Positions 1 through 64,000 of a stretch of 64,000 nucleotides of DNA are shown in pieces; the first letter of the stretch is position 1, and every line of letters starts with the position of its first letter. A model generated the notes under the pieces. The model worked only from the letters and a program-made list of their open reading frames with translations. It was not told where the DNA came from and made no database searches. A program made the translations under genes and the position numbers. The DNA lies in NCBI GenBank assembly GCA_900302705.1, contig OUUY01000086.1, positions 1 through 64,000 on the forward strand, given 5' to 3'. Origin of the DNA: Candidatus Sulfobium mesophilum. GTDB taxonomy: Bacteria > Nitrospirota > Thermodesulfovibrionia > Thermodesulfovibrionales > UBA6898.

Positions 1-21
1 CTCAAATTTTGCCTTTGCCAT
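1..21 (-). CDS. tuf: Elongation factor Tu, first seven codons only (cut by window edge)
   Basis: The minus strand reads ATG followed by codons for AKAKFE, the standard opening of bacterial EF-Tu, and then leaves the window. A GGAGG ribosome binding site lies at 26-30, four bases before the ATG at 19-21. It follows fusA by about 65 bases, as in the str operon (rpsL-rpsG-fusA-tuf). EF-Tu delivers aminoacyl-tRNA to the ribosome. Only seven residues are visible, so the call rests on the start peptide, the binding site and the operon order. Confidence 0.85.
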
Positions 22-86
22 CTTGCCTCCTTCCTATATCTTCTTGCAGTGCTGTCCGGATAATCCGGCATCCACCTGGTTACTCT

Positions 87-2165
87 CTATTCGCCTTTAA
101 CCTTCGCGATAATCGTCTCAGCGATACTCTTGGGCACTTCATCGTAATTTGCAAGCTGCATAGTATACGTTGCCCTGCCCTGGGTCTTGGACCTGAGGTC
201 AGTGGCATATCCGAACATCTCGGCAAGGGGAACCTGGGACTTGATCACCTGGGCCTTGCCGCGTTTTTCCATCTGCTGTATCTTACCCCTTCGGGAATTG
301 AGGTCGCCTATTACGTCGCCCATATATTCTTCAGGCGTAACTACTTCGACATTCATAATAGGTTCGAGGATAACCGGCTTCGCCTTCTTTGCCGCCTCTT
401 TGAACCCCATTGAACCGGCGATCTTAAAGGCCATTTCCGATGAATCGACTTCGTGATAGGAGCCGTCGTAGAGGGTCGCCCTTACGTCTACGACAGGATA
501 CCCCGCAAGTATTCCTCCGTCCAGCGCCTCCTTTATGCCTTTATCGACAGCCGACCAGTATTCCCTCGGCACTGAACCTCCTACGACCTTGCTTACGAAC
601 TCATAGCCTTTGCCTGGCTCAAGGGGTTCAAGCTCGAGATAGACATGACCGTACTGGCCGCGTCCTCCTGACTGCCTGACAAACTTTCCCTCCGCCTTCG
701 AAGGCGTCTTTATCGTTTCCCTGAATGCGACCTGAGGCTTGCCGACGTTGGCCCCCACCTTAAACTCCCTCAAGAGCCTGTCAACAATGATCTCCAGATG
801 CAGCTCTCCCATTCCGGAGATGATGGTCTGGCCTGTTTCTTCGTTCGTCGTCACCCTGAATGAAGGGTCTTCCTGCATAAGCTTCCCCAGTGACTGCCCG
901 AGTTTCTCCTGATCGGCCTTTGTCTTTGGCTCTATCGCAACGGAAATGACGGGTTCCGGAAATTCCATCGCCTCAAGTATTACCGGCTTCTTGTCGTCGC
1001 AAAGGGTGTCCCCCGTGAGGGTACTTTTTAAACCTACGGCAGCGGCAATGTCGCCGGCCGAAACTTCCTTTATATCTTCCCTTTTATTAGCATGCATCTT
1101 AAGCAGCCTGCCTACTCTTTCCTTCGTACCTTTGGTGGAATTGTACACATATGAGCCTGCGGCCATAACACCCGAATATACCCTCAGGAAGGTAAGCTGA
1201 CCCACAAACGGATCTGTCATAACCTTGAAGGCAAACGCAGAGAAAGGCTCCTTGTCATCAGCCTTCCTCAGGACATCGGCGCCGCTGTCCGGCTCTTTCC
1301 CCACCACAGCGGGAATATCGAGCGGGGAAGGCAGGTAGTCAACGATAGCATCGAGAAGCTGCTGAACCCCCTTGTTTTTAAATGCAGTCCCGCAAAAAAC
1401 AGGAGTAAACTTCATCTCCACCGTGCCCTTTCTGAGGGCCGCCTTTATCTCGGTTTCGCTGATTTCTCCGCCGCTGAGGTATTTCTCCATGACTTTTTCA
1501 TCAACATCAGAGATTGCCTCGATCATTTTTTCCCTGTATTCCCTTGCCTGGGGCATAAGCTGATCCGGAATGTCTCCCTCGACGAATTTTGCACCAAGCG
1601 TCTCGTCGTCATAATAAAGTGCCTTCATCGTCACAAGGTCTATAGGCCCTCTGAAATTATCCTCCGCGCCTATAGGAAGCTGGACCGGGACCGGCCTGGC
1701 ACCCAACCTGTCGACCATGCTGTTTACTGCCATATAAAAATCGGCCCCCATCCTGTCCATTTTGTTCATAAAAGCGATCCTTGGTACTTCATACTTATTA
1801 GCCTGCCTCCAAACCGTCTCGGACTGAGGCTCAACGCCTGCCACAGAATCGAATACCGCCACGGCGCCGTCAAGAACCCTTAATGACCTCTCTACCTCAA
1901 TAGTGAAATCAACATGTCCGGGGGTATCAATGATGTTTACTCTGTGGTCTCTCCAAAAACAGGTCGTCGCTGCGGATGTGATGGTAATACCTCTTTCCTG
2001 TTCCTGGACCATCCAGTCCATGACAGCGGTCCCCTCATGGACCTCGCCTATCTTATAGGTAACGCCGGTATAATAGAGGATACGTTCCGTAGTCGTAGTT
2101 TTCCCGGCATCGATGTGTGCCATGATTCCAATATTGCGTGTTCTTTCCAGCGGGAATTTCGACAA
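87..2165 (-). CDS. fusA: Translation elongation factor G
   Basis: Cytoplasmic GTPase that drives tRNA-mRNA translocation and, with Frr, ribosome recycling. At 692 aa it is full length. The GTP-binding signature is intact: P-loop AHIDAGKT at residues 16-23, the RGITI switch I around 58-62, DTPGH at 80-84 and NKMD at 134-137, followed by the beta-barrel domain and the C-terminal domains III-V. It is the third gene of the str operon, 21 bases after rpsG, and is followed by the tuf start. Nothing suggests the truncated or paralogous EF-G2 form; the operon position marks it as the main housekeeping copy. Confidence 0.98.
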
Positions 2166-2186
2166 AGTATTTCTCCTCTATTCTCT

Positions 2187-2660
<474 letters not shown>

Positions 2661-2681
2661 TCAACTCCGTTTTATGCTTGT

Positions 2682-3053
2682 TTACTTGGGCTTCTTAGTT
2701 CCGTACTTCGACCTGCCGCGTCTCCTGTCGTTTACGCCTGTTGAGTCGAGAGTACCTCTTATAATATGGTATCTGACACCGGGGAGGTCCTTAACCCTTC
2801 CGCCCCTTATCATGACGATAGAATGTTCCTGCAGATTGTGTCCTACGCCGGGGATATATGCTGTAACTTCCATGGCATTCGTAAGCCTCACCCTTGCCAC
2901 CTTCCTCAAAGCAGAGTTGGGCTTCTTCGGCGTTGTCGTGTAAACCCTTACGCAAACTCCCCTTTTTTGGGGACAGGATTTCAAAGCGGGACTCTTTGTT
3001 TTACTTACTAAGCTCTTTCGACCCTGCCTAACTAATTGTGCTATCGTGGGCAC
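2682..3053 (-). CDS. rpsL: 30S ribosomal protein S12
   Basis: Decoding-centre protein controlling translational accuracy and the classical target of streptomycin-resistance mutations. The 123-aa sequence starts [12 protein letters not shown] and contains [13 protein letters not shown] and [13 protein letters not shown], the two loops that line the A site. The lysines whose replacement gives streptomycin resistance (in the KKPN and VKDLP loops) are wild type. First gene of the str operon, preceded by a GGAGG-type site and by a good promoter about 60 bases upstream. Confidence 0.98.
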
Positions 3054-3116
3054 TTTTCCTCCGTAATAAAAATAAATAAGTCACTTATTTCTTGATACCC
3101 TGGGAAAAACCTTACA

Positions 3117-3145
3117 ACTTTACCAGAGAAAAAAATATTTGTCAA
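3117..3145 (-). promoter_or_regulatory. Predicted sigma-70 promoter of the str operon
   Basis: On the minus strand TTGACA (3140-3145) is separated by exactly 17 bases from TAAAGT (3117-3122). Transcription would start near 3110, giving a leader of about 55 bases before rpsL. The -35 is a perfect match and the -10 is 4 of 6. A second TATAAT-like hexamer lies further upstream near 3221, without a convincing -35. Confidence 0.65.
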
Positions 3146-3296
3146 GTTTTTCGGGGCTGTATATGAAAAAAATCAGCGCCTCAAAAAACCCGTTCTTGGT
3201 CTTCGGCTTGGAAGTAATAATTATAGCACAATATCAGGCAATTATGTAAAAGCCAAAAGGCATGATATCCGCAAATAGAATCCGCAAGGACTTTAA

Positions 3297-4589
3297 TCAG
3301 TGTTTGAAAGCCCTCTGCCCTGTAAAGACCATGGTAACCTTCGGGTCAGCCTGATTACATGCTTCGATAGATTCAAAATCCCTGTCGGAGCCGCCCGGAT
3401 GTACAATAGCCGAGATCCCCTCCTTAATACCAACATCCACGCCGTCTCTGAAAGGGAAAAAGGCATCTGAAACCATAGTCGAGCCGATCAGTCCGCCCCT
3501 ATCATCTCTTGTTTTTTCATCTATCTCCTTGAGTGCTTTGGCATCCCGCATACCCTGAGATGCCTCAAGCTCAAAGGTCTTATACGGAACGCCGTGCTTT
3601 CTGAAGCAGAGGCCGTCCGCATATTTTGTATAAGCCTTAAAAACCGCTATCTCGGCAACGCCGACCCTGTCCTGCTCACCGGTGCCGATACCAACGGTCA
3701 CCCCGTCTTTTACAAACAGCACGGAATTTGAAGTCACCCCCTGTTCCACATTCCATCCAAAAAGCATGTCAGCATAATCCCCTTCAGTAGGCTGACGCTC
3801 AATAGCATATTCCTTCCCTTTATATACGGCTTTTGCGGAGAGGAAATCTTCCTTGGTCCTTATCCTGTTAATGGGCGACTGCTGCACTATAATCCCACCG
3901 TCAATGAGTGATTTAAAATCCACGAAACGCAGGGTCCTGTGTTTTTCAAGGTTATCAATCTTCTTTATTCTGACTATCCTCAGGTTTTTCCTCTTTGCGA
4001 GTATTTCCACAACGCCATCTTCAAAGTCAGGGGCCCCGACTACCTCGAGATAGTTGCCGCTCACCATCTCCGCACAGGTCTTATCCATGGCCCGGTTCAC
4101 AACCAGGCAGCCTCCGAAGGCAGCTATTCTGTCGGCCATGTTAGCCTTGTCATACGCCTCCGAAACATTCTTGCCGTAAGCAACACCGCAGGGATTGTTA
4201 TGTTTCATAATCGTCGCAGCAGGTCCTGCGGAGAGGAACTTAAGGATATTAAGGGCGTTGTCGAGGTCGGTAAGGTTTGTCTTGCCGGGATGTTTTCCGG
4301 CCTGTATCATGTCCTCCTCAGTGATGCTGCTCACCAGGCCGTTTCCCGGTGAGATATAGGAACAATCTCCGAGCACCAGATTGCCGTTTACGAGCTCGAA
4401 AAGCGCAGCCTGTTGGTCGGGGTTTTCTCCGTAGCGGAGACCTTTTTCGATAAGTTCGCCTGACTTTTCGTCAGGGATCTTCCACGCCCTCTTTCGATAA
4501 ACAAGTGTCTGGTCCCCGAACTTAATCGTCATCTGATCAGGGAAATTATCATCCATAATGGTTTTATACATCTTCTTAAGATCCGACAT
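3297..4589 (-). CDS. purH: Stand-alone AICAR transformylase (C-terminal half of PurH)
   Basis: Predicted to formylate AICAR with 10-formyl-THF in the ninth step of purine synthesis. The catalytic Lys-His pair is in KHNNPCG near residue 128 and the C-terminal HPGGS motif is present, both typical of the AICAR transformylase domain. The protein is about 430 aa rather than about 520, because the N-terminal IMP cyclohydrolase (MGS-like) domain of bifunctional PurH is missing; a separate cyclohydrolase must exist elsewhere. The start at 4589 is preferred over the ATG at 4595 because AAGGAG abuts the first ATG but lies six bases from the second. Monocistronic; 243 bases separate its stop from rpsL. 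Confidence 0.88.
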   Translation of the reverse strand: MSDLKKMYKTIMDDNFPDQMTIKFGDQTLVYRKRAWKIPDEKSGELIEKGLRYGENPDQQAALFELVNGNLVLGDCSYISPGNGLVSSITEEDMIQAGKHPGKTNLTDLDNALNILKFLSAGPAATIMKHNNPCGVAYGKNVSEAYDKANMADRIAAFGGCLVVNRAMDKTCAEMVSGNYLEVVGAPDFEDGVVEILAKRKNLRIVRIKKIDNLEKHRTLRFVDFKSLIDGGIIVQQSPINRIRTKEDFLSAKAVYKGKEYAIERQPTEGDYADMLFGWNVEQGVTSNSVLFVKDGVTVGIGTGEQDRVGVAEIAVFKAYTKYADGLCFRKHGVPYKTFELEASQGMRDAKALKEIDEKTRDDRGGLIGSTMVSDAFFPFRDGVDVGIKEGISAIVHPGGSDRDFESIEACNQADPKVTMVFTGQRAFKH

Positions 4590-4759
4590 ATGCATCTCCT
4601 TTGGAAAATATATTGTGAAAGCCCGGAATTGCAGGTCATTATGAAAAAGGCTAAGACAATAATAACAAAAAAGACGACCTGAGGAAAGAGGCTCAGCTTA
4701 GGACTTCGACATATCCTTTTTTGTACAATAGGGCAGAAAACTTTCTAAACGGAGACAAT

Positions 4760-5344
4760 ATGAAAAATATCGCCAATTTTTTATTCGAGGCCGGCATGCT
4801 AAAGCGCACGCCGAGAACGGGTTTTCAGTTCCTCGGCTCAGGCGCTGAATCAGTGGCAGAACACATTTTCAGGACTGTCTATATAGGCTATACCTTAGGG
4901 CGCCTTTCAGGCGACGTTGATACGGACAGACTGATAAAGATGTGTCTGTTCCATGACCTCCCCGAAGCACGCACCGGGGACCTCAATTACGTAAATAAAA
5001 AATATGTGAAAGCCGACACAGAAAAAGCCATAGAGGACCTTGCCGCGACCGTACCTTTTGGAACTGAGATCAAGGAGCTTGTTGAAGAATTTGAAGAAGG
5101 TAAAAGTCCTGAGGCTCTGCTGGCACACGATGCCGACCAGTTGGAGTTAATACTGGCTCTCAAAGAATATAAAGACGTCGGAAACAAATACGCCGACGAG
5201 TGGCTCGAATATGCCATGAAGAGGCTAAAGACCGATATCGCCCGAGGCCTTGCCCGAACAATTCTCTCAACCGATTCTTCTTTATGGTGGTTTTCAGATA
5301 AGAGCGACTGGTGGGTAAAGGGAAAAGAGGAAGGGAAAATGTAG
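4760..5344 (+). CDS. HD-domain phosphohydrolase, YfbR/HDDC2-like
   Basis: A small (194 aa) metal-dependent HD phosphohydrolase. The metal ligands are visible in order: His in AEHIFRT, the HD doublet in FHDLPEARTGD, and a downstream Asp in AHDADQLE. This arrangement and length match the YfbR/HDDC2 group, whose studied members are 5'-deoxynucleotidases that remove phosphate from deoxynucleoside monophosphates; substrate here is inferred only. The start at 4760 follows GGAG with five-base spacing; an in-frame ATG at 4721 lacks a site. It is transcribed alone, convergent with icd. Confidence 0.85.
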   Translation: MKNIANFLFEAGMLKRTPRTGFQFLGSGAESVAEHIFRTVYIGYTLGRLSGDVDTDRLIKMCLFHDLPEARTGDLNYVNKKYVKADTEKAIEDLAATVPFGTEIKELVEEFEEGKSPEALLAHDADQLELILALKEYKDVGNKYADEWLEYAMKRLKTDIARGLARTILSTDSSLWWFSDKSDWWVKGKEEGKM

Positions 5345-5365
5345 GGGCGGGGTTACCCCGCCCCT
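5343..5365. terminator. Perfect hairpin between convergent HD gene and icd
   Basis: AGGGGCGGGG (5343-5352), a TTA loop and CCCCGCCCCT (5356-5365) form a perfect 10-bp GC-rich stem. It overlaps the stop codon of the HD gene and ends one base before the icd stop, so it can serve both convergent genes. Neither side has a long U tract, so intrinsic termination may be partial. Confidence 0.7.
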
Positions 5366-5366
5366 A

Positions 5367-6572
5367 TTAGATCATTTCTTTCAATCTTTCAGCCACAGCA
5401 TCGATGAATTCTTCGGTATGCGCGTATCTTGAAACCTTCGGTTCTGCAATAAGCATCAGGTCCTTTGTCAGGATCCCGCTCTCAGCCGTTTCGATGACCG
5501 CCTTTTCCAGGGTGCGGGCGAAGTTGACAACGTCAGGGGTATTGTCCATCTCGCCACGTTTGGCTATTGCGCCCGTCCATGCAAATATCGAAGCTATTGA
5601 ATTTGTAGATGTCGGATTCCCCTTGAGATGCTCGTAGTAATGTCTCACGATCGTTCCATGGGCTGCCTCAAATTCGTATTTCCCGTCAGGTGATACCAGG
5701 ACCGATGACATAAGGCCAAGACTGCCGAAACCCGTGGCCACCATGTCCGACATAACGTCTCCGTCATAATTCATGCAGGCCCAGAGCATGCCGCCTTCGG
5801 ACTTCAGGACCTGGGCAACGGCATCGTCGATGAGCAGACATCTGTATTTTATCCCTGCCTCATCAAGCTTTTCGCCTGCCTTGCCTACCTCCTCCGCAAA
5901 AATATCCCTGAAAAAGCCGTGATAAATCTTAGATATCGTATCCTTGGTGCCAAACCAAAGATCAATCTTTTCACCCAGCGCATAATTTATACACGCCTTG
6001 GCAAAGCTCCTGATAGAGGCCTCAGAATTATGCATTCCCATAACAACGCCGCTGCTCTTAAAATCATGTATCTTCAGGACTTTTTTTTCTCCCCCGTCCG
6101 AAGGAGAAAAAACAATTTCGGCCCTGCCCGGAGCATCGATGACCATTTCTGAGCATTTATAGATGTCACCGTAGGCATGACGGCCTATCACAATCGGCTT
6201 CCTCCATGCGCGCACTGCCGGCGGGATGTTTTGAAGTATAATCGGCTTTCTGAAGACCGTGCCGTCCAGAAGAGACCGTATCGTTCCGTTGGGGCTCTTC
6301 CACTGCTGCTTGAGGTTATATTCCTTCACCCTTGCGGCATTTGGCGTAATGGTAGCGCACTTAACCCCGACTCCGGTTTCCTTGATAGCCTCTGCCGCAT
6401 CGATGGTCACTTTGTCTTCCGTCTCGTCTCTATGTTTAATGCCCAGGTCAAAATACCGTACAGCGATATCAAGGAAAGGGGAGAGAAGCTTATCTTTAAT
6501 CATGTGCCAGATAATCCTGGCCATTTCGTCGCCATCCATCTCGACAATCGGATTTTTCACTTTTATAGCCAC
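5367..6572 (-). CDS. icd: NADP-dependent isocitrate dehydrogenase, eukaryotic-type (type II)
   Basis: Oxidises isocitrate to 2-oxoglutarate with NADP in the TCA cycle. The 401-aa sequence resembles the homodimeric cytosolic/mitochondrial class: substrate loop SPNGTIR with the Arg-rich region following, metal-binding DDAVAQ and NYDGDVMSD, and [10 protein letters not shown] near residue 310 where the Arg-His pair contacts the NADP 2'-phosphate. This differs from the E. coli type I enzyme. The start codon is GTG at 6572 behind a GGGGG site. A promoter with TTGACA-N17-TAAAAT lies upstream. Confidence 0.93.
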
Positions 6573-6608
6573 AGCGTTTCCCCCTATAAAATAAGTATAA
6601 AGTTGATA

Positions 6609-6637
6609 ATTTTAATTGTATTCTTCCGCTATGTCAA
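6609..6637 (-). promoter_or_regulatory. Predicted sigma-70 promoter of icd
   Basis: Minus strand TTGACA (6632-6637), 17-base spacer and TAAAAT (6609-6614); transcription would start near 6602, about 30 bases before the GTG start. Perfect -35, five-of-six -10, optimal spacing. Confidence 0.65.
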
Positions 6638-6750
6638 CGCAGCGAATCTATCATGGCACATTTAGATTGTTGTTACTTCTGTGGAAGTTCAAATGATGCC
6701 TTGTTTTATGATACGATATTTCAAATTCATATTGTGCTAAAGGAGTCCAC

Positions 6751-7113
6751 ATGTCTGAAAAGTGGTATGAAGGCCTTCCGGATGATGCGTTTAAGACCGA
6801 GACCTCCAAAATGTATGAGAAGGCTGAAGCGCTAATAAGGGAGAAGCTTGACCAGGGGCTTGATTTCGACAGCGCCTGCGCAGCTGTGGAGATAACTGAT
6901 GAGCAACTTAGGAATAGTATCATCGAGGACATGCTAAAGGTACTGATTGCCGAGGAGCATTTCACAAAAAATGTCTCACTCGATAACATGGCAAAAAAAT
7001 TAGGCATCGAGGTTGCCCGTCTTGAAAAGGCCAAGACGGAAATGCTCGAAGATGTTAAAAATGCTTCTATAAAGGCTTTTTATAATAGTCTAGAGCGCCG
7101 TGACATGAACTAA
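6751..7113 (+). CDS. Small alpha-helical hypothetical protein heading a repeat-protein operon
   Basis: I do not recognise this 120-aa protein. It is highly charged and predicted helical throughout, with no signal peptide, cysteine cluster or membrane segment. The C-terminal third (VSLDNMAKKLGIEVARLEKA) looks like a short helix-turn-helix: two helices around a Gly turn, which would suit a regulator, but this is inference. An AAAGGAG site seven bases before the ATG supports the start. Its stop lies one base before the ribosome binding site of the first repeat protein, so the three genes 6751-8359 are almost certainly cotranscribed. Confidence 0.75.
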   Translation: MSEKWYEGLPDDAFKTETSKMYEKAEALIREKLDQGLDFDSACAAVEITDEQLRNSIIEDMLKVLIAEEHFTKNVSLDNMAKKLGIEVARLEKAKTEMLEDVKNASIKAFYNSLERRDMN

Positions 7114-7124
7114 CAGGAGCAAAG

Positions 7125-7742
7125 ATCATAGATCTCCCATTAGAAGAAGGCACTGTTGTTATATACCCTGAAAGTAAGATGATAAAATCAGGCATGCTCT
7201 CCGAGGATTCCTTAGTGCAGGGAATATTTTTTAAAAAAGGCACTATCCTGGGCTTTGATGAAAATGGGAAGCTCTGGCGGTGCAGAATTTCGGGGACCAC
7301 AGTCATAAATGAACTGCACTGCATGGCCGGAAGCGAAGTGGAATTCTACCCTGAAGGGAACCTCCTTTCATTTATAACCGCCTCCGAGACGAAGTTAGGG
7401 GGTATATATGCCGCTGCGGAGTCTCTTGTCATGCTCCACCCAAATGGCAGTGTCTTTAAGTGCGATATAAGCCGTGGCACCGTCGTCGATGAGTACCCTG
7501 TGCTTGCCGGTAAGGATGTCTGTTTCTTTGAAAACGGCAGGTTGTCCGCATTTTATCTCTCCAAAGACCTTTTGATTGATGGGGTATTGTGTCCTGAGGG
7601 TTCCCGGGTCTGGCTGCGGAAAAATGGACGGTTCTCTGCATGTACTGCCGGCCATGACGTGGAAATACAGGACGTCCATTACAAAGCCGGAGAACTTATT
7701 GTCTTAAGAGAAGATGGGACCCTGGTCCACTTAAGCCCATGA
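7125..7742 (+). CDS. Protein built of 30-residue beta-type repeats, copy A; probable AUC start
   Basis: Nearly the whole protein (about 205 aa) is a tandem repeat of 30 residues with the skeleton G-hydrophobic-x-C/A-x-x-G-x-x-V-x-F-x-x-x-G-x-L-x-x-C/x-x-(I/L)-x-x-D-x-V-x-x. Five full copies run from about 7218 to 7667, with partial copies at each end. The pattern of alternating hydrophobics and turn glycines suggests stacked beta hairpins, loosely like MORN/YwqK repeats, but I recognise no family. No signal peptide. The first in-frame ATG is at 7179, yet repeat sequence continues upstream to 7143; an AGGAG site (7115-7119) stands five bases before ATC at 7125 and eight before ATA at 7128, and no ATG, GTG or TTG exists in that stretch. 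Its stop overlaps the next start as ATGA. Confidence 0.7.
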   Translation: MIDLPLEEGTVVIYPESKMIKSGMLSEDSLVQGIFFKKGTILGFDENGKLWRCRISGTTVINELHCMAGSEVEFYPEGNLLSFITASETKLGGIYAAAESLVMLHPNGSVFKCDISRGTVVDEYPVLAGKDVCFFENGRLSAFYLSKDLLIDGVLCPEGSRVWLRKNGRFSACTAGHDVEIQDVHYKAGELIVLREDGTLVHLSP

Positions 7743-8359
7743 AAATTCTCCTCTACCCTGATGGCAAACTGAGGGGTAGACTTCTTGAGAAAGACGAAGA
7801 GGTTGGAGCTATCAAATGCAAAGCCGACACGTGGGTGTGGTTCCATAAAAGCGGCAGTGTCTCAAGTATTGTGCCCATATCAGACGTAGTTATCTACAGC
7901 GTAGCCTGCAAGGCAAACAGCAGGGTCTATTTCTATGACTGCGGCAGCCTTATGAAGTGCAACCTGCCCAGTGACGGCATAGTAAAAGGCATCCCGGTAA
8001 GGTCGGATACGTTTATCCTGTTTCATGATAGTGAGGCCATTTCTGCCTGCAGGCTTTTGGAAAATATCCTTTATCAGGGCATCCAATGCAAAGGGGGTTG
8101 CTGGATCGGATTCTATGGCGACGGAAGACTCAAGAGGTGCTTCATCGCAGAGGACGTGATGATCTCGGGCGTGATGCTCAGGCATGGGGCATGGGCATCC
8201 TTCCACAGAACGGGGATGCTCGATAACTACCGGCTCACGGAAGATGCTGTTGTCCAGGGAGTGGAATGCCTCTCCGGAGATATACTGCTGTTTAGCGAAG
8301 ATGGAAGGCTGTCCGAAAGACTGAAAAAGCCTGATCCTCCAAAGGAAATCGGAAAGTGA
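7739..8359 (+). CDS. Protein built of 30-residue beta-type repeats, copy B
   Basis: A 206-aa paralogue of the preceding gene, with the same 30-residue period: five full repeats between about residues 24 and 173 and partial copies at the ends. Conserved positions are the aromatic-x-x-x-G-x-L turn, a Cys a few residues later, an acidic residue before the last strand, and G-(I/V)-x-C-(K/x) at the repeat junction. The start ATG overlaps the stop of copy A (ATGA), so translation is coupled. The two genes are diverged at the residue level but keep the same repeat register, which points to an old duplication or a split of one longer gene. A short Pro/Lys tail ends the protein. Function unknown; cytoplasmic by lack of a signal peptide. 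Confidence 0.8.
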   Translation: MKILLYPDGKLRGRLLEKDEEVGAIKCKADTWVWFHKSGSVSSIVPISDVVIYSVACKANSRVYFYDCGSLMKCNLPSDGIVKGIPVRSDTFILFHDSEAISACRLLENILYQGIQCKGGCWIGFYGDGRLKRCFIAEDVMISGVMLRHGAWASFHRTGMLDNYRLTEDAVVQGVECLSGDILLFSEDGRLSERLKKPDPPKEIGK

Positions 8360-8425
8360 GTTATTCAGTAGCTTTAGTGATCCGGATGGAACCTCCTTGG
8401 GCTGCCTAGAGGTTGATCACATTGA

Positions 8426-8881
8426 TTATCGCGTCCATATCGTTTTCCCACCGATCAACGGTACGCCAATAAAGCCTCTCACCTTTAATTGATTGGGGGA
8501 AAGGAGTGTCAACTCGCCGCTGTAAGTCTTGCCGTTGTCGGAGTTGTATATTTTCCCCCTTTTCCAGGAATTATCACCGCTACCCACGAAGCCAAGAAGG
8601 ATGGGCAGCCCGATAAGAGGTTTTTTTCTCAGTTCCGGGTCCGGGTTGTTATGATCCAGCATCGGCGTGCCCGGTGTCCCTTCTGTTGAACCAGCAGGAT
8701 AATGCGGTTCCATCAACCAAACAATTTTGCCGCAGTACTTTATCCCGCATTTATAGATTTCTATCTTCGCGTCTCTCTCCTGGGTATTCCACAGCCCAAC
8801 GATATCGTCTGGACTCGCGGCATAGGCAGTTGCCATGACCAGCAATATGACCATGAAAGCCATAAACATCCATCGCTTCAT
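8426..8881 (-). CDS. DUF2147 secreted protein, copy 1
   Basis: A 151-aa protein with a clear Sec signal peptide (Lys-Arg start, hydrophobic core, cleavage near AYA-ASPDD about residue 22). The mature part carries the DUF2147 pattern: IVGLWNT near the start, two cysteines in YKCGIKYCGKIVW, LDHNNPDPELR in the middle, the GKIYNSDNGKTYSG segment, and a C-terminal RGFIGVPLIGG strand. The family is lipocalin-like and periplasmic; its ligand is unknown. A second copy with the same motifs lies at 52553-53059. Confidence 0.88.
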   Translation of the reverse strand: MKRWMFMAFMVILLVMATAYAASPDDIVGLWNTQERDAKIEIYKCGIKYCGKIVWLMEPHYPAGSTEGTPGTPMLDHNNPDPELRKKPLIGLPILLGFVGSGDNSWKRGKIYNSDNGKTYSGELTLLSPNQLKVRGFIGVPLIGGKTIWTR

Positions 8882-9063
8882 GTCGTCTCAGCTAGCAGGC
8901 TATTGATGTTAGTACTGCATTATCAAATGTAGTCTTCAATTTGTCAAAGTATATCACGCGCACACATTTCGGGAAGAGCCTGCTGGCAACCGGCATCGGT
9001 ATGTTATAGGCCTGGCCAGCGCAGCGTCATGAGCGTGTACGTTACTAGTGGTCGGTCACGGCT

Positions 9064-9618
9064 TCAGCAGAAGTTTTCCGTTATGTAGACCTTCCCGTTT
9101 TTAATAATGACACCTATGCCTTGGGACCTAAAGACAGGCTGAAGGATATTTTCCCTGTGCCCGGTGCTTTTCATCCAGCCCCTTACTGTCGAGCGGGCAA
9201 TCTCCTCAAGACTGTTCCAGTCGTAATGCGCCTTTTCGTTAACGTATATGATTGACGAGTACAGATTATTGCAAAATATGTTTTCCGCCCCTTCGCATAT
9301 GCTTTGACCAACGCGCACCCGGCAGACAAAACCTTTCTTTTTATATCGCACTAGAAAGTCCTCACCCTCGGGGTTTAGATGCGAGAAGTAATTTCTCTCG
9401 GCCATATCCTTGCTGTGGTCCCTGGCAATGGCGCAGAGCTTTTTGTCCAGTGCCAAGGGCCTGAGTCCCTCTTTTTGGCGTTCAATGTTGATCAGTTCAT
9501 GGATCCTTATCTCCAACTCTTTCGTATCTATACGCGGTCTGATATGTTCAGCTAAAGCTGGAGAAGCTATAATAAGCAGAACAGCTATTAATAAAAGGAG
9601 TATTCCTCTTTTTGGCAT
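9064..9618 (-). CDS. Secreted CAP-superfamily (SCP/PR1-like) protein
   Basis: 184 aa with an N-terminal signal peptide ending near SPALA (about residue 23). The CAP domain follows: LINIERQKEGLRPL helix, ARDHSKDMAERNYFSHLNP with the conserved His, the Glu in CEGAENIF and the GHRENIL signature near residue 155, then the G-IGV beta strand. The two His and Glu residues are the usual cavity ligands. Bacterial CAP proteins are extracellular or periplasmic; some act in sporulation or cell-wall contexts, but no function can be assigned here. Two or more Cys may form disulfides. Divergent from the next gene. Confidence 0.88.
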   Translation of the reverse strand: MPKRGILLLLIAVLLIIASPALAEHIRPRIDTKELEIRIHELINIERQKEGLRPLALDKKLCAIARDHSKDMAERNYFSHLNPEGEDFLVRYKKKGFVCRVRVGQSICEGAENIFCNNLYSSIIYVNEKAHYDWNSLEEIARSTVRGWMKSTGHRENILQPVFRSQGIGVIIKNGKVYITENFC

Positions 9619-9670
9619 AGCGTTATTATAAAATAAAAAAAGCCTCCATACGTCGAATTAAGGAGAACAT

Positions 9671-10045
9671 ATGACCGTAAAGATAAAAATCGTAGCGAAT
9701 GATATTGTGCTCGATGCGGAGCTTTTCGACACCGCCACAGCAAGATCCGTTGCTGCTTCACTTCCTGTCGAAGTGGAACCCAACGAATGGGGAGATGAGT
9801 TCTATTTCGAAATTCCTGTCAGGATGCCGCTAGATAAGACTGCAACGACAAAGGTATCGATCGGCGATATCGGCTATTGGCCGCCAGGCAACGCCCTTGC
9901 AATCTTTTTCGGTCCGACGCCGATGAGTAGGGGCCCTGAGCCGGTGCCTGCAAGTGAGGTAAATATCGTAGGGAGGATTACCGGCGACGCAACGATTCTT
10001 AGAAGGGCTAAAGGTCCCGGAGCCATAAGACTTAAGATATACTGA
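9671..10045 (+). CDS. Cyclophilin-like fold protein (TM1367/DUF369 type)
   Basis: A compact 124-aa protein matching the small cyclophilin-like family: an early strand MTVKIKIVA, ATARSVAASLPVEVEPNEWGDEFYFEIP, the GDIGYWPPGNALAIFFGPTPMS segment, and a C-terminal VNIVGRI strand. Members share the cyclophilin barrel but lack the catalytic Arg pattern of prolyl isomerases, and their role is not established. AAGGAG five bases before the ATG supports the start. No signal peptide, so cytoplasmic. Single-gene unit between a divergent CAP gene and a convergent sulfotransferase gene. Confidence 0.85.
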   Translation: MTVKIKIVANDIVLDAELFDTATARSVAASLPVEVEPNEWGDEFYFEIPVRMPLDKTATTKVSIGDIGYWPPGNALAIFFGPTPMSRGPEPVPASEVNIVGRITGDATILRRAKGPGAIRLKIY

Positions 10046-10144
10046 TCAACGGCATCGCTTTGCGCCAACGTGCATGCAAAAATCTCTGATCCGTCAGGCA
10101 GGTCACATACCGTCACACTCTTCTTTGTAAATTAATAATTTAAA

Positions 10145-10846
10145 CTAATTCGTGTACCCGAAAAACCTCATCATATCACCCGCGATCCTATCAAAATCCC
10201 TATTCATCTCATTAGACCACTCCTCCTTTGGAGGAAGATCAAAGAATGGGTTTGCGTTGACTTTTCTTACTGCGAATTCCCTCTCCTTGAGCTTTATGCC
10301 GGAAAAAAACTCGAGCCTGTTGTGGATATCTTCTTTCCCGATCTCCTCTATCTTTATGATCATCTTATTATCCGCCGGCACCTTCTTTAGTCCCTCGAGG
10401 GCCTTTCTGTTTCTGTAGACCCATATCCAGGCATTTTTCTGAAGGGCCGACATTGAATTCCAGATGGAGAAATATGGATCCTTGCGGGGAGGAACAGTCC
10501 CAACGATATCCTGCTCATGCCATTTGCGGCTCAGCGCGGATCTCACGAAATCTTTTCCGTTCCTTATCGAAAGAATGATTCTCACCGAGGGGTCAAGTAC
10601 GTATAGGGCATCAATAAAATGTATGTACAGGTTTGAAGAATCGATGAAGGTGTCATGGTCTATTCCCTGGTGAAGATCAAGCATCACCTCGATCCTTTTT
10701 TCGAGACTGTGAAATGGATCTGAAAAGGGGTCAGACTTCAGAAAATATTTATCGACAATGTAGCGCACCCTGAACTCATGGTGGCCGTGGAACATCTTAG
10801 TCAAGGTAGCCGTCCCGCACCTGCCTGTGCCGGTAATGATTAACAT
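10145..10846 (-). CDS. Sulfotransferase-family protein
   Basis: 233 aa with the two PAPS-binding landmarks of sulfotransferases: an N-terminal 5'-phosphosulfate loop GTGRCGT (residues 5-11) and, near residue 90, RIILSIRNGKDFVRSALSR, where Arg and Ser would contact the 3'-phosphate. The rest is variable, as usual for bacterial members. A PAPS-dependent sulfate transfer to a glycan, lipid or other small acceptor is inferred; P-loop kinases are the alternative reading of the first loop, but the RNP-like second motif favours sulfotransferase. It is transcribed alone. Confidence 0.75.
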   Translation of the reverse strand: MLIITGTGRCGTATLTKMFHGHHEFRVRYIVDKYFLKSDPFSDPFHSLEKRIEVMLDLHQGIDHDTFIDSSNLYIHFIDALYVLDPSVRIILSIRNGKDFVRSALSRKWHEQDIVGTVPPRKDPYFSIWNSMSALQKNAWIWVYRNRKALEGLKKVPADNKMIIKIEEIGKEDIHNRLEFFSGIKLKEREFAVRKVNANPFFDLPPKEEWSNEMNRDFDRIAGDMMRFFGYTN

Positions 10847-10868
10847 CCTTGAATGTCCCTCATATACC

Positions 10869-10898
10869 TTTGTAATCTATCAATTGATTTATTGTCAA
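10869..10898 (-). promoter_or_regulatory. Possible promoter of the sulfotransferase gene
   Basis: Minus strand TTGACA (10893-10898), 18-base spacer, TACAAA (10869-10874). The start of transcription would lie near 10862, close to the coding start at 10846. Confidence 0.45.
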
Positions 10899-10993
10899 CT
10901 TCGAAAAACTGTCACTAAATGCTTACGTGCAAGGCTACACGTTATCCTGGAGTTAATGTTAATATATGCAGATTCCAAAAGGAGAAATACTGC

Positions 10994-11650
10994 ATGGGTA
11001 AAGAGGAAGAAATTAAATCAAGACTGTTTCAGTCGATCATCCATTACGTGAGGATGAACCACGCAAAGGATATAGACAAGGCATATGAATATTTCTGGGA
11101 GGAGCAGCAACCGGACGAAATCATGAGCGGAACCGCACTCGAACTTGGCTTTCACAACTTCGAAGACTGGCTCCTTTTTGACTACAAGGCAAACGAGGAA
11201 AAAGAGAGCTTCATCGACATCTACATGAAAGATAACAGGGAATTGAAGGCGGAAGAGCGCGCGGTCCTCGAAAAGATAAAAGACGCACTGTTGAGCCTTT
11301 ATGAAGTCATGTCGGTCTCGAAGGATAAAAGGGTTCTGATCAAAGACCTCCTGATAGGAGGTGAATTCTCTCTGCGTGACAGGAACCTCACCAGAGGGCT
11401 CAAAAAAGGGGATATCTTCGCTACAAGGCTTCTAACCCTTGACGGCAATACTGTCATGAGCGGATGCGTCTATCCCTATTCCGCGGACCGGAAAAAATCA
11501 GTACTCAACAACATCGACAAACAGTTCAAACGCTATGTCAGAAATGTAAACCCCGAAGGCGCCATGAAAGACTATCTGAGGGACTACGGAGATATTTTCA
11601 ACCTCATCTGGTTGCACTTCATCCTTGACGCTGCGCAGGAGCAGGCATAA
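10994..11650 (+). CDS. Hypothetical protein, 218 aa
   Basis: I do not recognise a named family. The protein is mixed helical and charged, without signal peptide or membrane segment. Residues about 100-165 (LKAEERAVLEKIKDALLSLYEV, then a LIKDLLIGGEFSLRD stretch and KKGDIFATRLLTLDG) resemble a beta-rich module seen in hypothetical proteins that carry SEC-C metal-binding tails, but no SEC-C cysteine cluster is present. The start at 10994 follows AGGAG by nine bases; an in-frame ATG at 10919 has no site. It ends just before a strong terminator and is convergent with the ferredoxin gene. Confidence 0.7.
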   Translation: MGKEEEIKSRLFQSIIHYVRMNHAKDIDKAYEYFWEEQQPDEIMSGTALELGFHNFEDWLLFDYKANEEKESFIDIYMKDNRELKAEERAVLEKIKDALLSLYEVMSVSKDKRVLIKDLLIGGEFSLRDRNLTRGLKKGDIFATRLLTLDGNTVMSGCVYPYSADRKKSVLNNIDKQFKRYVRNVNPEGAMKDYLRDYGDIFNLIWLHFILDAAQEQA

Positions 11651-11662
11651 AGAAAAGACTGA

Positions 11663-11704
11663 AAAGGCCTGCTGCATTACACGCCTTCAGGGCAGCAGGC
11701 CTTT
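11663..11704. terminator. Bidirectional intrinsic terminator
   Basis: AAAGGCCTGCTGC (11663-11675) and GCAGCAGGCCTTT (11692-11704) form a 13-bp stem around a 16-base loop between two convergent genes. On the minus strand the stem is followed by TTTTC, on the plus strand by TTTCC, so it can stop both transcripts, best the ferredoxin one. Confidence 0.8.
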
Positions 11705-11713
11705 CCGGACTGA

Positions 11714-11905
11714 TTACTGCTCTTCCATCTTGATGCATTCGACGGGGCAGGAATCAACCGCCTCCTGGCAGTTGCAAGTCTCACAGCCTTTTGGATTTAC
11801 AACATAGGCCTTGCCGTCTTCTTTTACCTTAAAGACATCCGGACAGATTGCCTCGCAGGTGCCGCACCCCTCACAAGCCTCAAAATCAATCACTGGTATC
11901 TTCAT
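11714..11905 (-). CDS. Small 4Fe-4S ferredoxin
   Basis: A 63-aa electron carrier. Residues 11-21 give the canonical C-x2-C-x2-C-x3-C-P cluster motif (C11, C14, C17, C21), and C53-P with C57 follow near the end; extra cysteines at 41, 44 and 46 leave open a second cluster or a disulfide in the second half, as in monocluster Desulfovibrio-type ferredoxins. The protein is acidic and cytoplasmic. GGAGG lies seven bases before the ATG. It is a monocistronic unit divergent from hisC, with back-to-back promoters. Confidence 0.92.
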   Translation of the reverse strand: MKIPVIDFEACEGCGTCEAICPDVFKVKEDGKAYVVNPKGCETCNCQEAVDSCPVECIKMEEQ

Positions 11906-11941
11906 TTCTCATCCTCCATTTTTGGATAGTCTTATCATAAT

Positions 11942-11971
11942 TTTATAACAATAAGAGGCACTCCGCTACAA
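11942..11971 (-). promoter_or_regulatory. Possible ferredoxin promoter
   Basis: Minus strand TTGTAG (11966-11971), 18-base spacer, TATAAA (11942-11947). Its -35 lies only ten bases from the -35 of the divergent hisC promoter, so the two polymerases would compete or be co-regulated. Confidence 0.5.
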
Positions 11972-11981
11972 CCGGCCAACT

Positions 11982-12012
11982 TTGTTAGAAGTGTGCGCTT
12001 TTGTGATATAAT
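11982..12012 (+). promoter_or_regulatory. Extended -10 promoter placing the transcript start on the hisC ATG
   Basis: TGATATAAT at 12004-12012 is a perfect extended -10 (TGnTATAAT). TTGTTA at 11982-11987 is a fair -35 with a 19-base spacer. The -10 ends seven bases before ATG at 12020, where transcription would be expected to begin, and no Shine-Dalgarno sequence lies in between. Confidence 0.65.
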
Positions 12013-12019
12013 GCTCGCG

Positions 12020-13051
12020 ATGAATATTAAAAAACTGGTAAAAAAGGAAGTCTCCGGTCTTCAGGCGTATAACGCAAAGGAACTGCCTTGCAGGATAAAG
12101 CTCGATGCCAACGAAAGCCCTTACGGCTTCAGCGCAGCGCTGAAGGCAGTCGGCGGACTGAAGACAAACAGATATCCTGACCCTGAAGCCAAGACATTGA
12201 AGGGTCTTTTGGCTAAGGACCTCAGGGTAGGAAAGGACTCAATCCTCCAGGGAAACGGCTCGGACGAGCTCATCTACTATCTTATCGCAACATTTGGAGG
12301 GCCTGTCCTCTATCCTGTGCCGACTTTTTCGATGTACGGCATTATAGCTCAGGCGCTCGGCGAAAAAAGAATCGCAATACCGCTCAACGGCGAGTTCGAT
12401 CTTGATCTTCGAAACATCCTCTCTGAGGTCAAAAGCGAGCAGCCCAAGCTTATCTTCCTCAGCAGCCCCAACAACCCCACCGGCAACTGCTTTTCTTCAG
12501 AAAAGATGTTGAAGATCATTGAGAATTCAGGATGCATAGTCGTAGTTGACGAGGCTTATCAGCCTTTTGCGAGTGAGAGAGGCTTCCTGCCTCTTTTAAA
12601 GGACTACCAAAATCTTGTTATCATGAGGACATTGAGCAAGATCGGCCTTGCGGCTCTCAGGACAGGCTTTCTTATTGCTGATCCATTAATTGTAAATGAG
12701 GTCAACAAGGTCAGGCTACCGTTCAATGTTAATTCACTCTCGCAGGCAGTTGCGATTGCAGCTCTCAGGGAAAAGAAAGAACTGAAATCTTTTATCGGCC
12801 AGATCGTTTCCGAAAGAAGAAGGCTTTTTAAGGAGATGGCAAAGATAAATGGCATACGGCCCTATCCATCGGAGGCAAACTTTATTTTGTTTTCAGTCAA
12901 CGATCCTAAGAAGGCATATGCCTCCCTACTGAATAAAGGCATTCTCGTAAGGAACATGGGAGACGCAGTCAGGGGATGCCTGAGGGTCACCGTCGGCAAA
13001 CCCGGTGAAAATACGGCCTTTTTGAGGGCCCTGAAGGAAATCAGGTTTTGA
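12020..13051 (+). CDS. hisC: Histidinol-phosphate aminotransferase
   Basis: PLP-dependent fold-type I aminotransferase converting imidazole acetol phosphate to histidinol phosphate. About 343 aa. Typical landmarks are [10 protein letters not shown] near the start, [27 protein letters not shown], and the PLP lysine in [16 protein letters not shown] near residue 205. hisB follows 34 bases downstream, which favours HisC over the similar CobD-type decarboxylases. Three in-frame ATGs exist (11993 is an upstream reading, 12011, 12020); 12020 is chosen because the -10 hexamer overlaps 12011. The mRNA is probably leaderless. Confidence 0.9.
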
Positions 13052-13085
13052 TGTTCACTGCGTCAGAAGGGGGGCTAAGGCTAAC

Positions 13086-13673
13086 ATGAGGAAGACCTCG
13101 GTTGAAAGAAAGACTAAAGAGACAAACATAAGGATAGAGATAAACCTCGACGGCACAGGAAGGTACGCGATAGATACCTCCGTCCCCTTCCTCGATCATA
13201 TGCTTTCCCTTATGTCCAAGCACGGTCTTTTTGACCTGAAGATCAAGGCAAAGGGCGATATCGAGATAGATAACCACCACACCGTCGAAGATACAGGGAT
13301 AGTACTTGGCAAGGCGTTTAAGCAGGCCCTGGGGGATATGAGGGGAATACGCCGGTATGGTCAGGCTTCTGTCCCGATGGACGAGTCACTCGCTTCGGTA
13401 AGCCTGGACATCAGCGGCAGACCATATCTTGTCTATAAGGTCGAGTTTCCAAAAAAAGGCAAGCTAAAGGATTTCGACCCTGACCTGATTGAAGATTTTT
13501 TGCGGGCCTTTATCGGCCATTCGGGAGCTACTCTTCACGTCTCGGTACCTTATGGCAGAAATACCCACCATATCATAGAGGCAGTTTTTAAGGCGCTGGG
13601 CAGGGCATTGAGGCAGGCGGTTGAAATCGATCCCCGTGTAAAAGGCGTGCCGTCGACAAAAGGGAAGTTATAA
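13086..13673 (+). CDS. hisB: Imidazoleglycerol-phosphate dehydratase
   Basis: Sixth step of histidine synthesis, in the monofunctional form (195 aa, no phosphatase domain). The manganese-binding repeats are intact: [13 protein letters not shown] and [14 protein letters not shown] in the first half, and GHSGATLHV with [18 protein letters not shown] in the second. It overlaps no neighbour; it follows hisC and precedes the HAD phosphatase gene by 44 bases. A separate histidinol-phosphatase is therefore needed; the downstream HAD protein is a candidate only by position. Confidence 0.95.
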
Positions 13674-13717
13674 CTTCGCGCCCCGCGCCTGCTTCACCTT
13701 CGTAGGTAAAATATGCA

Positions 13718-14398
13718 ATGTCAAAAATGAAGGTACCGCTGGATGACATCAAATACGTCCTTCTGGATATGGATGGAACCCTGCTCGACAAATACTTCGA
13801 CGATTATTTCTGGGAACACCTGCTGCCTGAAAAATATGCCGAGAAAAAAAATGTCACCTTCGGCAGGGCGAAGGAAGAACTTCTCGCAAGGTACAAGACC
13901 CACGAGGGCACTCTAAACTGGACCGACATAGATTTCTGGTCCGGAGAGGTTGACATCGACATCCCCGCCCTTAAAGAGCAGATCAAACATCTTATAGAGG
14001 TGCACCCTCATGTGGAGGATTTCCTTATGATGCTGAAACAGCGCAGGAAAAAGGTCTTTCTTGTAACAAACGCCCACTATAAGGTCCTTGATATCAAACT
14101 GAAGAAGACAAGGATAGGAAAGTATTTCGATGCTACCGTGACCGCCTTTGAGCTGGGATATCCTAAGGAGATGCGGGAGTTCTGGGAAAAAGCCGAAAAA
14201 ATGCTCGGCTTCAGAAAAGAAAGGTCTCTCTTTATAGACGACACCAAGGCGGTGCTGCTGGCGGCAAAAAAATTCGGGATAAAATACATACTTTATAAGT
14301 CGATATCCAGTTCCAAGGCCGAAAAAGGCAGTTCGGAAGAGTTCCAGTCGCTTGACGACTTCAGGGAACTCATGCCGCAGCGTCAAAAAGGGGTATAA
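13718..14398 (+). CDS. HAD-superfamily phosphatase, YrfG (GMP/IMP nucleotidase)-like
   Basis: 226 aa with all HAD motifs: nucleophile DMDGTLLD near residues 17-24, VTNA (motif II), the Lys in GYPKE (motif III) and FIDDT (motif IV). The insert between motifs I and II, with FDDYFWEHLLPEKYA and GTLNWTDIDFWS, matches E. coli YrfG closely, a protein reported to dephosphorylate GMP and IMP. Its position directly after hisB raises the alternative of a histidinol-phosphatase. Cytoplasmic. The lipoprotein gene begins six bases after its stop. Confidence 0.8.
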   Translation: MSKMKVPLDDIKYVLLDMDGTLLDKYFDDYFWEHLLPEKYAEKKNVTFGRAKEELLARYKTHEGTLNWTDIDFWSGEVDIDIPALKEQIKHLIEVHPHVEDFLMMLKQRRKKVFLVTNAHYKVLDIKLKKTRIGKYFDATVTAFELGYPKEMREFWEKAEKMLGFRKERSLFIDDTKAVLLAAKKFGIKYILYKSISSSKAEKGSSEEFQSLDDFRELMPQRQKGV

Positions 14399-14404
14399 TA
14401 GATT

Positions 14405-14932
14405 ATGGGCGTTAAGAAGTTAAGGAACATATTTTTTATAGTGGCGACAGCACTGGCATTGCTGGCAAGTTCTTGCTCTTTGGGCAATCGTCTGGAGATG
14501 AAAACAGCCTCCGTCAGCGACCTGACCGGAAACTTTAACGTAATCTTTTATGGCTGTAACTATAACAATGACTTTGAGACAGTTGCCATACTCGCCAAAG
14601 AAGACAGCCCATATCCCTTTGAGCCCTATGCGCCTGATTTTAATTATCGGGTAGTCAAAGGGATTCCGGCCAATGAGGCCCTTAGGGAGGCCGGCGACTT
14701 TGTCGACTGTCACAGCTCATTTCATAAGCCACTGCTTAGTAAACTTGTCGATGCGAAGGGAGAAACACTCGGGTTTGAGGTGAGGCCCCTCTATCATCCG
14801 TTCACATTGGGCTTTGATGATGCTCTCAATATAGATTACAGGATCAAAGACGGCAAGGTAGTTGTCAAGATAAGACTTTTGCCTACCGTAGAAAGAATGC
14901 TTAGTGACGGCGGAAGCAGGGACAAAGACTGA
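14405..14932 (+). CDS. Predicted lipoprotein of unknown function
   Basis: 175 aa with a lipoprotein signal: charged start, hydrophobic core and a cysteine at residue 24 in LASSC. The mature part (YGCNYNNDFETVAILAKED, then a Pro/Tyr-rich segment) has two further cysteines and no family I recognise. It begins six bases after the HAD gene and so probably belongs to the same transcript. Membrane-anchored in the periplasm by inference. Confidence 0.75.
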   Translation: MGVKKLRNIFFIVATALALLASSCSLGNRLEMKTASVSDLTGNFNVIFYGCNYNNDFETVAILAKEDSPYPFEPYAPDFNYRVVKGIPANEALREAGDFVDCHSSFHKPLLSKLVDAKGETLGFEVRPLYHPFTLGFDDALNIDYRIKDGKVVVKIRLLPTVERMLSDGGSRDKD

Positions 14933-15106
14933 CGTAGAAGTCTTTTCTAACATCTGGCGGCCTTCATCTGGACACAGAAGGTTTATATCTGGTATTTTAT
15001 GAAAATGGAACGGGGAAAAACCCTTTTCGATGACAACGCTCACAAAGAAGAATCCGAAGGGAAAATAAGGAAAGATTCTTCAAAAATATACAGGGAGGTC
15101 CAGCCA

Positions 15107-15325
15107 TTGGATAGACTTAAAAATCTGGAGGAAAAGATCACCTCGGCGGTAGAGCGGGTTAAGGCATTGAAAGAAGAAAAAAACGATCTCGAAAAAAAGA
15201 TAAAAAGGCTCGAGGCTCTCCTCGATGAAAAGACGCAGGAACTGGAATCATTGAAATCGGAGAAAGGCTCAATCGCCGTTCAGCTGGAAGAACTGCTGCA
15301 CGAACTCGAAGCAACAGAGATCTGA
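15107..15325 (+). CDS. zapB: ZapB-like coiled-coil cell division protein
   Basis: A 72-aa protein that is one continuous coiled coil with heptad Leu/Ile and Glu/Lys, as in ZapB, which stabilises the Z ring through ZapA. The start is placed at TTG 15107, eight bases after GGAGG, giving the usual ZapB length and opening MDRLKNLEEKI; an in-frame ATG at 14999 would add 36 low-complexity residues and has no site. zapA follows six bases after the stop, which is the context that supports the name. Confidence 0.75.
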   Translation: MDRLKNLEEKITSAVERVKALKEEKNDLEKKIKRLEALLDEKTQELESLKSEKGSIAVQLEELLHELEATEI

Positions 15326-15331
15326 GGGAAA

Positions 15332-15598
15332 ATGGGGAGCACCGAAGTAACCATATTGGGTCAGAAATATACAATTAAGGGAGACGCATCTGAAGACCAT
15401 ATCAGAGGGCTGGCTTCCTTCGTAGATGAAAAGCTTAAAGAGGTCTATAACTCCTCGCCGGGTATTTCACCGCTTAAGGCTGCAATCCTGGCTTCTCTGA
15501 ACATAGCCGATGAATTGCACAAGTTAAAAGAAGCCCAGGAAGACATAACCAAGAATATAGAAGAAAGGGCCAACGCCCTTACCGGCCTCTTCGACTAG
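15332..15598 (+). CDS. zapA: Cell division protein ZapA
   Basis: 88-aa FtsZ-binding protein that bundles protofilaments at midcell. The N-terminal STEVTILGQKYTIKGDASEDHIRGLASFVDEKL is the ZapA dimer head with the GQ-Y-x-I pattern, and the following Ala/Leu-rich helix (LKAAILASLNIADELHKL) is the coiled-coil tail. Coupled to the upstream zapB-like gene. Its TAG stop shares the palindrome CTAG with the stop of the convergent cytochrome gene, a four-base overlap. No room exists for the 6S RNA gene that often follows zapA. Confidence 0.9.
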   Translation: MGSTEVTILGQKYTIKGDASEDHIRGLASFVDEKLKEVYNSSPGISPLKAAILASLNIADELHKLKEAQEDITKNIEERANALTGLFD

Positions 15599-16500
15599 GA
15601 CAGAGCGGCAGGGCGACCTCCTGTATCATGACGGCATTCATCAGGTGACCGTGTGTCTTTGCCCTGTCTCTTCTTTTCATGTTCCTCGTCGCCAAATATC
15701 TTTTCAACGTTTTCGAGCTTAACATTTCCGTGATCTACAAGATCATGGCAGAAGAAACAGGATATCTGTTTTTTGGTGACGTGCTGCCTGTGTATGAATT
15801 CTGAGTCCTTAAATTTTTCAGTCCTGTCGACGTGACAGAAAAAACACTTCTCTTTCGGAACAGTTCCTTCGCCAATTTTCACCGATGTATGGCAGTCGAT
15901 GCATAAATAGCCCTTCGCTAGAGGTTTGCTGTGATTGTGGGAGACCCCTTTATACTGAACGCTTGCCTTTAGCTCATTATGACAAACTGTGCACCTTTTC
16001 TTGTGTTCGGAAGTGTCGCTGACGTTAAGATGACAGAGGAAACAGACGTTCACAGAGACCTTCATGTGTTCCCCCTGGACAATATCGGAATGGCAGCTGC
16101 GGCAGTGGAGATTTATTCCCCTTCGATGCTGCGTGAAATGCGGTTTGTGATCAAAGACGATCTTCCATCTGGTGAAATTCACTTTCGATTCAATCAGTCT
16201 CATTTCATGGCATCCTGTCTGCAGGCATTTGGAATCAGGCACATTCGTAAGAGGTCTTGGGTTATAAGTGCCGGCAATAAAGCGGAGTTGTCCTGAAAAT
16301 GCGTTCAATGGGCCGTACTCATGACACTTCAGGCAGGGAACCATCTTATGCGTCGACCTTTCCCATTTATTGTAATAGGGATTTATGAAATGGCAGGCCT
16401 TACAAATGGCCGGCTGGGCAATCATAACTTCCTTAGCAAAATAATATGTAACGAGTGAGAGAATAATCAGAAGGCTTAAAAATATCGCGGTAATTTTCAT
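15595..16500 (-). CDS. Membrane-anchored multiheme cytochrome c, NapC/NrfH-like N-terminus
   Basis: 301 aa. One N-terminal transmembrane helix (residues about 4-22) anchors a periplasmic domain with nine heme-binding motifs: eight CxxCH (starting CKACH, CLKCH and ending with two CFFCH) and one CX4CH in KCLQTGCHE. The start resembles NapC/NirT/NrfH quinol dehydrogenases, and the tail resembles cytochrome c7-type repeats. A role moving electrons from the quinol pool to a periplasmic acceptor is inferred. The last residues (DECRHDTGG) look like a decayed tenth motif lacking the first Cys. No partner oxidoreductase is adjacent. Confidence 0.85.
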   Translation of the reverse strand: MKITAIFLSLLIILSLVTYYFAKEVMIAQPAICKACHFINPYYNKWERSTHKMVPCLKCHEYGPLNAFSGQLRFIAGTYNPRPLTNVPDSKCLQTGCHEMRLIESKVNFTRWKIVFDHKPHFTQHRRGINLHCRSCHSDIVQGEHMKVSVNVCFLCHLNVSDTSEHKKRCTVCHNELKASVQYKGVSHNHSKPLAKGYLCIDCHTSVKIGEGTVPKEKCFFCHVDRTEKFKDSEFIHRQHVTKKQISCFFCHDLVDHGNVKLENVEKIFGDEEHEKKRQGKDTRSPDECRHDTGGRPAALS

Positions 16501-16632
16501 TGCTGGCGACCTATTCGGGCCATTTATTATAATACATAAAAGGTTCTATTTTTGAACTGACAAGTGACAAACAGGTATTTCACCGGAAAAATTATTAAAA
16601 ATCAAATGGTTCTTTTTTTCTTTTTTTTTGCC

Positions 16633-16661
16633 TTGACATGCACAATATATTGTGGTTAAAT
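16633..16661 (+). promoter_or_regulatory. nrdJ promoter
   Basis: TTGACA (16633-16638), 17-base spacer, TTAAAT (16656-16661). Transcription would begin near 16668, giving a leader of roughly 80 bases. The first NrdR box fills the spacer. Confidence 0.75.
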
Positions 16662-16686
16662 TTTCTAGTCTATACAATTTGTTGTA
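16641..16686 (+). promoter_or_regulatory. Two NrdR boxes over the nrdJ promoter
   Basis: Box 1, CACAATATATTGTG (16641-16654), is a perfect palindrome lying between -35 and -10. Box 2, TACAATTTGTTGTA (16673-16686), is a near-palindrome at the transcription start. Their centres are 32 bases apart, three helical turns, which is the hallmark spacing of sites for NrdR, the ATP/dATP-sensing repressor of ribonucleotide reductase genes. Binding would block the promoter. Confidence 0.85.
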
Positions 16687-16746
16687 ATTCATTCGTCTAC
16701 TTTATTAGTTAATAATAAAATATTATAAATAAGATCGGGGGTAAAA

Positions 16747-18975
16747 ATGGAATCTTCTTCTAAACTCAATCTCACAACCAACTCCTTGAAGGTCCTTGAG
16801 AAAAGGTATCTGAAAAAAAATGAGGAAGGAAAGGTTGTCGAGACCGCTGAGGAACTCTTCAGGCGGATAGCCAGGGCAATAGCCTCTGCAGATATGAAAT
16901 ATGGAAAATCAGAGGCAGATACTGTGCTCCTTGAAGAAGAGTTCTATTCCATTACGACGTCTCTCGATTTTCTTCCAAACAGCCCTACTCTTATGAATGC
17001 AGGCAGGAGACTAGGCCAGCTCTCCGCATGTTTTGTGCTTCCGGTCGATGATTCTATGGAGTCTATCTTTGACGCAGTCAAAAATACTGCGATCATACAC
17101 AAATCCGGAGGGGGGACTGGTTTCAGCTTTTCCAATCTGCGGCCCAGTGGCGACATTGTCGGGTCCACTAAAGGCATATCCTCGGGGCCAATATCCTTCA
17201 TGACGGTATTTGATACCGCAACTGAAGCGGTAAAGCAGGGCGGCACAAGGCGCGGGGCCAACATGGGTATACTGCGCGTTGATCACCCTGACATCCTCAA
17301 TTTTATTACTGCAAAAGACAATGATACCCGCTTCAATAATTTCAATATCTCCGTTGCGCTCACAGACGAATTCATGAGTGCAGTAAAGGAGGACGAAGAA
17401 TACGATCTTATAAATCCAAGGACAAAGAAGGTAGTTAGGAGCCTGAGGGCAAAAGAGGTCTTCGGTCTGATCGTTAATCATGCATGGAAGAACGGTGAAC
17501 CGGGTATTGTCTTTATAGACAGAATAAATGAGTCGAATCCCACACCAAAGATAGGACATATAGAGTCAACTAACCCCTGTGGTGAGCAGCCCTTACTGCC
17601 ATTTGAATCTTGCAATCTGGGATCAATAAACCTCGCAAAGATGGTAACCGAAGGTGCTGTTGACTTCCAGAAAATCAAGAAGACCGTATGGAAAGCGGTT
17701 CATTTCCTGGATAACGTAATAGACGTAAACAAATATCCGCTTAAAAAGATAGACGAAGTCACCAAATCCAACCGGAAAATAGGCCTCGGAGTAATGGGAT
17801 GGGCGGATATGCTAATACTTATGAATATCCCTTATAACTCAGACCAGGCTATACAACTCGCCGATGAGGTAATGGGGTTCATACAGAGGGAAGGTAAAAA
17901 CGCATCGGCCGCCCTCGCCCAGGAGCGTGGCGTTTTCCCAAACTACGAAGGCAGCATATACGCAGGAAAGATGAGGCTTAGGAACGCAACCGTAACAACG
18001 ATAGCGCCTACAGGCACTCTCTCGATTATCGCCGCATGCTCTTCAGGCATAGAGCCGCTCTTTGCAGTCTCATTCGTTCGCAATGTAATGGAAGGGACAA
18101 AGCTTCTGGAGGTCAACCCCTATTTCGAAAAGATCGCAAAAGAGCGGGGCTTCTGGTCCAGAGACCTTATGGAGAGGATCGCTGAGAAAGGCTCCCTCCA
18201 CGACTTCCCCGAGATACCCGAGGATGTAAAGAAGGTATTCGTGACCGCACACGATATTTCGCCAATGGAACATATCGCTATGCAAGCGGCCTTCCAAAAG
18301 CACGTTGACAATGCAGTCTCAAAGACGGTCAACTTCTCCCACAGCGCATCCCCAAAGGATGTTGAGGACGCTTACATATTAGCCTACAAGCTTGGGTGCA
18401 AGGGAGTCACCGTCTATCGTGATGGCTCCAGGGAAGAACAGGTCCTCTCCACCGGCAAGACAAGGAAAGAGACCGAGCCTCACCTGACCGAAAGGGTGAA
18501 GATAGTGCCCAGGAAGAGGCCTGAGAACATCAAGGGCGAAACAAGGGGGATGAAGACGGGCTGTGGCAACATATACGTGACCGTGAACGAGGACGAAAAC
18601 GGCCAGGTTTTCGAACTATTCACCCATATGGGCAAGGCAGGAGGCTGCGCGGCAAGCCAGGCAGAGGCTATAGGCAGACTTGTCAGTCTCGCCCTGCGTT
18701 CAAACATAGAACCGGAGGCAATAATCAGCCAGCTCAAGGGCATCACATGCCATGAGCAGACATGGACGCACGGAGGCAAGATTACCTCCTGCTCTGACGC
18801 AATCGCAAAGGCCCTGGAAAAATATCTCCAGAAGGGCAAAAAAGGAAATGGCAACGGCGATAACGGCCATAACGAGATAATGCGCATAGGACAGTGTCCC
18901 GAATGCGGCGGAGCGGTCGAACATGAAGGAGGGTGCGCAGTCTGCCGTTGCTGCGGCTTCACAAAGTGCGGTTAA
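16747..18975 (+). CDS. nrdJ: Class II (adenosylcobalamin-dependent) ribonucleotide reductase
   Basis: Makes deoxynucleotides with B12 as radical source, independent of oxygen. 742 aa. Landmarks: NSPTLMNAG near residue 80, CFVLPVDDSM, KSGGGTGFSFSNLRP, the active-site loop NPCGEQ ... ESCNLGSIN near 277-300, and GAP-type TIAPTGTLS. The C-terminus ends in a zinc-ribbon-like tail with CPECGG and CRCCGFTKCG, typical of NrdJ, whose Cys pair can serve re-reduction. An atypical long insert at about 565-690 contains HMGKAGGCAASQAEA and belongs to the family's second C-terminal domain. Regulated by NrdR by the boxes upstream. Confidence 0.97.
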   Translation: MESSSKLNLTTNSLKVLEKRYLKKNEEGKVVETAEELFRRIARAIASADMKYGKSEADTVLLEEEFYSITTSLDFLPNSPTLMNAGRRLGQLSACFVLPVDDSMESIFDAVKNTAIIHKSGGGTGFSFSNLRPSGDIVGSTKGISSGPISFMTVFDTATEAVKQGGTRRGANMGILRVDHPDILNFITAKDNDTRFNNFNISVALTDEFMSAVKEDEEYDLINPRTKKVVRSLRAKEVFGLIVNHAWKNGEPGIVFIDRINESNPTPKIGHIESTNPCGEQPLLPFESCNLGSINLAKMVTEGAVDFQKIKKTVWKAVHFLDNVIDVNKYPLKKIDEVTKSNRKIGLGVMGWADMLILMNIPYNSDQAIQLADEVMGFIQREGKNASAALAQERGVFPNYEGSIYAGKMRLRNATVTTIAPTGTLSIIAACSSGIEPLFAVSFVRNVMEGTKLLEVNPYFEKIAKERGFWSRDLMERIAEKGSLHDFPEIPEDVKKVFVTAHDISPMEHIAMQAAFQKHVDNAVSKTVNFSHSASPKDVEDAYILAYKLGCKGVTVYRDGSREEQVLSTGKTRKETEPHLTERVKIVPRKRPENIKGETRGMKTGCGNIYVTVNEDENGQVFELFTHMGKAGGCAASQAEAIGRLVSLALRSNIEPEAIISQLKGITCHEQTWTHGGKITSCSDAIAKALEKYLQKGKKGNGNGDNGHNEIMRIGQCPECGGAVEHEGGCAVCRCCGFTKCG

Positions 18976-19233
18976 GGAAAAAGAATTAGCGGCGTTCACG
19001 TTCCCTGTAGTCTCAGGGAAGAAACAAGCCGCCTTACAGCCACAAAAAATCCGCCTACTGCCTTACAGGGTTTGGGGGTTACTTGAGCCGACGCGGAAAT
19101 ACTATCCGGAAATCTGTCAGGAAAAACCGCTGCAGGGGAATAAACAGGGGCGGCTTCGGTTACATTCTTACGATGGATCAGAACAAAGATATTAATTGAA
19201 TCAGGGCTATCACATCTAGTTGAACACGAAAAT
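18976..19233 (+). other. Intergenic region with pairing potential (possible structured RNA)
   Basis: 258 bases without a gene. A local hairpin TTCCCTG (19001-19007)/CAGGGAA (19014-19020) is followed by AAGCCGCC (19026-19033), which can pair with GGCGGCTT (19149-19156) 115 bases on. Within that arm the 9-mer GCCTTACAG is repeated directly (19031-19039 and 19060-19068). It may hold the nrdJ terminator or a leader for the next gene. I looked for a cobalamin riboswitch and did not find its conserved boxes. Confidence 0.35.
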
Positions 19234-19497
19234 ATGCACTATAAACACTTCATCAATCTGAAATGCGAATTTCTGCCTTGTCACAATCTCAAGGACTGGC
19301 ATTCATGCTTGTTCTGCTATTGTCCGCTTTTTCTTATCTGCTGCCCCGGGGAATTTACCGTTCTGCCAAACGGCAGGAAAGATTGCTCAAGCTGTGTAAT
19401 CCCCCATACCGAAGATGGATGGGACATCATCCAGTCAGAACTTAGCAGGCAATTATACGGCCAGGACCCCCAGAGGAAACTGCCGTACGACAGATGA
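19234..19497 (+). CDS. Cysteine-rich small domain protein
   Basis: 87 aa. The order CEFLPCH, then CLFCYCPL, CCPG and DCSSCVIPH is that of the short cysteine-rich domain found beside or fused to cobalamin-salvage genes in many anaerobes; it probably binds zinc or an iron-sulfur cluster. The sequence is otherwise aromatic and ends with a short charged tail. No clear ribosome binding site precedes ATG 19234. It lies downstream of the B12-dependent reductase and just upstream of an MFS exporter. Function unproven; the B12 link comes from family context. Confidence 0.75.
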   Translation: MHYKHFINLKCEFLPCHNLKDWHSCLFCYCPLFLICCPGEFTVLPNGRKDCSSCVIPHTEDGWDIIQSELSRQLYGQDPQRKLPYDR

Positions 19498-19515
19498 GAA
19501 ATAAAAAGGATGGGA

Positions 19516-20679
19516 ATGTTCAACCTCAAGGTCCTTGTCCTGCTCTCTCTAGGACACCTGTCTACCGATATCTATCAGGGGGCGCTGCCGGCAATCTTGC
19601 CTTTTCTTAAGGCAAAACTCTCCCTCTCATACTCGATGGCCGGTCTCATCATGCTAGCCTCAAATTTCGCGTCTTCCGTCATTCAGCCCCTCTTCGGATT
19701 CATTTCCGACAGGGAAGAGAGACCGCTTCTTCTTCCCCTGGGCTGTATCGTCGCGGGAATCGGAATTTCACTTCTTTCGCTTCCCTCAAGCTATGTCGCA
19801 GTTCTTGCACTCGTCATGGTCAGTGGCCTGGGCGTAGCCTCATATCATCCCGAAGGGTTCAAGACCGCATACTACTTCACGGGACAGAAGGCGGCAACGG
19901 GGATGTCTATATTTTCCGTTGGCGGCAACCTCGGATTCGCCCTCGGTCCCGTTTTTTCCATTTATCTCATCAAACATTTCGGGCTGTCCTCCCTTCCGGC
20001 GATGATCATTCCTTCCCTCTTTTTCCTCACAGCAGTATTTTTTTTCTGGAAAACCCTCATCATCCCGAAGATGGAACGAAGACCCAAAAAAGAGGGAAGT
20101 CGTGAGATCCGAAAAGAGGCCGCCTTCTCCATGCTTTTACTTGTTCTGACGGTCATCATGAGGTCATGGACGCATGCCGGTCTAACCACCTATATACCTT
20201 TTTATTACATAGACTACCTTAAGGGCGACCCTATTTATGCGGGAAAACTGGTTTCAGTCTTTCTCCTTGGTGGAGTTGTTGGGACCTTGCTCGGCTCTCC
20301 ACTGGCAGACAGATGGGGGCATAAACCCTATCTGGTTTTTTCACTTGCCAGCACATCTTTGCTCTTACCACTCATCTTTGCCGTAAAAGGATATCTGTTA
20401 TTCCTTGTTCTTGGGACTATCGGAATGGTGCTGATTTCCTCTTTTACAGTAACTATAGTCATGGCGCAGAAAATTCTGCCTGGCAATCTGGGTATTGCTT
20501 CGGGACTCATGGTTGGCTTTGCCATAGGCACAGGGGGCGTGGGTGTAACAATATTAGGGATCTTCGCTGATCATTACGGGGTTCCGGCGGCACTGAAATC
20601 AATAACCATTCTTCCCGTCATTGGTCTGGCCATTAGCAGTCTCTTACGGTACCCGACAATAGGACAGGTAACCAAGTAA
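19516..20679 (+). CDS. MFS transporter, fosmidomycin-resistance (Fsr) type
   Basis: About 387 aa, 12 predicted membrane helices in two halves joined by a basic loop near residue 190 (KMERRPKKEGSREIRK). The N-terminal GHLSTDIYQGALPAILPFL and the GFISDREERPLLLPLG cytoplasmic loop are typical of the Fsr group of proton-driven exporters; substrate unknown. Start chosen at ATG 19516, where AAGGA has good spacing, over ATG 19510. Eighteen bases separate it from the cysteine-rich gene, so cotranscription is likely. A gap of about 140 bases without recognisable feature follows. Confidence 0.85.
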   Translation: MFNLKVLVLLSLGHLSTDIYQGALPAILPFLKAKLSLSYSMAGLIMLASNFASSVIQPLFGFISDREERPLLLPLGCIVAGIGISLLSLPSSYVAVLALVMVSGLGVASYHPEGFKTAYYFTGQKAATGMSIFSVGGNLGFALGPVFSIYLIKHFGLSSLPAMIIPSLFFLTAVFFFWKTLIIPKMERRPKKEGSREIRKEAAFSMLLLVLTVIMRSWTHAGLTTYIPFYYIDYLKGDPIYAGKLVSVFLLGGVVGTLLGSPLADRWGHKPYLVFSLASTSLLLPLIFAVKGYLLFLVLGTIGMVLISSFTVTIVMAQKILPGNLGIASGLMVGFAIGTGGVGVTILGIFADHYGVPAALKSITILPVIGLAISSLLRYPTIGQVTK

Positions 20680-20822
20680 AAAGTAAATGGTGCATAGCGG
20701 AAAGAATAAAGCTAATACAATATCCACGGACTTGTTTTCAATCTTATCATTTCCGTCATATCGGGAATCCTTTTTTAATGCGGGGCTTCGCTAAAAGTCA
20801 CTTCATCAGTTCAAGACAAATT

Positions 20823-21788
20823 CTACTTCTTCGTGCCGGTGATCAGCACTGTCTCATCCAGTAGTTTCTTTTTTATACCATCAAAACCCGCCTTCTTCAT
20901 CCACAGCGACATCTCGTTCGGAGTGTAAGTTCTTCCCCGGTCTGTGTTGACAAGCATGTTTATCGCAAATACAGCGCCCTGAAGGGGACCGGTCTTCGAC
21001 TCATCAAGATAAAATTCCTGGGCAATGACACGACCCCCTTTATTCAAAGAGATGCGACACTTCCTAAGCAGAGCCAGGCACTCCTCGGGGCCGTAGGCAT
21101 GAAATATCTGTGAAATAAAAATCATATCATACCCGCTGCCCAGTTCATCCTTCATAAAATCACCGGGAATCAGCCTTATGTTTCTTCCTAAACCTGCTTC
21201 AGCAATTGTCCTCTTTGAGATCCTGAGGGTGGCAGGAAAGTCCATGAGAGTCACATCCATCCCTTTCTTCGCAAAGGCCACAGCATAGGTGCCAGGCCCC
21301 CCGCCCAGATCCAACACCTTTTTCAGCCCCTTAAAGTCGAGGTTTTTAATAACCCCATTAACTTTTTGAAGAGCCAGGTTATGCATGCCCAGAATGAAGG
21401 ACTCATGATCGTGCGATTTTCTGTGGGGTCTGCCGGTCTTCAATACCTTGTCAAGTCCGGACCAGTTGTCCCAGAGGATGCTATTGTGCCTGAGGATGTC
21501 CCCCTGGTAATCTGGTTTCCCACTTACGAGATACCGACAAGCAACCCCCGAATTGAGGTATTTGCCGTCTTTTTTCTCAAGGAGACCTATTGCAACCAGA
21601 CTATTTAGAAGAAGCCCTGTAGCCCGTTTGTCAGTCCTTATGGCCTTTGAAAGCGACTCATCCGTCCTGCCCCTGCCATCAAGATAATCGAATATGCGGT
21701 AATTATTTGCGGTAAGGATAATCCTAGAAGGGGCAAAGGCTGATATGCGTCTAAGCCATCCAATGTCCTTCGGAGTTTTTTTGATCAC
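20823..21788 (-). CDS. SAM-dependent O-methyltransferase-like protein
   Basis: 321 aa. The first 100 residues form a winged-helix dimerisation region (DYLDGRGRTDESLSKAIRTD), followed by a Rossmann methyltransferase fold with the SAM loop VLDLGGGPGTYAV near residue 165 and a post-I acidic residue in LMDFPATL. This layout is that of the hydroxyindole/caffeate O-methyltransferase family; several bacterial members methylate quinones or pigments. Substrate unknown. The start codon is GTG, overlapping the preceding stop as GTGA, and the gene closes the mutL operon. Confidence 0.82.
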   Translation of the reverse strand: MIKKTPKDIGWLRRISAFAPSRIILTANNYRIFDYLDGRGRTDESLSKAIRTDKRATGLLLNSLVAIGLLEKKDGKYLNSGVACRYLVSGKPDYQGDILRHNSILWDNWSGLDKVLKTGRPHRKSHDHESFILGMHNLALQKVNGVIKNLDFKGLKKVLDLGGGPGTYAVAFAKKGMDVTLMDFPATLRISKRTIAEAGLGRNIRLIPGDFMKDELGSGYDMIFISQIFHAYGPEECLALLRKCRISLNKGGRVIAQEFYLDESKTGPLQGAVFAINMLVNTDRGRTYTPNEMSLWMKKAGFDGIKKKLLDETVLITGTKK

Positions 21789-22456
21789 GCTATGCGGTCC
21801 GGATAGAGTTTGATTTTCATGCCCTTCTTAACTCCTTCGACATATGCCCTGAGCGCGGTGGCCCTGGCGTTCTGCACCATGGCATCCTGCAAAGCCTTGG
21901 TGGTCTGCTCATCAGGCCCCGAGATCTTCGCAAGTTCATCTGCGGGAATGGCCGTCGAAAGCTCTATAAGCCGCCTCATTTTTGTCAGGATCAGGTCCTG
22001 TCTTTTGGCTGCCTCGTAAGCCTCCGGGGTAAGTCTCATAAGCCTTAATCTGTTTTGGTAGATGGCGCTGTCAAAGGAGCCGTCTTTCATAAATGCCTGT
22101 TCGTTCTTTATAGCCTCGTTCAGTTCCTCGTCGCTTACCGTTATGCCGCCTTCTTTGGCAGCGATGAGGAGTACCCTGTTATCAACAAGCGAGTTCAATA
22201 CGCCTTCTTTAAGGTTGAGTTTTTTTTGCATCTCTTGGTCGAATTTTTCCTTGTACATATCCCTGTAAAAATTGAACATCCTGTCATAAGTACGCCAGTA
22301 TTCTTCACCGGTTATCTTGTACTTTCCGACTTCTGCCACTACCCTGCTTCCATCGGATTTATCCACAGTTCCGACTCCCCAGAAAATAAACGAAAGTATC
22401 ACGATGAAAAAAAGAACATAAAAGTATTTTGCGTGGTGTCTCATCACCTTAAGCAT
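21785..22456 (-). CDS. PpiD/SurA N-terminal domain periplasmic chaperone-like protein
   Basis: About 223 aa. An N-terminal membrane anchor (residues about 10-28) is followed by a periplasmic helical domain: VAEVGKYKITGEEYWRTYDR and LNSLVDNRVLLIAAKEGGITVSDEELNEAI match the chaperone core of PpiD and SurA. The parvulin isomerase domain is absent, so it is a chaperone-only form. Start at ATG 22456, ten bases after GGAGG; longer readings begin inside the Nudix gene. It lies between the Nudix gene (four-base gap) and the methyltransferase (overlap). Confidence 0.8.
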   Translation of the reverse strand: MLKVMRHHAKYFYVLFFIVILSFIFWGVGTVDKSDGSRVVAEVGKYKITGEEYWRTYDRMFNFYRDMYKEKFDQEMQKKLNLKEGVLNSLVDNRVLLIAAKEGGITVSDEELNEAIKNEQAFMKDGSFDSAIYQNRLRLMRLTPEAYEAAKRQDLILTKMRRLIELSTAIPADELAKISGPDEQTTKALQDAMVQNARATALRAYVEGVKKGMKIKLYPDRIA

Positions 22457-22460
22457 CAGA

Positions 22461-22868
22461 TCAATACCTCCCTTTAATGTAATCCTCAATAATCTGCCTG
22501 TGGTCAAAGGCCAGTTCATCAGGCAGGGCATTGCCGCTGAAAACGCCGACTTCTGCGGCATCGTCGCCCGCCATGGCATGGCCGGCGGCCTCCGCCAAAA
22601 ACACCGTCGATATCGTATGCTGTCTCGGGTCCCGGCGAGGGTCTGAATAACTGTGAAACTGCCTGAGCAGTCTTATATCCAGCCCCGTCTCTTCCTTGGC
22701 CTCCCGCACAGCCGCCGCCTCGAGGGTCTCACCGTAATCGACAAAACCTCCGGGAAGAGCCCACCCAGGAGGAGGGTTCTTCCTCCTTATCAGAATAATG
22801 CCGTTCATGTGTCTGATGATAACGTCTACTGTGGGGACCGGGTTCCTGTGTTCACTGCTGGTTTTCAA
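22461..22868 (-). CDS. Nudix hydrolase
   Basis: 135 aa with a complete Nudix box, G-F-V-x2-G-E-x7-R-E-A-x-E-E-T-G (from [20 protein letters not shown]), which binds magnesium and cleaves a nucleoside diphosphate linked to another moiety. The opening PTVDVIIRH with the WALPGGF strand is like ADP-ribose/NTP pyrophosphohydrolases; the exact substrate is open. The only start that keeps the first strand is TTG 22868, which lies 17 bases inside the end of hfq, so translation is probably coupled to hfq. Confidence 0.85.
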
Positions 22869-23088
22869 ACCTGGTATCTATATCCCTTTCAGGCACAATA
22901 GTGGAGACCGCATGTTTATAGATAAGCTGCTGGGTGGACTCCTTCAGGAGGATGACAAAATTATCGAATGCCTTCACCACTCCTTTAAGCCGGACGCCGT
23001 TAGTAAGATAGACGATAACAGGTATCTTGTCCTTCCGGAGCTGATTAAGATAATTGTCCTGGAGACTCTGGCTCTTGCTGTTCGTCAT
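22852..23088 (-). CDS. hfq: RNA chaperone Hfq
   Basis: 78-aa Sm-like protein forming a hexamer that pairs small RNAs with mRNAs. Sm1 is seen in [21 protein letters not shown] (distal and proximal RNA faces, with QDNYLN for QDPFLN), Sm2 in [11 protein letters not shown] with the YKHA motif. Start at ATG 23088 behind a G-rich site, giving the usual length; an ATG at 23127 has none. As in many bacteria it follows miaA (about 70 bases) in the mutL-miaA-hfq order. Its 3' end overlaps the Nudix start. Confidence 0.95.
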
Positions 23089-23159
23089 CCCCTCTACCCC
23101 CCTATCTTTCTCTGTTTTTTCCTTCATAGTTTTTATTTACCATAAATTATTTTTCCTAA

Positions 23160-24068
23160 TTATTCAAGAGCTTTCATTATCTCCCCGAAAACTTCCTCCT
23201 TTTGATGCATCCCTGACACATCTATCCACTTTATACCCTCTTCTTTTTTAAACCATGAAAATTGTCTCTTTGCATACCTCCTTGTGTTTCTCTTTATAAG
23301 CCTGATCGCCTCATCCATTGAAATTTCTCCGCTCATACAGGATGCGATCTCTTTATAGCCTATCGCCTGCAAAGGTGTCCTGTCAGGCTTTTTCCGGATG
23401 AGTTCCCTCACTTCTTCTATAAGCCCGTCAGAAATCATGCGGTCAATCCGGCTTTCTATCATCTTGTATAGCTCTTTTCTTTCTCTCGTCAGGCCGATCT
23501 TTATGAAGTCATAGGGAAGGGGCTTTGTCAGCCTTTCCTGAAGCGCTGACATCTTATCCTCGCTCTTCAGGCAAACCTCCAATGCCCTGACAATCCGTCT
23601 GGTATCATTGCAATCGATCCTGGCTGCTGCATCGGGGTCTATCTTTAATAGATATGCATAGAGCGAGCCATGCTCTGCCTCTTCCAGGGAGAGGAGTTCT
23701 TCCCTGAGGTCCCAGTCTGCGGACGGACCGCTAAATATACCGCGGGTAACGGCCTTTATATAAAGCCCGGTGCCACCGACAATAAGGGGCATCTTCCCTT
23801 TTGAGTGTAGGTCCTCTATGACAGGGGTGATGGTACTGATGTACTGTCCAGCGCTAAAGGGTTCTGTGGGATCGACGATATCGATCATATGGTGTTGCAC
23901 AGCCGACCTTTCCTCCCGAGACGGCTTGGCAGTACCGATATCCATGCCCCTGTAAATCTGCATCGAATCTGCGCTGATGATCTCTGTATTGAGGGCCCTG
24001 GCGAGAAGTATCGAGGCGCCTGTCTTTCCAACGCCTGTCGGCCCGAGGAGGATGATGACCTGTTTCAT
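23160..24068 (-). CDS. miaA: tRNA dimethylallyltransferase
   Basis: Transfers a dimethylallyl group to N6 of A37 in tRNAs reading codons starting with U. 302 aa, full length. P-loop GPTGVGKT at residues 8-15, the SADSMQIYRGMDIGTAKP segment with the catalytic Asp, the GGTGLYIKA loop and the C-terminal RYAKRQFSWFKKE tRNA-contact helix are all present. Start ATG overlaps the mutL stop as ATGA. Confidence 0.96.
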   Translation of the reverse strand: MKQVIILLGPTGVGKTGASILLARALNTEIISADSMQIYRGMDIGTAKPSREERSAVQHHMIDIVDPTEPFSAGQYISTITPVIEDLHSKGKMPLIVGGTGLYIKAVTRGIFSGPSADWDLREELLSLEEAEHGSLYAYLLKIDPDAAARIDCNDTRRIVRALEVCLKSEDKMSALQERLTKPLPYDFIKIGLTRERKELYKMIESRIDRMISDGLIEEVRELIRKKPDRTPLQAIGYKEIASCMSGEISMDEAIRLIKRNTRRYAKRQFSWFKKEEGIKWIDVSGMHQKEEVFGEIMKALE

Positions 24069-25741
24069 TTCCTCTTAAACATCTTCTTCAGATCATCTAG
24101 TGAAAGAAATATTCTTGTGGGTCTGCCGTGAGGGCACTGGTCAGGATACTCTGTCTGTTCGAGGTCCGTAAGCAGTCTCGAAACCTCTTCACGAGTCAAT
24201 ATCTCCCTGCCCCGGACAGAGCTATGACAGGCGATGCTGGCTGCAAGCGATTCCTTGAGAGACATGCCACCCCTGGGTTCTCCGGCAAATACCGAAGCTG
24301 CATCGGAGAGTATCCCTCTAAGGTCTGCTTCATTCAGGTCGTGAGGGACCGAACGGATAACAATAGTATCATGTCCGAAGTCATCAAGCTCTACGCCCAT
24401 TTCCTGTAAGAGATCTTTATTGTCAAGCAATACCCTGTATTCACCGTGGGAAAGCTTTATCTGCCTAGGGAAAAGCAGATGGACGGGTTGCAACCCTATG
24501 CTCCCAAGTAGCCTTTCGTAAAGTATCCTTTCATGGGCGGCGTGATGGTCAATGAGTGTAAGCCCGCCTTTTCCGGAAAGAGCGACAAAAGTGTCCCCAA
24601 GATAAATGAAAGGCAACTCAGGCTTATAAGAAAATTCGGCATTTTCAGATATCATAGTCCCGGAAAAGGTTGGAGAAAAATGGGAATTGTAAGCGATCCC
24701 GGTTCTTTGAGTACTGTCTTCAGCAGATTCAAGAAATGGTCCGGTATAATCCTTCCTTCGGGCCTTCACAGTCTCCTTCATATGGGCATTTATGAACCTG
24801 TATATCCTCTCCTTTTCCTCAAACCTCACCTCTCGTTTTGTAGGATGCACATTGAAATCGACCCTTCCGGGGTCGATTTCAAGAAATAGAAAAAACACAG
24901 GATGCTTATCATGAGGCAGCAAGCCCTCGTATGCGCCGTATATCGCATGTGAGAGGGACTGGTCTTTTATAGGTCGTCCGTTTACGAATATGAACTGATG
25001 GGACCTGCTGTTTCTAAAATTGTCTCCCTTGGAAATGAACGCCTGCATCTGCAAACCTTCCTGCTGTGCCGAGACCTGGGTAAGCCCGCGGGCAAACTCC
25101 TCTCCGTAAATCTGCGTTATCCGCTCACTCAAGCCCGATGCCTTCGGCAGAAGCATCGTTTCGCGGCCGTCGGTAATAAGCATGAAATGGATGGACCAGT
25201 GAGAAAGCGCCTCTCTTGTTACGACATCAACGATATGAAGACCCTCTGTCACAGTCGCCTTGAGGAATTTTTTCCTCGCAGGTGTATTAAAGAAAAGGTC
25301 TCTTATTTCTAAAGACGTTCCGGTGAATGCAGATTCCCTCCGGTCTTTTATCTCTCCGCCTTGAAGTTCCAGGGAGATGCCGGCGGCAGAGCCTTTCAGC
25401 CCCGTGACGAGCTTCACCCTGGAGACAGACGCTATCGAAGGCAATGCCTCCCCCCTGAAGCCGAGTGTCTTTATATTAAAGAGGTCGCTCTCTTTTGAAA
25501 GTTTGCTGGTTGCATGACGCTCGAAACAAAGCAGTGCATCCTCCGGGTCCATCCCGGAGCCGTCGTCAGAGACCTTTATCAGCCGTTTCCCGCCGGCAAG
25601 TATATCAATCCTGATTTCCATGCTTTCAGCATCGATAGCGTTTTCTATGAGTTCCTTTACCACCGAGGCAGGACGTTCTATCACCTCGCCGGCAGCAATC
25701 TTGTTTCTTAGATCTACAGGAAGGACCTTGATTTTTGCCAT
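24065..25741 (-). CDS. mutL: DNA mismatch repair protein MutL, endonuclease-type
   Basis: 558 aa. The N-terminal GHKL ATPase has IENAIDAES (motif I), DDGSGM (II) and GFRGEALPSI (III). The C-terminal domain carries the latent endonuclease motifs: DHHAAHERILYE near residue 398 (consensus DQHAx2Ex4E, with the Gln replaced by His), ACHSSVR, and CPHGRP near the end. This MutL should therefore nick DNA itself, as in bacteria lacking MutH. Start at ATG 25741 (MAKIKVLP), without a visible Shine-Dalgarno site. First gene of a six-gene operon reaching 20823. Confidence 0.95.
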   Translation of the reverse strand: MAKIKVLPVDLRNKIAAGEVIERPASVVKELIENAIDAESMEIRIDILAGGKRLIKVSDDGSGMDPEDALLCFERHATSKLSKESDLFNIKTLGFRGEALPSIASVSRVKLVTGLKGSAAGISLELQGGEIKDRRESAFTGTSLEIRDLFFNTPARKKFLKATVTEGLHIVDVVTREALSHWSIHFMLITDGRETMLLPKASGLSERITQIYGEEFARGLTQVSAQQEGLQMQAFISKGDNFRNSRSHQFIFVNGRPIKDQSLSHAIYGAYEGLLPHDKHPVFFLFLEIDPGRVDFNVHPTKREVRFEEKERIYRFINAHMKETVKARRKDYTGPFLESAEDSTQRTGIAYNSHFSPTFSGTMISENAEFSYKPELPFIYLGDTFVALSGKGGLTLIDHHAAHERILYERLLGSIGLQPVHLLFPRQIKLSHGEYRVLLDNKDLLQEMGVELDDFGHDTIVIRSVPHDLNEADLRGILSDAASVFAGEPRGGMSLKESLAASIACHSSVRGREILTREEVSRLLTDLEQTEYPDQCPHGRPTRIFLSLDDLKKMFKRK

Positions 25742-25883
25742 AGACAATTTTAAAGATTGAACGGATTGTTTCGCAAGAGGATAACTCGAATGTAAGATAG
25801 AGAATTTCACAGGCTTCTGGCCCTCTTACAGTGTCGGACCCGATATACTTGCACGCCCAAAGCTTGTGCGCGTTAGGTTTAAC

Positions 25884-25916
25884 AAAAAAAGCCGGCTCAC
25901 ATTATTGCAAGCCGGC
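25884..25916 (-). terminator. Rho-independent terminator after adk
   Basis: On the minus strand GCCGGCT (25910-25916 complement) pairs with AGCCGGC (25891-25897 complement) around a 12-base loop, followed by seven U (25884-25890). It separates adk from the downstream mutL operon, which therefore needs its own promoter within 25742-25884. Confidence 0.85.
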
Positions 25917-25940
25917 CGTTGATTACAAGATGGGAAAAAC

Positions 25941-26618
25941 TTACGACAACTGTGCCATCAACTTCTCCGATACCTGGCCTATCGGGGGGGCGCCATCGAT
26001 GGTGACTACCTTTGGGCCCGTAATCTTCTTGAAATAATTAACCGCGGCCATGGTGCCTGTCTTTTCATCATAATAAATGTCGTGCCTCTTGTTGATAGCT
26101 GCTGCGTCCTGGTCGTCGGCCCTGGTCTTGAGTTCTCCGCCACACACACGACAGACGAGCTTGCCGTCTTTTTCAACAGGCTTAATCGCATCGATAAAGA
26201 CATGGTTTGGGTGGTTATTGTCGTTGACGCAGAGTCTCCTTCCCATGATCCTGTCCGCAGCCGTCCTTCTGTCAAGCGCTATTTCGACAACATAGTCGAG
26301 CTTAATATTTGCATCCTTGAGCGCTTTGTGCAGTGTCTCGGCCTGAACAACATTCCTGGGAAAGCCGTCCAAAAGCCAGCCTTTTTTGCAGTCGTCTTCT
26401 TTCAGCCTGTCCAGGATCATCGGGATGGTGATGTCATCGGGCACAAGGTCGCCCCTGTCAATATATACCTTCGCTTTTTTGCCGAGTTCTGTTCCGCCAC
26501 CTATATTCTTTCTGAATATGGCGCCTGACTCCACGTGTGTTATCCCGTATTTCTTCTGAATAATCGCACCCTGAGTTCCCTTGCCGCTACCGTTGGGACC
26601 AAAAATCAAGATATTCAT
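25941..26618 (-). CDS. adk: Adenylate kinase
   Basis: Interconverts 2 ADP with ATP and AMP. 225 aa. P-loop GPNGSGKGTQ at residues 7-16, AMP-binding SGAIFR and DGFPRN, and the LID domain near 125-165. The LID keeps one zinc-type pair (CRVCGG) but the first pair is replaced by CVNDNNHPNH, so the metal site, if present, would use mixed ligands; this variant is typical of deltaproteobacterial-type adenylate kinases. Start at ATG 26618, AAAGGAG six bases upstream. Confidence 0.95.
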   Translation of the reverse strand: MNILIFGPNGSGKGTQGAIIQKKYGITHVESGAIFRKNIGGGTELGKKAKVYIDRGDLVPDDITIPMILDRLKEDDCKKGWLLDGFPRNVVQAETLHKALKDANIKLDYVVEIALDRRTAADRIMGRRLCVNDNNHPNHVFIDAIKPVEKDGKLVCRVCGGELKTRADDQDAAAINKRHDIYYDEKTGTMAAVNYFKKITGPKVVTIDGAPPIGQVSEKLMAQLS

Positions 26619-26734
26619 AATGCTCTCCTTTCGAAAAAAAAGTTTACCGGTCAGATTTGAAGCAGAGAATAATTCCAGGTAAAAACTATACCAGAAATGG
26701 CCCAATTATTTCGAGTGGGGAAGCAGGAAAGCGA

Positions 26735-26764
26735 TTTACACGTTTCTACCCATGCGGTTATAAT
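26735..26764 (+). promoter_or_regulatory. Promoter placing the transcript start on the polA ATG
   Basis: TTTACA (26735-26740), 18-base spacer, perfect TATAAT (26759-26764). The -10 ends five bases before ATG 26770, so transcription would start on or within a base or two of the start codon, leaving no room for a ribosome binding site. Confidence 0.65.
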
Positions 26765-26769
26765 CACCC

Positions 26770-29409
26770 ATGGACCTTTACCTCATCGACGGAAATTCAT
26801 ATGTCTACAGGGCATTCTATGCAATTAAGGGCCTCACGAATTCAAAGGGGTTTCCGACAAATGCGGCATTCGGCTTCACAAATATGCTTCTTAAGATAAT
26901 CAGGGAAAAGAAGCCAGGCGGACTTGCGGTCTGCTTCGACTCCCCGGCCCGTACAGAAAGACATGAGCTCTTTGAAGACTACAAAGCGCAGAGGCCCGAG
27001 ACCCCTTCAGACCTGGTCGCCCAACTCCCTTACATTAGAAATATCATCTCTGCGTTTCGCATCAACGCGTTTGAAGTCCCCGGCTACGAAGCTGACGACG
27101 TAATAGGTACGATAGCCAGGAAGGCAGCCCTTGAAGGGCACAAGGTCTTTATCGTCACCGCTGACAAGGATATGCTTCAACTTGTGGATGACAATATAAA
27201 GATATACGATCCGATGAAGGAAAGGGTGCTCGACGCCGAATATGTAAGGGAACGGTTCGGCGTAGGACCGGAGCGGGTAACCGAGTTTATGGCGCTCACC
27301 GGTGACTCTGTTGACAATATCCCTGGGATTAAAGGCGTGGGGGAAAAGACAGCGAAAGAACTTCTATCGGACTTCAAAAGCATCGAGGACCTCCTTGGAC
27401 ATCCTGAACGCATAAAGAGGGACAGGCTGAGGAAAATGGTTTCAGCCAGCAGGGATATCGTCATTCTTAGCAAAAAGCTCGCAACCATCGAAACGTCAGT
27501 CCCGCTCGATATTACCTTGAGCGAATTCGTGACTGCTGCACCTGACTGGCTTTCCCTTCTTTCAATCTTTAAGGAGCTTGAATTTTCAAGTTTTATGAAG
27601 CTCATCCCGTCTTTGGAGACACTTCGACGGTACGAGACGATTGATTCTCTGGAAAGACTCGGCGAGGTCCTTTCCTCTGTCGGCGACAGGATCGCTTTCA
27701 ACACAGAGGCCAAAGGGAGAAACCCCCTGACTGATCGCATTGTCGGGATAGCCTTTTGCAGTGAAGAAGATATGGCATATTATGTCCCTGTCTCACATTC
27801 TTACCCTGGTGTCGGGAAGCAGCCGGATAAGCGCGGGGTTTTTCGGCATATCAGCCCATTGCTTGGCAAACATGAGGTTGCGAAGATAGGGCACAATCTA
27901 AAATATGACATTATGCTTTTAGGACATGAAGGTGTCCGTGTCGAAGGCGTGTTATATGACACGATGATCGCCGCCTATCTCCTGAACCCCAACAAGACCG
28001 GCCACAGCCTCGAGGAAGTCTCTTTCGAATACCTCTCCGCCAAGAAGAAATCTTTTGTCGAGGTATTAAAGAAAAGAAAGTCTTTTGAAGAGGTATCGAT
28101 TGAAGAGGCTGCTGCCTACGCCACTGAAGATGCCGCCCTGAGCCTCGAACTACGCGACGTCTTATTCCCTAAACTACGTAAAGAAGGACTGGAAAAAGTC
28201 TATCTTGATATCGAGATGCCGCTCATCGAGGTGCTTGTAGAAATTGAAAAATCGGGCATCAAGCTGGATACAACCCTGCTAAGAGGTCTTGCTGAAGAGA
28301 TGGCTGTTGAGATTGATAGTATACAAAAGAGAATTTTTTTCCTTTCCGGGGAAGAGTTTAATATTAACTCTCCGAAACAACTGAGCCGGATCCTCTTCCA
28401 GAGTCTCGGGTTGAGCCCGACAAAAAAAACAAAAACAGGCTTTTCAACAGGCATGGATGTTCTTGAGGACCTGGCAGAGCATCATGCCCTTCCGATGGAG
28501 GTGCTGCATTACAGAAGCCTGAGCAAACTTAAGACAACATACCTCGATGTCCTGCCTTCTCTTGTAAATCCTGAGACCAGCCGCATACACACTTTTTTCA
28601 ATCAAACAGCCACCGCCACGGGAAGGCTCAGCAGCAGCGACCCCAACCTCCAAAATATCCCGATAAGAGGCCCATGGGGCAAACGCATAAGGCAGGCATT
28701 TATTGCGGAAGAGGGCAATCTGCTCCTTTCAGCTGATTACTCGCAGGTGGAATTGAGAGTGCTTGCGCATGTGAGCAAAGACGAAGGACTAAGTGAGGCG
28801 TTTCACAAGGGACTCGATATTCACGTTAGAACAGCTTCGGAAATCTTCGGCGTGCCGTTGAGCGAGGTGACGCAGGACATGAGACGAACTGCAAAGACAG
28901 TAAATTTCGGGGTTATATACGGAATCTCGGCCTTTGGCCTTTCTGAGACCCTCAACATAGAAAGAGCAGATGCTCAGAAATATATAAGTCAGTACTTCGA
29001 CCGCCATCCAGGCGTCAGGAAATATATCGAAGGGGTACTTTTAGAGGCGGCCAGGCAGGGCTACGTAACTACACTTTTTGGAAGGAAGCGGCCGGTGCCG
29101 GAACTTAAAAGTCATAACAAAAATACCCGGCAGCAGGGCGAACGGCTTGCGGTCAACTCTCCCATTCAGGGCACGGCCGCAGATATCATCAAAATCGCTA
29201 TGATAAGGATAAGCAAGAGGTTAAGGGAAGAAGCGGTCCAGGCGAGGATGATACTTCAGGTGCATGATGAACTTCTGTTTGAGTTGCCAGGTCACGAGTT
29301 GCAAAAGATCCGGCTAATTGTAAGAGAAGAAATGGAAGGGGCCGCAGAACTGTCCGTACCTTTGAAGATTGAGCTGGGCCATGGCCAAAACTGGGCAGTG
29401 GCGCATTAA
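26770..29409 (+). CDS. polA: DNA polymerase I
   Basis: 879 aa, three domains: 5'-nuclease (about 1-285, opening YLIDGNSYVYRAFYA), 3'-5' exonuclease-like (about 300-460) and polymerase. Polymerase motifs are intact: DYSQVELRVLAH (A), RRTAKTVNFGVIYG (B), VHDELLFE (C). In the exonuclease site E313, D380, Y450 and D454 are present but the first metal-binding Asp is Asn (N311, in FNTEAKG; codon AAC at 27700-27702), which may weaken proofreading. Repairs gaps and removes Okazaki RNA. Probably translated from a leaderless mRNA. Confidence 0.97.
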   Translation: MDLYLIDGNSYVYRAFYAIKGLTNSKGFPTNAAFGFTNMLLKIIREKKPGGLAVCFDSPARTERHELFEDYKAQRPETPSDLVAQLPYIRNIISAFRINAFEVPGYEADDVIGTIARKAALEGHKVFIVTADKDMLQLVDDNIKIYDPMKERVLDAEYVRERFGVGPERVTEFMALTGDSVDNIPGIKGVGEKTAKELLSDFKSIEDLLGHPERIKRDRLRKMVSASRDIVILSKKLATIETSVPLDITLSEFVTAAPDWLSLLSIFKELEFSSFMKLIPSLETLRRYETIDSLERLGEVLSSVGDRIAFNTEAKGRNPLTDRIVGIAFCSEEDMAYYVPVSHSYPGVGKQPDKRGVFRHISPLLGKHEVAKIGHNLKYDIMLLGHEGVRVEGVLYDTMIAAYLLNPNKTGHSLEEVSFEYLSAKKKSFVEVLKKRKSFEEVSIEEAAAYATEDAALSLELRDVLFPKLRKEGLEKVYLDIEMPLIEVLVEIEKSGIKLDTTLLRGLAEEMAVEIDSIQKRIFFLSGEEFNINSPKQLSRILFQSLGLSPTKKTKTGFSTGMDVLEDLAEHHALPMEVLHYRSLSKLKTTYLDVLPSLVNPETSRIHTFFNQTATATGRLSSSDPNLQNIPIRGPWGKRIRQAFIAEEGNLLLSADYSQVELRVLAHVSKDEGLSEAFHKGLDIHVRTASEIFGVPLSEVTQDMRRTAKTVNFGVIYGISAFGLSETLNIERADAQKYISQYFDRHPGVRKYIEGVLLEAARQGYVTTLFGRKRPVPELKSHNKNTRQQGERLAVNSPIQGTAADIIKIAMIRISKRLREEAVQARMILQVHDELLFELPGHELQKIRLIVREEMEGAAELSVPLKIELGHGQNWAVAH

Positions 29410-29460
29410 ATGCTATATATTAAGATCTCTTGGATTTGGTAGAATAAACGCCTGGAAAGC

Positions 29461-30450
29461 ATGAAGATCCGAAATACGAAGAAGAAGACAGCCGGGATCA
29501 AGGCGGCGCCGTCAAAGAAGACGCCAGCTAAAGGTTCTGCCTCCGGTGACCCGGCTAAAAGAAAGGTAAGACCTGCCGAAAAAACTTCTGCTAAGTCTCA
29601 GGAAAAAGGGGAAAAACCCTCTGTCTTAAAAAAAACTGCCAAAAAACCCGTTAAGACCAAGAAAGATCTGCCGGCCGGCTCTCCGAAGGTCGCAAAAAAA
29701 ACTACTGCAAGGAAGTCTTTAAAGCCTGCTCAGGTCAAGGCAACAAAGTCCAAAAAAAAGATTACAAAGCCTAAGTCGCTTAGCAAAAAGGGGGAACAAA
29801 AGACCTCTAAGGGTGCTTTGACAAAAGCCCCGTCGACCTCTAAAAAAATTTCTCCGGTAAAGAAACAGAAGGTTATCAAAGAAATAAGAAAAGCCGAGAC
29901 TGCCATAACAAAGAAGACGAAAGGCCCTGTCATCAAACCCTCCCCGAATATGAAGATGGAAAGGGTCAAGAAACCGGAAAAAGGCCCTGAGGAAAAGAAA
30001 GCTCTGATCCCTAAAAGAGAAGAAGTCTTCAGGGAAGTCTTGGAACATGTTACAACTGCTGAGTTGCCGGAAGAATACGGGGAAAATGAGCTCATCTTAA
30101 TTGCAGTGGACCCTAACATGGTGTTTGTTGACTGGGAGGTAGGGAAAGAAGAGGCGTCGCGGGCTACGGATGGATTCACAATGCGCATATTCGATGTGAC
30201 CGGTGTGGAATCCCCGGGGTTGGAGCGTGAACGTTTTGTTGATATCAAAATAAAAGACAGGATCGGACGCGCTTTCTTTGAACTGGGGATGCCCGGCAGA
30301 AAGGTGGCGGTTGAAATCGGGTATTATGAAAACGGAAAGTTCCTGCCTGTCATGCAGGCCTCAGCCGTATCAATGCCAAGACTCCTTACGATAGATGAAC
30401 TCGGCATTGCCCAAAAATTGTTTGAATCCGGAATCCCCGTCGGATATTAA
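29461..30450 (+). CDS. DUF4912 protein with long Lys/Ala/Pro-rich histone H1-like tail
   Basis: 329 aa. Residues 1 to about 180 are low complexity, dominated by Lys, Ala, Pro, Ser and Thr with repeated KKT/AKK/PKS steps, resembling histone H1 tails and suited to nucleic acid or polyanion binding. Residues about 195-329 form a DUF4912 domain (ENELILIAVDPNMVFVDWEV, RAFFELGMPGRKVAVEIGYY), a beta-sandwich family often found with DUF1957 glycoside-hydrolase proteins. The tail is an unusual addition. It begins about 50 bases after polA. Function unknown. Confidence 0.8.
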   Translation: MKIRNTKKKTAGIKAAPSKKTPAKGSASGDPAKRKVRPAEKTSAKSQEKGEKPSVLKKTAKKPVKTKKDLPAGSPKVAKKTTARKSLKPAQVKATKSKKKITKPKSLSKKGEQKTSKGALTKAPSTSKKISPVKKQKVIKEIRKAETAITKKTKGPVIKPSPNMKMERVKKPEKGPEEKKALIPKREEVFREVLEHVTTAELPEEYGENELILIAVDPNMVFVDWEVGKEEASRATDGFTMRIFDVTGVESPGLERERFVDIKIKDRIGRAFFELGMPGRKVAVEIGYYENGKFLPVMQASAVSMPRLLTIDELGIAQKLFESGIPVGY

Positions 30451-30611
30451 CCAGTCCAGCCAACAAGAAAATGACGATTACATGCTATGAAATAATGGTG
30501 AATCTTGCGCCATCTCAATTGTGTTTTTGAAAGGCAATAAGGTAAAATTAATCCTGTCTGTTGGGTATGAGGTCTGCGGAAGTATTTGTTTTTAAATCAA
30601 TCTTGCATTTA

Positions 30612-30782
30612 ATGAAAGAAGATCTGAAGGAAGAGATGCTGAAGAAGGCGAAAGACGGGAAACTCTCTTGCGCCGAAGCGAGGCAGTTGGCTGAAAGCCT
30701 TGGTCTTCCCTACAAAGAAGTTGGAGCTGCTGCCGACGAATTGGGCATAAAGATCAAAGACTGCCAGCTCGGTTGCTTCTGA
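30612..30782 (+). CDS. Small conserved hypothetical protein before ccsA
   Basis: A 56-aa protein reading MKEDLKEEMLKKAKDGKLSC then an HTH-like AEARQLAESLGLPYKEVG segment and ending KIKDCQLGCF. The shape (short helix, AR-LAESLG turn, second helix, Cys near the end) recalls a small DNA- or RNA-binding helix-turn-helix that I have seen as an uncharacterised protein in related anaerobes. The start at ATG 30612 gives the compact form; a longer reading begins at 30561. Its stop overlaps the ccsA start by one base (TGATG), so they are coupled. Confidence 0.65.
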   Translation: MKEDLKEEMLKKAKDGKLSCAEARQLAESLGLPYKEVGAAADELGIKIKDCQLGCF

Positions 30783-31594
30783 TGGAAATCTACCTCTTCG
30801 AAATCGCCCTCACATTCTATTTTGCGGCTGCGATTGTATGCGTCATGGAGTTTTTCAAAGGGACTAGGACAACCTCTATAATCTTGCTGAGTCTCGCTGT
30901 TATAGGTTTTCTTTTCCACTCATCTAATATAATCGCCCGGTATGTGATTTCAGGGCATATTCCAATTGCAAACCTCCATGAGGCGTCATCATTTTTCTCA
31001 TGGTGCATCGTAATGATATTTCTATTTCTTGAATACCGGTACCGAATCGGGCTTCTGGGGTCCTTTATCATGCCGGTCGTCTTTATCCTAATGCTTTCCT
31101 CATCGATGCTGCCTCGCAAGATGGAACCTCTGAGCCCGGTGCTGCAGAGTTATTGGCTTGGGATACATACTGTGCTGGCCTTTGTCGGGGACGCAGCATT
31201 TGCCATGGCCTTCGGGATAGGTGTTATGTACCTCCTTCAGGAGCACTTTGTGAAATCAAAGCACCTTGGCGGGCTGTTTCAAAGACTGCCGAGTCTGCAG
31301 ATACTCGATGAGATTAACTATAAACTCATCACTTTGGGGTTTCCTCTGCTGACGCTTGCAATCATAACCGGGGCACTATGGGCTGAGAGCGCCTGGGGCA
31401 GCTACTGGAGGTGGGACCCTAAGGAGGTCTGGTCGCTGATCACCTGGTTTATATATGCAGTGGTCCTCCATGTGAGACTCATTGCAGGCTGGAGGGGAAA
31501 ACGCGCCGCCATACTGTCCATATTAGGGTTTTGTGCCGTGCTATTTACATTCTTCGGAGTTAACTTTATTTTGCAAAGCAAACACGTATTCTGA
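30782..31594 (+). CDS. ccsA: Cytochrome c assembly protein, CcsA/CcmC/HemX type
   Basis: 270 aa integral membrane protein with about eight helices. The signature is the heme-handling WWD-type motif WGSYWRWDPKEVWSLITW near residues 205-222, flanked by conserved His residues that hold heme for export or attachment to apocytochrome c. CcsA, ResC, CcmC and HemX share it; size and location before hemA suggest the HemX/CcsA-like form common in these lineages. Stop overlaps the hemA ATG by one base (TGATG). It supports the c-type cytochrome at 15595. Confidence 0.85.
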   Translation: MEIYLFEIALTFYFAAAIVCVMEFFKGTRTTSIILLSLAVIGFLFHSSNIIARYVISGHIPIANLHEASSFFSWCIVMIFLFLEYRYRIGLLGSFIMPVVFILMLSSSMLPRKMEPLSPVLQSYWLGIHTVLAFVGDAAFAMAFGIGVMYLLQEHFVKSKHLGGLFQRLPSLQILDEINYKLITLGFPLLTLAIITGALWAESAWGSYWRWDPKEVWSLITWFIYAVVLHVRLIAGWRGKRAAILSILGFCAVLFTFFGVNFILQSKHVF

Positions 31595-32862
31595 TGAAAG
31601 TCCTCGTAATAGGAGTAAACCACAGGACGGCGAGTGTCGACATCAGAGAGAAACTCGCCTTCAACGGCCCGAAGCTGGAAGACGGGGTTTTCGGCTTAAG
31701 GAAGATACCGGAAGTAAAGGAAGCCGCTGTCCTTTCAACCTGTAACAGGGTCGAGCTTTATATCTGCGCAAGCAAGGGCAGTGCCGCGGCAGACCATATC
31801 AAGGATTTCCTAGCTGTCTTCCATGGTCTCAATAGGCAGGATTTCGAAAAATCCCTCTACGTGCATGAAGCGGAAACCGCTATAAGGCATATCTTCAGGG
31901 TCTCCTCGAGCCTGGATTCAATGGTCCTGGGAGAACCTCAGATTCTGGGACAGATTAAAGACTCTTTTGATTTCGCACTCAATAAGAAAACCACCGGGGT
32001 GCTCCTCAATAAGCTCATGAAGAAGGCAATCTCCACTGCCAAAAGGGTGAGGACCGAGACAAAGATAGCAGAGAACGCCGTGTCGATCAGCTTTGCCGCC
32101 GTGGAGCTAGCAAAAAAGATATTCACCGATCTTGCGGGTAAGTCCTTTATGCTCATGGGGGCAGGCGAGATGGCCGAACTTGCAGCCCGTCATCTCATGA
32201 ACAACGGCGTTCAGGATGTAATGGTAGTCAACCGCACTTATGAGCGCGGATGCGAACTTGCGCGCGAATTTAACGGCAAGCCAGTAAAGTTTGAAGATTT
32301 CCTCACTGAACTTGTTCATACGGATATCATAATATGCTCGACCGGCGCGCCGTCCTATGTGCTCGTTAAGGAGCAGATGCACAAAGTAATGAAGGAACGC
32401 AAACACAAGCCGGTCTTTGTCATCGACATATCCGTCCCCAGGAACATAGACCCGGAGATAAACAAGCTTGACAACGTCTACCTTTACAGCGTGGACGATC
32501 TGCAGGAGGTGGTCGATGCCAACATCCACGGCAGAAAAATTGAGGCGGAAAAGGCCGAAAAGATAATCGACGAAGAGGTGGATAAATTCGTCAGATGGAT
32601 GTCGTCGCTGGACTCGGTCCCTACGATAGTGGCCCTCAGGCAAAAGGCCGATGAGATAAAGACAGAGGAACTCGAAAAATTAAAGGGCAGACTTACGGGT
32701 CTTGATGAAGAAAAGATGAAGGCCGTTGAATATATGGCGGCTGCGATCATAAATAAGCTCATCCATCCCCCTACAGTAGCCCTGAAAGAGGATACCGAAG
32801 ACAGGGACGAACTCATCGCGATGATAAAAAAGCTCTACGGGCTAGACGGGGAAGAGGAGTAG
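31594..32862 (+). CDS. hemA: Glutamyl-tRNA reductase
   Basis: First step of C5-pathway heme and B12 synthesis: reduces glutamyl-tRNA(Glu) to glutamate-1-semialdehyde. 422 aa. GVNHRTASVDIREKLAF at the start, the catalytic cysteine C50 in STCNRVELY, the NADPH-binding GAGEMAELAARHL near residue 190, and the C-terminal dimerisation helices are in place. Translationally coupled to ccsA. hemC follows after about 370 bases. Confidence 0.97.
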   Translation: MKVLVIGVNHRTASVDIREKLAFNGPKLEDGVFGLRKIPEVKEAAVLSTCNRVELYICASKGSAAADHIKDFLAVFHGLNRQDFEKSLYVHEAETAIRHIFRVSSSLDSMVLGEPQILGQIKDSFDFALNKKTTGVLLNKLMKKAISTAKRVRTETKIAENAVSISFAAVELAKKIFTDLAGKSFMLMGAGEMAELAARHLMNNGVQDVMVVNRTYERGCELAREFNGKPVKFEDFLTELVHTDIIICSTGAPSYVLVKEQMHKVMKERKHKPVFVIDISVPRNIDPEINKLDNVYLYSVDDLQEVVDANIHGRKIEAEKAEKIIDEEVDKFVRWMSSLDSVPTIVALRQKADEIKTEELEKLKGRLTGLDEEKMKAVEYMAAAIINKLIHPPTVALKEDTEDRDELIAMIKKLYGLDGEEE

Positions 32863-32923
32863 GAGAGTATCGGTTCGTAAAGCTCTAAACGAGATGATTT
32901 CACATAAAGGAAAAGACCCTTGT

Positions 32924-33097
32924 ATGAAGACTTCTCTTCTTGTCTCAGAAAGAAAGCCGGCCGGGACATTTCATCTGCACGGGAAAGTGTTTTTTGCGGG
33001 TCTCATTTTCTTTGTCCTGTATTTCGCCCTTGCCGATTCGTCCCTCAATGCCGCCGGAACTCCTGTTGGAGCTCCTAGCTGCGGTATTCGTCCATGA
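32924..33097 (+). CDS. Doubtful small membrane peptide between hemA and hemC
   Basis: A 57-codon frame with a possible AAGGA site and one predicted membrane segment (FFAGLIFFVLYFALA, about residues 29-43). No family recognised. It may equally be chance coding within the 373-base hemA-hemC gap. The remainder of that gap holds a TCCCT/AGGGA hairpin near 33149-33165 followed by an A/T-rich run that could be a weak terminator. Confidence 0.3.
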   Translation: MKTSLLVSERKPAGTFHLHGKVFFAGLIFFVLYFALADSSLNAAGTPVGAPSCGIRP

Positions 33098-33235
33098 GGT
33101 TAGATTTCCCTTGTAATTCATCTTGCCTGGCTTTAGTTCATTCTTCTCCCTAAAAAGCAGGGAACAAAAAATTTTATTTCCCAGCTGCGAAAAAGGTAAA
33201 ATATAGGGCATCAAACAGGGAGGCAATTTACCGTC

Positions 33236-34204
33236 ATGAAAAATAAAGTCGTCATAGGCACGCGCGGCAGCAAGCTTGCTCTCTGGCAGGCCGAATGGGT
33301 TAAGTCTGAACTCCAGAGGCTCAACCCTGCGCTCGAAGTGGAATTGAACAAGATCAAAACCACCGGAGACAAGATCCTTGACGTCCCTCTTGCACAGGTC
33401 GGCGGCAAAGGACTTTTCGTCAAAGAGATAGAGGAGGCATTGCTTAGCGGAGAGGCTGATCTGGCCGTCCACAGCATGAAGGACGTGCCAACTGAGTTCC
33501 CGCAGGGGCTTCATCTTGCGGTGATATGCAGGCGGGAAGACCCGCGTGATGCCTTCCTCTCTCAGCTGCAGGGAGAGAAGTTTAGAATCCTGAACTTTGA
33601 CCAATTGCCAAAGGGTGCTTCCGTTGGAACGAGCAGCCTCAGGCGGTCATGTCAGCTCCTTAATGTAAGGCCGGACCTCAAGGTTATGCAGTTGCGTGGC
33701 AACCTTGACACAAGGCTCAGGAAACTGGACGAAGGACAATTCGATGCGATCATTCTTGCCGCAGCAGGCGTCAAGAGACTAGGATGGGCCGCCAGAATAA
33801 CGGAAATACTTTCTACGGAGATCAGTCTGCCGGCCATAGGACAGGGGGCTGTGGGAATCGAATGCAGGGCAGACGATAAATTCATTCATGACCTCATCTC
33901 TCCGCTAAATCACTATGAGACAGAGACCTGTGTGAGAGGAGAAAGGGCCTGTTTAAGAAGACTCGAAGGCGGCTGCCAGGTGCCGATTGCCGCACATGCC
34001 AAACTCGTGGAAGGGAAAATAGTAATAGACGGACTCGTGGGAAGTGTTTCCGGGGACAGGATCATCCGGTCCCGATCTGAAGGCAGACCCGAAGATGCAA
34101 AAGCTGCAGGTGTAAAGCTTGCCGAGGACCTGCTTTCAAAAGGCGCTGATAAAATTCTGGCCGAGGTTTACGGCAGGTGCGTCAACCAGATTGACCCTCC
34201 GTAG
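33236..34204 (+). CDS. hemC: Porphobilinogen deaminase (hydroxymethylbilane synthase)
   Basis: Joins four porphobilinogens into hydroxymethylbilane on a dipyrromethane cofactor. 322 aa. Opening VIGTRGSKLALWQAEWV, catalytic Asp region HSMKDVPTEFPQGL near residues 80-93, Arg-rich GTSSLRRSCQL, and the cofactor cysteine in LEGGCQVPIAAHA near residue 245 are all present. It shares the heme pathway with the upstream hemA. Convergent with the DksA-like gene, only about 22 bases apart. Confidence 0.96.
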   Translation: MKNKVVIGTRGSKLALWQAEWVKSELQRLNPALEVELNKIKTTGDKILDVPLAQVGGKGLFVKEIEEALLSGEADLAVHSMKDVPTEFPQGLHLAVICRREDPRDAFLSQLQGEKFRILNFDQLPKGASVGTSSLRRSCQLLNVRPDLKVMQLRGNLDTRLRKLDEGQFDAIILAAAGVKRLGWAARITEILSTEISLPAIGQGAVGIECRADDKFIHDLISPLNHYETETCVRGERACLRRLEGGCQVPIAAHAKLVEGKIVIDGLVGSVSGDRIIRSRSEGRPEDAKAAGVKLAEDLLSKGADKILAEVYGRCVNQIDPP

Positions 34205-34226
34205 GGCTTAAAAAGTGCGAAACCTC

Positions 34227-34895
34227 TTATCCCGCAGGGGCCTCTTTCTCGATGGCTTCGAGACGCTCCTTATTTCCCTGACAGATGACACATAGTGTTG
34301 CGGTAGGCAGGACATGCAGCCGCTTTTCACCAATCTCTTCGCCGCATTCCTCACATATGCCGTAGGAGCCCTCTTCTATCTTTCTAAGAGATTCGTCGAT
34401 ATCGTGCAAGGCCCTGCGATGGGTAGCAAGCCTCCTTAGATTGATGTCTTCTGAAATGTCGACGACAGCCCAGTCGCCTTCGTCAAGCGCAGTGTCGACA
34501 AGCTGACGGTTCTCGCCGCTTATGTATTTGGCGATCTCCTCTTTTGCCTCTTTCACTATCGCCTCTCTTTTGTTTATAAGTGCCCGCTTAATATCCCTCG
34601 GCGTAATGGAAGCCTTCGGAGTATGTGAAACTTTTTTGGCTGTCGCCCTCGCAGCTACTTTGGCTTTCGCCGGCATCTTTTTAGGTACCGCCACTTTTTT
34701 GACAGTGGGCTTTTTTCCTAATGACGGACCCTTTTTTGCGGGTTTAGGCGTGGCTTTAGTCAACTTCGCCGCTCCAGGCGCCTTCATCCTTTTGCCTGAA
34801 GACTTCACACCTCCTCTTTTCTTAGGAGCCTTCGAAGATACAGTTGAGGCCACGCGTTTCTTTGGAGGTGCGGGTTTCTTCTTCTTTTCGGCCAT
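34227..34895 (-). CDS. TraR/DksA zinc-finger protein with histone H1-like N-terminal tail
   Basis: 222 aa. Residues 1 to about 95 are Lys/Ala/Pro-rich low complexity (KKPAPPKKRVAS and similar steps). A coiled-coil region follows, with DEGDWAVVDISEDI marking the DksA/TraR family, then a four-cysteine zinc finger CEECGEE ... CVICQGN near residues 185-215. DksA-family proteins bind the RNA polymerase secondary channel; most lack such a tail, which may bind nucleic acid. The ATG overlaps the stop of a small upstream gene (TAATG), and frr precedes that. Confidence 0.85.
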   Translation of the reverse strand: MAEKKKKPAPPKKRVASTVSSKAPKKRGGVKSSGKRMKAPGAAKLTKATPKPAKKGPSLGKKPTVKKVAVPKKMPAKAKVAARATAKKVSHTPKASITPRDIKRALINKREAIVKEAKEEIAKYISGENRQLVDTALDEGDWAVVDISEDINLRRLATHRRALHDIDESLRKIEEGSYGICEECGEEIGEKRLHVLPTATLCVICQGNKERLEAIEKEAPAG

Positions 34896-35032
34896 TATTT
34901 CGCTTCTTCCTTCTTAGTCTCCTCTTTGAAGACCTCTATGATACTTCTGACCTTGATGCCTGCCTGCTGAAGGGCCTTCTGGATATCAGGAAGCTTTGCG
35001 TCTTCTACCTTAAGCATAAAATTGCTGTTCAT
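34895..35032 (-). CDS. Short conserved-looking gene between frr and the DksA-like gene (45 aa)
   Basis: The minus strand reads a 45-codon frame beginning MNSNFMLKVEDAKLPDIQKA and ending in a Glu/Lys-rich tail. GGAGG lies seven bases before the ATG, the gene starts two bases after the frr stop, and its TAA stop shares an A with the DksA-like ATG, so it is embedded in a coupled operon. The predicted fold is strand-helix-strand-helix, LKVEDAKLPDIQKALQQAG then IKVRSIIEVFKEE, like a small ferredoxin-like or regulatory half-domain. No family recognised. Confidence 0.75.
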   Translation of the reverse strand: MNSNFMLKVEDAKLPDIQKALQQAGIKVRSIIEVFKEETKKEEAK

Positions 35033-35034
35033 TG

Positions 35035-36313
<1,279 letters not shown>

Positions 36314-36934
36314 TCAGCAGCTCTTCGGCTCGGAAGGCCTGGTTTCGCCGAGTTGATATCTGACAAATCGCCTCACAACGATATTTTCTCCGACCTTAGC
36401 AACCTTCTCGGTAATGAGGTCTTTTATCTTCTTCTTCTGGTCGGGGTCCTTCACAAATATCTGGTCCAGAAGACAGGTGTCCGAAAAGAACTTCTCCAGT
36501 TTCCCCTCGACTATCTTTTCGACCACCTGCGGCGGTTTGTTTGTGACCTGCGCCCTGTAGATCTCCTTCTCCCTTTCAATCACATCCTGTGGGACTTCCT
36601 CCCGCGAAAGATAGCCCGGATTTGCGGCCGCAATATGCATTGCGACGTCTTTCACCATTCCCCTGAAATCATCCGTCCTCGCCACAAAATCCGTTTCGCA
36701 GTTCACTTCGATCATCACGCCTATTTTGTCCATGTGTATATAAGACCCTATCATGCCTTCAGAAGCTGTCCTGCCTGCCTTTTTAGCAGCCGTCGCCAGA
36801 CCTCTTTGCCTGAGAAGGTCGACGGCCTTTTCAAAATCTCCGGCGCTTTCAACGAGTGCTTTTTTGCACTCCATCATGCCCGCGCCTGTTTTTTCCCTTA
36901 GGTCCTTGACCGCGTCAGCGGATATAGTAGTCAT
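36314..36934 (-). CDS. tsf: Elongation factor Ts
   Basis: Nucleotide-exchange factor for EF-Tu. 206 aa, the short form with a single core domain, as in Thermus and many deep lineages, rather than the ~280-aa E. coli type. The N-terminal UBA-like region ([19 protein letters not shown]) and the [12 protein letters not shown] signature near residue 80 are intact; TDFVAR contacts EF-Tu. Its ATG overlaps the rpsB stop (ATGA). Confidence 0.96.
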
Positions 36935-37695
36935 TCAGTCACCTCCTGGGCCTCTTCGGTCTCGATCTTTTCAGCCACCTGGGCCTTCTCAGCCTCCTGC
37001 TGCGCCTCTTTTGACAGAGCCGCCTTCCCCTCAGTCACAGCATTGGCGATCTTTGAGGTCAGAAGCTTTATCGCCCTTATAGCGTCGTCATTTCCAGGAA
37101 TGACATAATCGATCTCGTCGGGGTCACAGTTCGTATCGACCACAGCGACTATCGGAATGGACAATTTCCTGGCCTCGGCTATAGCGATTCTCTCTTTCTT
37201 AGGGTCTATCACGAACATAACCCCTGGCAACCCCTTCATGGGCTTGATTCCCGAGAGGTTCTTGTCCAGTTTGCCCCTTTCCTTCTCAAGTGATGAGGCC
37301 TCCCTCTTGGGCAGGAGTTGCATTGTCCCGTCTTCTTTCATTGTCTCTATCTTTTTCAGTCTTTCTATGCTCTTCTTTACCGTCGTAAAATTTGTCAGCA
37401 TGCCCCCAAGCCATCTCTGGTTTACAAAATACGCTGACGACCTGTTGGCTTCCTCCGCGACCGCGTCCTGGGCCTGTTTTTTCGTGCCTACAAAAAGCAC
37501 CTCAGATCCCGTGGCCGCGACATCCCTCACGAAATTATAAGCCTCCTCAAGGCCTTTCAGGGTCTTCTGAAGGTCGATAATGTAGATGCCGTTTCTTTCG
37601 CCGAAGATATACTTCTTCATCTTCGGGTTCCAGCGCTTCACCTGATGACCGAAATGTACCCCGGCCTCAAGCAACTCTTTCATTGAAACTACCAT
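36931..37695 (-). CDS. rpsB: 30S ribosomal protein S2
   Basis: Last-assembling small-subunit protein at the 30S head-body junction, needed to bind S1. 254 aa. Conserved [25 protein letters not shown] at the start, [25 protein letters not shown], and [20 protein letters not shown]-like ending (here [19 protein letters not shown]). A Glu/Gln/Lys-rich tail of about 30 residues extends the C-terminus. AGGAGG six bases before the ATG; first gene of the operon. Confidence 0.97.
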
Positions 37696-37801
37696 TGTGA
37701 GCCTCCTGTGGTTTTTCCTCCGCCTTCCCTGCCAACCCGTTTAGGGACCAATGGCAGGACTGTAGCCGGCGTGTGAATTTTCAGCCCGCAAAATGCGGGC
37801 C
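37696..37801 (-). promoter_or_regulatory. Structured rpsB leader (candidate S2 autoregulatory RNA)
   Basis: The untranslated leader holds two strong hairpins: GCCCGCA/TGCGGGC (37785-37791 with 37795-37801) and CCTGCCA/TGGCAGG (37728-37734 with 37753-37759) with an inner CCC/GGG step. The second lies 33 bases before the start codon. Ribosomal-protein operons are often autoregulated at such leaders; binding by S2 is inference only. Confidence 0.4.
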
Positions 37802-37877
37802 GCTTAAGTCTAAAAGACTACCACAGCCGCGCTTTTTTTTCAAGAAAACAAAGGAACGAAAAGGATGCTGAGTTGCA

Positions 37878-38513
37878 TCAGAGATTCCGGGAAAACTTTT
37901 TTAGTCTATCAGTGACAACCTTTTTAGCTGCACCGATCCCTTTGGCCCTGAGTGTGGCAAGTATCTCTACCGAGGCGAGCCCTTTGAGGAAGCGCTCCCT
38001 CCTGCCCTTTTCGGGGACTGCCGTCATAGCCTTCCTTCTTATCTCTTTTACGAATTTCAGGTAGCCGGAAAACTCGGAGCCATACAAGAGCTGAAGCTCC
38101 TGCCGGATGGCCCGCGAAAATGCCGGGCTTGCACCCCCTGTAGATATCGCAATAACAAGATGCCCCCTTTTGACAACCGAGGGGGCGATGAAATTGCATT
38201 CCTCAGGCACATCCACCACATTGACCAGGGCAGGGGCGTCTTTCGACACCCTTCTGTTAGTCTCGGCAGAATCCGTCGCTGCAATCACCAAAAAAGCGCC
38301 CTCGAGGTCACCTGTCCTGTATTGGCGCGGTATATGTCGTATCATTCCTGCTGTGAGGCTCTTCCGGAGTTCCTTTGTAAGAGAAGGACTAATCAGCGTG
38401 ATATCCGCGCCTGAGGAAATAAGGGCGCTGACTTTTCTCTGGGCGACTTTTCCGCCTCCCACTACCACCGCTTTCCTGTCTGTAAGGTTGAGAAATGCAG
38501 GATAGTAATTCAC
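37878..38513 (-). CDS. Precorrin-2 dehydrogenase / sirohydrochlorin ferrochelatase-like (Met8/CysG N-terminal type)
   Basis: 211 aa. NAD-binding fold opening AVVVGGGKVAQRKVSALI near residue 15, the conserved VVDVPEECNFIAPSVV segment near 105 and TGGASPAFSRAIRQELQ near 128, matching the siroheme-synthase N-terminal module that oxidises precorrin-2 and may insert iron. The methyltransferase half (CysG C-terminal) is absent, as in Met8 and SirC. It feeds siroheme or heme d1 pathways, consistent with hemA and hemC nearby. bamD starts 15 bases upstream of it in the same direction. Confidence 0.88.
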   Translation of the reverse strand: MNYYPAFLNLTDRKAVVVGGGKVAQRKVSALISSGADITLISPSLTKELRKSLTAGMIRHIPRQYRTGDLEGAFLVIAATDSAETNRRVSKDAPALVNVVDVPEECNFIAPSVVKRGHLVIAISTGGASPAFSRAIRQELQLLYGSEFSGYLKFVKEIRRKAMTAVPEKGRRERFLKGLASVEILATLRAKGIGAAKKVVTDRLKKFSRNL

Positions 38514-38527
38514 GGGCAGGGACCGGG

Positions 38528-39298
38528 TTATTTCTTGTCCCGGGGCTGAAGCCTGGAAAGCTCCTTCCTCGCGTCAGAAGCAAAAGGGCTGTTGGGATAT
38601 TTCTCGATAATACTATTAAGAATTTCCACGGATTTTTCCTTTTGTCCGATCTGCTTATAGGACTGGGCAAGATCAATCAGGACCTTCTCCTGCTTTTTAT
38701 AATCGGGAAATTTCTTTAACAGTCCCTCGAACCGTCCGATTGCCGGGGCATAGGCCCCCTTCTTCATATAAAATTCGCCCACGAGAAATTCGTAATCTGC
38801 CATGACGTTGAGGCACTTTTCGATCCTTATCTCGATCAATTCCTTGTACGGGTTCCTGGGGAAATCGCGCTTCAGCTTTTCGAACTCGGCAAGCGCGCTG
38901 GCCGCGCCGCTATAGCCCCTCTCGGGGCTCTCGATCTGGTTGAAATACACCATCGCGATCTGATATTGGGCGTACGAAGCATTCTTATGGTCAGGATACA
39001 TCTCAAGGAATTTCCTGTATTCGGCTACAGCAAGTTCCGGCTCGTCTTCCTTCACGTAGGAATCAGCAATCCTGAGTTGCGCAAGAGGGGCGAATTTTTT
39101 TGTGAGATCCCTGTTTCGGACCTCAAGCAAAACGGTTCGCGCTTCTGCATATTCCTTATCGTCGATGAGCTTGTTGCCTCTTGTAAAAAATTTCTCCGCA
39201 TCGAAAGGTTCGTTGGGTTTAACGGATGACTTGCCGGAGCAGGAAAGAATTGAAACAGCGGCTAATAAAACAAAAATGAGACGGAATATTTTCATCAT
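38528..39298 (-). CDS. bamD: Outer-membrane assembly lipoprotein BamD (YfiO)
   Basis: Component of the BAM complex inserting beta-barrel proteins. 256 aa from ATG 39298 (39295 also possible; no clear site). Lipoprotein signal with lipidated Cys at residue 20 in SILSC. The mature part is five TPR repeats: EYAEARTVLLEVRNR, DLTKKFAPLAQLRIAD, ELAVAEYRKFLEMYPDHK, a DFPRNPYKE middle, then SYKQIGQKEKSVEILNSIIEKYPN near the end. Lies just beside the GC-rich repeat element upstream of the radical SAM gene. Confidence 0.93.
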   Translation of the reverse strand: MMKIFRLIFVLLAAVSILSCSGKSSVKPNEPFDAEKFFTRGNKLIDDKEYAEARTVLLEVRNRDLTKKFAPLAQLRIADSYVKEDEPELAVAEYRKFLEMYPDHKNASYAQYQIAMVYFNQIESPERGYSGAASALAEFEKLKRDFPRNPYKELIEIRIEKCLNVMADYEFLVGEFYMKKGAYAPAIGRFEGLLKKFPDYKKQEKVLIDLAQSYKQIGQKEKSVEILNSIIEKYPNSPFASDARKELSRLQPRDKK

Positions 39299-39329
39299 GT
39301 ATTTAACCGCTTGAGCGGCTTGCAAGTCA

Positions 39330-39534
39330 ACCAAAATTCACCTTCAACTTTGTGCGGGGATGCATTCGGGCGGATTCAGCGGCGCGTATTGCCTGCCGCA
39401 GGCGGGCGCGCCGGTCGCCACGGCGACTCGCCGAGGAGAGTTCCTCGGTCCACGACTCGTAGAGAGCGAAGCGAGAATGATGGGAGAATGCCGTCTCCGC
39501 GCAAGTGGTGACTTTCTCGATGGTGAATTTTGGT
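39330..39534. repeat. GC-rich element bounded by 13-bp inverted repeats (dispersed repeat copy A)
   Basis: ACCAAAATTCACC (39330-39342) and its exact reverse complement GGTGAATTTTGGT (39522-39534) enclose about 180 bases that are much richer in G and C than the flanks and internally palindromic (GCCTG-CCG-CAGGC near 39391). Two blocks inside, 39385-39407 and 39464-39478, recur with 19/23 and 14/15 matches in the same order on the minus strand at 45817-45869. No transposase is encoded. It occupies the gap between divergent bamD and the radical SAM gene. Confidence 0.6.
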
Positions 39535-39582
39535 CAAGTTCGTTGCTTGCCAAAGCTTCCGGGTGGGTGTTATCTTTTAAAG

Positions 39583-42078
39583 GTGAACCTTTTATCTTTT
39601 CAGAAACCCAGCAGATATATAAACAGTGAGCTTAATTCAATACATAAGAAGGCGCCCTTAAAGACGGCCCTCGCCTTTCCCGACATCTATGAGATCGGGA
39701 TGTCTCACCTTGGACTTAAGATCCTCTATGACATTGTCAACAGGCTTCCCTTCGCTTCTGCCGAAAGGGTTTTTGCCCCATGGACAGACCTCGAAGACGC
39801 TCTGAAAAAAAAAGGGCATCTTCTTTCTTCTCTTGAATCAGGACTGCCTTTAAGGGATTTCGATATAGTCGGTTTCAGTCTCCAGTACGAGCTATCGTAT
39901 CCGACCGTCCTTAACATGCTCGATCTGGGCGGCATTGCGGTCAGGACAGAGGTGCGTCTTGAAAAAGGAGGACCGCTCGTGATAGCAGGCGGCCCCTGTA
40001 CGTTAAACCCCCTTCCGATGTCACCCTTCATAGAAGCCTTCTTTATAGGGGATGCCGAGGAGGCCATAAAGGAAATCCTCAAGACATACCTCGGATGGAA
40101 AGAAGGCGGCAGGCAGGGAAAGGAAGGCCTTCTTAAGGCACTGGCCGAAATAGACGGGGTCTTCGTCCCATTCCTGGGCAAGGGCAAAAAAGTCATGCGC
40201 AGGATCATCCCCTCTCTTGAAGACGCCCCGTTTCCTGAAAAGCCTGTGCTTCCTTATACCCATATTATTCATGACAGGGTCAACATCGAGATTGCAAGGG
40301 GCTGTTCGATGGGATGCAGGTTCTGCCAGGCAGGCATGGCCTACAGGCCGGTCCGTGAAAGGTCGCCGGAGAAGGTCCTTGAGCTTGCCGAAAAATCATT
40401 AAAAAATACCGGATATGAAGATGTCTCCTTCACATCTCTAAGCTCCGGCGATTATTCCTGCCTTCAGCCGTTGATGAAGGAATTTAACAGGAGGTTCGGA
40501 GCAAGGAAGATCTCGATGTCTCTGCCGTCACTTCGCGTTGCTTCGGTAAACAGAGATATCCTGCGTGAGATAAGGGCGGTAAGAAAAACAGGGTTCACCA
40601 TCGCCCCGGAGGCGGCAACTGCACGGCTCAGGTCGGTAATCAACAAGGACTTTTCTGAAGACACTTACATCAGTGCCCTTGAGACACTTTTTAAAGAAGG
40701 CTGGCATAACCTGAAACTTTACTACATGTGCGGACTCCCGACAGAGACCGAAGAAGATATAGCCGCAATCCCCGAGATGGTGCTTCAGGCGATAAAGATA
40801 TCCAGGAAACTCACAGGCAGACATGTCAACATAAGCGTGGGGGTGTCTTCCTTCATACCTAAACCTCATACGCCGTTTCAGTGGTACGGACAAGACCCCG
40901 TTGACGTCCTCAAAGAAAAGAACTTCTACCTTAAGAAGGCGCTGCTTAAAAAGGGGGTCAAATACAAGGGACATAACGAGGAAATGTCGCTTCTGGAAGC
41001 AGTGCTCGCCCGGGGAGACGAGAGCGTCTCGGCCCTCATGGAGGCTGCCTGGAAGGCCGGATGCAGGCTCGATGCATGGACCGAGGTCTTCGATTTTGAA
41101 AAATGGAAAAGGGCTATGGACGTTTCCGGAATAGACGCCGCCATGGTGGCCGAAAAAAAATATCCTCTTGAGGCCGTCCTTCCATGGGAAGATATTCAGA
41201 CCGGCGTTACAAAAGATTATCTTCTCAGGGAGTACCAAAACGCCGTCTCCGGCAACTTCACCTCTGACTGCCGAAAAAGCTGCCGAAACTGCGGCGTCAT
41301 CTGCGCGAAGATGGAAAGATCGGAAAGTGCTTCCGAAAATAACGGATCAGGAAAGGTTTCCGGAGAACCCGGAATCTCCTCCGGCAGTCTTCACAAGGAC
41401 ATCTTTCCACCGCTTCTGGAAGAGTCCGTAAGGATCAGGGTCGAATATTCAAAAACAGGCAAGGCCAAGTATCTTTCCCATCTCGAACTGATGACTGCTA
41501 TTGTAAGGGCATTTCGGAGGGCCGGTTTTCCGCTAAAATATTCAAGCGGGTTTCATCCGTCGCCTAAGATATCCCTTGGCCCCGCTCTCGGCGTGGGCAT
41601 CGCGGGTCTCAAAGAATATCTGGATATGGAAATGGCCCCGCCCGTAAGACAAGAATCCTTCCTTGAGGCGCTCAACAGGGTTTTACCCGAAGGCATAAGG
41701 GCAAATAAAATGTCTTTGCTTGACAAGCATGAAATGTCACTTAGCAGTTTTATTGTAAGATATATTTATGAAATAAAGGCTGATCAGATGCTTGACTGCT
41801 CAGTATTTTTCGGAAAGGAAGAGGTCCTCGTTGAAAGAAAAGATGGACTCATTGATATAAGAAAGATGGTGGAGGATGCGACTGGCCTTGATGAGAAGAC
41901 CTTCCGGGTTACGCTCAGGGAACACGACGGGCTTAAGGTGAGGCTCAGTGAATTAATGCCGTTGCTTTTCGGAGTTCCTGCAGAGGAGTTGGATATAACC
42001 CGCGTAGCTGTTTTCGGGTGGAAAGGGAGTTGGACGGAACCCATAGAGGGTGAGAGGATATGGGCAGCGAGATCCTGA
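39583..42078 (+). CDS. Radical SAM protein (TIGR03960 type) fused to DUF2344 (TIGR03936)
   Basis: About 831 aa. The N-terminal part has a B12-binding-like region (LKTALAFPDIYEIGMSHLG, ALEDLKK-type segment), then the radical SAM cluster motif C-x3-C-x2-C in ARGCSMGCRFCQAG near residue 240, followed by the TIM-barrel core. After a CRKSCRNCGVICAK cysteine region near 590 a DUF2344 domain follows (VEYSKTGKAKYLSHLELM, FHPSPKISLGPALGVG). This fused form is common upstream of rng; its substrate is unknown. Start at GTG 39583 chosen by family alignment, where LLSFQKPSRYI should begin; longer readings run into the repeat. Overlaps rng by 19 bases. Confidence 0.85.
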   Translation: MNLLSFQKPSRYINSELNSIHKKAPLKTALAFPDIYEIGMSHLGLKILYDIVNRLPFASAERVFAPWTDLEDALKKKGHLLSSLESGLPLRDFDIVGFSLQYELSYPTVLNMLDLGGIAVRTEVRLEKGGPLVIAGGPCTLNPLPMSPFIEAFFIGDAEEAIKEILKTYLGWKEGGRQGKEGLLKALAEIDGVFVPFLGKGKKVMRRIIPSLEDAPFPEKPVLPYTHIIHDRVNIEIARGCSMGCRFCQAGMAYRPVRERSPEKVLELAEKSLKNTGYEDVSFTSLSSGDYSCLQPLMKEFNRRFGARKISMSLPSLRVASVNRDILREIRAVRKTGFTIAPEAATARLRSVINKDFSEDTYISALETLFKEGWHNLKLYYMCGLPTETEEDIAAIPEMVLQAIKISRKLTGRHVNISVGVSSFIPKPHTPFQWYGQDPVDVLKEKNFYLKKALLKKGVKYKGHNEEMSLLEAVLARGDESVSALMEAAWKAGCRLDAWTEVFDFEKWKRAMDVSGIDAAMVAEKKYPLEAVLPWEDIQTGVTKDYLLREYQNAVSGNFTSDCRKSCRNCGVICAKMERSESASENNGSGKVSGEPGISSGSLHKDIFPPLLEESVRIRVEYSKTGKAKYLSHLELMTAIVRAFRRAGFPLKYSSGFHPSPKISLGPALGVGIAGLKEYLDMEMAPPVRQESFLEALNRVLPEGIRANKMSLLDKHEMSLSSFIVRYIYEIKADQMLDCSVFFGKEEVLVERKDGLIDIRKMVEDATGLDEKTFRVTLREHDGLKVRLSELMPLLFGVPAEELDITRVAVFGWKGSWTEPIEGERIWAARS

Positions 42079-43568
42079 TAAACGTTACAAGGGGAGAAAC
42101 GCGAGTCGCCTTGCTAGAGGGCGGACAGGTCGTCGAATTCTACGTCGAGCGCAAACGTGATGCGAGCCTTGTAGGGAATATTTTTAAAGGCAAGGTCGTC
42201 AAGATCCTTCCGGGCATGCAGTCGGCTTTTGTGGACATCGGCCTCGAAAAGGCGGCCTTCCTGTACGTGGCCGACATTAAAGCGGACACCGACGAATATG
42301 CCCCGTTTTTTGAGGAGGAAGAAAAAGAGAACACCCTCGGGGGGGTGATACCGAAGAGATGCCGTTCGGAGATGACGATTGAGGAGATCATCCAGGAGGG
42401 TCAGGAGTTTCTGGTACAGGTTTCCAAAGACCCTATAGGGTCCAAGGGCGCCAGGGTCACCTCATATATAACGCTGCCTGGCAGATATCTTGTGCTTATG
42501 CCTAACGTTGAACATGTGGGCATTTCAAGAAGGATATCCGACGAGGAGGAAAGAAACAGACTGAAGGAACTCGTCGAGAGGATAAAGCCCGCGGGCTTTG
42601 GTCTTATCATCAGGACAGCCAGCGAAGATTCCACCGAAGAAGACATCCAAAAAGACCTCCAATTCCTTCTTCTTCTCTGGGAAAACCTCGCAGAGAAGAA
42701 GGACAGGGTGCCTGCAAGAGGACTCCTTTACAGCGACCTGGATCTTGTGTTTCGGTCGGTACGCGACCTTATGAGCCAGGACGTCGAACGGCTGATAATC
42801 GACTCAGCCGAGGAATATAGCAGGATCATCGATTTTGTAAAAACATATTTTCCCAAACTGCTCGACAAAATAGAATTATATGAGGAGGCCGAGCCTTTGT
42901 TTGATGCCTTCGGAATAGAGCTCGACATATCAAGAGCGGTCGGCAGGAGGGTCTGGTTAAAGTCCGGAGGATACATAGTCGTCGACCAGACTGAGGCAAT
43001 GACCGTTATAGACGTAAACACCGGAAAATTTGTCGGCAAAGAGGGCCTGGAAGACACTATCCTCAAGACAAACCTCGAAGCCGTGAAGGAGATAGCATAT
43101 CAGATAAGGCTTAGGAACCTGGGTGGCATAATCATTATCGATTTCATTGACATGGACAAGTCCGAAAACAGGGACAAGCTCTTCAGCGCCTTCACTGAGG
43201 CGATGAAGAAAGACAGGGCTAAAAACACAATCTTTCATATATCCGAGCTGGGTCTTATCCAGATGACGAGAAAAAGGGTGAGAGAGAGCCTGGGCAGAAC
43301 GCTCAGCACAACCTGTCCCTACTGTGAAGGAAAAGGGTTTGTAAAATCTCCTGACACGCTCTGCTATGAAATCCTGAGGACCATAAAGAAGCTTGCGAGA
43401 CACGGCAGTCAAAAGATCATAATTACCGCTCATCCTGTCGTGGCCGAGATGCTCTCTGACGAGGAGATGCTCGGAATTGAGGATGTGGAAAGCAAGTACG
43501 GCGTTAAGGTGATGATCCGCGCCGACAACAAGATGCACCAGGAAAATTACGAAGTAGGCGCATTGTGA
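42060..43568 (+). CDS. rng: Ribonuclease E/G family endoribonuclease
   Basis: Processes rRNA precursors and degrades mRNA. 502 aa, RNase G-like length without the RNase E degradosome scaffold. S1 domain in the first 100 residues (VGNIFKGKVVKILPGMQSAFVDIG), 5'-sensor and catalytic region with DVNTGKFVGK (metal-binding Asp near 318) and IIIDFIDMD near 360, then the zinc-link CPYCEGKG near 420. Starts inside the radical SAM gene behind AGAGG; larE follows at a GTGA overlap. Confidence 0.94.
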   Translation: MGSEILINVTRGETRVALLEGGQVVEFYVERKRDASLVGNIFKGKVVKILPGMQSAFVDIGLEKAAFLYVADIKADTDEYAPFFEEEEKENTLGGVIPKRCRSEMTIEEIIQEGQEFLVQVSKDPIGSKGARVTSYITLPGRYLVLMPNVEHVGISRRISDEEERNRLKELVERIKPAGFGLIIRTASEDSTEEDIQKDLQFLLLLWENLAEKKDRVPARGLLYSDLDLVFRSVRDLMSQDVERLIIDSAEEYSRIIDFVKTYFPKLLDKIELYEEAEPLFDAFGIELDISRAVGRRVWLKSGGYIVVDQTEAMTVIDVNTGKFVGKEGLEDTILKTNLEAVKEIAYQIRLRNLGGIIIIDFIDMDKSENRDKLFSAFTEAMKKDRAKNTIFHISELGLIQMTRKRVRESLGRTLSTTCPYCEGKGFVKSPDTLCYEILRTIKKLARHGSQKIIITAHPVVAEMLSDEEMLGIEDVESKYGVKVMIRADNKMHQENYEVGAL

Positions 43569-44413
43569 GCATGGAAAAACCACTCATCTCGGACAGTCAA
43601 TTTCTTGACCTCGTGACCTCTCTGAAAGAATGCGGAAGCGCTGTTCTTGCCTTTTCAGGCGGTGTCGACAGCTCTTTCTTGCTGGCTGTCATGAAGACTG
43701 CACAGATGAGAATATTGGCTGTAACAGCTATATCAGAGACAATGCCGCGCCAGGACAAAGATGCATCCACGGCATTAGCCGGTGAACTTGAAGTGGAACA
43801 CCGTTTCATACATACCGGTGAACTCCAGAGCGAGTCTTTTGTAAGAAACACCCCTGATCGTTGTTATTTCTGCAAGGATGAGCTTTTCAGAAACCTACAG
43901 GCCATTGCCAAAGAGGAGGGCTTTCAGCATGTCTTCGACGGGTCAAACTCAGATGACATGACCGACTACAGGCCGGGAAGACGGGCCGCTTTGCTTCACG
44001 CCGTGCGAAGTCCCCTTGCCGAACAGGGACTTTCGAAAGACAGGATAAGGGCACTGTCCAGAGAACTCGGGCTAAAGAACTGGGACCGGCCTTCCTCACC
44101 TTGCCTGTCCTCACGTATCCCATACGGCCGGAGAATAACGGCCGAGGCCCTGCGCCGCGTGGGACAGGCAGAGGAATTCATCGTTTCCTTAGGCATTCGC
44201 GAGGCGAGGGTGAGAGATTATGAGGAGTGCGCACGGATTGAGGTTAACGAAGACGATATGCATGTGTTATTGAATCCCACTAACAGACGTATCATCACAG
44301 AGAAATTACGGTCTCTTGGATACCACTTTGTCTCGATGGACCTGGAAGGTTACAGAAGCGGAAACATGAACAGGGTTCTTGAAGATGGCAACAAGGCCAG
44401 GGTCAGCAGTTAA
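43565..44413 (+). CDS. larE: ATP-dependent sacrificial sulfur transferase LarE
   Basis: Sulfurises the pyridinium precursor of the nickel-pincer (NPN) cofactor of lactate racemase and related enzymes. 282 aa. PP-loop SGGVDSS at residues 31-37; C100-x2-C103 in CYFCKDEL and C180 in SPCLSSR form the three-cysteine set that in some LarE proteins holds a 4Fe-4S cluster carrying the sulfur, which would make this a catalytic rather than sacrificial type. GTG start 43565 overlaps the rng stop. LarB, LarC and LarA are not in the window. Confidence 0.88.
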   Translation: MSMEKPLISDSQFLDLVTSLKECGSAVLAFSGGVDSSFLLAVMKTAQMRILAVTAISETMPRQDKDASTALAGELEVEHRFIHTGELQSESFVRNTPDRCYFCKDELFRNLQAIAKEEGFQHVFDGSNSDDMTDYRPGRRAALLHAVRSPLAEQGLSKDRIRALSRELGLKNWDRPSSPCLSSRIPYGRRITAEALRRVGQAEEFIVSLGIREARVRDYEECARIEVNEDDMHVLLNPTNRRIITEKLRSLGYHFVSMDLEGYRSGNMNRVLEDGNKARVSS

Positions 44414-44439
44414 ACCGGCCTCTGTTTTCCTGTCGCTCT

Positions 44440-45663
44440 ATGCAAACTGAAACATCTGCATACCTGGAAGACCTCTCGAAATGCGTGCGCTGCGGCGGCT
44501 GCAAGGCACCATGCCCGACCCTTGATGACGATCCGCTTGAGCCTATGGGGACAAGGGGCCGTCTTATCCTTTTGCATAGCCTCATAAAGGGCGAGATTAA
44601 GCCTTCCCCCTTGCTCAGCGAGCGAATCTTCAGTTGTATTCTCTGCGGGGCCTGTTCCGGGATATGTCCCCTTGGCGTCGATATCATGGAGGTCATGTAC
44701 CGGGGAAGGGCCATCCTCAGCAAAGACGATAAGAAGCGGAGGCTCCTAAGGTCCGCTGCGAAGATGTCGGCCAAATGGCCCGATTTCACCTTCAGGCTGC
44801 TGCGGCTGGGGGAAAGATTCATTTTCCCCATGCTCATGCGCCGGGGGATAATACCTTTCAGCCCGGAGTTTTCCGAGATTCCCTTCAGTAAAAACGAGCA
44901 GGTTTTCAAGGTCCATAAGAAAAAGGGAAGGGTCGCAATATTTGTGGGCTGCTCTACAAATTACGTGTTCCCTCATTTCGGGGAGTCTTTAGTCAACGTG
45001 CTTCAGAAATTCGGATATGAAGTCGTCCTGCCAAAAGGTCTGACCTGCTGCGGGGCGCCGCTTAGGGCGCTGGGACTCGAAAAGGAAGCGGCTGAGCTTG
45101 CAAAAAAGAATTACCGCGTCCTAAGCAGACTAAAAGTTGATGCGATATTAAGCCCCTGCCCTACCTGCACAACTTCCTTGCAAATCGAATATCCAAAGAC
45201 CATCGGAAAGGGGCTCGACAGGGCTATGGATATATCAACTTTTTTTGATGACAAACTAAAACGCCTGGACAAAATTAACAAGACCTCTTTTTATCATGAC
45301 CCGTGCCATCTATATTACGGGCTAGGGGTCAAAAAAGAACCGCGCGAGATAATAAAGAAGTCAGGCCTTGATCTCGCAGGCCCGGCGGATCGCGCTTGCT
45401 GCGGCTTCGGAGGTCTTTATTGTCTTTGCTTCAAGGAAACATCCACATCCCTGCTTAAAAAGAGGACAGACCGGATCATCGAATCCAATGCCGACATGGT
45501 GATCACCGCTTGCCCGAGCTGTGTCTTTCAGCTTGGAAGAACGATAACAGACAGGCCGGTGCTTCATCTCATCGAGCTGATAGAAGAGGCCTATTGCTTC
45601 AGATCAGCAGAGAGGTCCCCCAAAAAAGAAAACGATCCTGAAAGGGAGCCGATGCTGTTTTAG
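44440..45663 (+). CDS. GlcF/HdrD-like iron-sulfur oxidoreductase with CCG domains
   Basis: 407 aa. Two 4Fe-4S motifs at the N-terminus (C-x2-C-x2-C-x3-C-P near 15-26 in CVRCGGCKAPCP, and CILCGACSGICP near 66) precede two cysteine-rich CCG domains (GCSTNYVFP, TCCGAPLRALG; then PCHLYYGLG, CCGFGGLYC) that hold non-cubane or catalytic clusters. This is the glycolate/lactate/heterodisulfide reductase subunit layout, electron transfer from a flavin partner to quinone or ferredoxin. A flavin subunit is not adjacent. larE upstream (26-base gap) suggests hydroxy-acid metabolism. Confidence 0.85.
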   Translation: MQTETSAYLEDLSKCVRCGGCKAPCPTLDDDPLEPMGTRGRLILLHSLIKGEIKPSPLLSERIFSCILCGACSGICPLGVDIMEVMYRGRAILSKDDKKRRLLRSAAKMSAKWPDFTFRLLRLGERFIFPMLMRRGIIPFSPEFSEIPFSKNEQVFKVHKKKGRVAIFVGCSTNYVFPHFGESLVNVLQKFGYEVVLPKGLTCCGAPLRALGLEKEAAELAKKNYRVLSRLKVDAILSPCPTCTTSLQIEYPKTIGKGLDRAMDISTFFDDKLKRLDKINKTSFYHDPCHLYYGLGVKKEPREIIKKSGLDLAGPADRACCGFGGLYCLCFKETSTSLLKKRTDRIIESNADMVITACPSCVFQLGRTITDRPVLHLIELIEEAYCFRSAERSPKKENDPEREPMLF

Positions 45664-45810
45664 CAGCTGCCGGGAGGCATTTCCGAATCTTCCTCGGCTT
45701 CTTAACCTCAGCGAGCAAAACTCCACATCGCAAATGCGCTTTAACCTATATAATTCATGAGTGCAGGACGAGACCGTCTTTTCTCTTTCGCCCCGGCGAA
45801 TCCGCCTGGG

Positions 45811-45869
45811 GAGGATATTCTCGCTGCGCTCCGAGGCAATTTCTCGCCTCGCCTTCGGCGGGCAATACG
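45811..45869 (-). repeat. Dispersed repeat copy B
   Basis: On the minus strand two blocks matching copy A (39330-39534) occur in the same order, 45847-45869 and 45817-45831, closer together than in A. The segment is GC-rich, hairpin-forming (CGCC-TTC-GGCG), and lies in a 239-base gap between the GlcF-like gene and a convergent small gene. No 13-bp terminal repeat was seen here. The rest of 45664-45902 holds no gene. Confidence 0.5.
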
Positions 45870-45902
45870 AAAAAAAGTTTATTAATATCCGGGCTGATAG
45901 GC

Positions 45903-46154
45903 TCAGCCGAAGTCTCGGCCTCTTCTATTTGTAAACGAAGGCCAGGCAGCCGGATCAGCTCTCAATTTATTGAGGCCGCTTGTACTGCACTCTTCTCCAC
46001 TATTCTCAGGGTCTTCCATGCGCGCGATATTCGGACAGTTACGATAAGAGGACCTGAAGCAGAGTCTCTCCATCTCGTCGATAGTGGGGATATGGATGGC
46101 GTTGGGAACAACACATATTGCAAAATAGCTTTCCTTAAAATATGGACAACTCAT
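45903..46154 (-). CDS. Small cysteine-containing conserved hypothetical protein
   Basis: 83 aa, start supported by AAGGAG six bases upstream. The first 46 residues, beginning MSCPYFKESYFAIC and ending CFRSSYRNCPNIARM, with four cysteines (3, 14, 32, 40), form a compact segment like short hypothetical proteins in delta/Nitrospirota-type genomes that I recall only as a pattern (CPYF ... GLC ... ERLCF ... C). The rest is low complexity. A metal or redox role is possible but not shown. Alone between two non-coding gaps. Confidence 0.7.
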   Translation of the reverse strand: MSCPYFKESYFAICVVPNAIHIPTIDEMERLCFRSSYRNCPNIARMEDPENSGEECSTSGLNKLRADPAAWPSFTNRRGRDFG

Positions 46155-46543
46155 AACTCTCTCCTTAACAAGACTTTTGCTTAAGAATATTGGTGAAAAA
46201 GTTAACAGAGACTTTTGAAGAAATTTTGAATATGTGATTCTTATTTGAAACGCTCCCGAAGGAGTCTCATAAAAAGTCCTCCGAAAAAAAGTTAACGGGA
46301 GCGGGTCGAGTTCGCTCAGAACGGAACCGATTCGCCCTTGAAATAATCTGCGTATACTGATAGATTTGTTATCAGAGACACGCTAATTTATAACCTACCC
46401 GGGGGGCCCATGATGATCGAAAAAGGCAAAGATAGAAGGCCGAAATCGGGGGGGAGTTGCTTGTTCAGTACGAAGTCATTGCAGTAAGCAGGGGGAAAAA
46501 GGCTTAACAGCGTCAAGGTCCGGCAATATGTTTTAACGAGAAT
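46155..46543. other. 389-base gap with nested inverted repeats
   Basis: CGCTCCCG (46251-46258) pairs with CGGGAGCG (46296-46303), enclosing a second stem GGAG (46261-46264)/CTCC (46279-46282). The 11-mer AAAAAGTTAAC occurs twice (46196-46206, 46286-46296). A 25-codon frame from 46411 has no convincing support. No gene is called here. Confidence 0.4.
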
Positions 46544-46996
46544 TTATTTCCCCGTTTGAAAAATTGGCTTCTCTGACAGGCTGAGAGTCGCAGCGTCCCG
46601 CTCTCCTTGACAGTATTTATCAAGCGCGGCAGAGAAGACGGAGTCTGATCCTGCTATCTTCTCAAACAGCGTCATCGATGACTTAAACTTGATATCGTCA
46701 GGATAGCCGAAGATTTCTGAAACTGTCCCGCTTTTGAGGGCAACTACCGCTTCAGTGCATTCCAACAGCCTTTTTCCCAAAACAGGGTGGTTAAGATACT
46801 GCCGTGCTTCTTCTAAGCTCTTGATGGAGTAACGCTTTGTAGTTGGACTGTATCCCAATCCATTGATCTGGGGGAATATAAACCACATCCAGTGAGTCCG
46901 TTTCTGGCCTGCCTTAAGCTCTGCCAGCGCTCTTTCATACACGCCTTCCTGGGCGCTCAGAAACCGGTTCAGGTCATATGGATCGTCGGCCTTCAT
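46544..46996 (-). CDS. DUF1810 family protein
   Basis: 150 aa matching the family throughout: DLNRFLSAQEGVYERALAEL at the start, HWMWFIFPQINGLGYSPTTKRYSI in the middle, YLNHPVLGKRLLECTEAV and the SDIFGYPDDIKFKSSMTLF-like segment (here SEIFGYPDD). Full length. The family's function is not established; no catalytic residues are agreed. AGGT site before the ATG. Cytoplasmic. Confidence 0.9.
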   Translation of the reverse strand: MKADDPYDLNRFLSAQEGVYERALAELKAGQKRTHWMWFIFPQINGLGYSPTTKRYSIKSLEEARQYLNHPVLGKRLLECTEAVVALKSGTVSEIFGYPDDIKFKSSMTLFEKIAGSDSVFSAALDKYCQGERDAATLSLSEKPIFQTGK

Positions 46997-47440
46997 TTCA
47001 CCTGCTTCACTAATCTATCGGGAGCATACGAGGCCAGTTGGCGTTGACCGGAGTGTTGATCGCATGCTCAGGACCATAAGCCCCGGTCGTTCCATCTTCT
47101 TTCTCCGTGCAAAGGCCTTGGTATGTCGACTCTCGCTTTGTTAATCTCAAAAAATCATATCACAAATTTAGGACGACCATCAAACAAAATAAAGCGTCGA
47201 CATAGAGATTCACTAAAGTTTTGCCAAAAAATTGTCGAAGAATTTTACAAAAGACATCTCCGGCAATTTCTTTAAGGTAATTTTGTTTAGATATCAATGA
47301 ATTATGACGATGGACGCTGCTTACCCTCCTGAATCAGTTCATTAAAAAACTTTAATTTGACTTGACAGGATGTATTTGAAATGATGCTAGCAGGGGGAAA
47401 GAAAAAATAGATTTCACCCGCAACGATAAGGAGGAATAAC
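46997..47440. other. Gap upstream of the TonB-like/Cys-rich gene
   Basis: 444 bases with no gene I can support. AT-rich in its middle, with a TTGACA at 47362-47367 but no acceptable -10 at the right distance. Nothing else recognised. Confidence 0.4.
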
Positions 47441-48157
47441 ATGTCATTTCTCAATATTTCTCGTTCAGCAAAATTTCTTGGAAGAGGGTTGATGCATTGT
47501 GCGGTAAGTGCAGCCGTGATGGCCCTGATGATCACTACTTTATCGTGCACGACAGCTCAGCCAGCGCCCGATCTGGAAGGCGGCAAATTCAAAGAGTCCG
47601 TTGCCGCGCAAAAGAGGATCAACCGCTATTTTCACTCCAAGGTAGTGCCAAATCTCAAGACCTGCTGGGATCAAGTTCAGGGCAAAGGGACAATAGAAAT
47701 GCAGTACTTGTACGAGGACGATGCGAAGGGAGGATGGACATTCAAGACTCTCAAGAGCGGCAAATCAACCTTGCCTAGAGGCCAGGACGAAGTTGCCGTG
47801 GCCTGCATGCAAAAAGCCGTAACTGCGACCTCGTTTCCAAAGGAGGGTGACGCCGGCGCCTCATACTTCATAGATTGGAACTGGCCGGTCCCGATGCCGC
47901 CGGACGCTGAACAACAATTTGGGAGGATGATCGGGTCTAATGGGGGCGAAGGCGGTGGCTGCGACGGTAACGGAGCATCTGCAAGGTGCGTAACCTGCTC
48001 GGGATCCCCGCTAACTTGCATCTATGTGTGCGTCGGCAGTGATACTTGCCAGGTTCAAGCAACACATCCCGGCGGGTTCAACAGTATTTGCACTGAAGGG
48101 GGTAAATGTGCCTCTGGCGGGCCTTTTGGAGTTGTTGGAGGTTTCATTATGTACTAA
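47441..48157 (+). CDS. Exported protein with AgmX/TonB-like domain and cysteine-rich C-terminus
   Basis: 238 aa. AGGAGG six bases before the ATG. The first 36 residues are a signal sequence ending near cysteine 36 (TTLSC), which is only a weak lipobox. Residues about 60-130 (VVPNLKTCWDQV ... ACMQKAVTATSFP) resemble the C-terminal domain of AgmX/PglI and TonB proteins, with its two cysteines. The last third is Gly/Cys-rich (GGEGGGCDGNGASARCVTCS and further CxxxC pairs), likely disulfide-bonded. Periplasmic or surface; function unknown. Confidence 0.55.
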   Translation: MSFLNISRSAKFLGRGLMHCAVSAAVMALMITTLSCTTAQPAPDLEGGKFKESVAAQKRINRYFHSKVVPNLKTCWDQVQGKGTIEMQYLYEDDAKGGWTFKTLKSGKSTLPRGQDEVAVACMQKAVTATSFPKEGDAGASYFIDWNWPVPMPPDAEQQFGRMIGSNGGEGGGCDGNGASARCVTCSGSPLTCIYVCVGSDTCQVQATHPGGFNSICTEGGKCASGGPFGVVGGFIMY

Positions 48158-48456
48158 CGACGGGGAGGTAGGTCGCTGTTAAGGGCATATAATCGACCGG
48201 TCGGACAGGCTAATATTGATCGGCAACAGGCCGCTGGATTTTCATACCTCCTAACGCCGCTTGTTATAGCCGGAATTTCTCCCGGACAGTTTTGCCATCT
48301 TTACCATAGATGGTTTCCTAGTCCGTAATATGCGGTTAAGAAAATTTAACCTTTTCTTAATCGGCTTTTAACGATCGACAACTATATTATGTCTGCGCGA
48401 TAGGCTCCGGGAGCATCGGGCCTTTTTAAAACTCCAGAAAAAAGAGTGGAGGTGAC
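48158..48456. other. Gap before mreB, no gene seen
   Basis: 299 bases. Contains an AT-rich stretch near 48340-48390 suited to a promoter for mreB (TATATT near 48380) but no clear -35, and a Gly-Gly-rich leader with GTGGAGGT as the mreB site. Confidence 0.35.
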
Positions 48457-49488
48457 ATGTTTCTTCATAGCATACTCGGGTTGTTTTCGAATGACCTTGC
48501 AATAGACCTGGGCACTGCCAACACCCTCGTCTACGTTAAAGGGAAGGGCATTGTCTGCGATGAACCTTCAGTCGTCGTAATAAAGAAGGACAATAGAAAG
48601 ACGGTGGCAGTCGGCTCCGAAGCAAAGAAGATGCTCGGCAAGACGCCTCTCAATATTATGGCCATCAGACCGATGAAAGAGGGGGTAATCGCGGATTTCG
48701 ACGCGACAGGCGAGATGCTCAAATATTTTATCAAGAAGGTCCATGATAGGAGAAGTTTTGTGTCGCCTAGGGTAATAATCGGCGTGCCATCCGGGATTAC
48801 ACAGGTGGAACAGCGGGCCGTCAAGGACGCGGCCGAGGCATCCGGCGCCAGAGAAGTCTACCTTGTTGAGGAGCCTATGGCGGCAGCTATCGGCGTCGGT
48901 ATGCCTGTCGGAGAGCCATCCGGCAACATGATCGTCGATATCGGAGGAGGCACTACAGACGTCGCCATCATATCCATAGACGGAGTGGTTTACAGCAAGG
49001 CGGTAAGAGTGGGTGGCGACAAGATGGACGAATCGATTATGGCCTATATAAAAAGAAGATACAATCTCATGATCGGCGAAACGACGACAGAACAGATCAA
49101 GATAGAGATCGGCTCTGCCTGCCGAAACGGCAGTTCAGAAAAGAAGGTTAAAGACATCAAAGGGCGCGACCTCATATCGGGTATACCAAAGACGATAACG
49201 GTCAATGAAGATGAGATACTCGAGGCGCTGTCCGAGCCGATCAGTGTCATACTCGATACCATCAAGATCGCTCTTGAAAACACCCCTCCGGAACTGGCCT
49301 CTGATATCGTTGACAGGGGCATTGTCCTTGCCGGTGGAGGTGCGCTTCTTCGCAGGATCGACCTGCTTATCAAGCAGGAGACAGGCCTTCCTGTTACCAT
49401 AGCCGAGAACCCCCTGACAGCAGTGGCTCTCGGCGTCGGCAAAATGCTTGACGAACTGGAGATGCTCCGCAAGATCGCAATAACCTGA
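48457..49488 (+). CDS. mreB: Rod-shape determining actin homologue MreB
   Basis: 343 aa, full length. AIDLGTANTLVYVKG opens phosphate-1; IGVPSGITQVEQRA, the IVDIGGGTTDVAIIS phosphate-2 loop near residue 160, and GIVLAGGGALLRRID near 290 complete the actin fold. It forms membrane-bound filaments directing peptidoglycan synthesis. GGAGG-type site before the ATG. Unlike the usual order no mreC or mreD follows; instead a response regulator lies opposite, making this an isolated copy, perhaps one of several. Confidence 0.95.
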   Translation: MFLHSILGLFSNDLAIDLGTANTLVYVKGKGIVCDEPSVVVIKKDNRKTVAVGSEAKKMLGKTPLNIMAIRPMKEGVIADFDATGEMLKYFIKKVHDRRSFVSPRVIIGVPSGITQVEQRAVKDAAEASGAREVYLVEEPMAAAIGVGMPVGEPSGNMIVDIGGGTTDVAIISIDGVVYSKAVRVGGDKMDESIMAYIKRRYNLMIGETTTEQIKIEIGSACRNGSSEKKVKDIKGRDLISGIPKTITVNEDEILEALSEPISVILDTIKIALENTPPELASDIVDRGIVLAGGGALLRRIDLLIKQETGLPVTIAENPLTAVALGVGKMLDELEMLRKIAIT

Positions 49489-49554
49489 ACACTCGGATTA
49501 ACAGGTGAAGATTATAAGGCGAAAGGGTGACTGCTCGACCCCGGTGCTGTGTCA

Positions 49555-49941
49555 TCATGCATAACCTGATGCATAGCTGTTTAGAATGTCAGCTATCTTG
49601 TTGTATTCTGTTATTTTATTAAGAAGGACCTCTGCTTTTTCAGCTGTCCTTCTCTGATAGAGGAGATATCCGCCGCTTGCAAGCCCAATTATCCTGGAAA
49701 TGGGGGTAATTTGCCTGAAGGACTTGATAAGATCGGTCCCGAGCCTCCATTGGGTCTTCATATCTACAATAATGACGTCCGGCTTCACCTTTGCTTTGCG
49801 CAAGAAATGCAAAGCACTGAGCGCGTCTTCTGCCTCGCCAATAATCTGGATTTTAGGAATCGCGAGGACGAGTTTTCTGAGCCAATTGCGAAAGAAAAGT
49901 GATTCGTCAACAATGAGAACTCTGAATCTTCTCATTTTCAC
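49555..49941 (-). CDS. Stand-alone response-regulator receiver protein
   Basis: 128 aa, a single CheY-like receiver domain: LIVDESLFFRNWLRK near the start (one acidic residue of the usual pair), phospho-acceptor Asp in VIIVDMK near residue 59, and GLASGGY for the Ser/Thr. The usual Lys of the fifth strand is displaced (LLNKITE near 106). A diverged but probably functional receiver with no output domain, acting through protein contact. Convergent with mreB. Confidence 0.75.
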   Translation of the reverse strand: MKMRRFRVLIVDESLFFRNWLRKLVLAIPKIQIIGEAEDALSALHFLRKAKVKPDVIIVDMKTQWRLGTDLIKSFRQITPISRIIGLASGGYLLYQRRTAEKAEVLLNKITEYNKIADILNSYASGYA

Positions 49942-50329
49942 CCTCCCTATCTTAGGATAGCTTCACAAAAAGCTTATCAAAGGATTATTAACTTCCAATT
50001 AACCACAGATTAAATTTTCTTAACTCCCGGGCAGAGATATGCGGGCAAGTCACTTATTTATTTAGGAATTTTTTGGGGAGGTAAGAGTACCTTGGCTCAC
50101 CGAGGCAATTTGACTTGAGGCCTGATTGCTACTATCCTTTGGACAATGGGTATTGACCTTGGAAAATGCACTCCATATCCTTCAAGTTGTTATCTTGCGA
50201 AGAGGGTGACAGATATCAACATACGCACAGAAGTGAGAGCAACAGCGGAGCGGTGAAGCTGTTTAGGAAGAATAGAGTTATGGGAATCCTGTTATTATGC
50301 CGTTAGAAATATAGGAAAGGAGAACAGGA
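49942..50329. other. Gap before the outer-membrane protein gene
   Basis: 388 bases without a gene. A TTGACC (50153-50158)-N17-TATCCT (50176-50181) pair could be a promoter, but would leave a leader of about 140 bases. A stretch of T/A runs near 49965-50060 may be a terminator for the receiver gene. Confidence 0.35.
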
Positions 50330-50920
50330 TTGAAGTATTCTGTCATAACAGTCGCAGTGTTGAGCTTTATAGTTATGGTAATGGCGCCCCTTTCCGGCTT
50401 TGCCGCAGACTTTGCCGCAGAGAAGAAGGACCCTTATATCGAGGTGAAACCAGGTGCATATTTCCCAACCGGCAATCTCCATGACAACGGGTTCGATACA
50501 GTCTTCACCGGAGAAATCGCAGTCGGTTCATATTTGAATCCGAACCTGGCCTTTGAGGGCGAGGTCGGGTACTTCAAGACCAATGCGTCGGACGCCGGCG
50601 TGGATAAAGACATATGGGTTGTTCCGGTCACAGCCAGCCTCAAAATAGTGCTTCCCTTCAGGGGCGGCGAAGCGTACGCGGGTGGAGGCGTGGGAGTCTA
50701 TTTTGCCACTATGGAAACAACAGTGAGCGGTTCGTCAACCGACGATAGCGGTGCTGCCTTTGGGGGTCATGGCCTTCTTGGCTTTTCCGTAAATATTTCC
50801 CGAAGAATGTTCATAGGGACCGAAGGCAGGTATATTTTCACCACGAAGGCAAGCCTTCTCGATACAAAAACGAACCTGGACGGCTTTATGGTGACGGGGA
50901 TCATCGGTTTCAGATTGTGA
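50330..50920 (+). CDS. Outer-membrane beta-barrel protein, porin/OmpW-like
   Basis: 196 aa. TTG start at 50330 behind AAAGGAG (seven bases), signal peptide cleaved near SGFA-AD (residue about 25). The mature sequence alternates hydrophobic and polar residues with Gly/Tyr-rich turns (YIEVKPGAYFPTGNL, FEGEVGYFKT, AYAGGGVGVYFAT) and ends in FRL, the typical C-terminal barrel signature with terminal aromatic-x-Leu. About eight strands. An outer-membrane porin-like or OmpW/opacity-type protein is inferred. Confidence 0.75.
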   Translation: MKYSVITVAVLSFIVMVMAPLSGFAADFAAEKKDPYIEVKPGAYFPTGNLHDNGFDTVFTGEIAVGSYLNPNLAFEGEVGYFKTNASDAGVDKDIWVVPVTASLKIVLPFRGGEAYAGGGVGVYFATMETTVSGSSTDDSGAAFGGHGLLGFSVNISRRMFIGTEGRYIFTTKASLLDTKTNLDGFMVTGIIGFRL

Positions 50921-50987
50921 TTCCGCAATTCGCAGATGCAGTGCGAAAGCCTATGCGGTGAAAGAGGAGACAGATCGAGGAACTCTT

Positions 50988-51593
50988 ATGAAGCGGCTGA
51001 TGTTAGTTATGGTAACTGCGGTTATGAGCATCTGCCTTCTTGGCTGCGGTACAAGTGCCAAAGAAATTAAACTGAAATCGCAAAGCGAAAAAGCTGATGT
51101 GTTCAGGGAAGTTATTGAAGGCGGGCCTGTTCCAAAAGGTTTTGTAGATATGACCATTAAAGCATCAATCAAGACCCATCGGGAAGGTCATTACCCTCTT
51201 GAGCCCAGGGAGCAGTTTCACGGCAATCCGGATTACCCTTTCTTGATAAATGTAGATGGTCAGGCGGCCATATGGAAAGTCGATGGGAGCATGGATAATA
51301 TTCCTCCGAATGATGAGAAAGGCAGAACAAGCGCTGACCCGGAGGCGGGACCAGGAGTTAAGTATGTCCTTGATAAGAAGATCAGAATTGCTTCAGGCAC
51401 TCATAAGATATTCTTCGGTCTGCCGGCGGAAAACTTTTCAAAGGAATTTGAAGTTACTTTGAATGAAGAGAAAATGTATGTATTGGAGTTGAAGCCTCTT
51501 TATCGGGAAAAAGTGCACCCATATCGCATGCCGTCGTTTCTTGAAGGAATCAAAGAATATGAAGTTTTCCTGAATGGAGTTCTTGTGCGATAG
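50988..51593 (+). CDS. Predicted lipoprotein, unknown function
   Basis: 201 aa from ATG 50988, with GAGG seven bases upstream. Lipobox LLGC with Cys at residue 20. The mature part is charged, with beta-type segments (FVDMTIKASIKTH, FLINVDGQAAIWKVDG, GTHKIFFGLPAENFSKEFEVTL) suggesting an immunoglobulin-like or heme/PEGA-like sandwich. No family recognised. Follows the outer-membrane gene by about 70 bases, likely cotranscribed. The 257-base gap after it (51594-51850) holds nothing I can support. Confidence 0.65.
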   Translation: MKRLMLVMVTAVMSICLLGCGTSAKEIKLKSQSEKADVFREVIEGGPVPKGFVDMTIKASIKTHREGHYPLEPREQFHGNPDYPFLINVDGQAAIWKVDGSMDNIPPNDEKGRTSADPEAGPGVKYVLDKKIRIASGTHKIFFGLPAENFSKEFEVTLNEEKMYVLELKPLYREKVHPYRMPSFLEGIKEYEVFLNGVLVR

Positions 51594-51850
51594 GGCAATC
51601 ATTTCAAATCTTGTCAAAAAAACGGCAGACAGCCACAAGCTTTTGAGACACTAGTTGTCAGGGGGAACGCACGCAATGCGATCAGGTGTGTAATATAGTA
51701 GTGGAATTCTATGTCCATATCCCCGCTTTTCGGTGGCGCGCAGCAGGCCACGGATTATGGGAGGAAGAGTTAAGGCGGCCAAGAAATTCAGCATCGATCA
51801 ACAGCTCGTGATATTGAGAGCGACATAATGCTTGCAATCCGAGCGGCATT

Positions 51851-52465
51851 TTATTCTTTCGCCCCGGCTTTTCGTAACAGTTCCCACAGACGAGTGTCAA
51901 GGAAAGAATATTTTAACGCCGTATTGCCCTTATTGCTTTTGATGTTTACATCGGCGCCCTTCTTAATGAGTAGCTGAGCCATGGCAATATCACCCTTGAG
52001 CGAAGCTAACATCAGTGGCGTTTCCCCGTCATTATTTGATGCATTGACATCAGCTCCCGTCTTTATGAGCAATGTTACCAATTCCAAGTCTCCTTTAGAT
52101 GAGGCGAAAATCAATGCGGTGTAACCGGCATTGTCCCTGGCGTTCAGATCGGCACCTTTTTTGATCAGCAGTCTTACCATTTCAAAATTATCACCGGCTG
52201 AGGCCCGCATGAGAGCTGTGTTCCCGTCGTTGTCCTTGGCATTGACATCCATTCCGGCCTTTATGAATAACTCTATACGTTCCTTGTTTCCTGCTCCTGC
52301 CTCATTTAAGAATGAGTCTGTTGAATATGGTATTCCCCTGCTCGTTATTTCATTTTTGTAGCCTTCCTTGCCCTTGCAGCCAGGAATCACTGTAAATAAG
52401 GCTGATAGTAGCAGAAGGGCAAAACTACAAGGGATGTTTTTTAGAATCGGTGTTCCAATTGACAT
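51851..52465 (-). CDS. Ankyrin-repeat lipoprotein
   Basis: 204 aa. Lipoprotein signal with Cys at residue 30 (VIPGC). Residues about 60-195 are four to five ankyrin repeats of the type G-x-D-V-N-A-x-D-x-D-G-x-T-A-L-M-x-A (e.g. GMDVNAKDNDGNTALMRAS, GADVNASNNDGETPLMLAS), each followed by a helix with LLIKKGA. Ankyrins mediate protein binding; partner unknown. No ribosome site stands out before the ATG. Confidence 0.85.
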   Translation of the reverse strand: MSIGTPILKNIPCSFALLLLSALFTVIPGCKGKEGYKNEITSRGIPYSTDSFLNEAGAGNKERIELFIKAGMDVNAKDNDGNTALMRASAGDNFEMVRLLIKKGADLNARDNAGYTALIFASSKGDLELVTLLIKTGADVNASNNDGETPLMLASLKGDIAMAQLLIKKGADVNIKSNKGNTALKYSFLDTRLWELLRKAGAKE

Positions 52466-52552
52466 ATTAATTAAACAATATCAACTGTCAGAGTGACGTT
52501 TCGAAAACTTTGATTATCTGGAATCCAGTTGTCCATGCACAATTATATCTCA

Positions 52553-53059
52553 TCAGCGGGGCTGTCGTGTCCATGTCGCACTACGGCCGAACAATGGAAT
52601 AAGGACGTATCCCCTCAAAGACATCTTGTCCGGGGAAACCAGGGTGATATAGCCGCTGTAGGTCTTTCCGTTTTTTGGGTCGTAGACCTTGCCCTGCTTC
52701 CATTGTTGGTCTTCCGCGCTATATACGAACCCGGTCATTATCTGAAGACCGATGATCGGGCGGTTCCGCAGATTCGGATCGGGGTTATTATCATCAACCC
52801 TTGGCTCTCCTGCCCTTCCTCCCTTATCCTCCTGCGGGTAATTGGGATTTTTTGACCAAACAACCCTTCCGCAGTATTTATTTCCGCATTTGAAGACCTC
52901 GATCAGCCCGTCATGTTCCTCGTTGTACCATCGGCCGATGATGTCATCGCCGTTCTGAGCCGACCAGGCAGTGAAGGACGCAACGAAAGAGAGGATAACT
53001 ATAGGAGGAATTCTCTTTAGTATTCCACGGCCTTTTTTCACCGCTATCTGTAAGAACAT
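52553..53059 (-). CDS. DUF2147 secreted protein, copy 2
   Basis: 168 aa, paralogue of 8426-8881. Signal peptide with cleavage near AWSA-QNG (residue about 34). Shared pattern: IIGRWYNEEHDGLIEVF, two cysteines in FKCGNKYCGRVVW, DDNNPDPNLRNRP, GKVYDPKNGKTYSG and the closing LRGYVLIPLFGRS strand. Lipocalin-like family, function unknown. GGAG four bases before the ATG. Confidence 0.88.
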   Translation of the reverse strand: MFLQIAVKKGRGILKRIPPIVILSFVASFTAWSAQNGDDIIGRWYNEEHDGLIEVFKCGNKYCGRVVWSKNPNYPQEDKGGRAGEPRVDDNNPDPNLRNRPIIGLQIMTGFVYSAEDQQWKQGKVYDPKNGKTYSGYITLVSPDKMSLRGYVLIPLFGRSATWTRQPR

Positions 53060-53358
53060 TTCACTCCAGACCGCATCCGAAGCCTACGGGACCTCACTGG
53101 CGGGGCGGATTGAACGAAGTTTTCTGTCAGCCCCGACTCTATTGTAATTATAGCAATACCGCAGCGCTGGATTACGCCTTCAATTCCCCTCTGCAGCGAA
53201 ATCTAAGGACTCACAATTAACAAAGCGAAACTACTGAGGATATTCTGTTTGACTTAAGACCAAAAGAGATGCACTTTGCAGTGCATCCCCTTTAAAAACA
53301 GCGACGCCGTTATGTTCGGCTTTAGGCCGGCTCCCTATGCAACCAGTGGTTTTTCAGG
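53060..53358. other. Gap with no gene recognised
   Basis: 299 bases downstream of the short hypothetical gene and upstream of DUF2147 on the minus strand. No promoter, repeat or RNA recognised. Confidence 0.3.
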
Positions 53359-53586
53359 CTATGTTGCTGCTGCTCGCCAAAAAGGCGGTCCGGGTTCCGA
53401 TGGTTCTATAGCATCAGTTGACGCCACCCCTGAAAACACATTCTCGACCTTTTTCAAGCCTTTCCGAAATTCGTCCTCTGTCATTACGCCGAAGTGTCTT
53501 GAGGAAACTACGTTGCCGTGCTCATTTACGACTTCGCCGACGACTTCCCCGGAAGCCGTTAGTCGCAATGTGGCTTTGTACTTCAT
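53359..53586 (-). CDS. Small hypothetical protein
   Basis: 75 aa from ATG 53586, with GGAGG four bases upstream. The N-terminal half is a beta-rich MKYKATLRLTASGEVVGEVV then a helical MTEDEFRKGLKKVENVFSGV, and a Pro-rich tail. No family recognised. The region 53587-54029 upstream is otherwise without a supported gene; an 85-codon frame at 53681-53938 lacks a site and any family. Confidence 0.5.
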   Translation of the reverse strand: MKYKATLRLTASGEVVGEVVNEHGNVVSSRHFGVMTEDEFRKGLKKVENVFSGVASTDAIEPSEPGPPFWRAAAT

Positions 53587-54029
53587 TGCTCCTCCCATGT
53601 AAATGCTGTTGAAGTAATAAATGTTTGGCAATCCCACTGCCGTTCTAATTCTTCCCCCGTACACCTTGTCTGCACTCGCTCTATCTGTGGATGTTCACCG
53701 TGCTTTGAAAAGATAGACCGACTTCATTACCAATGATTCCAGAGAACGCATAATAAGTCAAATTAAGTTTTCTTAATAAATTCCCTTGTTTTAAGATACG
53801 GGTACTGAACTCAGGCCCGTAGTCAAGGAAGTGCTCTCGTGCGTACTGCTTTTCTTTAAAATTACGTCTTTCGCTCCAAAATCTCCACGGGCTTTTTAGT
53901 TGATTTACCAAAATACATTTGGCGCTCAACCAGAGCAAGCCTATGAAGAGACATGGCAGTTTTCTATAAAAACTGATAGCTATTTGCGGTATGCTGTTCT
54001 TATGGAACTGCTTTAGAAAGGAGGATTAT

Positions 54030-54401
54030 ATGAAGAAGATGAATATTCTTTTTGCCGTGTTTTGCGTGTTAGCCCTGTCAGCTTCATTTAGCATTGCGGC
54101 GGACGACCAACCCGACGCGCGGCGTGGGATCAGGGTAAATGTGCAATACGACCCACTGGGCCCCAACAACCTGATAGTGGCATACGTTAAATTCATCAAC
54201 GAAAACCGGTACAGGGTCGAGGGGAACTGGTGGCCGGTCATCACCTGCGAGGATGGAAACAGGCGGCAGGGTCTTGTTGCCGCCCTCAACCTGAATCAGG
54301 GAGAAACCTTAGCGGTGAATATAATGAGGTCGGCAGCGTGCGGCCCTGGCCGAGTCAAAGACATCTACGTGGAGATGAATGTGAATAAGGCCGGCCCTTA
54401 G
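54030..54401 (+). CDS. Small exported protein
   Basis: 123 aa from ATG 54030, AAAGGAGG well placed. Signal peptide with cleavage near SIAADDQ (residue about 24). The mature part (VNVQYDPLGPNNLIVAYVKF, then a pair of cysteines) has no family I recognise. Periplasmic or surface. Short gap of about 125 bases to the next gene. Confidence 0.65.
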   Translation: MKKMNILFAVFCVLALSASFSIAADDQPDARRGIRVNVQYDPLGPNNLIVAYVKFINENRYRVEGNWWPVITCEDGNRRQGLVAALNLNQGETLAVNIMRSAACGPGRVKDIYVEMNVNKAGP

Positions 54402-54438
54402 CTGCCCTTGGCCACCTGCATCTCTGGAAGCTGCATCC

Positions 54439-54467
54439 TTGACAGGCAGAGTATAACCTGTTATTAG
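54439..54467 (+). promoter_or_regulatory. Possible promoter of the DUF4136 gene
   Basis: TTGACA (54439-54444), 17-base spacer, TATTAG (54462-54467). Optimal -35 and spacing, -10 four of six. Confidence 0.45.
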
Positions 54468-54526
54468 TTAAGCATGCTCGGGAAGATACGGTCTTTTCAT
54501 ATCACCTTCATGAAGGAGGCATAAAG

Positions 54527-55018
54527 ATGAGCTCATTCAAGGAATACAAAAGCTTGGCGCTGACAGCAACAATCTTTTTATCTGTTATGATTATCGGTGG
54601 CTGTGCGACAGCCATAAAATATTCCTATGACACAAAGGCCAGCTTCTCGGAACAAAAGAGTTATGCATGGGCCCCGTCATCGGGCATGAGCAGGCAAGAC
54701 TCCCTCCTTGAAGCAAATGTACAGACTCTCGCGGATCAGCTCCTGGTTCAGAAAGGCTTCTCCCGGATGTCAGAGAAGGCCGATCTTATGATATCGATGA
54801 ATTATGAATTCGACAGCGGCAGCTATCATTACGGCTATCAGCTTCGGATGCTTACCTTGAATATCTACAAAATCAGGCACGATATGCCGTCACCTGCCGG
54901 CCTGTCCAGAGAGTTGGTCTGGCGGGGCACAGCATCAGGTACAATCAACACGGATGCAGCTTCGAGCGACCTAAAGCAGGCTGTAGAGGGAATTCTTATG
55001 AATTTCCCGCCACATTGA
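54527..55018 (+). CDS. DUF4136 lipoprotein
   Basis: 163 aa. Lipobox IGGC with Cys at residue 26. DUF4136 signature follows: KYSYDTKASFSEQKSYAWAP, then FSRMSEKADLMISMNYEF and the closing SELKQAVEGIL-like helix. Members are periplasmic or outer-membrane lipoproteins of unknown role. A GGAGG-type site precedes the ATG. Confidence 0.8.
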   Translation: MSSFKEYKSLALTATIFLSVMIIGGCATAIKYSYDTKASFSEQKSYAWAPSSGMSRQDSLLEANVQTLADQLLVQKGFSRMSEKADLMISMNYEFDSGSYHYGYQLRMLTLNIYKIRHDMPSPAGLSRELVWRGTASGTINTDAASSDLKQAVEGILMNFPPH

Positions 55019-55215
55019 TCTGTTTCGAGTCCATGCTGACAGGCAATTGCTATATCATTCCACGCCAGGCCCGACATTGTTAGCCGGTCACCCTCGTTTC
55101 AGTTCGGTGATTACCGGAGCTGTCAGGCATGAGTGCAGGTGTTGGCGCCTTACCTCCTTAGCCAATTTTGACCTGACGGCCTGGCGGGGTGATGCTTGTC
55201 AATAGGGGGAAAAGC

Positions 55216-55893
55216 TTGAAAAAAATACTTATGATGTCCCGGCTTCAGGCAATCATCGACAAGGAAGGGGACATCCTGCACAGAGGTGAATACAAGATAT
55301 ATACGGCAATGTCTGGCGAAGAGGCGCTGAAGATGCTCGCCTCCCAAAAAATGGATCTTATTATAGCGGACCTCGACACCTCAGGAATCAGTGGTGACAA
55401 GCTTTGCTCTACTATAAAGCAGGAAAATAAAATGAAGGGGACCTTTGTAATACTGGCATGCAACAACAATGAGGCGGACATCGAAAGATGCAAAAAATCA
55501 GGGGCCGACTTTTATCTTACAAAACCTATTGATGCCGCCCAGCTTCTTAAAAAAATAAGGGAGGTGTTTCATGTTCAAAGAAGGGAATCTTTAAGAATCC
55601 CTGTGGAGGTCTCGGTCATTGGTTCTTGTTCTTACCAGACTTTTTTCTGCAATGCAGTCAACATAAGCAGCACAGGTCTTCTGATACAAACAGACAGGAT
55701 TTTTAAAAAAAGGGACAAGGTATCCTGTCAGCTGAGCCTGCCGGGTGTCAGACAAATAACGGTAAACTCGGAAGTAGTGAGGGTGATGATAAAATCCAAC
55801 AATATTTATCGTTACGGGATCAGATTCTATCATCTTAAAGCCGATACCAGATCTGCAATAGAGACATATATTGGCAAAAACAAACTTCGATGA
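55216..55893 (+). CDS. Response regulator with receiver and PilZ domains
   Basis: 225 aa. TTG start at 55216, five bases after GGGGGA; an ATG at 55189 would add residues that do not fit the receiver start. The receiver (MKKILMMSRLQAI, then IIADLDTSG with the phospho-Asp) lacks the first acidic pair of typical receivers. A PilZ c-di-GMP-binding domain follows near residue 135: RRESLRIPVEVSV supplies the RxxxR pattern and NISSTGLLI the (D/N)xSxxG motif. Links phosphorylation to c-di-GMP, perhaps motility or surface control. About 190 bases of non-coding sequence precede it. Confidence 0.8.
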   Translation: MKKILMMSRLQAIIDKEGDILHRGEYKIYTAMSGEEALKMLASQKMDLIIADLDTSGISGDKLCSTIKQENKMKGTFVILACNNNEADIERCKKSGADFYLTKPIDAAQLLKKIREVFHVQRRESLRIPVEVSVIGSCSYQTFFCNAVNISSTGLLIQTDRIFKKRDKVSCQLSLPGVRQITVNSEVVRVMIKSNNIYRYGIRFYHLKADTRSAIETYIGKNKLR

Positions 55894-55899
55894 AATGAG

Positions 55900-56450
55900 T
55901 CGTCATCACGATAGCCGGCAATGGTAATTTTGCCCGCTCTCGCTGCCCCAGCGTTAGCAATATAGGAATAGTTCACCATGGCATTGCCACTGCCGCTCCG
56001 GAGGAACTGGTAATTGCTGTTCACAGGAGCAATACCGGCTCTTGCTACTACTGTGGCGCGTTTCCCGCTGTCACCGTGAGACTGATTTCGCGAGACGTGT
56101 CTCCGTCGCCGTTCGTCAAATTTTTGAAGTCTACCGAGGCTGTCTGCGTACCGGCTGAAACATCTTCAGGGGACAGTGACACAGTGATGTTGACGCTGTC
56201 CCCCGGATCCAGTTTGCCGCCAGAAGCCATCGCCGCGACGGCGTTCCCCACGAGCGAAGGTATCAGCGGGAACCCTATTATTATGTCATGCTTTTCTACC
56301 TGAACCCACGGACGAGATCGGCTCAAGGCGCATGCAGTTTATACCTGTCGTCGAGCCCGTAGGGTTCCGGCATCCTTGCCAGGCAACATCGCATTTGCAG
56401 ATGTGGCGCAACTTAGCAAAGTACGGGAATACTACGCAGTTATGGCAAAG
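55900..56450 (-). pseudogene. Decayed surface protein gene with BACON/Ig-like domains
   Basis: On the minus strand two frames continue one protein. Upstream frame: a WxGC-type segment (about 56330-56440) and GGKLDPGDSVNITVSL ... DFKNLTNGDGDTSREISL, an Ig-like module. Downstream, in another frame near 56030-56070, comes RAGIAPVNSNYQFLRSGSGN and ANAGAARAGKITIAG, the BACON-domain pattern. Stops (TAGTAG at about 56048) and a frameshift separate them, and no start or end is intact. Remnant of a large secreted or surface protein. Confidence 0.65.
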
Positions 56451-56572
56451 TTAAACTTTTGCGCTGTACTGTGAGTACGTGACGGCAAATGATTCCTCTC
56501 TTCTTTGTGGCTTTGTCGGTGATCGGCGAGCGAAAGGTTGACCTCTGTCCCTTGGTAAGAGTATCTTTTACC

Positions 56573-57106
56573 ATGCGTTATTCAGTGAGGATTTTAGCTC
56601 TCTTGCTCGGGCTTCTCGCCCTCATTTTCACCCCTGCCGCGTACGCTAACGGAAAGACACTTACGGGAAAAGTCATGCAGGTTAAAGACGGTGATACTGT
56701 AGTTATATCACCAGAGGACGGAGGCCAGTTCTTTGTTTGCCGGCTTTATGGTATCGATGCACCCGAGACGGCACACCTGCGGTTCGGCAAGGGAGGTCAG
56801 AGATTCGGCGAAGAGGCGAGCCGGGAACTGAAACGCTTGATACTGGGGCAGACAGTCGAGGTTACGACCACCGGGCAGAAGACATACAAGCGCGAGGTGT
56901 GTCTTATCAAGAAGGACGGACAGGACATAAACCTTGAGATGATCAAACGCGGCTACGCGTGGGCATATCGGCAGCATCTGAAACGACCCTACACCTCAGA
57001 GTATATTGAGGCTGAGAACGAAGCAAGATCAAAGAGGCTGGGCTTATGGAAAGACAATAATCCTTCCCCCCCATGGGAGTTCAGGAAACAGCAGAGAGGT
57101 AAATGA
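56573..57106 (+). CDS. Staphylococcal-nuclease-like thermonuclease family protein
   Basis: 177 aa from ATG 56573; signal peptide ending near AYANG (residue about 24). The SNase core has VMQVKDGDTVVI, CRLYGIDAPET with the calcium-binding Asp and Arg, KREVCLIKKDGQDINLEMIKRGYAWAY with the second catalytic Arg/Glu region, and a C-terminal RLGLWKD. Calcium-dependent phosphodiesterase on DNA and RNA, secreted. Stop overlaps the next ATG (ATGA). Confidence 0.85.
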   Translation: MRYSVRILALLLGLLALIFTPAAYANGKTLTGKVMQVKDGDTVVISPEDGGQFFVCRLYGIDAPETAHLRFGKGGQRFGEEASRELKRLILGQTVEVTTTGQKTYKREVCLIKKDGQDINLEMIKRGYAWAYRQHLKRPYTSEYIEAENEARSKRLGLWKDNNPSPPWEFRKQQRGK

Positions 57107-57494
57107 ACCATCACAAAATATCAAAAATAATATCAGGTGGTCAGACAGGTGCTGACCGTGCCGGCATAGATGTTGCCATGTCATTACGGCTTGATTATGG
57201 GGGTTTCCTGCTGGAAGAAGAACCGAGGAGGGCACACTTCCCCTAAAATACAACAAAATGAAGGAGCTGAAATCACGCCATTACCAGGCAAGAACTGAGA
57301 AGAATGCACTGGATGCTGATGCTACCCTAATCTTCACTTTCAACAGGATGGGTTCGGGGTCTGCCCTCAGGAAGAAGATCACCGACCAGCATTATAAGCC
57401 ATGGCTCCATATTAACTTGAGTAAACAGCAAGATTATGAGGCTATCAGGATTGTTTCAGAGTGGTTGGATGCTGTGTTAGACCCTATATATTGA
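57103..57494 (+). pseudogene. Molybdenum-carrier-like gene broken by a one-base deletion in a G run
   Basis: From ATG 57103 the frame reads ISKIISGGQTGADRAGIDVAM then loses frame at the five-G run 57199-57203. Reading one base off restores GRRTEEGTLPLKYNK and continues into the frame 57258-57494 (DADATLIFTFNRMGSGSALRKKI). Together they match the family of putative molybdenum-carrier/nucleotide-binding proteins (GGQTG opening, ATLIF near residue 75). Six Gs would restore one gene of about 130 aa. A sequencing slip in the homopolymer is possible. Confidence 0.7.
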
Positions 57495-57583
57495 ATATTG
57501 CAGGATCAAGGGAATCCACTGACAGAGGGAATATATAGTAGAGTCTATAGTATATTGATCACCGTATTGAAAAATTATAAACC

Positions 57584-57830
57584 GTGACCGAGGATAAAAA
57601 ACCTTACAAACAAGAACTCCCTATTGATACTGTGCTGGCTAGGCAAATCGGGTCATTTGGATTCTATTCTTCAAAGATGAAACATAGAAACTGCTGATTA
57701 CCATGCTGGACCTGTGGCTTTTGCAAGAACAGAAATATTAGACTTGTTGAACATTTTTGATCAGCAGTGTGAAGAGAAGGAAAAAGAGCTTATCTCAGAC
57801 CTGGAACAAGATGACGACAACTTTCAATAA
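57584..57830 (+). pseudogene. Frameshifted remnant of unknown gene
   Basis: GTG 57584 opens VTEDKKPYKQELPIDTVLAR then meets a stop near 57697; one frame off, ETADYHAGPVAFARTEILDL continues to TAA 57828-57830. The two halves look like one protein broken by a single-base change near 57690. No family recognised. The stretch 57495-57583 holds nothing. Confidence 0.4.
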
Positions 57831-57912
57831 AACTGCAATCGTCGATATCGACGGGTTCAGGTTATGCAATCAACTGAATGAGATTCTGGAGGGTATCCTT
57901 ACTCATGCATAA
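57811..57912 (+). CDS. Short frame overlapping the next gene (33 aa), doubtful
   Basis: ATG 57811 to TAA 57912, MTTTFNKTAIVDIDGFRLCN and so on. It starts inside the previous remnant and its stop overlaps the next ATG within ATGCATAA. The coupling geometry is gene-like, but there is no strong ribosome site or family. Confidence 0.3.
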   Translation: MTTTFNKTAIVDIDGFRLCNQLNEILEGILTHA

Positions 57913-58201
57913 AGAAGAATTCTTAGATCTCGTATGGCGACTTGAGGAAATCTTTATGGAAGTAGACCACTTGGAGAGGCAGGTTGGTAACTGCGGGGGA
58001 CAGTGTGGGATAGAAGATGATGGTTTGTGTCCTGAATGCTGTGAAGCTCTTGAGAAGGTAATAGCGGAAGATAAGAGGCTGGCGGAAAACAAAGAGCTTG
58101 GTGATATCTTGAATAACTTAAAAAAAGCTTGTGAAGAGGATCAAACAGGGCAGTACGAGAGAATATTGAAACAGACCCGGGAGGGGAAGGTTTTTCATTA
58201 G
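57905..58201 (+). CDS. Small protein with cysteine motif
   Basis: About 98 aa from ATG 57905. The middle has NCGGQC and LCPECCEALEK, a four- to six-cysteine zinc-ribbon-like cluster, within a charged helical protein. No family recognised. The 150 bases after it hold only the rpmH promoter. Confidence 0.5.
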   Translation: MHKEEFLDLVWRLEEIFMEVDHLERQVGNCGGQCGIEDDGLCPECCEALEKVIAEDKRLAENKELGDILNNLKKACEEDQTGQYERILKQTREGKVFH

Positions 58202-58305
58202 CGTGAAAAAGGGACAATATGAGCCAACCAATTATCAGAAGATATTTTTCCAATGATGAACCCCAGCGTCTTCGGTATGTCGTGAATCGCCCGCCCCCGT
58301 TCTGC

Positions 58306-58335
58306 TTGACATAAACCTTTTTCTGAGATTATAAT
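58306..58335 (+). promoter_or_regulatory. Promoter of the rpmH-rnpA-yidD-yidC operon
   Basis: Perfect TTGACA (58306-58311), 18-base spacer, perfect TATAAT (58330-58335). Transcription would start near 58342, 12 bases before rpmH. The strongest promoter in the window. Confidence 0.85.
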
Positions 58336-58353
58336 TCTTGCTCAGGAAAAAAT

Positions 58354-58494
58354 ATGGGAACGTATACAACATTTCACCCACACAAGATTAAAAAGAAGAG
58401 GACTCACGGGTTCCTTGAAAGGATGAGTACCCCGGGCGGTCGCAACGTCATCAAGAGAAGAAGAAAAAAAGGACGGAAAAAACTCGCCGTTTGA
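58354..58494 (+). CDS. rpmH: 50S ribosomal protein L34
   Basis: 46-aa basic protein, too short for most gene finders. The sequence begins [20 protein letters not shown], then [20 protein letters not shown] and ends KKLAV, the conserved L34 pattern that binds 23S rRNA near the exit tunnel. AGGA precedes the ATG. Stop overlaps the rnpA TTG start (TTGA). Usual first gene of this operon. Confidence 0.95.
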
Positions 58495-58862
58495 AGCAAA
58501 AGAAGTTTTTCTATCCTCTTATAAGGAAAGGGGATTTTAAACGGGTCTTTGAGGCCGGCCGCAAATTTTCTTCTAAATATTTGGTGATTTACGCAATGCC
58601 GGGCGGACTTGATCTGATGAGACTCGGACTTGCCGTCAGCAAAAAAACCGGTAGCGCAGTGACGAGAAACAGGATAAAACGCCGTCTGCGCGAGTCGGTC
58701 AGACGGCAGCTGGCCGTCAGGCCGCTGAAGTATGACGTCGTTATGGTTGCAAGAACCGCCGCCGCTGATGCGGTTTTCTCTGATTTGGACGCGGTCGTAG
58801 CCAAAACATTTGCCGGGCTTTCAAATGAAAATAATACTAATACTGATAGTCAGGTTATATAA
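58491..58862 (+). CDS. rnpA: Ribonuclease P protein component
   Basis: 123-aa basic cofactor of the RNase P ribozyme in tRNA 5' maturation. TTG start overlapping rpmH (TTGAAGCAAAAG). The RNR motif [13 protein letters not shown] near residue 60 and [20 protein letters not shown] beta strand mark the family. yidD begins inside its 3' end. Confidence 0.92.
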
Positions 58863-59034
58863 ATATCTAATCTCCCCTCTTTTGCCCGGAAGCTGCAGGT
58901 TTGTTCCTTCCTGTTCTGAATATTCTATCGAGGCTCTCAGGAAATACGGGGCAGTAAAGGGATCTTATCTTTCAATCAAAAGGGTGGCAAGGTGCAATCC
59001 TTTTCACCCCGGCGGATTTGACCCGGTAAAGTAA
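58825..59034 (+). CDS. yidD: Membrane protein insertion efficiency factor YidD
   Basis: 69 aa from ATG 58825, overlapping rnpA by 38 bases. Amphipathic N-terminal helix, then the family cysteines: [19 protein letters not shown] and the closing [15 protein letters not shown] small membrane-associated protein working with YidC. Two bases separate its stop from yidC. Confidence 0.92.
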
Positions 59035-59036
59035 AT

Positions 59037-60605
59037 ATGGAAAACAAAACTCTTCTTGCTATCGTACTCTCCGTTTTCGTGATAATCGCTTCCCAGTATT
59101 TCCTGGCGAAACAGGAACCACCGGCTCGCCAGCCTAAGCCCCCGGCAGAGAAAAAAGAAGAGGCGAAACAGGCTATACCTTCTGCGCCTTTGGTAGCTGA
59201 AACCTCTCCGGCTGAGGAAAAAGAGATACGGGTTGACGGCGATCTCTATACGGCTATATTTTCATCAAAGGGCGCTACTGTTAAGTACTGGGAGATCAAG
59301 AGATATAAAGACAAAATGGCTAAGGATGTCGTCCTTCTTGCAACCCCGGGACCTATGCCTGCGCTGGGTATGGGTGCAGACACTAATTTCGACCTCGCCC
59401 GCCTGAACTTCGGCATATCGGGGCGGGACATCAAGCTGGACAAAAACAATCAAACCGGCTCGATAGTCTTTGAATATGCCAAAGACGGTATATCAATACG
59501 AAGGACATACACTTTTTATAATGACAGCTATAAGGTTGACCTTACTGACCAGGTGGCGGGTATTTCGGAATACTGGATAACCCTGGGGTCGGGCTTCGGG
59601 ATGTTCGATAAAGAGGGCGGGTATACGCATGTGGGGCCCGCGCTCCTGAAAGGCACCTCTTTGGAGGAGATAAAGCCCGGGAACCTCAAGGAGCCAAAGA
59701 CATTTAAAGATGACCTCAGGTGGATTGCCCAGGAAGATAAATATTTTTTCTCCGCGATTGTCCCGGCGGGCAAGGTTGAGTTGGCACGCGCATGGACGTA
59801 CGACAACACGCCTGTCATTGCCTTAAAAGGCGCACCAGGAGAGAATAAGTTCGTTATATATGCCGGCCCCAAGGATCACGACAACCTCGCAAAGCTAAAC
59901 CTGGGGCTCGAGCATATAATCGATTTCGGGTTTTTTTCCATAATTGCCCGGCCTCTTTTCTGGGTCCTGAAGTTTTTCTATAGTTTTCTCGGCAATTACG
60001 GCTGGGCCATAGTCCTGCTTACTATTGTGGTGAGGATACCCTTTATCCCTATCCTGAACAAAGGGCAGAAGTCGATGAAGAAACTCCAGGAACTCCAGCC
60101 GAAGATGAACGAGATCAGGGAGAAATATAAAAAAGATCCTCAGAAGATGCAGGCCGAGATGATGGAGCTCTACAAAAAATATAAGGTCAACCCCATGGGC
60201 GGATGCCTGCCCATGCTTCTTCAGATCCCCGTCTTCTTTGCCTTATATAAGGTCCTCCTTATCGCGATCGAGCTTCGCGGAGCGCCTTTTATGCTCTGGA
60301 TAACGGATCTCTCAGCCCCTGATACGCTTTTTGGTCATATTCCACAGTTCGTGCCTCTGCTTGCGGGCTCAGCCGTCGGCCCTCTGCCTATAGTGATGGG
60401 AATTACGATGGTTATACAGCAGAAGATGACGCCTACTACCGCTGATCCCAGACAGGCAAAGATGATGATGCTTATGCCGATTGTGTTCACCTTCATGTTC
60501 CTCAATTTCGCGTCGGGACTCGTTGTGTACTGGCTCGTTAACAACATTCTCAGCATTATCCAACAGTTTTTCGTCAACAAAAAGATGTCGCAGCAGTCCG
60601 CGTAG
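59037..60605 (+). CDS. yidC: Membrane protein insertase YidC
   Basis: 522 aa, Gram-negative form: N-terminal transmembrane helix, large periplasmic beta domain (about 30-315), then five membrane helices with the hydrophilic-groove Arg in VRIPFIPILNKGQ and the CPMLLQIPVFFALYKVL segment near 385. Inserts small and SecY-dependent inner-membrane proteins. mnmE follows after 53 bases; the khpB/jag gene usual at this point is missing. Confidence 0.96.
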   Translation: MENKTLLAIVLSVFVIIASQYFLAKQEPPARQPKPPAEKKEEAKQAIPSAPLVAETSPAEEKEIRVDGDLYTAIFSSKGATVKYWEIKRYKDKMAKDVVLLATPGPMPALGMGADTNFDLARLNFGISGRDIKLDKNNQTGSIVFEYAKDGISIRRTYTFYNDSYKVDLTDQVAGISEYWITLGSGFGMFDKEGGYTHVGPALLKGTSLEEIKPGNLKEPKTFKDDLRWIAQEDKYFFSAIVPAGKVELARAWTYDNTPVIALKGAPGENKFVIYAGPKDHDNLAKLNLGLEHIIDFGFFSIIARPLFWVLKFFYSFLGNYGWAIVLLTIVVRIPFIPILNKGQKSMKKLQELQPKMNEIREKYKKDPQKMQAEMMELYKKYKVNPMGGCLPMLLQIPVFFALYKVLLIAIELRGAPFMLWITDLSAPDTLFGHIPQFVPLLAGSAVGPLPIVMGITMVIQQKMTPTTADPRQAKMMMLMPIVFTFMFLNFASGLVVYWLVNNILSIIQQFFVNKKMSQQSA

Positions 60606-60658
60606 ATTGTCAAATATAATAACCCGCTTTCCTTTTTCAAAAGTCTATAGAGTAAACT

Positions 60659-62047
60659 ATGCTTGTGAATTACCCTGACGACACTATCGCAGCGATATCG
60701 ACCCCGGTCGGCCGGGGCGGAATTGGGATTGTCCGGATAAGCGGGCCTGATGCCTTGCCGATTGCAGAAAGGGTTTTCACCCCCGCGAAAAAGGCTGCTG
60801 TTGCCGGGGCTAAGGCTTTTTCGATTATGTATGGCAGAATAGTTGATCCTGCCAGCGGCAGGGAAATCGATGAGGCACTAGTCTCTGTAATGCACGCCCC
60901 GAGTTCTTATACGAGAGAGGATGTTGTTGAGATCAACTGCCACGGCGGTATGGTGGCAGTCAGGAAGGCGCTGGAACTTGTTCTTCAGCATGGGGCGAGG
61001 CTTGCTGAGCCCGGGGAGTTTACGAAAAGGGCCTTCTTAAACGGCCGTATCAGCCTCACGCAGGCTGAGGCGGTGATGGACCTGATATCGGCAAGGACAG
61101 AGGAGAGCATGAAGATAGCGGTCGATCAGCTTAAGGGCGGTCTTTCTGAAAAACTCAATGCTCTCAGGGACTCCATGATAGAGATATGTGCGCAGGCCGA
61201 GGCGTATATTGATTTCCCCGAAGAAGACATTGAGTTCAGGACAAAAGAGGAAATGGTAAAGTCTCTTTGCAGAATAAGGGACGAATCAGAGAGGCTGTCA
61301 AAGACTTTTCAGGAAGCGCGCTTCTTCAGAGAGGGGCTTTCCGTGGCTATCGTGGGAAGACCCAACGTGGGCAAATCTTCATTGCTTAACGCCCTGCTCA
61401 GCAGGGAAAGGGCTATAGTTACTGCAGTGCCGGGAACGACAAGAGATACCATAGAAGAATGCCTGGACATCAACGGCCTACCCGTAAGAATCATTGACAC
61501 GGCCGGCATCAGAAGCTCAGGCGAGGCTGTGGAGAGCGAGGGCATAAGACGAAGTCTCGAAGCCCTTGAACAGGCTGATTTCGTCATCGCCATGCTAGAC
61601 GGCAGCGAGGCGCTGCACGATGGGGACCTGGTCATACTTGAAAAGATAAAGGAAAAGAACGCGGTCATCGCGATAAATAAGTCAGACCTCCCAGTATTAA
61701 TAAATTCCGAAGGGTGCCTGCCGGACGGCAAAAGACATATCCGCATATCTGCCGGGAGGGGGGAAGGACTTGAGGAACTGAAGTCCATTATATTTCGTTC
61801 GACTCTGAAGGACTGGAAGGAAGACCGCGAGGGGATAATAGTCACTAACATAAGGCATAAACTGGCCCTGGACCGCGCATCCTCTTCCCTTTCAGGGGCG
61901 ATTGAAGTATTAAAGGGCGATCAACCTCTTGAGATTTTTGCGGTAGAACTGAGGGATGCCCTCGACAGTATCGGCGAGATCACGGGAGCCGTGGCGACCG
62001 AGGATATCCTAAACAGGATATTCAGCGATTTCTGTATCGGAAAATAA
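60659..62047 (+). CDS. mnmE: tRNA modification GTPase MnmE
   Basis: With MnmG makes the carboxymethylaminomethyl group on uridine 34. 462 aa. N-terminal formyl-THF-binding domain (DTIAAISTPVGRGGIGIVRISGP), G domain near 225 with GRPNVGKSSL and VPGTTRDTIEE, DTAGIR, NKSD near 340, and the C-terminal FCIGK with catalytic Cys. Complete. About 100 bases follow before the next gene. Confidence 0.97.
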   Translation: MLVNYPDDTIAAISTPVGRGGIGIVRISGPDALPIAERVFTPAKKAAVAGAKAFSIMYGRIVDPASGREIDEALVSVMHAPSSYTREDVVEINCHGGMVAVRKALELVLQHGARLAEPGEFTKRAFLNGRISLTQAEAVMDLISARTEESMKIAVDQLKGGLSEKLNALRDSMIEICAQAEAYIDFPEEDIEFRTKEEMVKSLCRIRDESERLSKTFQEARFFREGLSVAIVGRPNVGKSSLLNALLSRERAIVTAVPGTTRDTIEECLDINGLPVRIIDTAGIRSSGEAVESEGIRRSLEALEQADFVIAMLDGSEALHDGDLVILEKIKEKNAVIAINKSDLPVLINSEGCLPDGKRHIRISAGRGEGLEELKSIIFRSTLKDWKEDREGIIVTNIRHKLALDRASSSLSGAIEVLKGDQPLEIFAVELRDALDSIGEITGAVATEDILNRIFSDFCIGK

Positions 62048-62150
62048 CCTGGCTGACGGCGGTCGGGCTTGAGTATTTTGACTGTTTGCTTCGCAATGAT
62101 TATCCTAGATATTAAAGAATGGTCAATTAAGAGCAGACAGGAGGCTGTCC

Positions 62151-62315
62151 ATGGAATGTATTTCTGAAAAACATAAGAAATTATGTAACTGTACCTATGA
62201 ACCCTGTCCGAGAAAATATAAGTGCTGCGAGTGTCTTCATTGCCACAGGCAAAGCGGGGAATTGCCCGCCTGCTTTTTCAGCAAAGAGTTCGAACTGACC
62301 TATGACAGTCTATAG
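62151..62315 (+). CDS. DUF6485 small cysteine-rich protein
   Basis: 54-aa gene, AGGAGG six bases before the ATG. Cysteines ordered as MECIS ... [22 protein letters not shown] ... LPACFF match DUF6485, short proteins of anaerobes with about nine cysteines that probably bind zinc or iron-sulfur. No function known. Lies between mnmE and the pyrophosphatase gene. Confidence 0.8.
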
Positions 62316-62347
62316 CAAATTTTATCCGCATGCGGAAGCAATAAAAG

Positions 62348-64000
62348 ATGAGCACAAAGTTTGTACATATAATAGGGCATAAAAATCCTGACACGGACTC
62401 CGTCTGTTCGGCAATAGCCTACGCGCATTTTAAGAACCTTACGGATAAACGGTTCCTCTTTGCGCCTGCGCGTGCAGGAAAGATCAACGAAGAGACTCGC
62501 TTTGTTCTTCAAAGGTTCGGGGTCCCGGTGCCGAATGAGATCGAAAGCCTTGCGGCAACGGTGAGTGACCTTGAACTTCGTAAGCCCATATCGGTCAACG
62601 TCCGCGATTCTATTCAGACCCTGGCCATATTGATGAGGGAGGAGGGTGTGCGTACGGTTCCGGTTGTCGATGATGCCGGCAGGTTTGCCGGGATAGTGGG
62701 CCTGAAAGATATAGCGCAGCACTACATGGAGAGCGTTGGATTCAACGACATATCCGGGGCACCCATCGGCCTTGATATATTTGTAAAGACACTCGAGGGT
62801 CGTGTGATCAGCAACACTGCCAAAGCCGAAATACTTTCGGGTAAGATTGTTATCGCCTCCATGCAGAAAGGCACACTGCTTAATAAAGTAAGGGCAGGCG
62901 ATATAGTAATCATCGGAGACCAGCAGGACATCCAGATGGAAATTATACATGCGGGATGCTCAGCCATGATCGTTACAGACGGAATGCCTGTCAGCGGGGA
63001 GATTATTTCAGCGGCCGGGGAGAAAAAGACCCTCGTCATCTCCTCGCCTCATGACGCCTTTGCAACTGTGCAGCTCATGACCATGTCTGAACCTGTCTCC
63101 TCGATAATGTGCGGATCCAATCCCGGGGTCGGACTTTACACGCCTATCTCCCAACTGCTGAAAATCATACTTCAATCCGAATACCGTTCGGCAATTGTTG
63201 TGGACAGCGATGAACGACTGATAGGCTTTATCACAAGAACAGACCTGCTCAGCCCGGTCAGAAAGAAGGCGATACTGGTAGACCATAATGAGATCTCCCA
63301 GGCCGTTGATAATATCGAGGAGGCTGAGATAATGGAGATAATCGACCACCATCGCGTTGGAGACATATCTACTGTAGCGCCTATATATGTTTATAACGAT
63401 CCCATAGGCAGCACCTGCACTGTTGTCGCAGGCATGATGTTCCTTCATGGCGTTTATATTCCGAAGGAGATCGCGGGGCTTCTGCTATCCGGCATACTTT
63501 CGGACACCCTGATTCTTACGCTCTCGACCACGACTGAAAGGGACCGGACTGCCGCGGAGCGGCTGGCAGAGATTGCAGGGGTGTCGATAAGGGATTATGG
63601 CAAAGAGCTGCTTAAGGCAAGCATCAACATACTGGGCAAGACCGCTGCAGAGCTCATAGAAGCTGACTTCAAGGAATTTCTTGTCGGCGGTAAGAAGTTG
63701 GGTATCAGCCAGATGATGGTCCTTGACTGCGAGGACATCGATCTGAGGGAAGAGGAGTTTCTTGTCGAGCTTGAGAGACTCAGAAAAGCCAATGGATACG
63801 ATCTTACCGCCTTGCTTGTTACAAACCCGGTCAATTCCCGGCAGGAAAGGGTGCTTCTTAAGGGTCAGACATGGATCGTAGAGAAGGCCTTCAATGTGAA
63901 GATCGAAAAAGACACCTGCATACTGCCGGAGGTACTTTCCAGAAAGAAAGACTTTATACCTGCGCTCGGGAAAGCACTTAGCATGGCCGGGGCGGAAGGG
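62348..64000 (+). CDS. Manganese-dependent inorganic pyrophosphatase with CBS and DRTGG domains (3' end cut)
   Basis: Family II pyrophosphatase with regulatory insert; 551 codons without a stop, running off the edge, within a few residues of the usual end. DHH-type start with metal ligands in GHKNPDTDS (residues 10-18), first CBS motif about 77-125, DRTGG domain about 155-245, second CBS about 255-310, and the DHH motif DHHRV near 332 followed by SDTLILTLSTTT. In studied homologues adenine nucleotides bind the CBS pair and control hydrolysis; diadenosine polyphosphates activate. GGAAG-type site before the ATG. Confidence 0.92.
   Translation, partial: MSTKFVHIIGHKNPDTDSVCSAIAYAHFKNLTDKRFLFAPARAGKINEETRFVLQRFGVPVPNEIESLAATVSDLELRKPISVNVRDSIQTLAILMREEGVRTVPVVDDAGRFAGIVGLKDIAQHYMESVGFNDISGAPIGLDIFVKTLEGRVISNTAKAEILSGKIVIASMQKGTLLNKVRAGDIVIIGDQQDIQMEIIHAGCSAMIVTDGMPVSGEIISAAGEKKTLVISSPHDAFATVQLMTMSEPVSSIMCGSNPGVGLYTPISQLLKIILQSEYRSAIVVDSDERLIGFITRTDLLSPVRKKAILVDHNEISQAVDNIEEAEIMEIIDHHRVGDISTVAPIYVYNDPIGSTCTVVAGMMFLHGVYIPKEIAGLLLSGILSDTLILTLSTTTERDRTAAERLAEIAGVSIRDYGKELLKASINILGKTAAELIEADFKEFLVGGKKLGISQMMVLDCEDIDLREEEFLVELERLRKANGYDLTALLVTNPVNSRQERVLLKGQTWIVEKAFNVKIEKDTCILPEVLSRKKDFIPALGKALSMAGAEG

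Follow-up and report, generated by a model that had tools for sequence, protein, structure and literature searches.

Genes B and C of Candidatus Sulfobium mesophilum encode a conserved pair of proteins built of lengthened MORN_2/YwqK-type repeats

Genes B and C, which follow gene A in a 64,000-nucleotide stretch of Candidatus Sulfobium mesophilum DNA (the whole of which is called the window here), encode a conserved, clade-limited pair of repeat proteins, and their strictly 30-residue unit is a lengthened variant of a known repeat, MORN_2/YwqK (PF07661). Repeats of the MORN_2 type occur widely in bacteria and are little understood. Our preferred reading, to which we give a probability of about 0.62, is that B and C are soluble cytosolic paralogues made of stacked repeats of the MORN_2/YwqK type and that the two proteins would serve jointly as a protein-interaction scaffold.

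Organization of the locus

The features of the locus are collected in Table 1. A first-pass annotation, made from the DNA letters of the window, had described an operon in which a helical protein is followed by two repeat proteins with an ATGA overlap. This layout was borne out by the open reading frames and the sequence, C starting at the ATG within the ATGA that closes B, and the operon holds up as well, the survey of other genomes proposed in that annotation having found the same three-gene order there. B and C would be expected on the same transcript as A. The 30-residue period is also present in the B and C orthologues of related genomes, and dN/dS was 0.10–0.26 in the orthologue comparisons where synonymous sites were unsaturated; these two observations mark A, B, and C as real genes under purifying selection. 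The neighboring genes scanned with Pfam are icd, DUF2147, CAP, and cyclophilin-like genes and an unnamed conserved gene, and no RNA families were found in the region.

Table 1. Coordinates of the features of the A-B-C locus in the window
Feature	Position	Strand	Description	Evidence
Gene A	6751-7113	+	120-aa all-helical cytosolic protein	ORF, conservation, phylum survey, AlphaFold2
Gene B	7125-7742	+	~205 aa, seven 30-residue elongated MORN_2-like units	period, orthologues, MORN_2/YwqK profile match
Gene C	7739-8359	+	206 aa, one partial and six full 30-residue units, B paralogue	period, orthologues, tree, MORN_2/YwqK profile match
ATGA overlap (B stop / C start)	7739-7742	+		sequence
AACAGGAG	7112-7119	+	resembles a ribosome-binding site, lies at the stop codon of A	sequence
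Isocitrate dehydrogenase, icd	5367-6572	-	divergent neighbor, marks the conserved locus	Pfam Iso_dh, synteny

The start codon of B is uncertain. In B, the open frame reaches back to about position 7125, where the repeats and the conserved N-terminus (IIDLPLEEG...) begin, 54 bases ahead of the ATG at 7179, and no ATG, GTG, or TTG is present at this conserved start; a start at ATG 7179 would remove the first half repeat of the protein. ATC 7125 sits five bases after AACAGGAG, which would be the right spacing, and the candidate start codons are ATC 7125, ATA 7128, and ATG 7179. The B orthologues start near the same place with GTG in the genomes G001, G002, and G003 and with TTG in G007 and G005; neither GTG nor TTG was found near that place in G012. 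The missing usual start codon may point either to a rare start codon or to reinitiation that is coupled to A. Production of B by frameshift or readthrough from A was rejected, because the frame relation of A and B varies among the genomes, the two genes sharing a frame only in G001, G002, and G003, and this variation makes a coupled start or reinitiation the likelier course.

The 30-residue repeat and its family

B and C have an exact 30-residue period with zero indels, and each of them finishes with a partial repeat. The self-similarity per position at offset 30 was 0.48 in B and 0.86 in C, compared with -1.05/-1.11 (sd 0.16) in shuffled sequences. Over 300 shuffles and all offsets, the highest score was -0.29 for B and -0.24 for C, far below the scores of the proteins themselves, and the period is therefore real. 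The earlier description of two tandem-repeat proteins consisting almost entirely of 30-residue units is thus confirmed, both by the comparison with shuffles and by the orthologues. A 60-residue super-period, suggested by B and C of the window, was dropped, as most C orthologues do not keep it.

The same annotation had assigned these repeats to no known family. This assignment has to be revised in view of the hhalign profiles, the Pfam match of the G003 orthologue, and the fold matches in a viral structure library: the repeats of B and C are divergent, lengthened MORN_2/YwqK repeats, not an unknown fold. The Pfam MORN_2 model (PF07661), with a cut-off of 29.6 bits, gave 18.6 bits for B and 16.4 bits for C of the window, both below the cut-off, as was the fused protein of G012 (27.7 bits); the C orthologue of G003, at 33.8 bits, lies above it. 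The profile used for comparison was built on genuine MORN_2/YwqK proteins, drawn from one Nitrospirota genome and from five plasmid records; each of these five carries the annotation YwqK family antitoxin. When this comparison, already suggested on the first reading, was run with hhalign, it was positive for C (probability 91.6%, score 45.5, 114 columns, in register) and for B and C combined (91.6%), and it gave a probability of only 16% for B (score 26.7). The helical protein A, included as a comparison, reached 0.2%, and the scores of 160 shuffles (whole-column and period-keeping, with 40 of the latter per protein) peaked at 17.2.

The C-profile alignment runs through five consecutive repeats with a gap of 6–7 residues in each, matching the excess of a 30-residue unit over a 23-residue one. 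We read each unit as a 23-residue MORN hairpin with a connector longer by about seven residues; in the crystal structures of MORN proteins, the 23 residues of the hairpin are divided between two strands of six, a turn of five, and a connector of six (PMC7725318). B and C resemble MORN_2/YwqK in the xxFxxNGxL hairpin, in the tandem arrays, and in the profile alignment over five repeats. They differ from it in a unit of exactly 30 residues, kept in their orthologues, instead of 22–23, in a connector with two additional short strands, in frequent Cys at repeat positions 6 and 23, in scores of the window proteins below the curated cut-off, and in having no toxin partner. Eukaryotic MORN1 of Trypanosoma, Toxoplasma, and Plasmodium has, as proposed here for B and C, elongated stacked hairpins with a five-residue turn that act as interaction and dimerization modules, but it is a eukaryotic protein with a 23-residue unit carrying a GxG motif and with 15 repeats per chain (PMC7725318). 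The GxG and YEGEW motifs of eukaryotic-type MORN are absent from the 30-position consensus of B and C. The 22-residue MORN_2 model of Pfam misses this longer subclass, including small secreted proteins in the same phylum. Sequence searches against solved structures gave no significant match for A, B, or C, and a match of B to lysine demethylase 4A (E = 0.016) looks like chance.

Structure prediction

The protein modeled was the G012 fusion, which has a natural joint between B and C. The mixed folding alignments placed the B rows on the C half, and therefore the depth of the model lies on the C half, the B half being represented by one sequence. The pLDDT was about 86–97 in the C half and about 76–87 in the B half, with a low-confidence joint at residues 184–214. 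Structure prediction had been proposed as a check on the first reading, and its outcome was mixed: four short strands were obtained in nearly every unit, at positions 11–14, 20–25, 29–1, and 4–6, together with low TM-scores. The strands 11–14 and 20–25 and the HENG turn match the published MORN hairpin, and the strands 29–1 and 4–6 lie in the longer connector. In the predicted architecture, each unit would be a MORN-type hairpin (strand 11–14, HENG turn, strand 20–25) followed by a connector with the two short strands, positions 1, 4, 12, 14, 20, 23, and 25 would make up the repeated core, and the units would stack into an elongated, rigid beta-sheet structure.

Matches of the fused model in the viral structure library were mostly MORN-repeat/YwqK proteins (best E = 7e-12), with low TM-scores. 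Among solved structures, the best-ranked PDB matches were the Rhs (Rhs/YD repeat) sheets and the single-layer sheets of OspA (E = 3e-7 to 5e-4), from which the model differs in showing about 10% identity, TM-scores of about 0.2 or below, and no sequence relation that we could find. The Foldseek TM-scores were low (0.09–0.25 over the query), as can occur with long flexible repeats. Because they are low throughout, the assignment to the MORN_2/YwqK family rests first on the profile comparison and second on the fold.

Gene A and the distribution of B and C

The AlphaFold2 model of A (mean pLDDT 77.7, pTM 0.64) has helices at residues 17–34, 39–44, 51–72, 77–84, and 88–118. The profile of A found matches in 99 of the 296 Nitrospirota genomes sampled, nearly always one in each and mostly without B and C, and A is present in all genomes of the window's own family (f1) in this sample except G010. 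The gene order in f1 is icd, A, a variable slot, the unnamed conserved gene (10919–11650 in the window), and hisC; the slot is occupied by B and C in some genera and by a LysM/L,D-transpeptidase gene, without B or C, in G009. A had been taken for a small possible regulator preceding the repeat proteins. It turns out not to be specific to the operon, and because it keeps its place between icd and hisC with or without B and C, it is not to be called their regulator. Pfam PCI matched A at 18.4 bits (E = 0.0025), below the cut-off of 22 bits, and this weak match recurred in five of seven A orthologues (best E = 0.002); HTH_25 was matched weakly in one of seven members of the A family (E = 0.013). 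No fold match of A reached E = 0.1, the weak ones including the DeoR DNA-binding domain (rmsd 1.1 over 43 columns, E = 2) and other HTH fragments. An internal duplication in A was also considered and was not above shuffles.

In the whole-genome set, A-B-C is found beside icd in G001, G002, G003, and G007. G005 keeps A and B together, its C lying on a separate contig next to the same downstream genes; in G012, A is followed by a single frame that fuses B with C; and in G010, a deletion ahead of B has removed all of A but its first residues. At this last place (L033:8900-9300), the start of A, MAEKWHG, runs into the N-terminus of B, and a frameshift follows. Strong B-type matches were obtained in 11 of the 231 genomes of the class, eight of them belonging to f1 and three to a second family, f14, and four further genomes of the 231 gave weak matches to short or secreted relatives. 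The three f14 genomes differ in arrangement: in G081, a C-type gene comes directly after a B-type gene, both at a distance from A; in G219, the order is A, a gene with FAD synthetase/riboflavin kinase domains, and a B-type gene; and in G310, a B-type gene is present and A is absent from the 12 kb read. B lacks a neighboring C in G010 and G219. The C relatives found in the named genome collection were from Nitrospirae metagenome assemblies, and no relatives were found on plasmids, in phages, or in viral contigs. In the tree, the B group and the C group were each supported at 100/100. B and C are old paralogues, and either their split predates the separation of f1 and f14 or the pair moved together between the families. 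They are an accessory pair that uses the locus of A.

Possible functions of B and C

The strongest hint of function came from an analysis in which, for each of the 30 repeat positions, variation between orthologues was separated from variation between repeats. Positions 3, 4, 9, 14, 18, and 20 are almost identical across all C repeats. Positions 11, 13, 21, and 22 are near-fixed between species and differ between repeats, in both B and C; along the C repeats, position 11 reads W R F W W I and position 22 reads S R A R N E, and along the B repeats, position 11 reads I E L D R F and position 13 reads G E M C W V. Such a pattern is as expected of a specific binding face, though it names no ligand, and the side chains at positions 11, 13, 21, and 22 would form a line that we read as a putative binding face. 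These repeat-specific, species-conserved positions lend weight to the earlier idea of a scaffold or binding surface. Hydropathy revealed no signal peptide or membrane segment in B and C, so that both probably act in the cytoplasm. Because their genes overlap and are fused in G012, the two proteins are likely to be in one complex. MORN repeats are known to mediate protein-protein contacts and to dimerize (PMC7725318), and for this reason we read B and C as a pair of protein-binding scaffolds that would act jointly and are probably bound to each other. This reading leaves room for a complex with A without needing one.

A closer involvement of A has been weighed as a rival explanation, in which A, B, and C form one complex and the repeat proteins cradle A and modulate its role, possibly in nucleic-acid binding. 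The analogy would be MORN4, which binds the tail of the myosin Myo3a; in a reference of PMC11595200, MORN4 is cited as a protein-binding module for a myosin tail. Such a complex would suit the A-B-C order in six f1 genomes (including the window and the fused G012), the A-B pair of G005, the short distance of a few bases from the end of A to the start of B, the position of A one gene upstream of a B-type gene in G219, which is of another family, and the weak fold matches of A to the DeoR DNA-binding domain and other HTH fragments. However, A occurs without B or C in most sampled genomes of the order, G010 retains B with A deleted, G081 retains B and C far from A, and none of the fold matches of A reaches E = 0.1; we consider this complex rather unlikely. 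It is also doubtful that the 30-residue repeat is an independent beta-solenoid resembling MORN_2 only through the short FxxNGxL motif. The period of 30 rather than 23, the marginal Pfam scores, the four strands per unit, which would allow a closed solenoid, and the Rhs and OspA sheets, not MORN, as the best solved-structure matches point that way, but the profile alignment stays in register through five repeats and scores far above the period-keeping shuffles, and the viral-library fold matches are mostly MORN.

An immunity or antitoxin-like role of B and C, as YwqK has for the LXG toxin YwqJ, is suggested by the nearest annotated relatives by profile, which are named YwqK family antitoxins; in Bacillus subtilis, ywqJ and ywqK are regarded as forming a toxin-antitoxin pair (PMC8321402). 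Since neither LXG nor any other toxin domain occurs among the neighboring genes scanned, this role is quite improbable, and the lack of a convincing defence-system match in PADLOC, the clade-limited distribution, and the lack of relatives on plasmids or phages also stand against it. Polymerization of B and C end to end into a bactofilin-like filament scaffold would be compatible with predicted beta-repeat rods that have no membrane anchors, yet bactofilin was matched neither in Pfam/NCBIfam nor among the best-ranked PDB matches and both proteins end in partial repeats, so we regard it as highly improbable.

Within the preferred reading of B and C as joint interaction scaffolds, a bolder and very tentative proposal is that they are the two halves of a recognition device, an elongated rod of about 14 MORN units that would read, with its repeat-specific face, one extended protein or peptide, maybe A or a target of A. 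If true, this rod would be a bacterial repeat-reading scaffold of hitherto undescribed type. The strict 30-residue unit, the old paralogue pair, the natural fusion, and the split between core and repeat-specific positions make B and C a clean system for questions of binding.

Secreted relatives and neighboring genes

Small proteins of about 110 aa, in which an N-terminus resembling a signal peptide is joined to about three 30-residue units, are encoded at L035:8805-9137, L034:422-754, L064:6350-6730, and L065:5376-5714, all on the minus strand. They come from f1 and other Nitrospirota families and represent a secreted branch of the 30-residue repeat. A longer protein, of at most 260 aa (L136:5893-6672, minus strand), has a signal-peptide-like start and about seven related repeats of about 30 residues (LAEDY...GLIVKAGTEFEQYESG). 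The C profile also found a protein whose start resembles a signal peptide and which carries tandem repeats of about 35 residues, CTLAHNANYLNARGHQVNCK (L066:5490-6131, minus strand); these repeats are very alike each other and were perhaps recently amplified.

In the window, the region 3' of C (8426-9618, minus strand) encodes a DUF2147 protein and a CAP-domain protein. The product of 10145-10846 (minus strand) has no Pfam match and is sulfotransferase-like by eye only (GTGRCGTATL motif); this gene adjoins C in G005, G007, and G012 and adjoins B in G010. The unnamed conserved protein (MGKEEEIKSRLFQ...) encoded at 10919-11650 and in L095-L104 likewise has no Pfam match, and its gene lies between A and hisC in most of the family.
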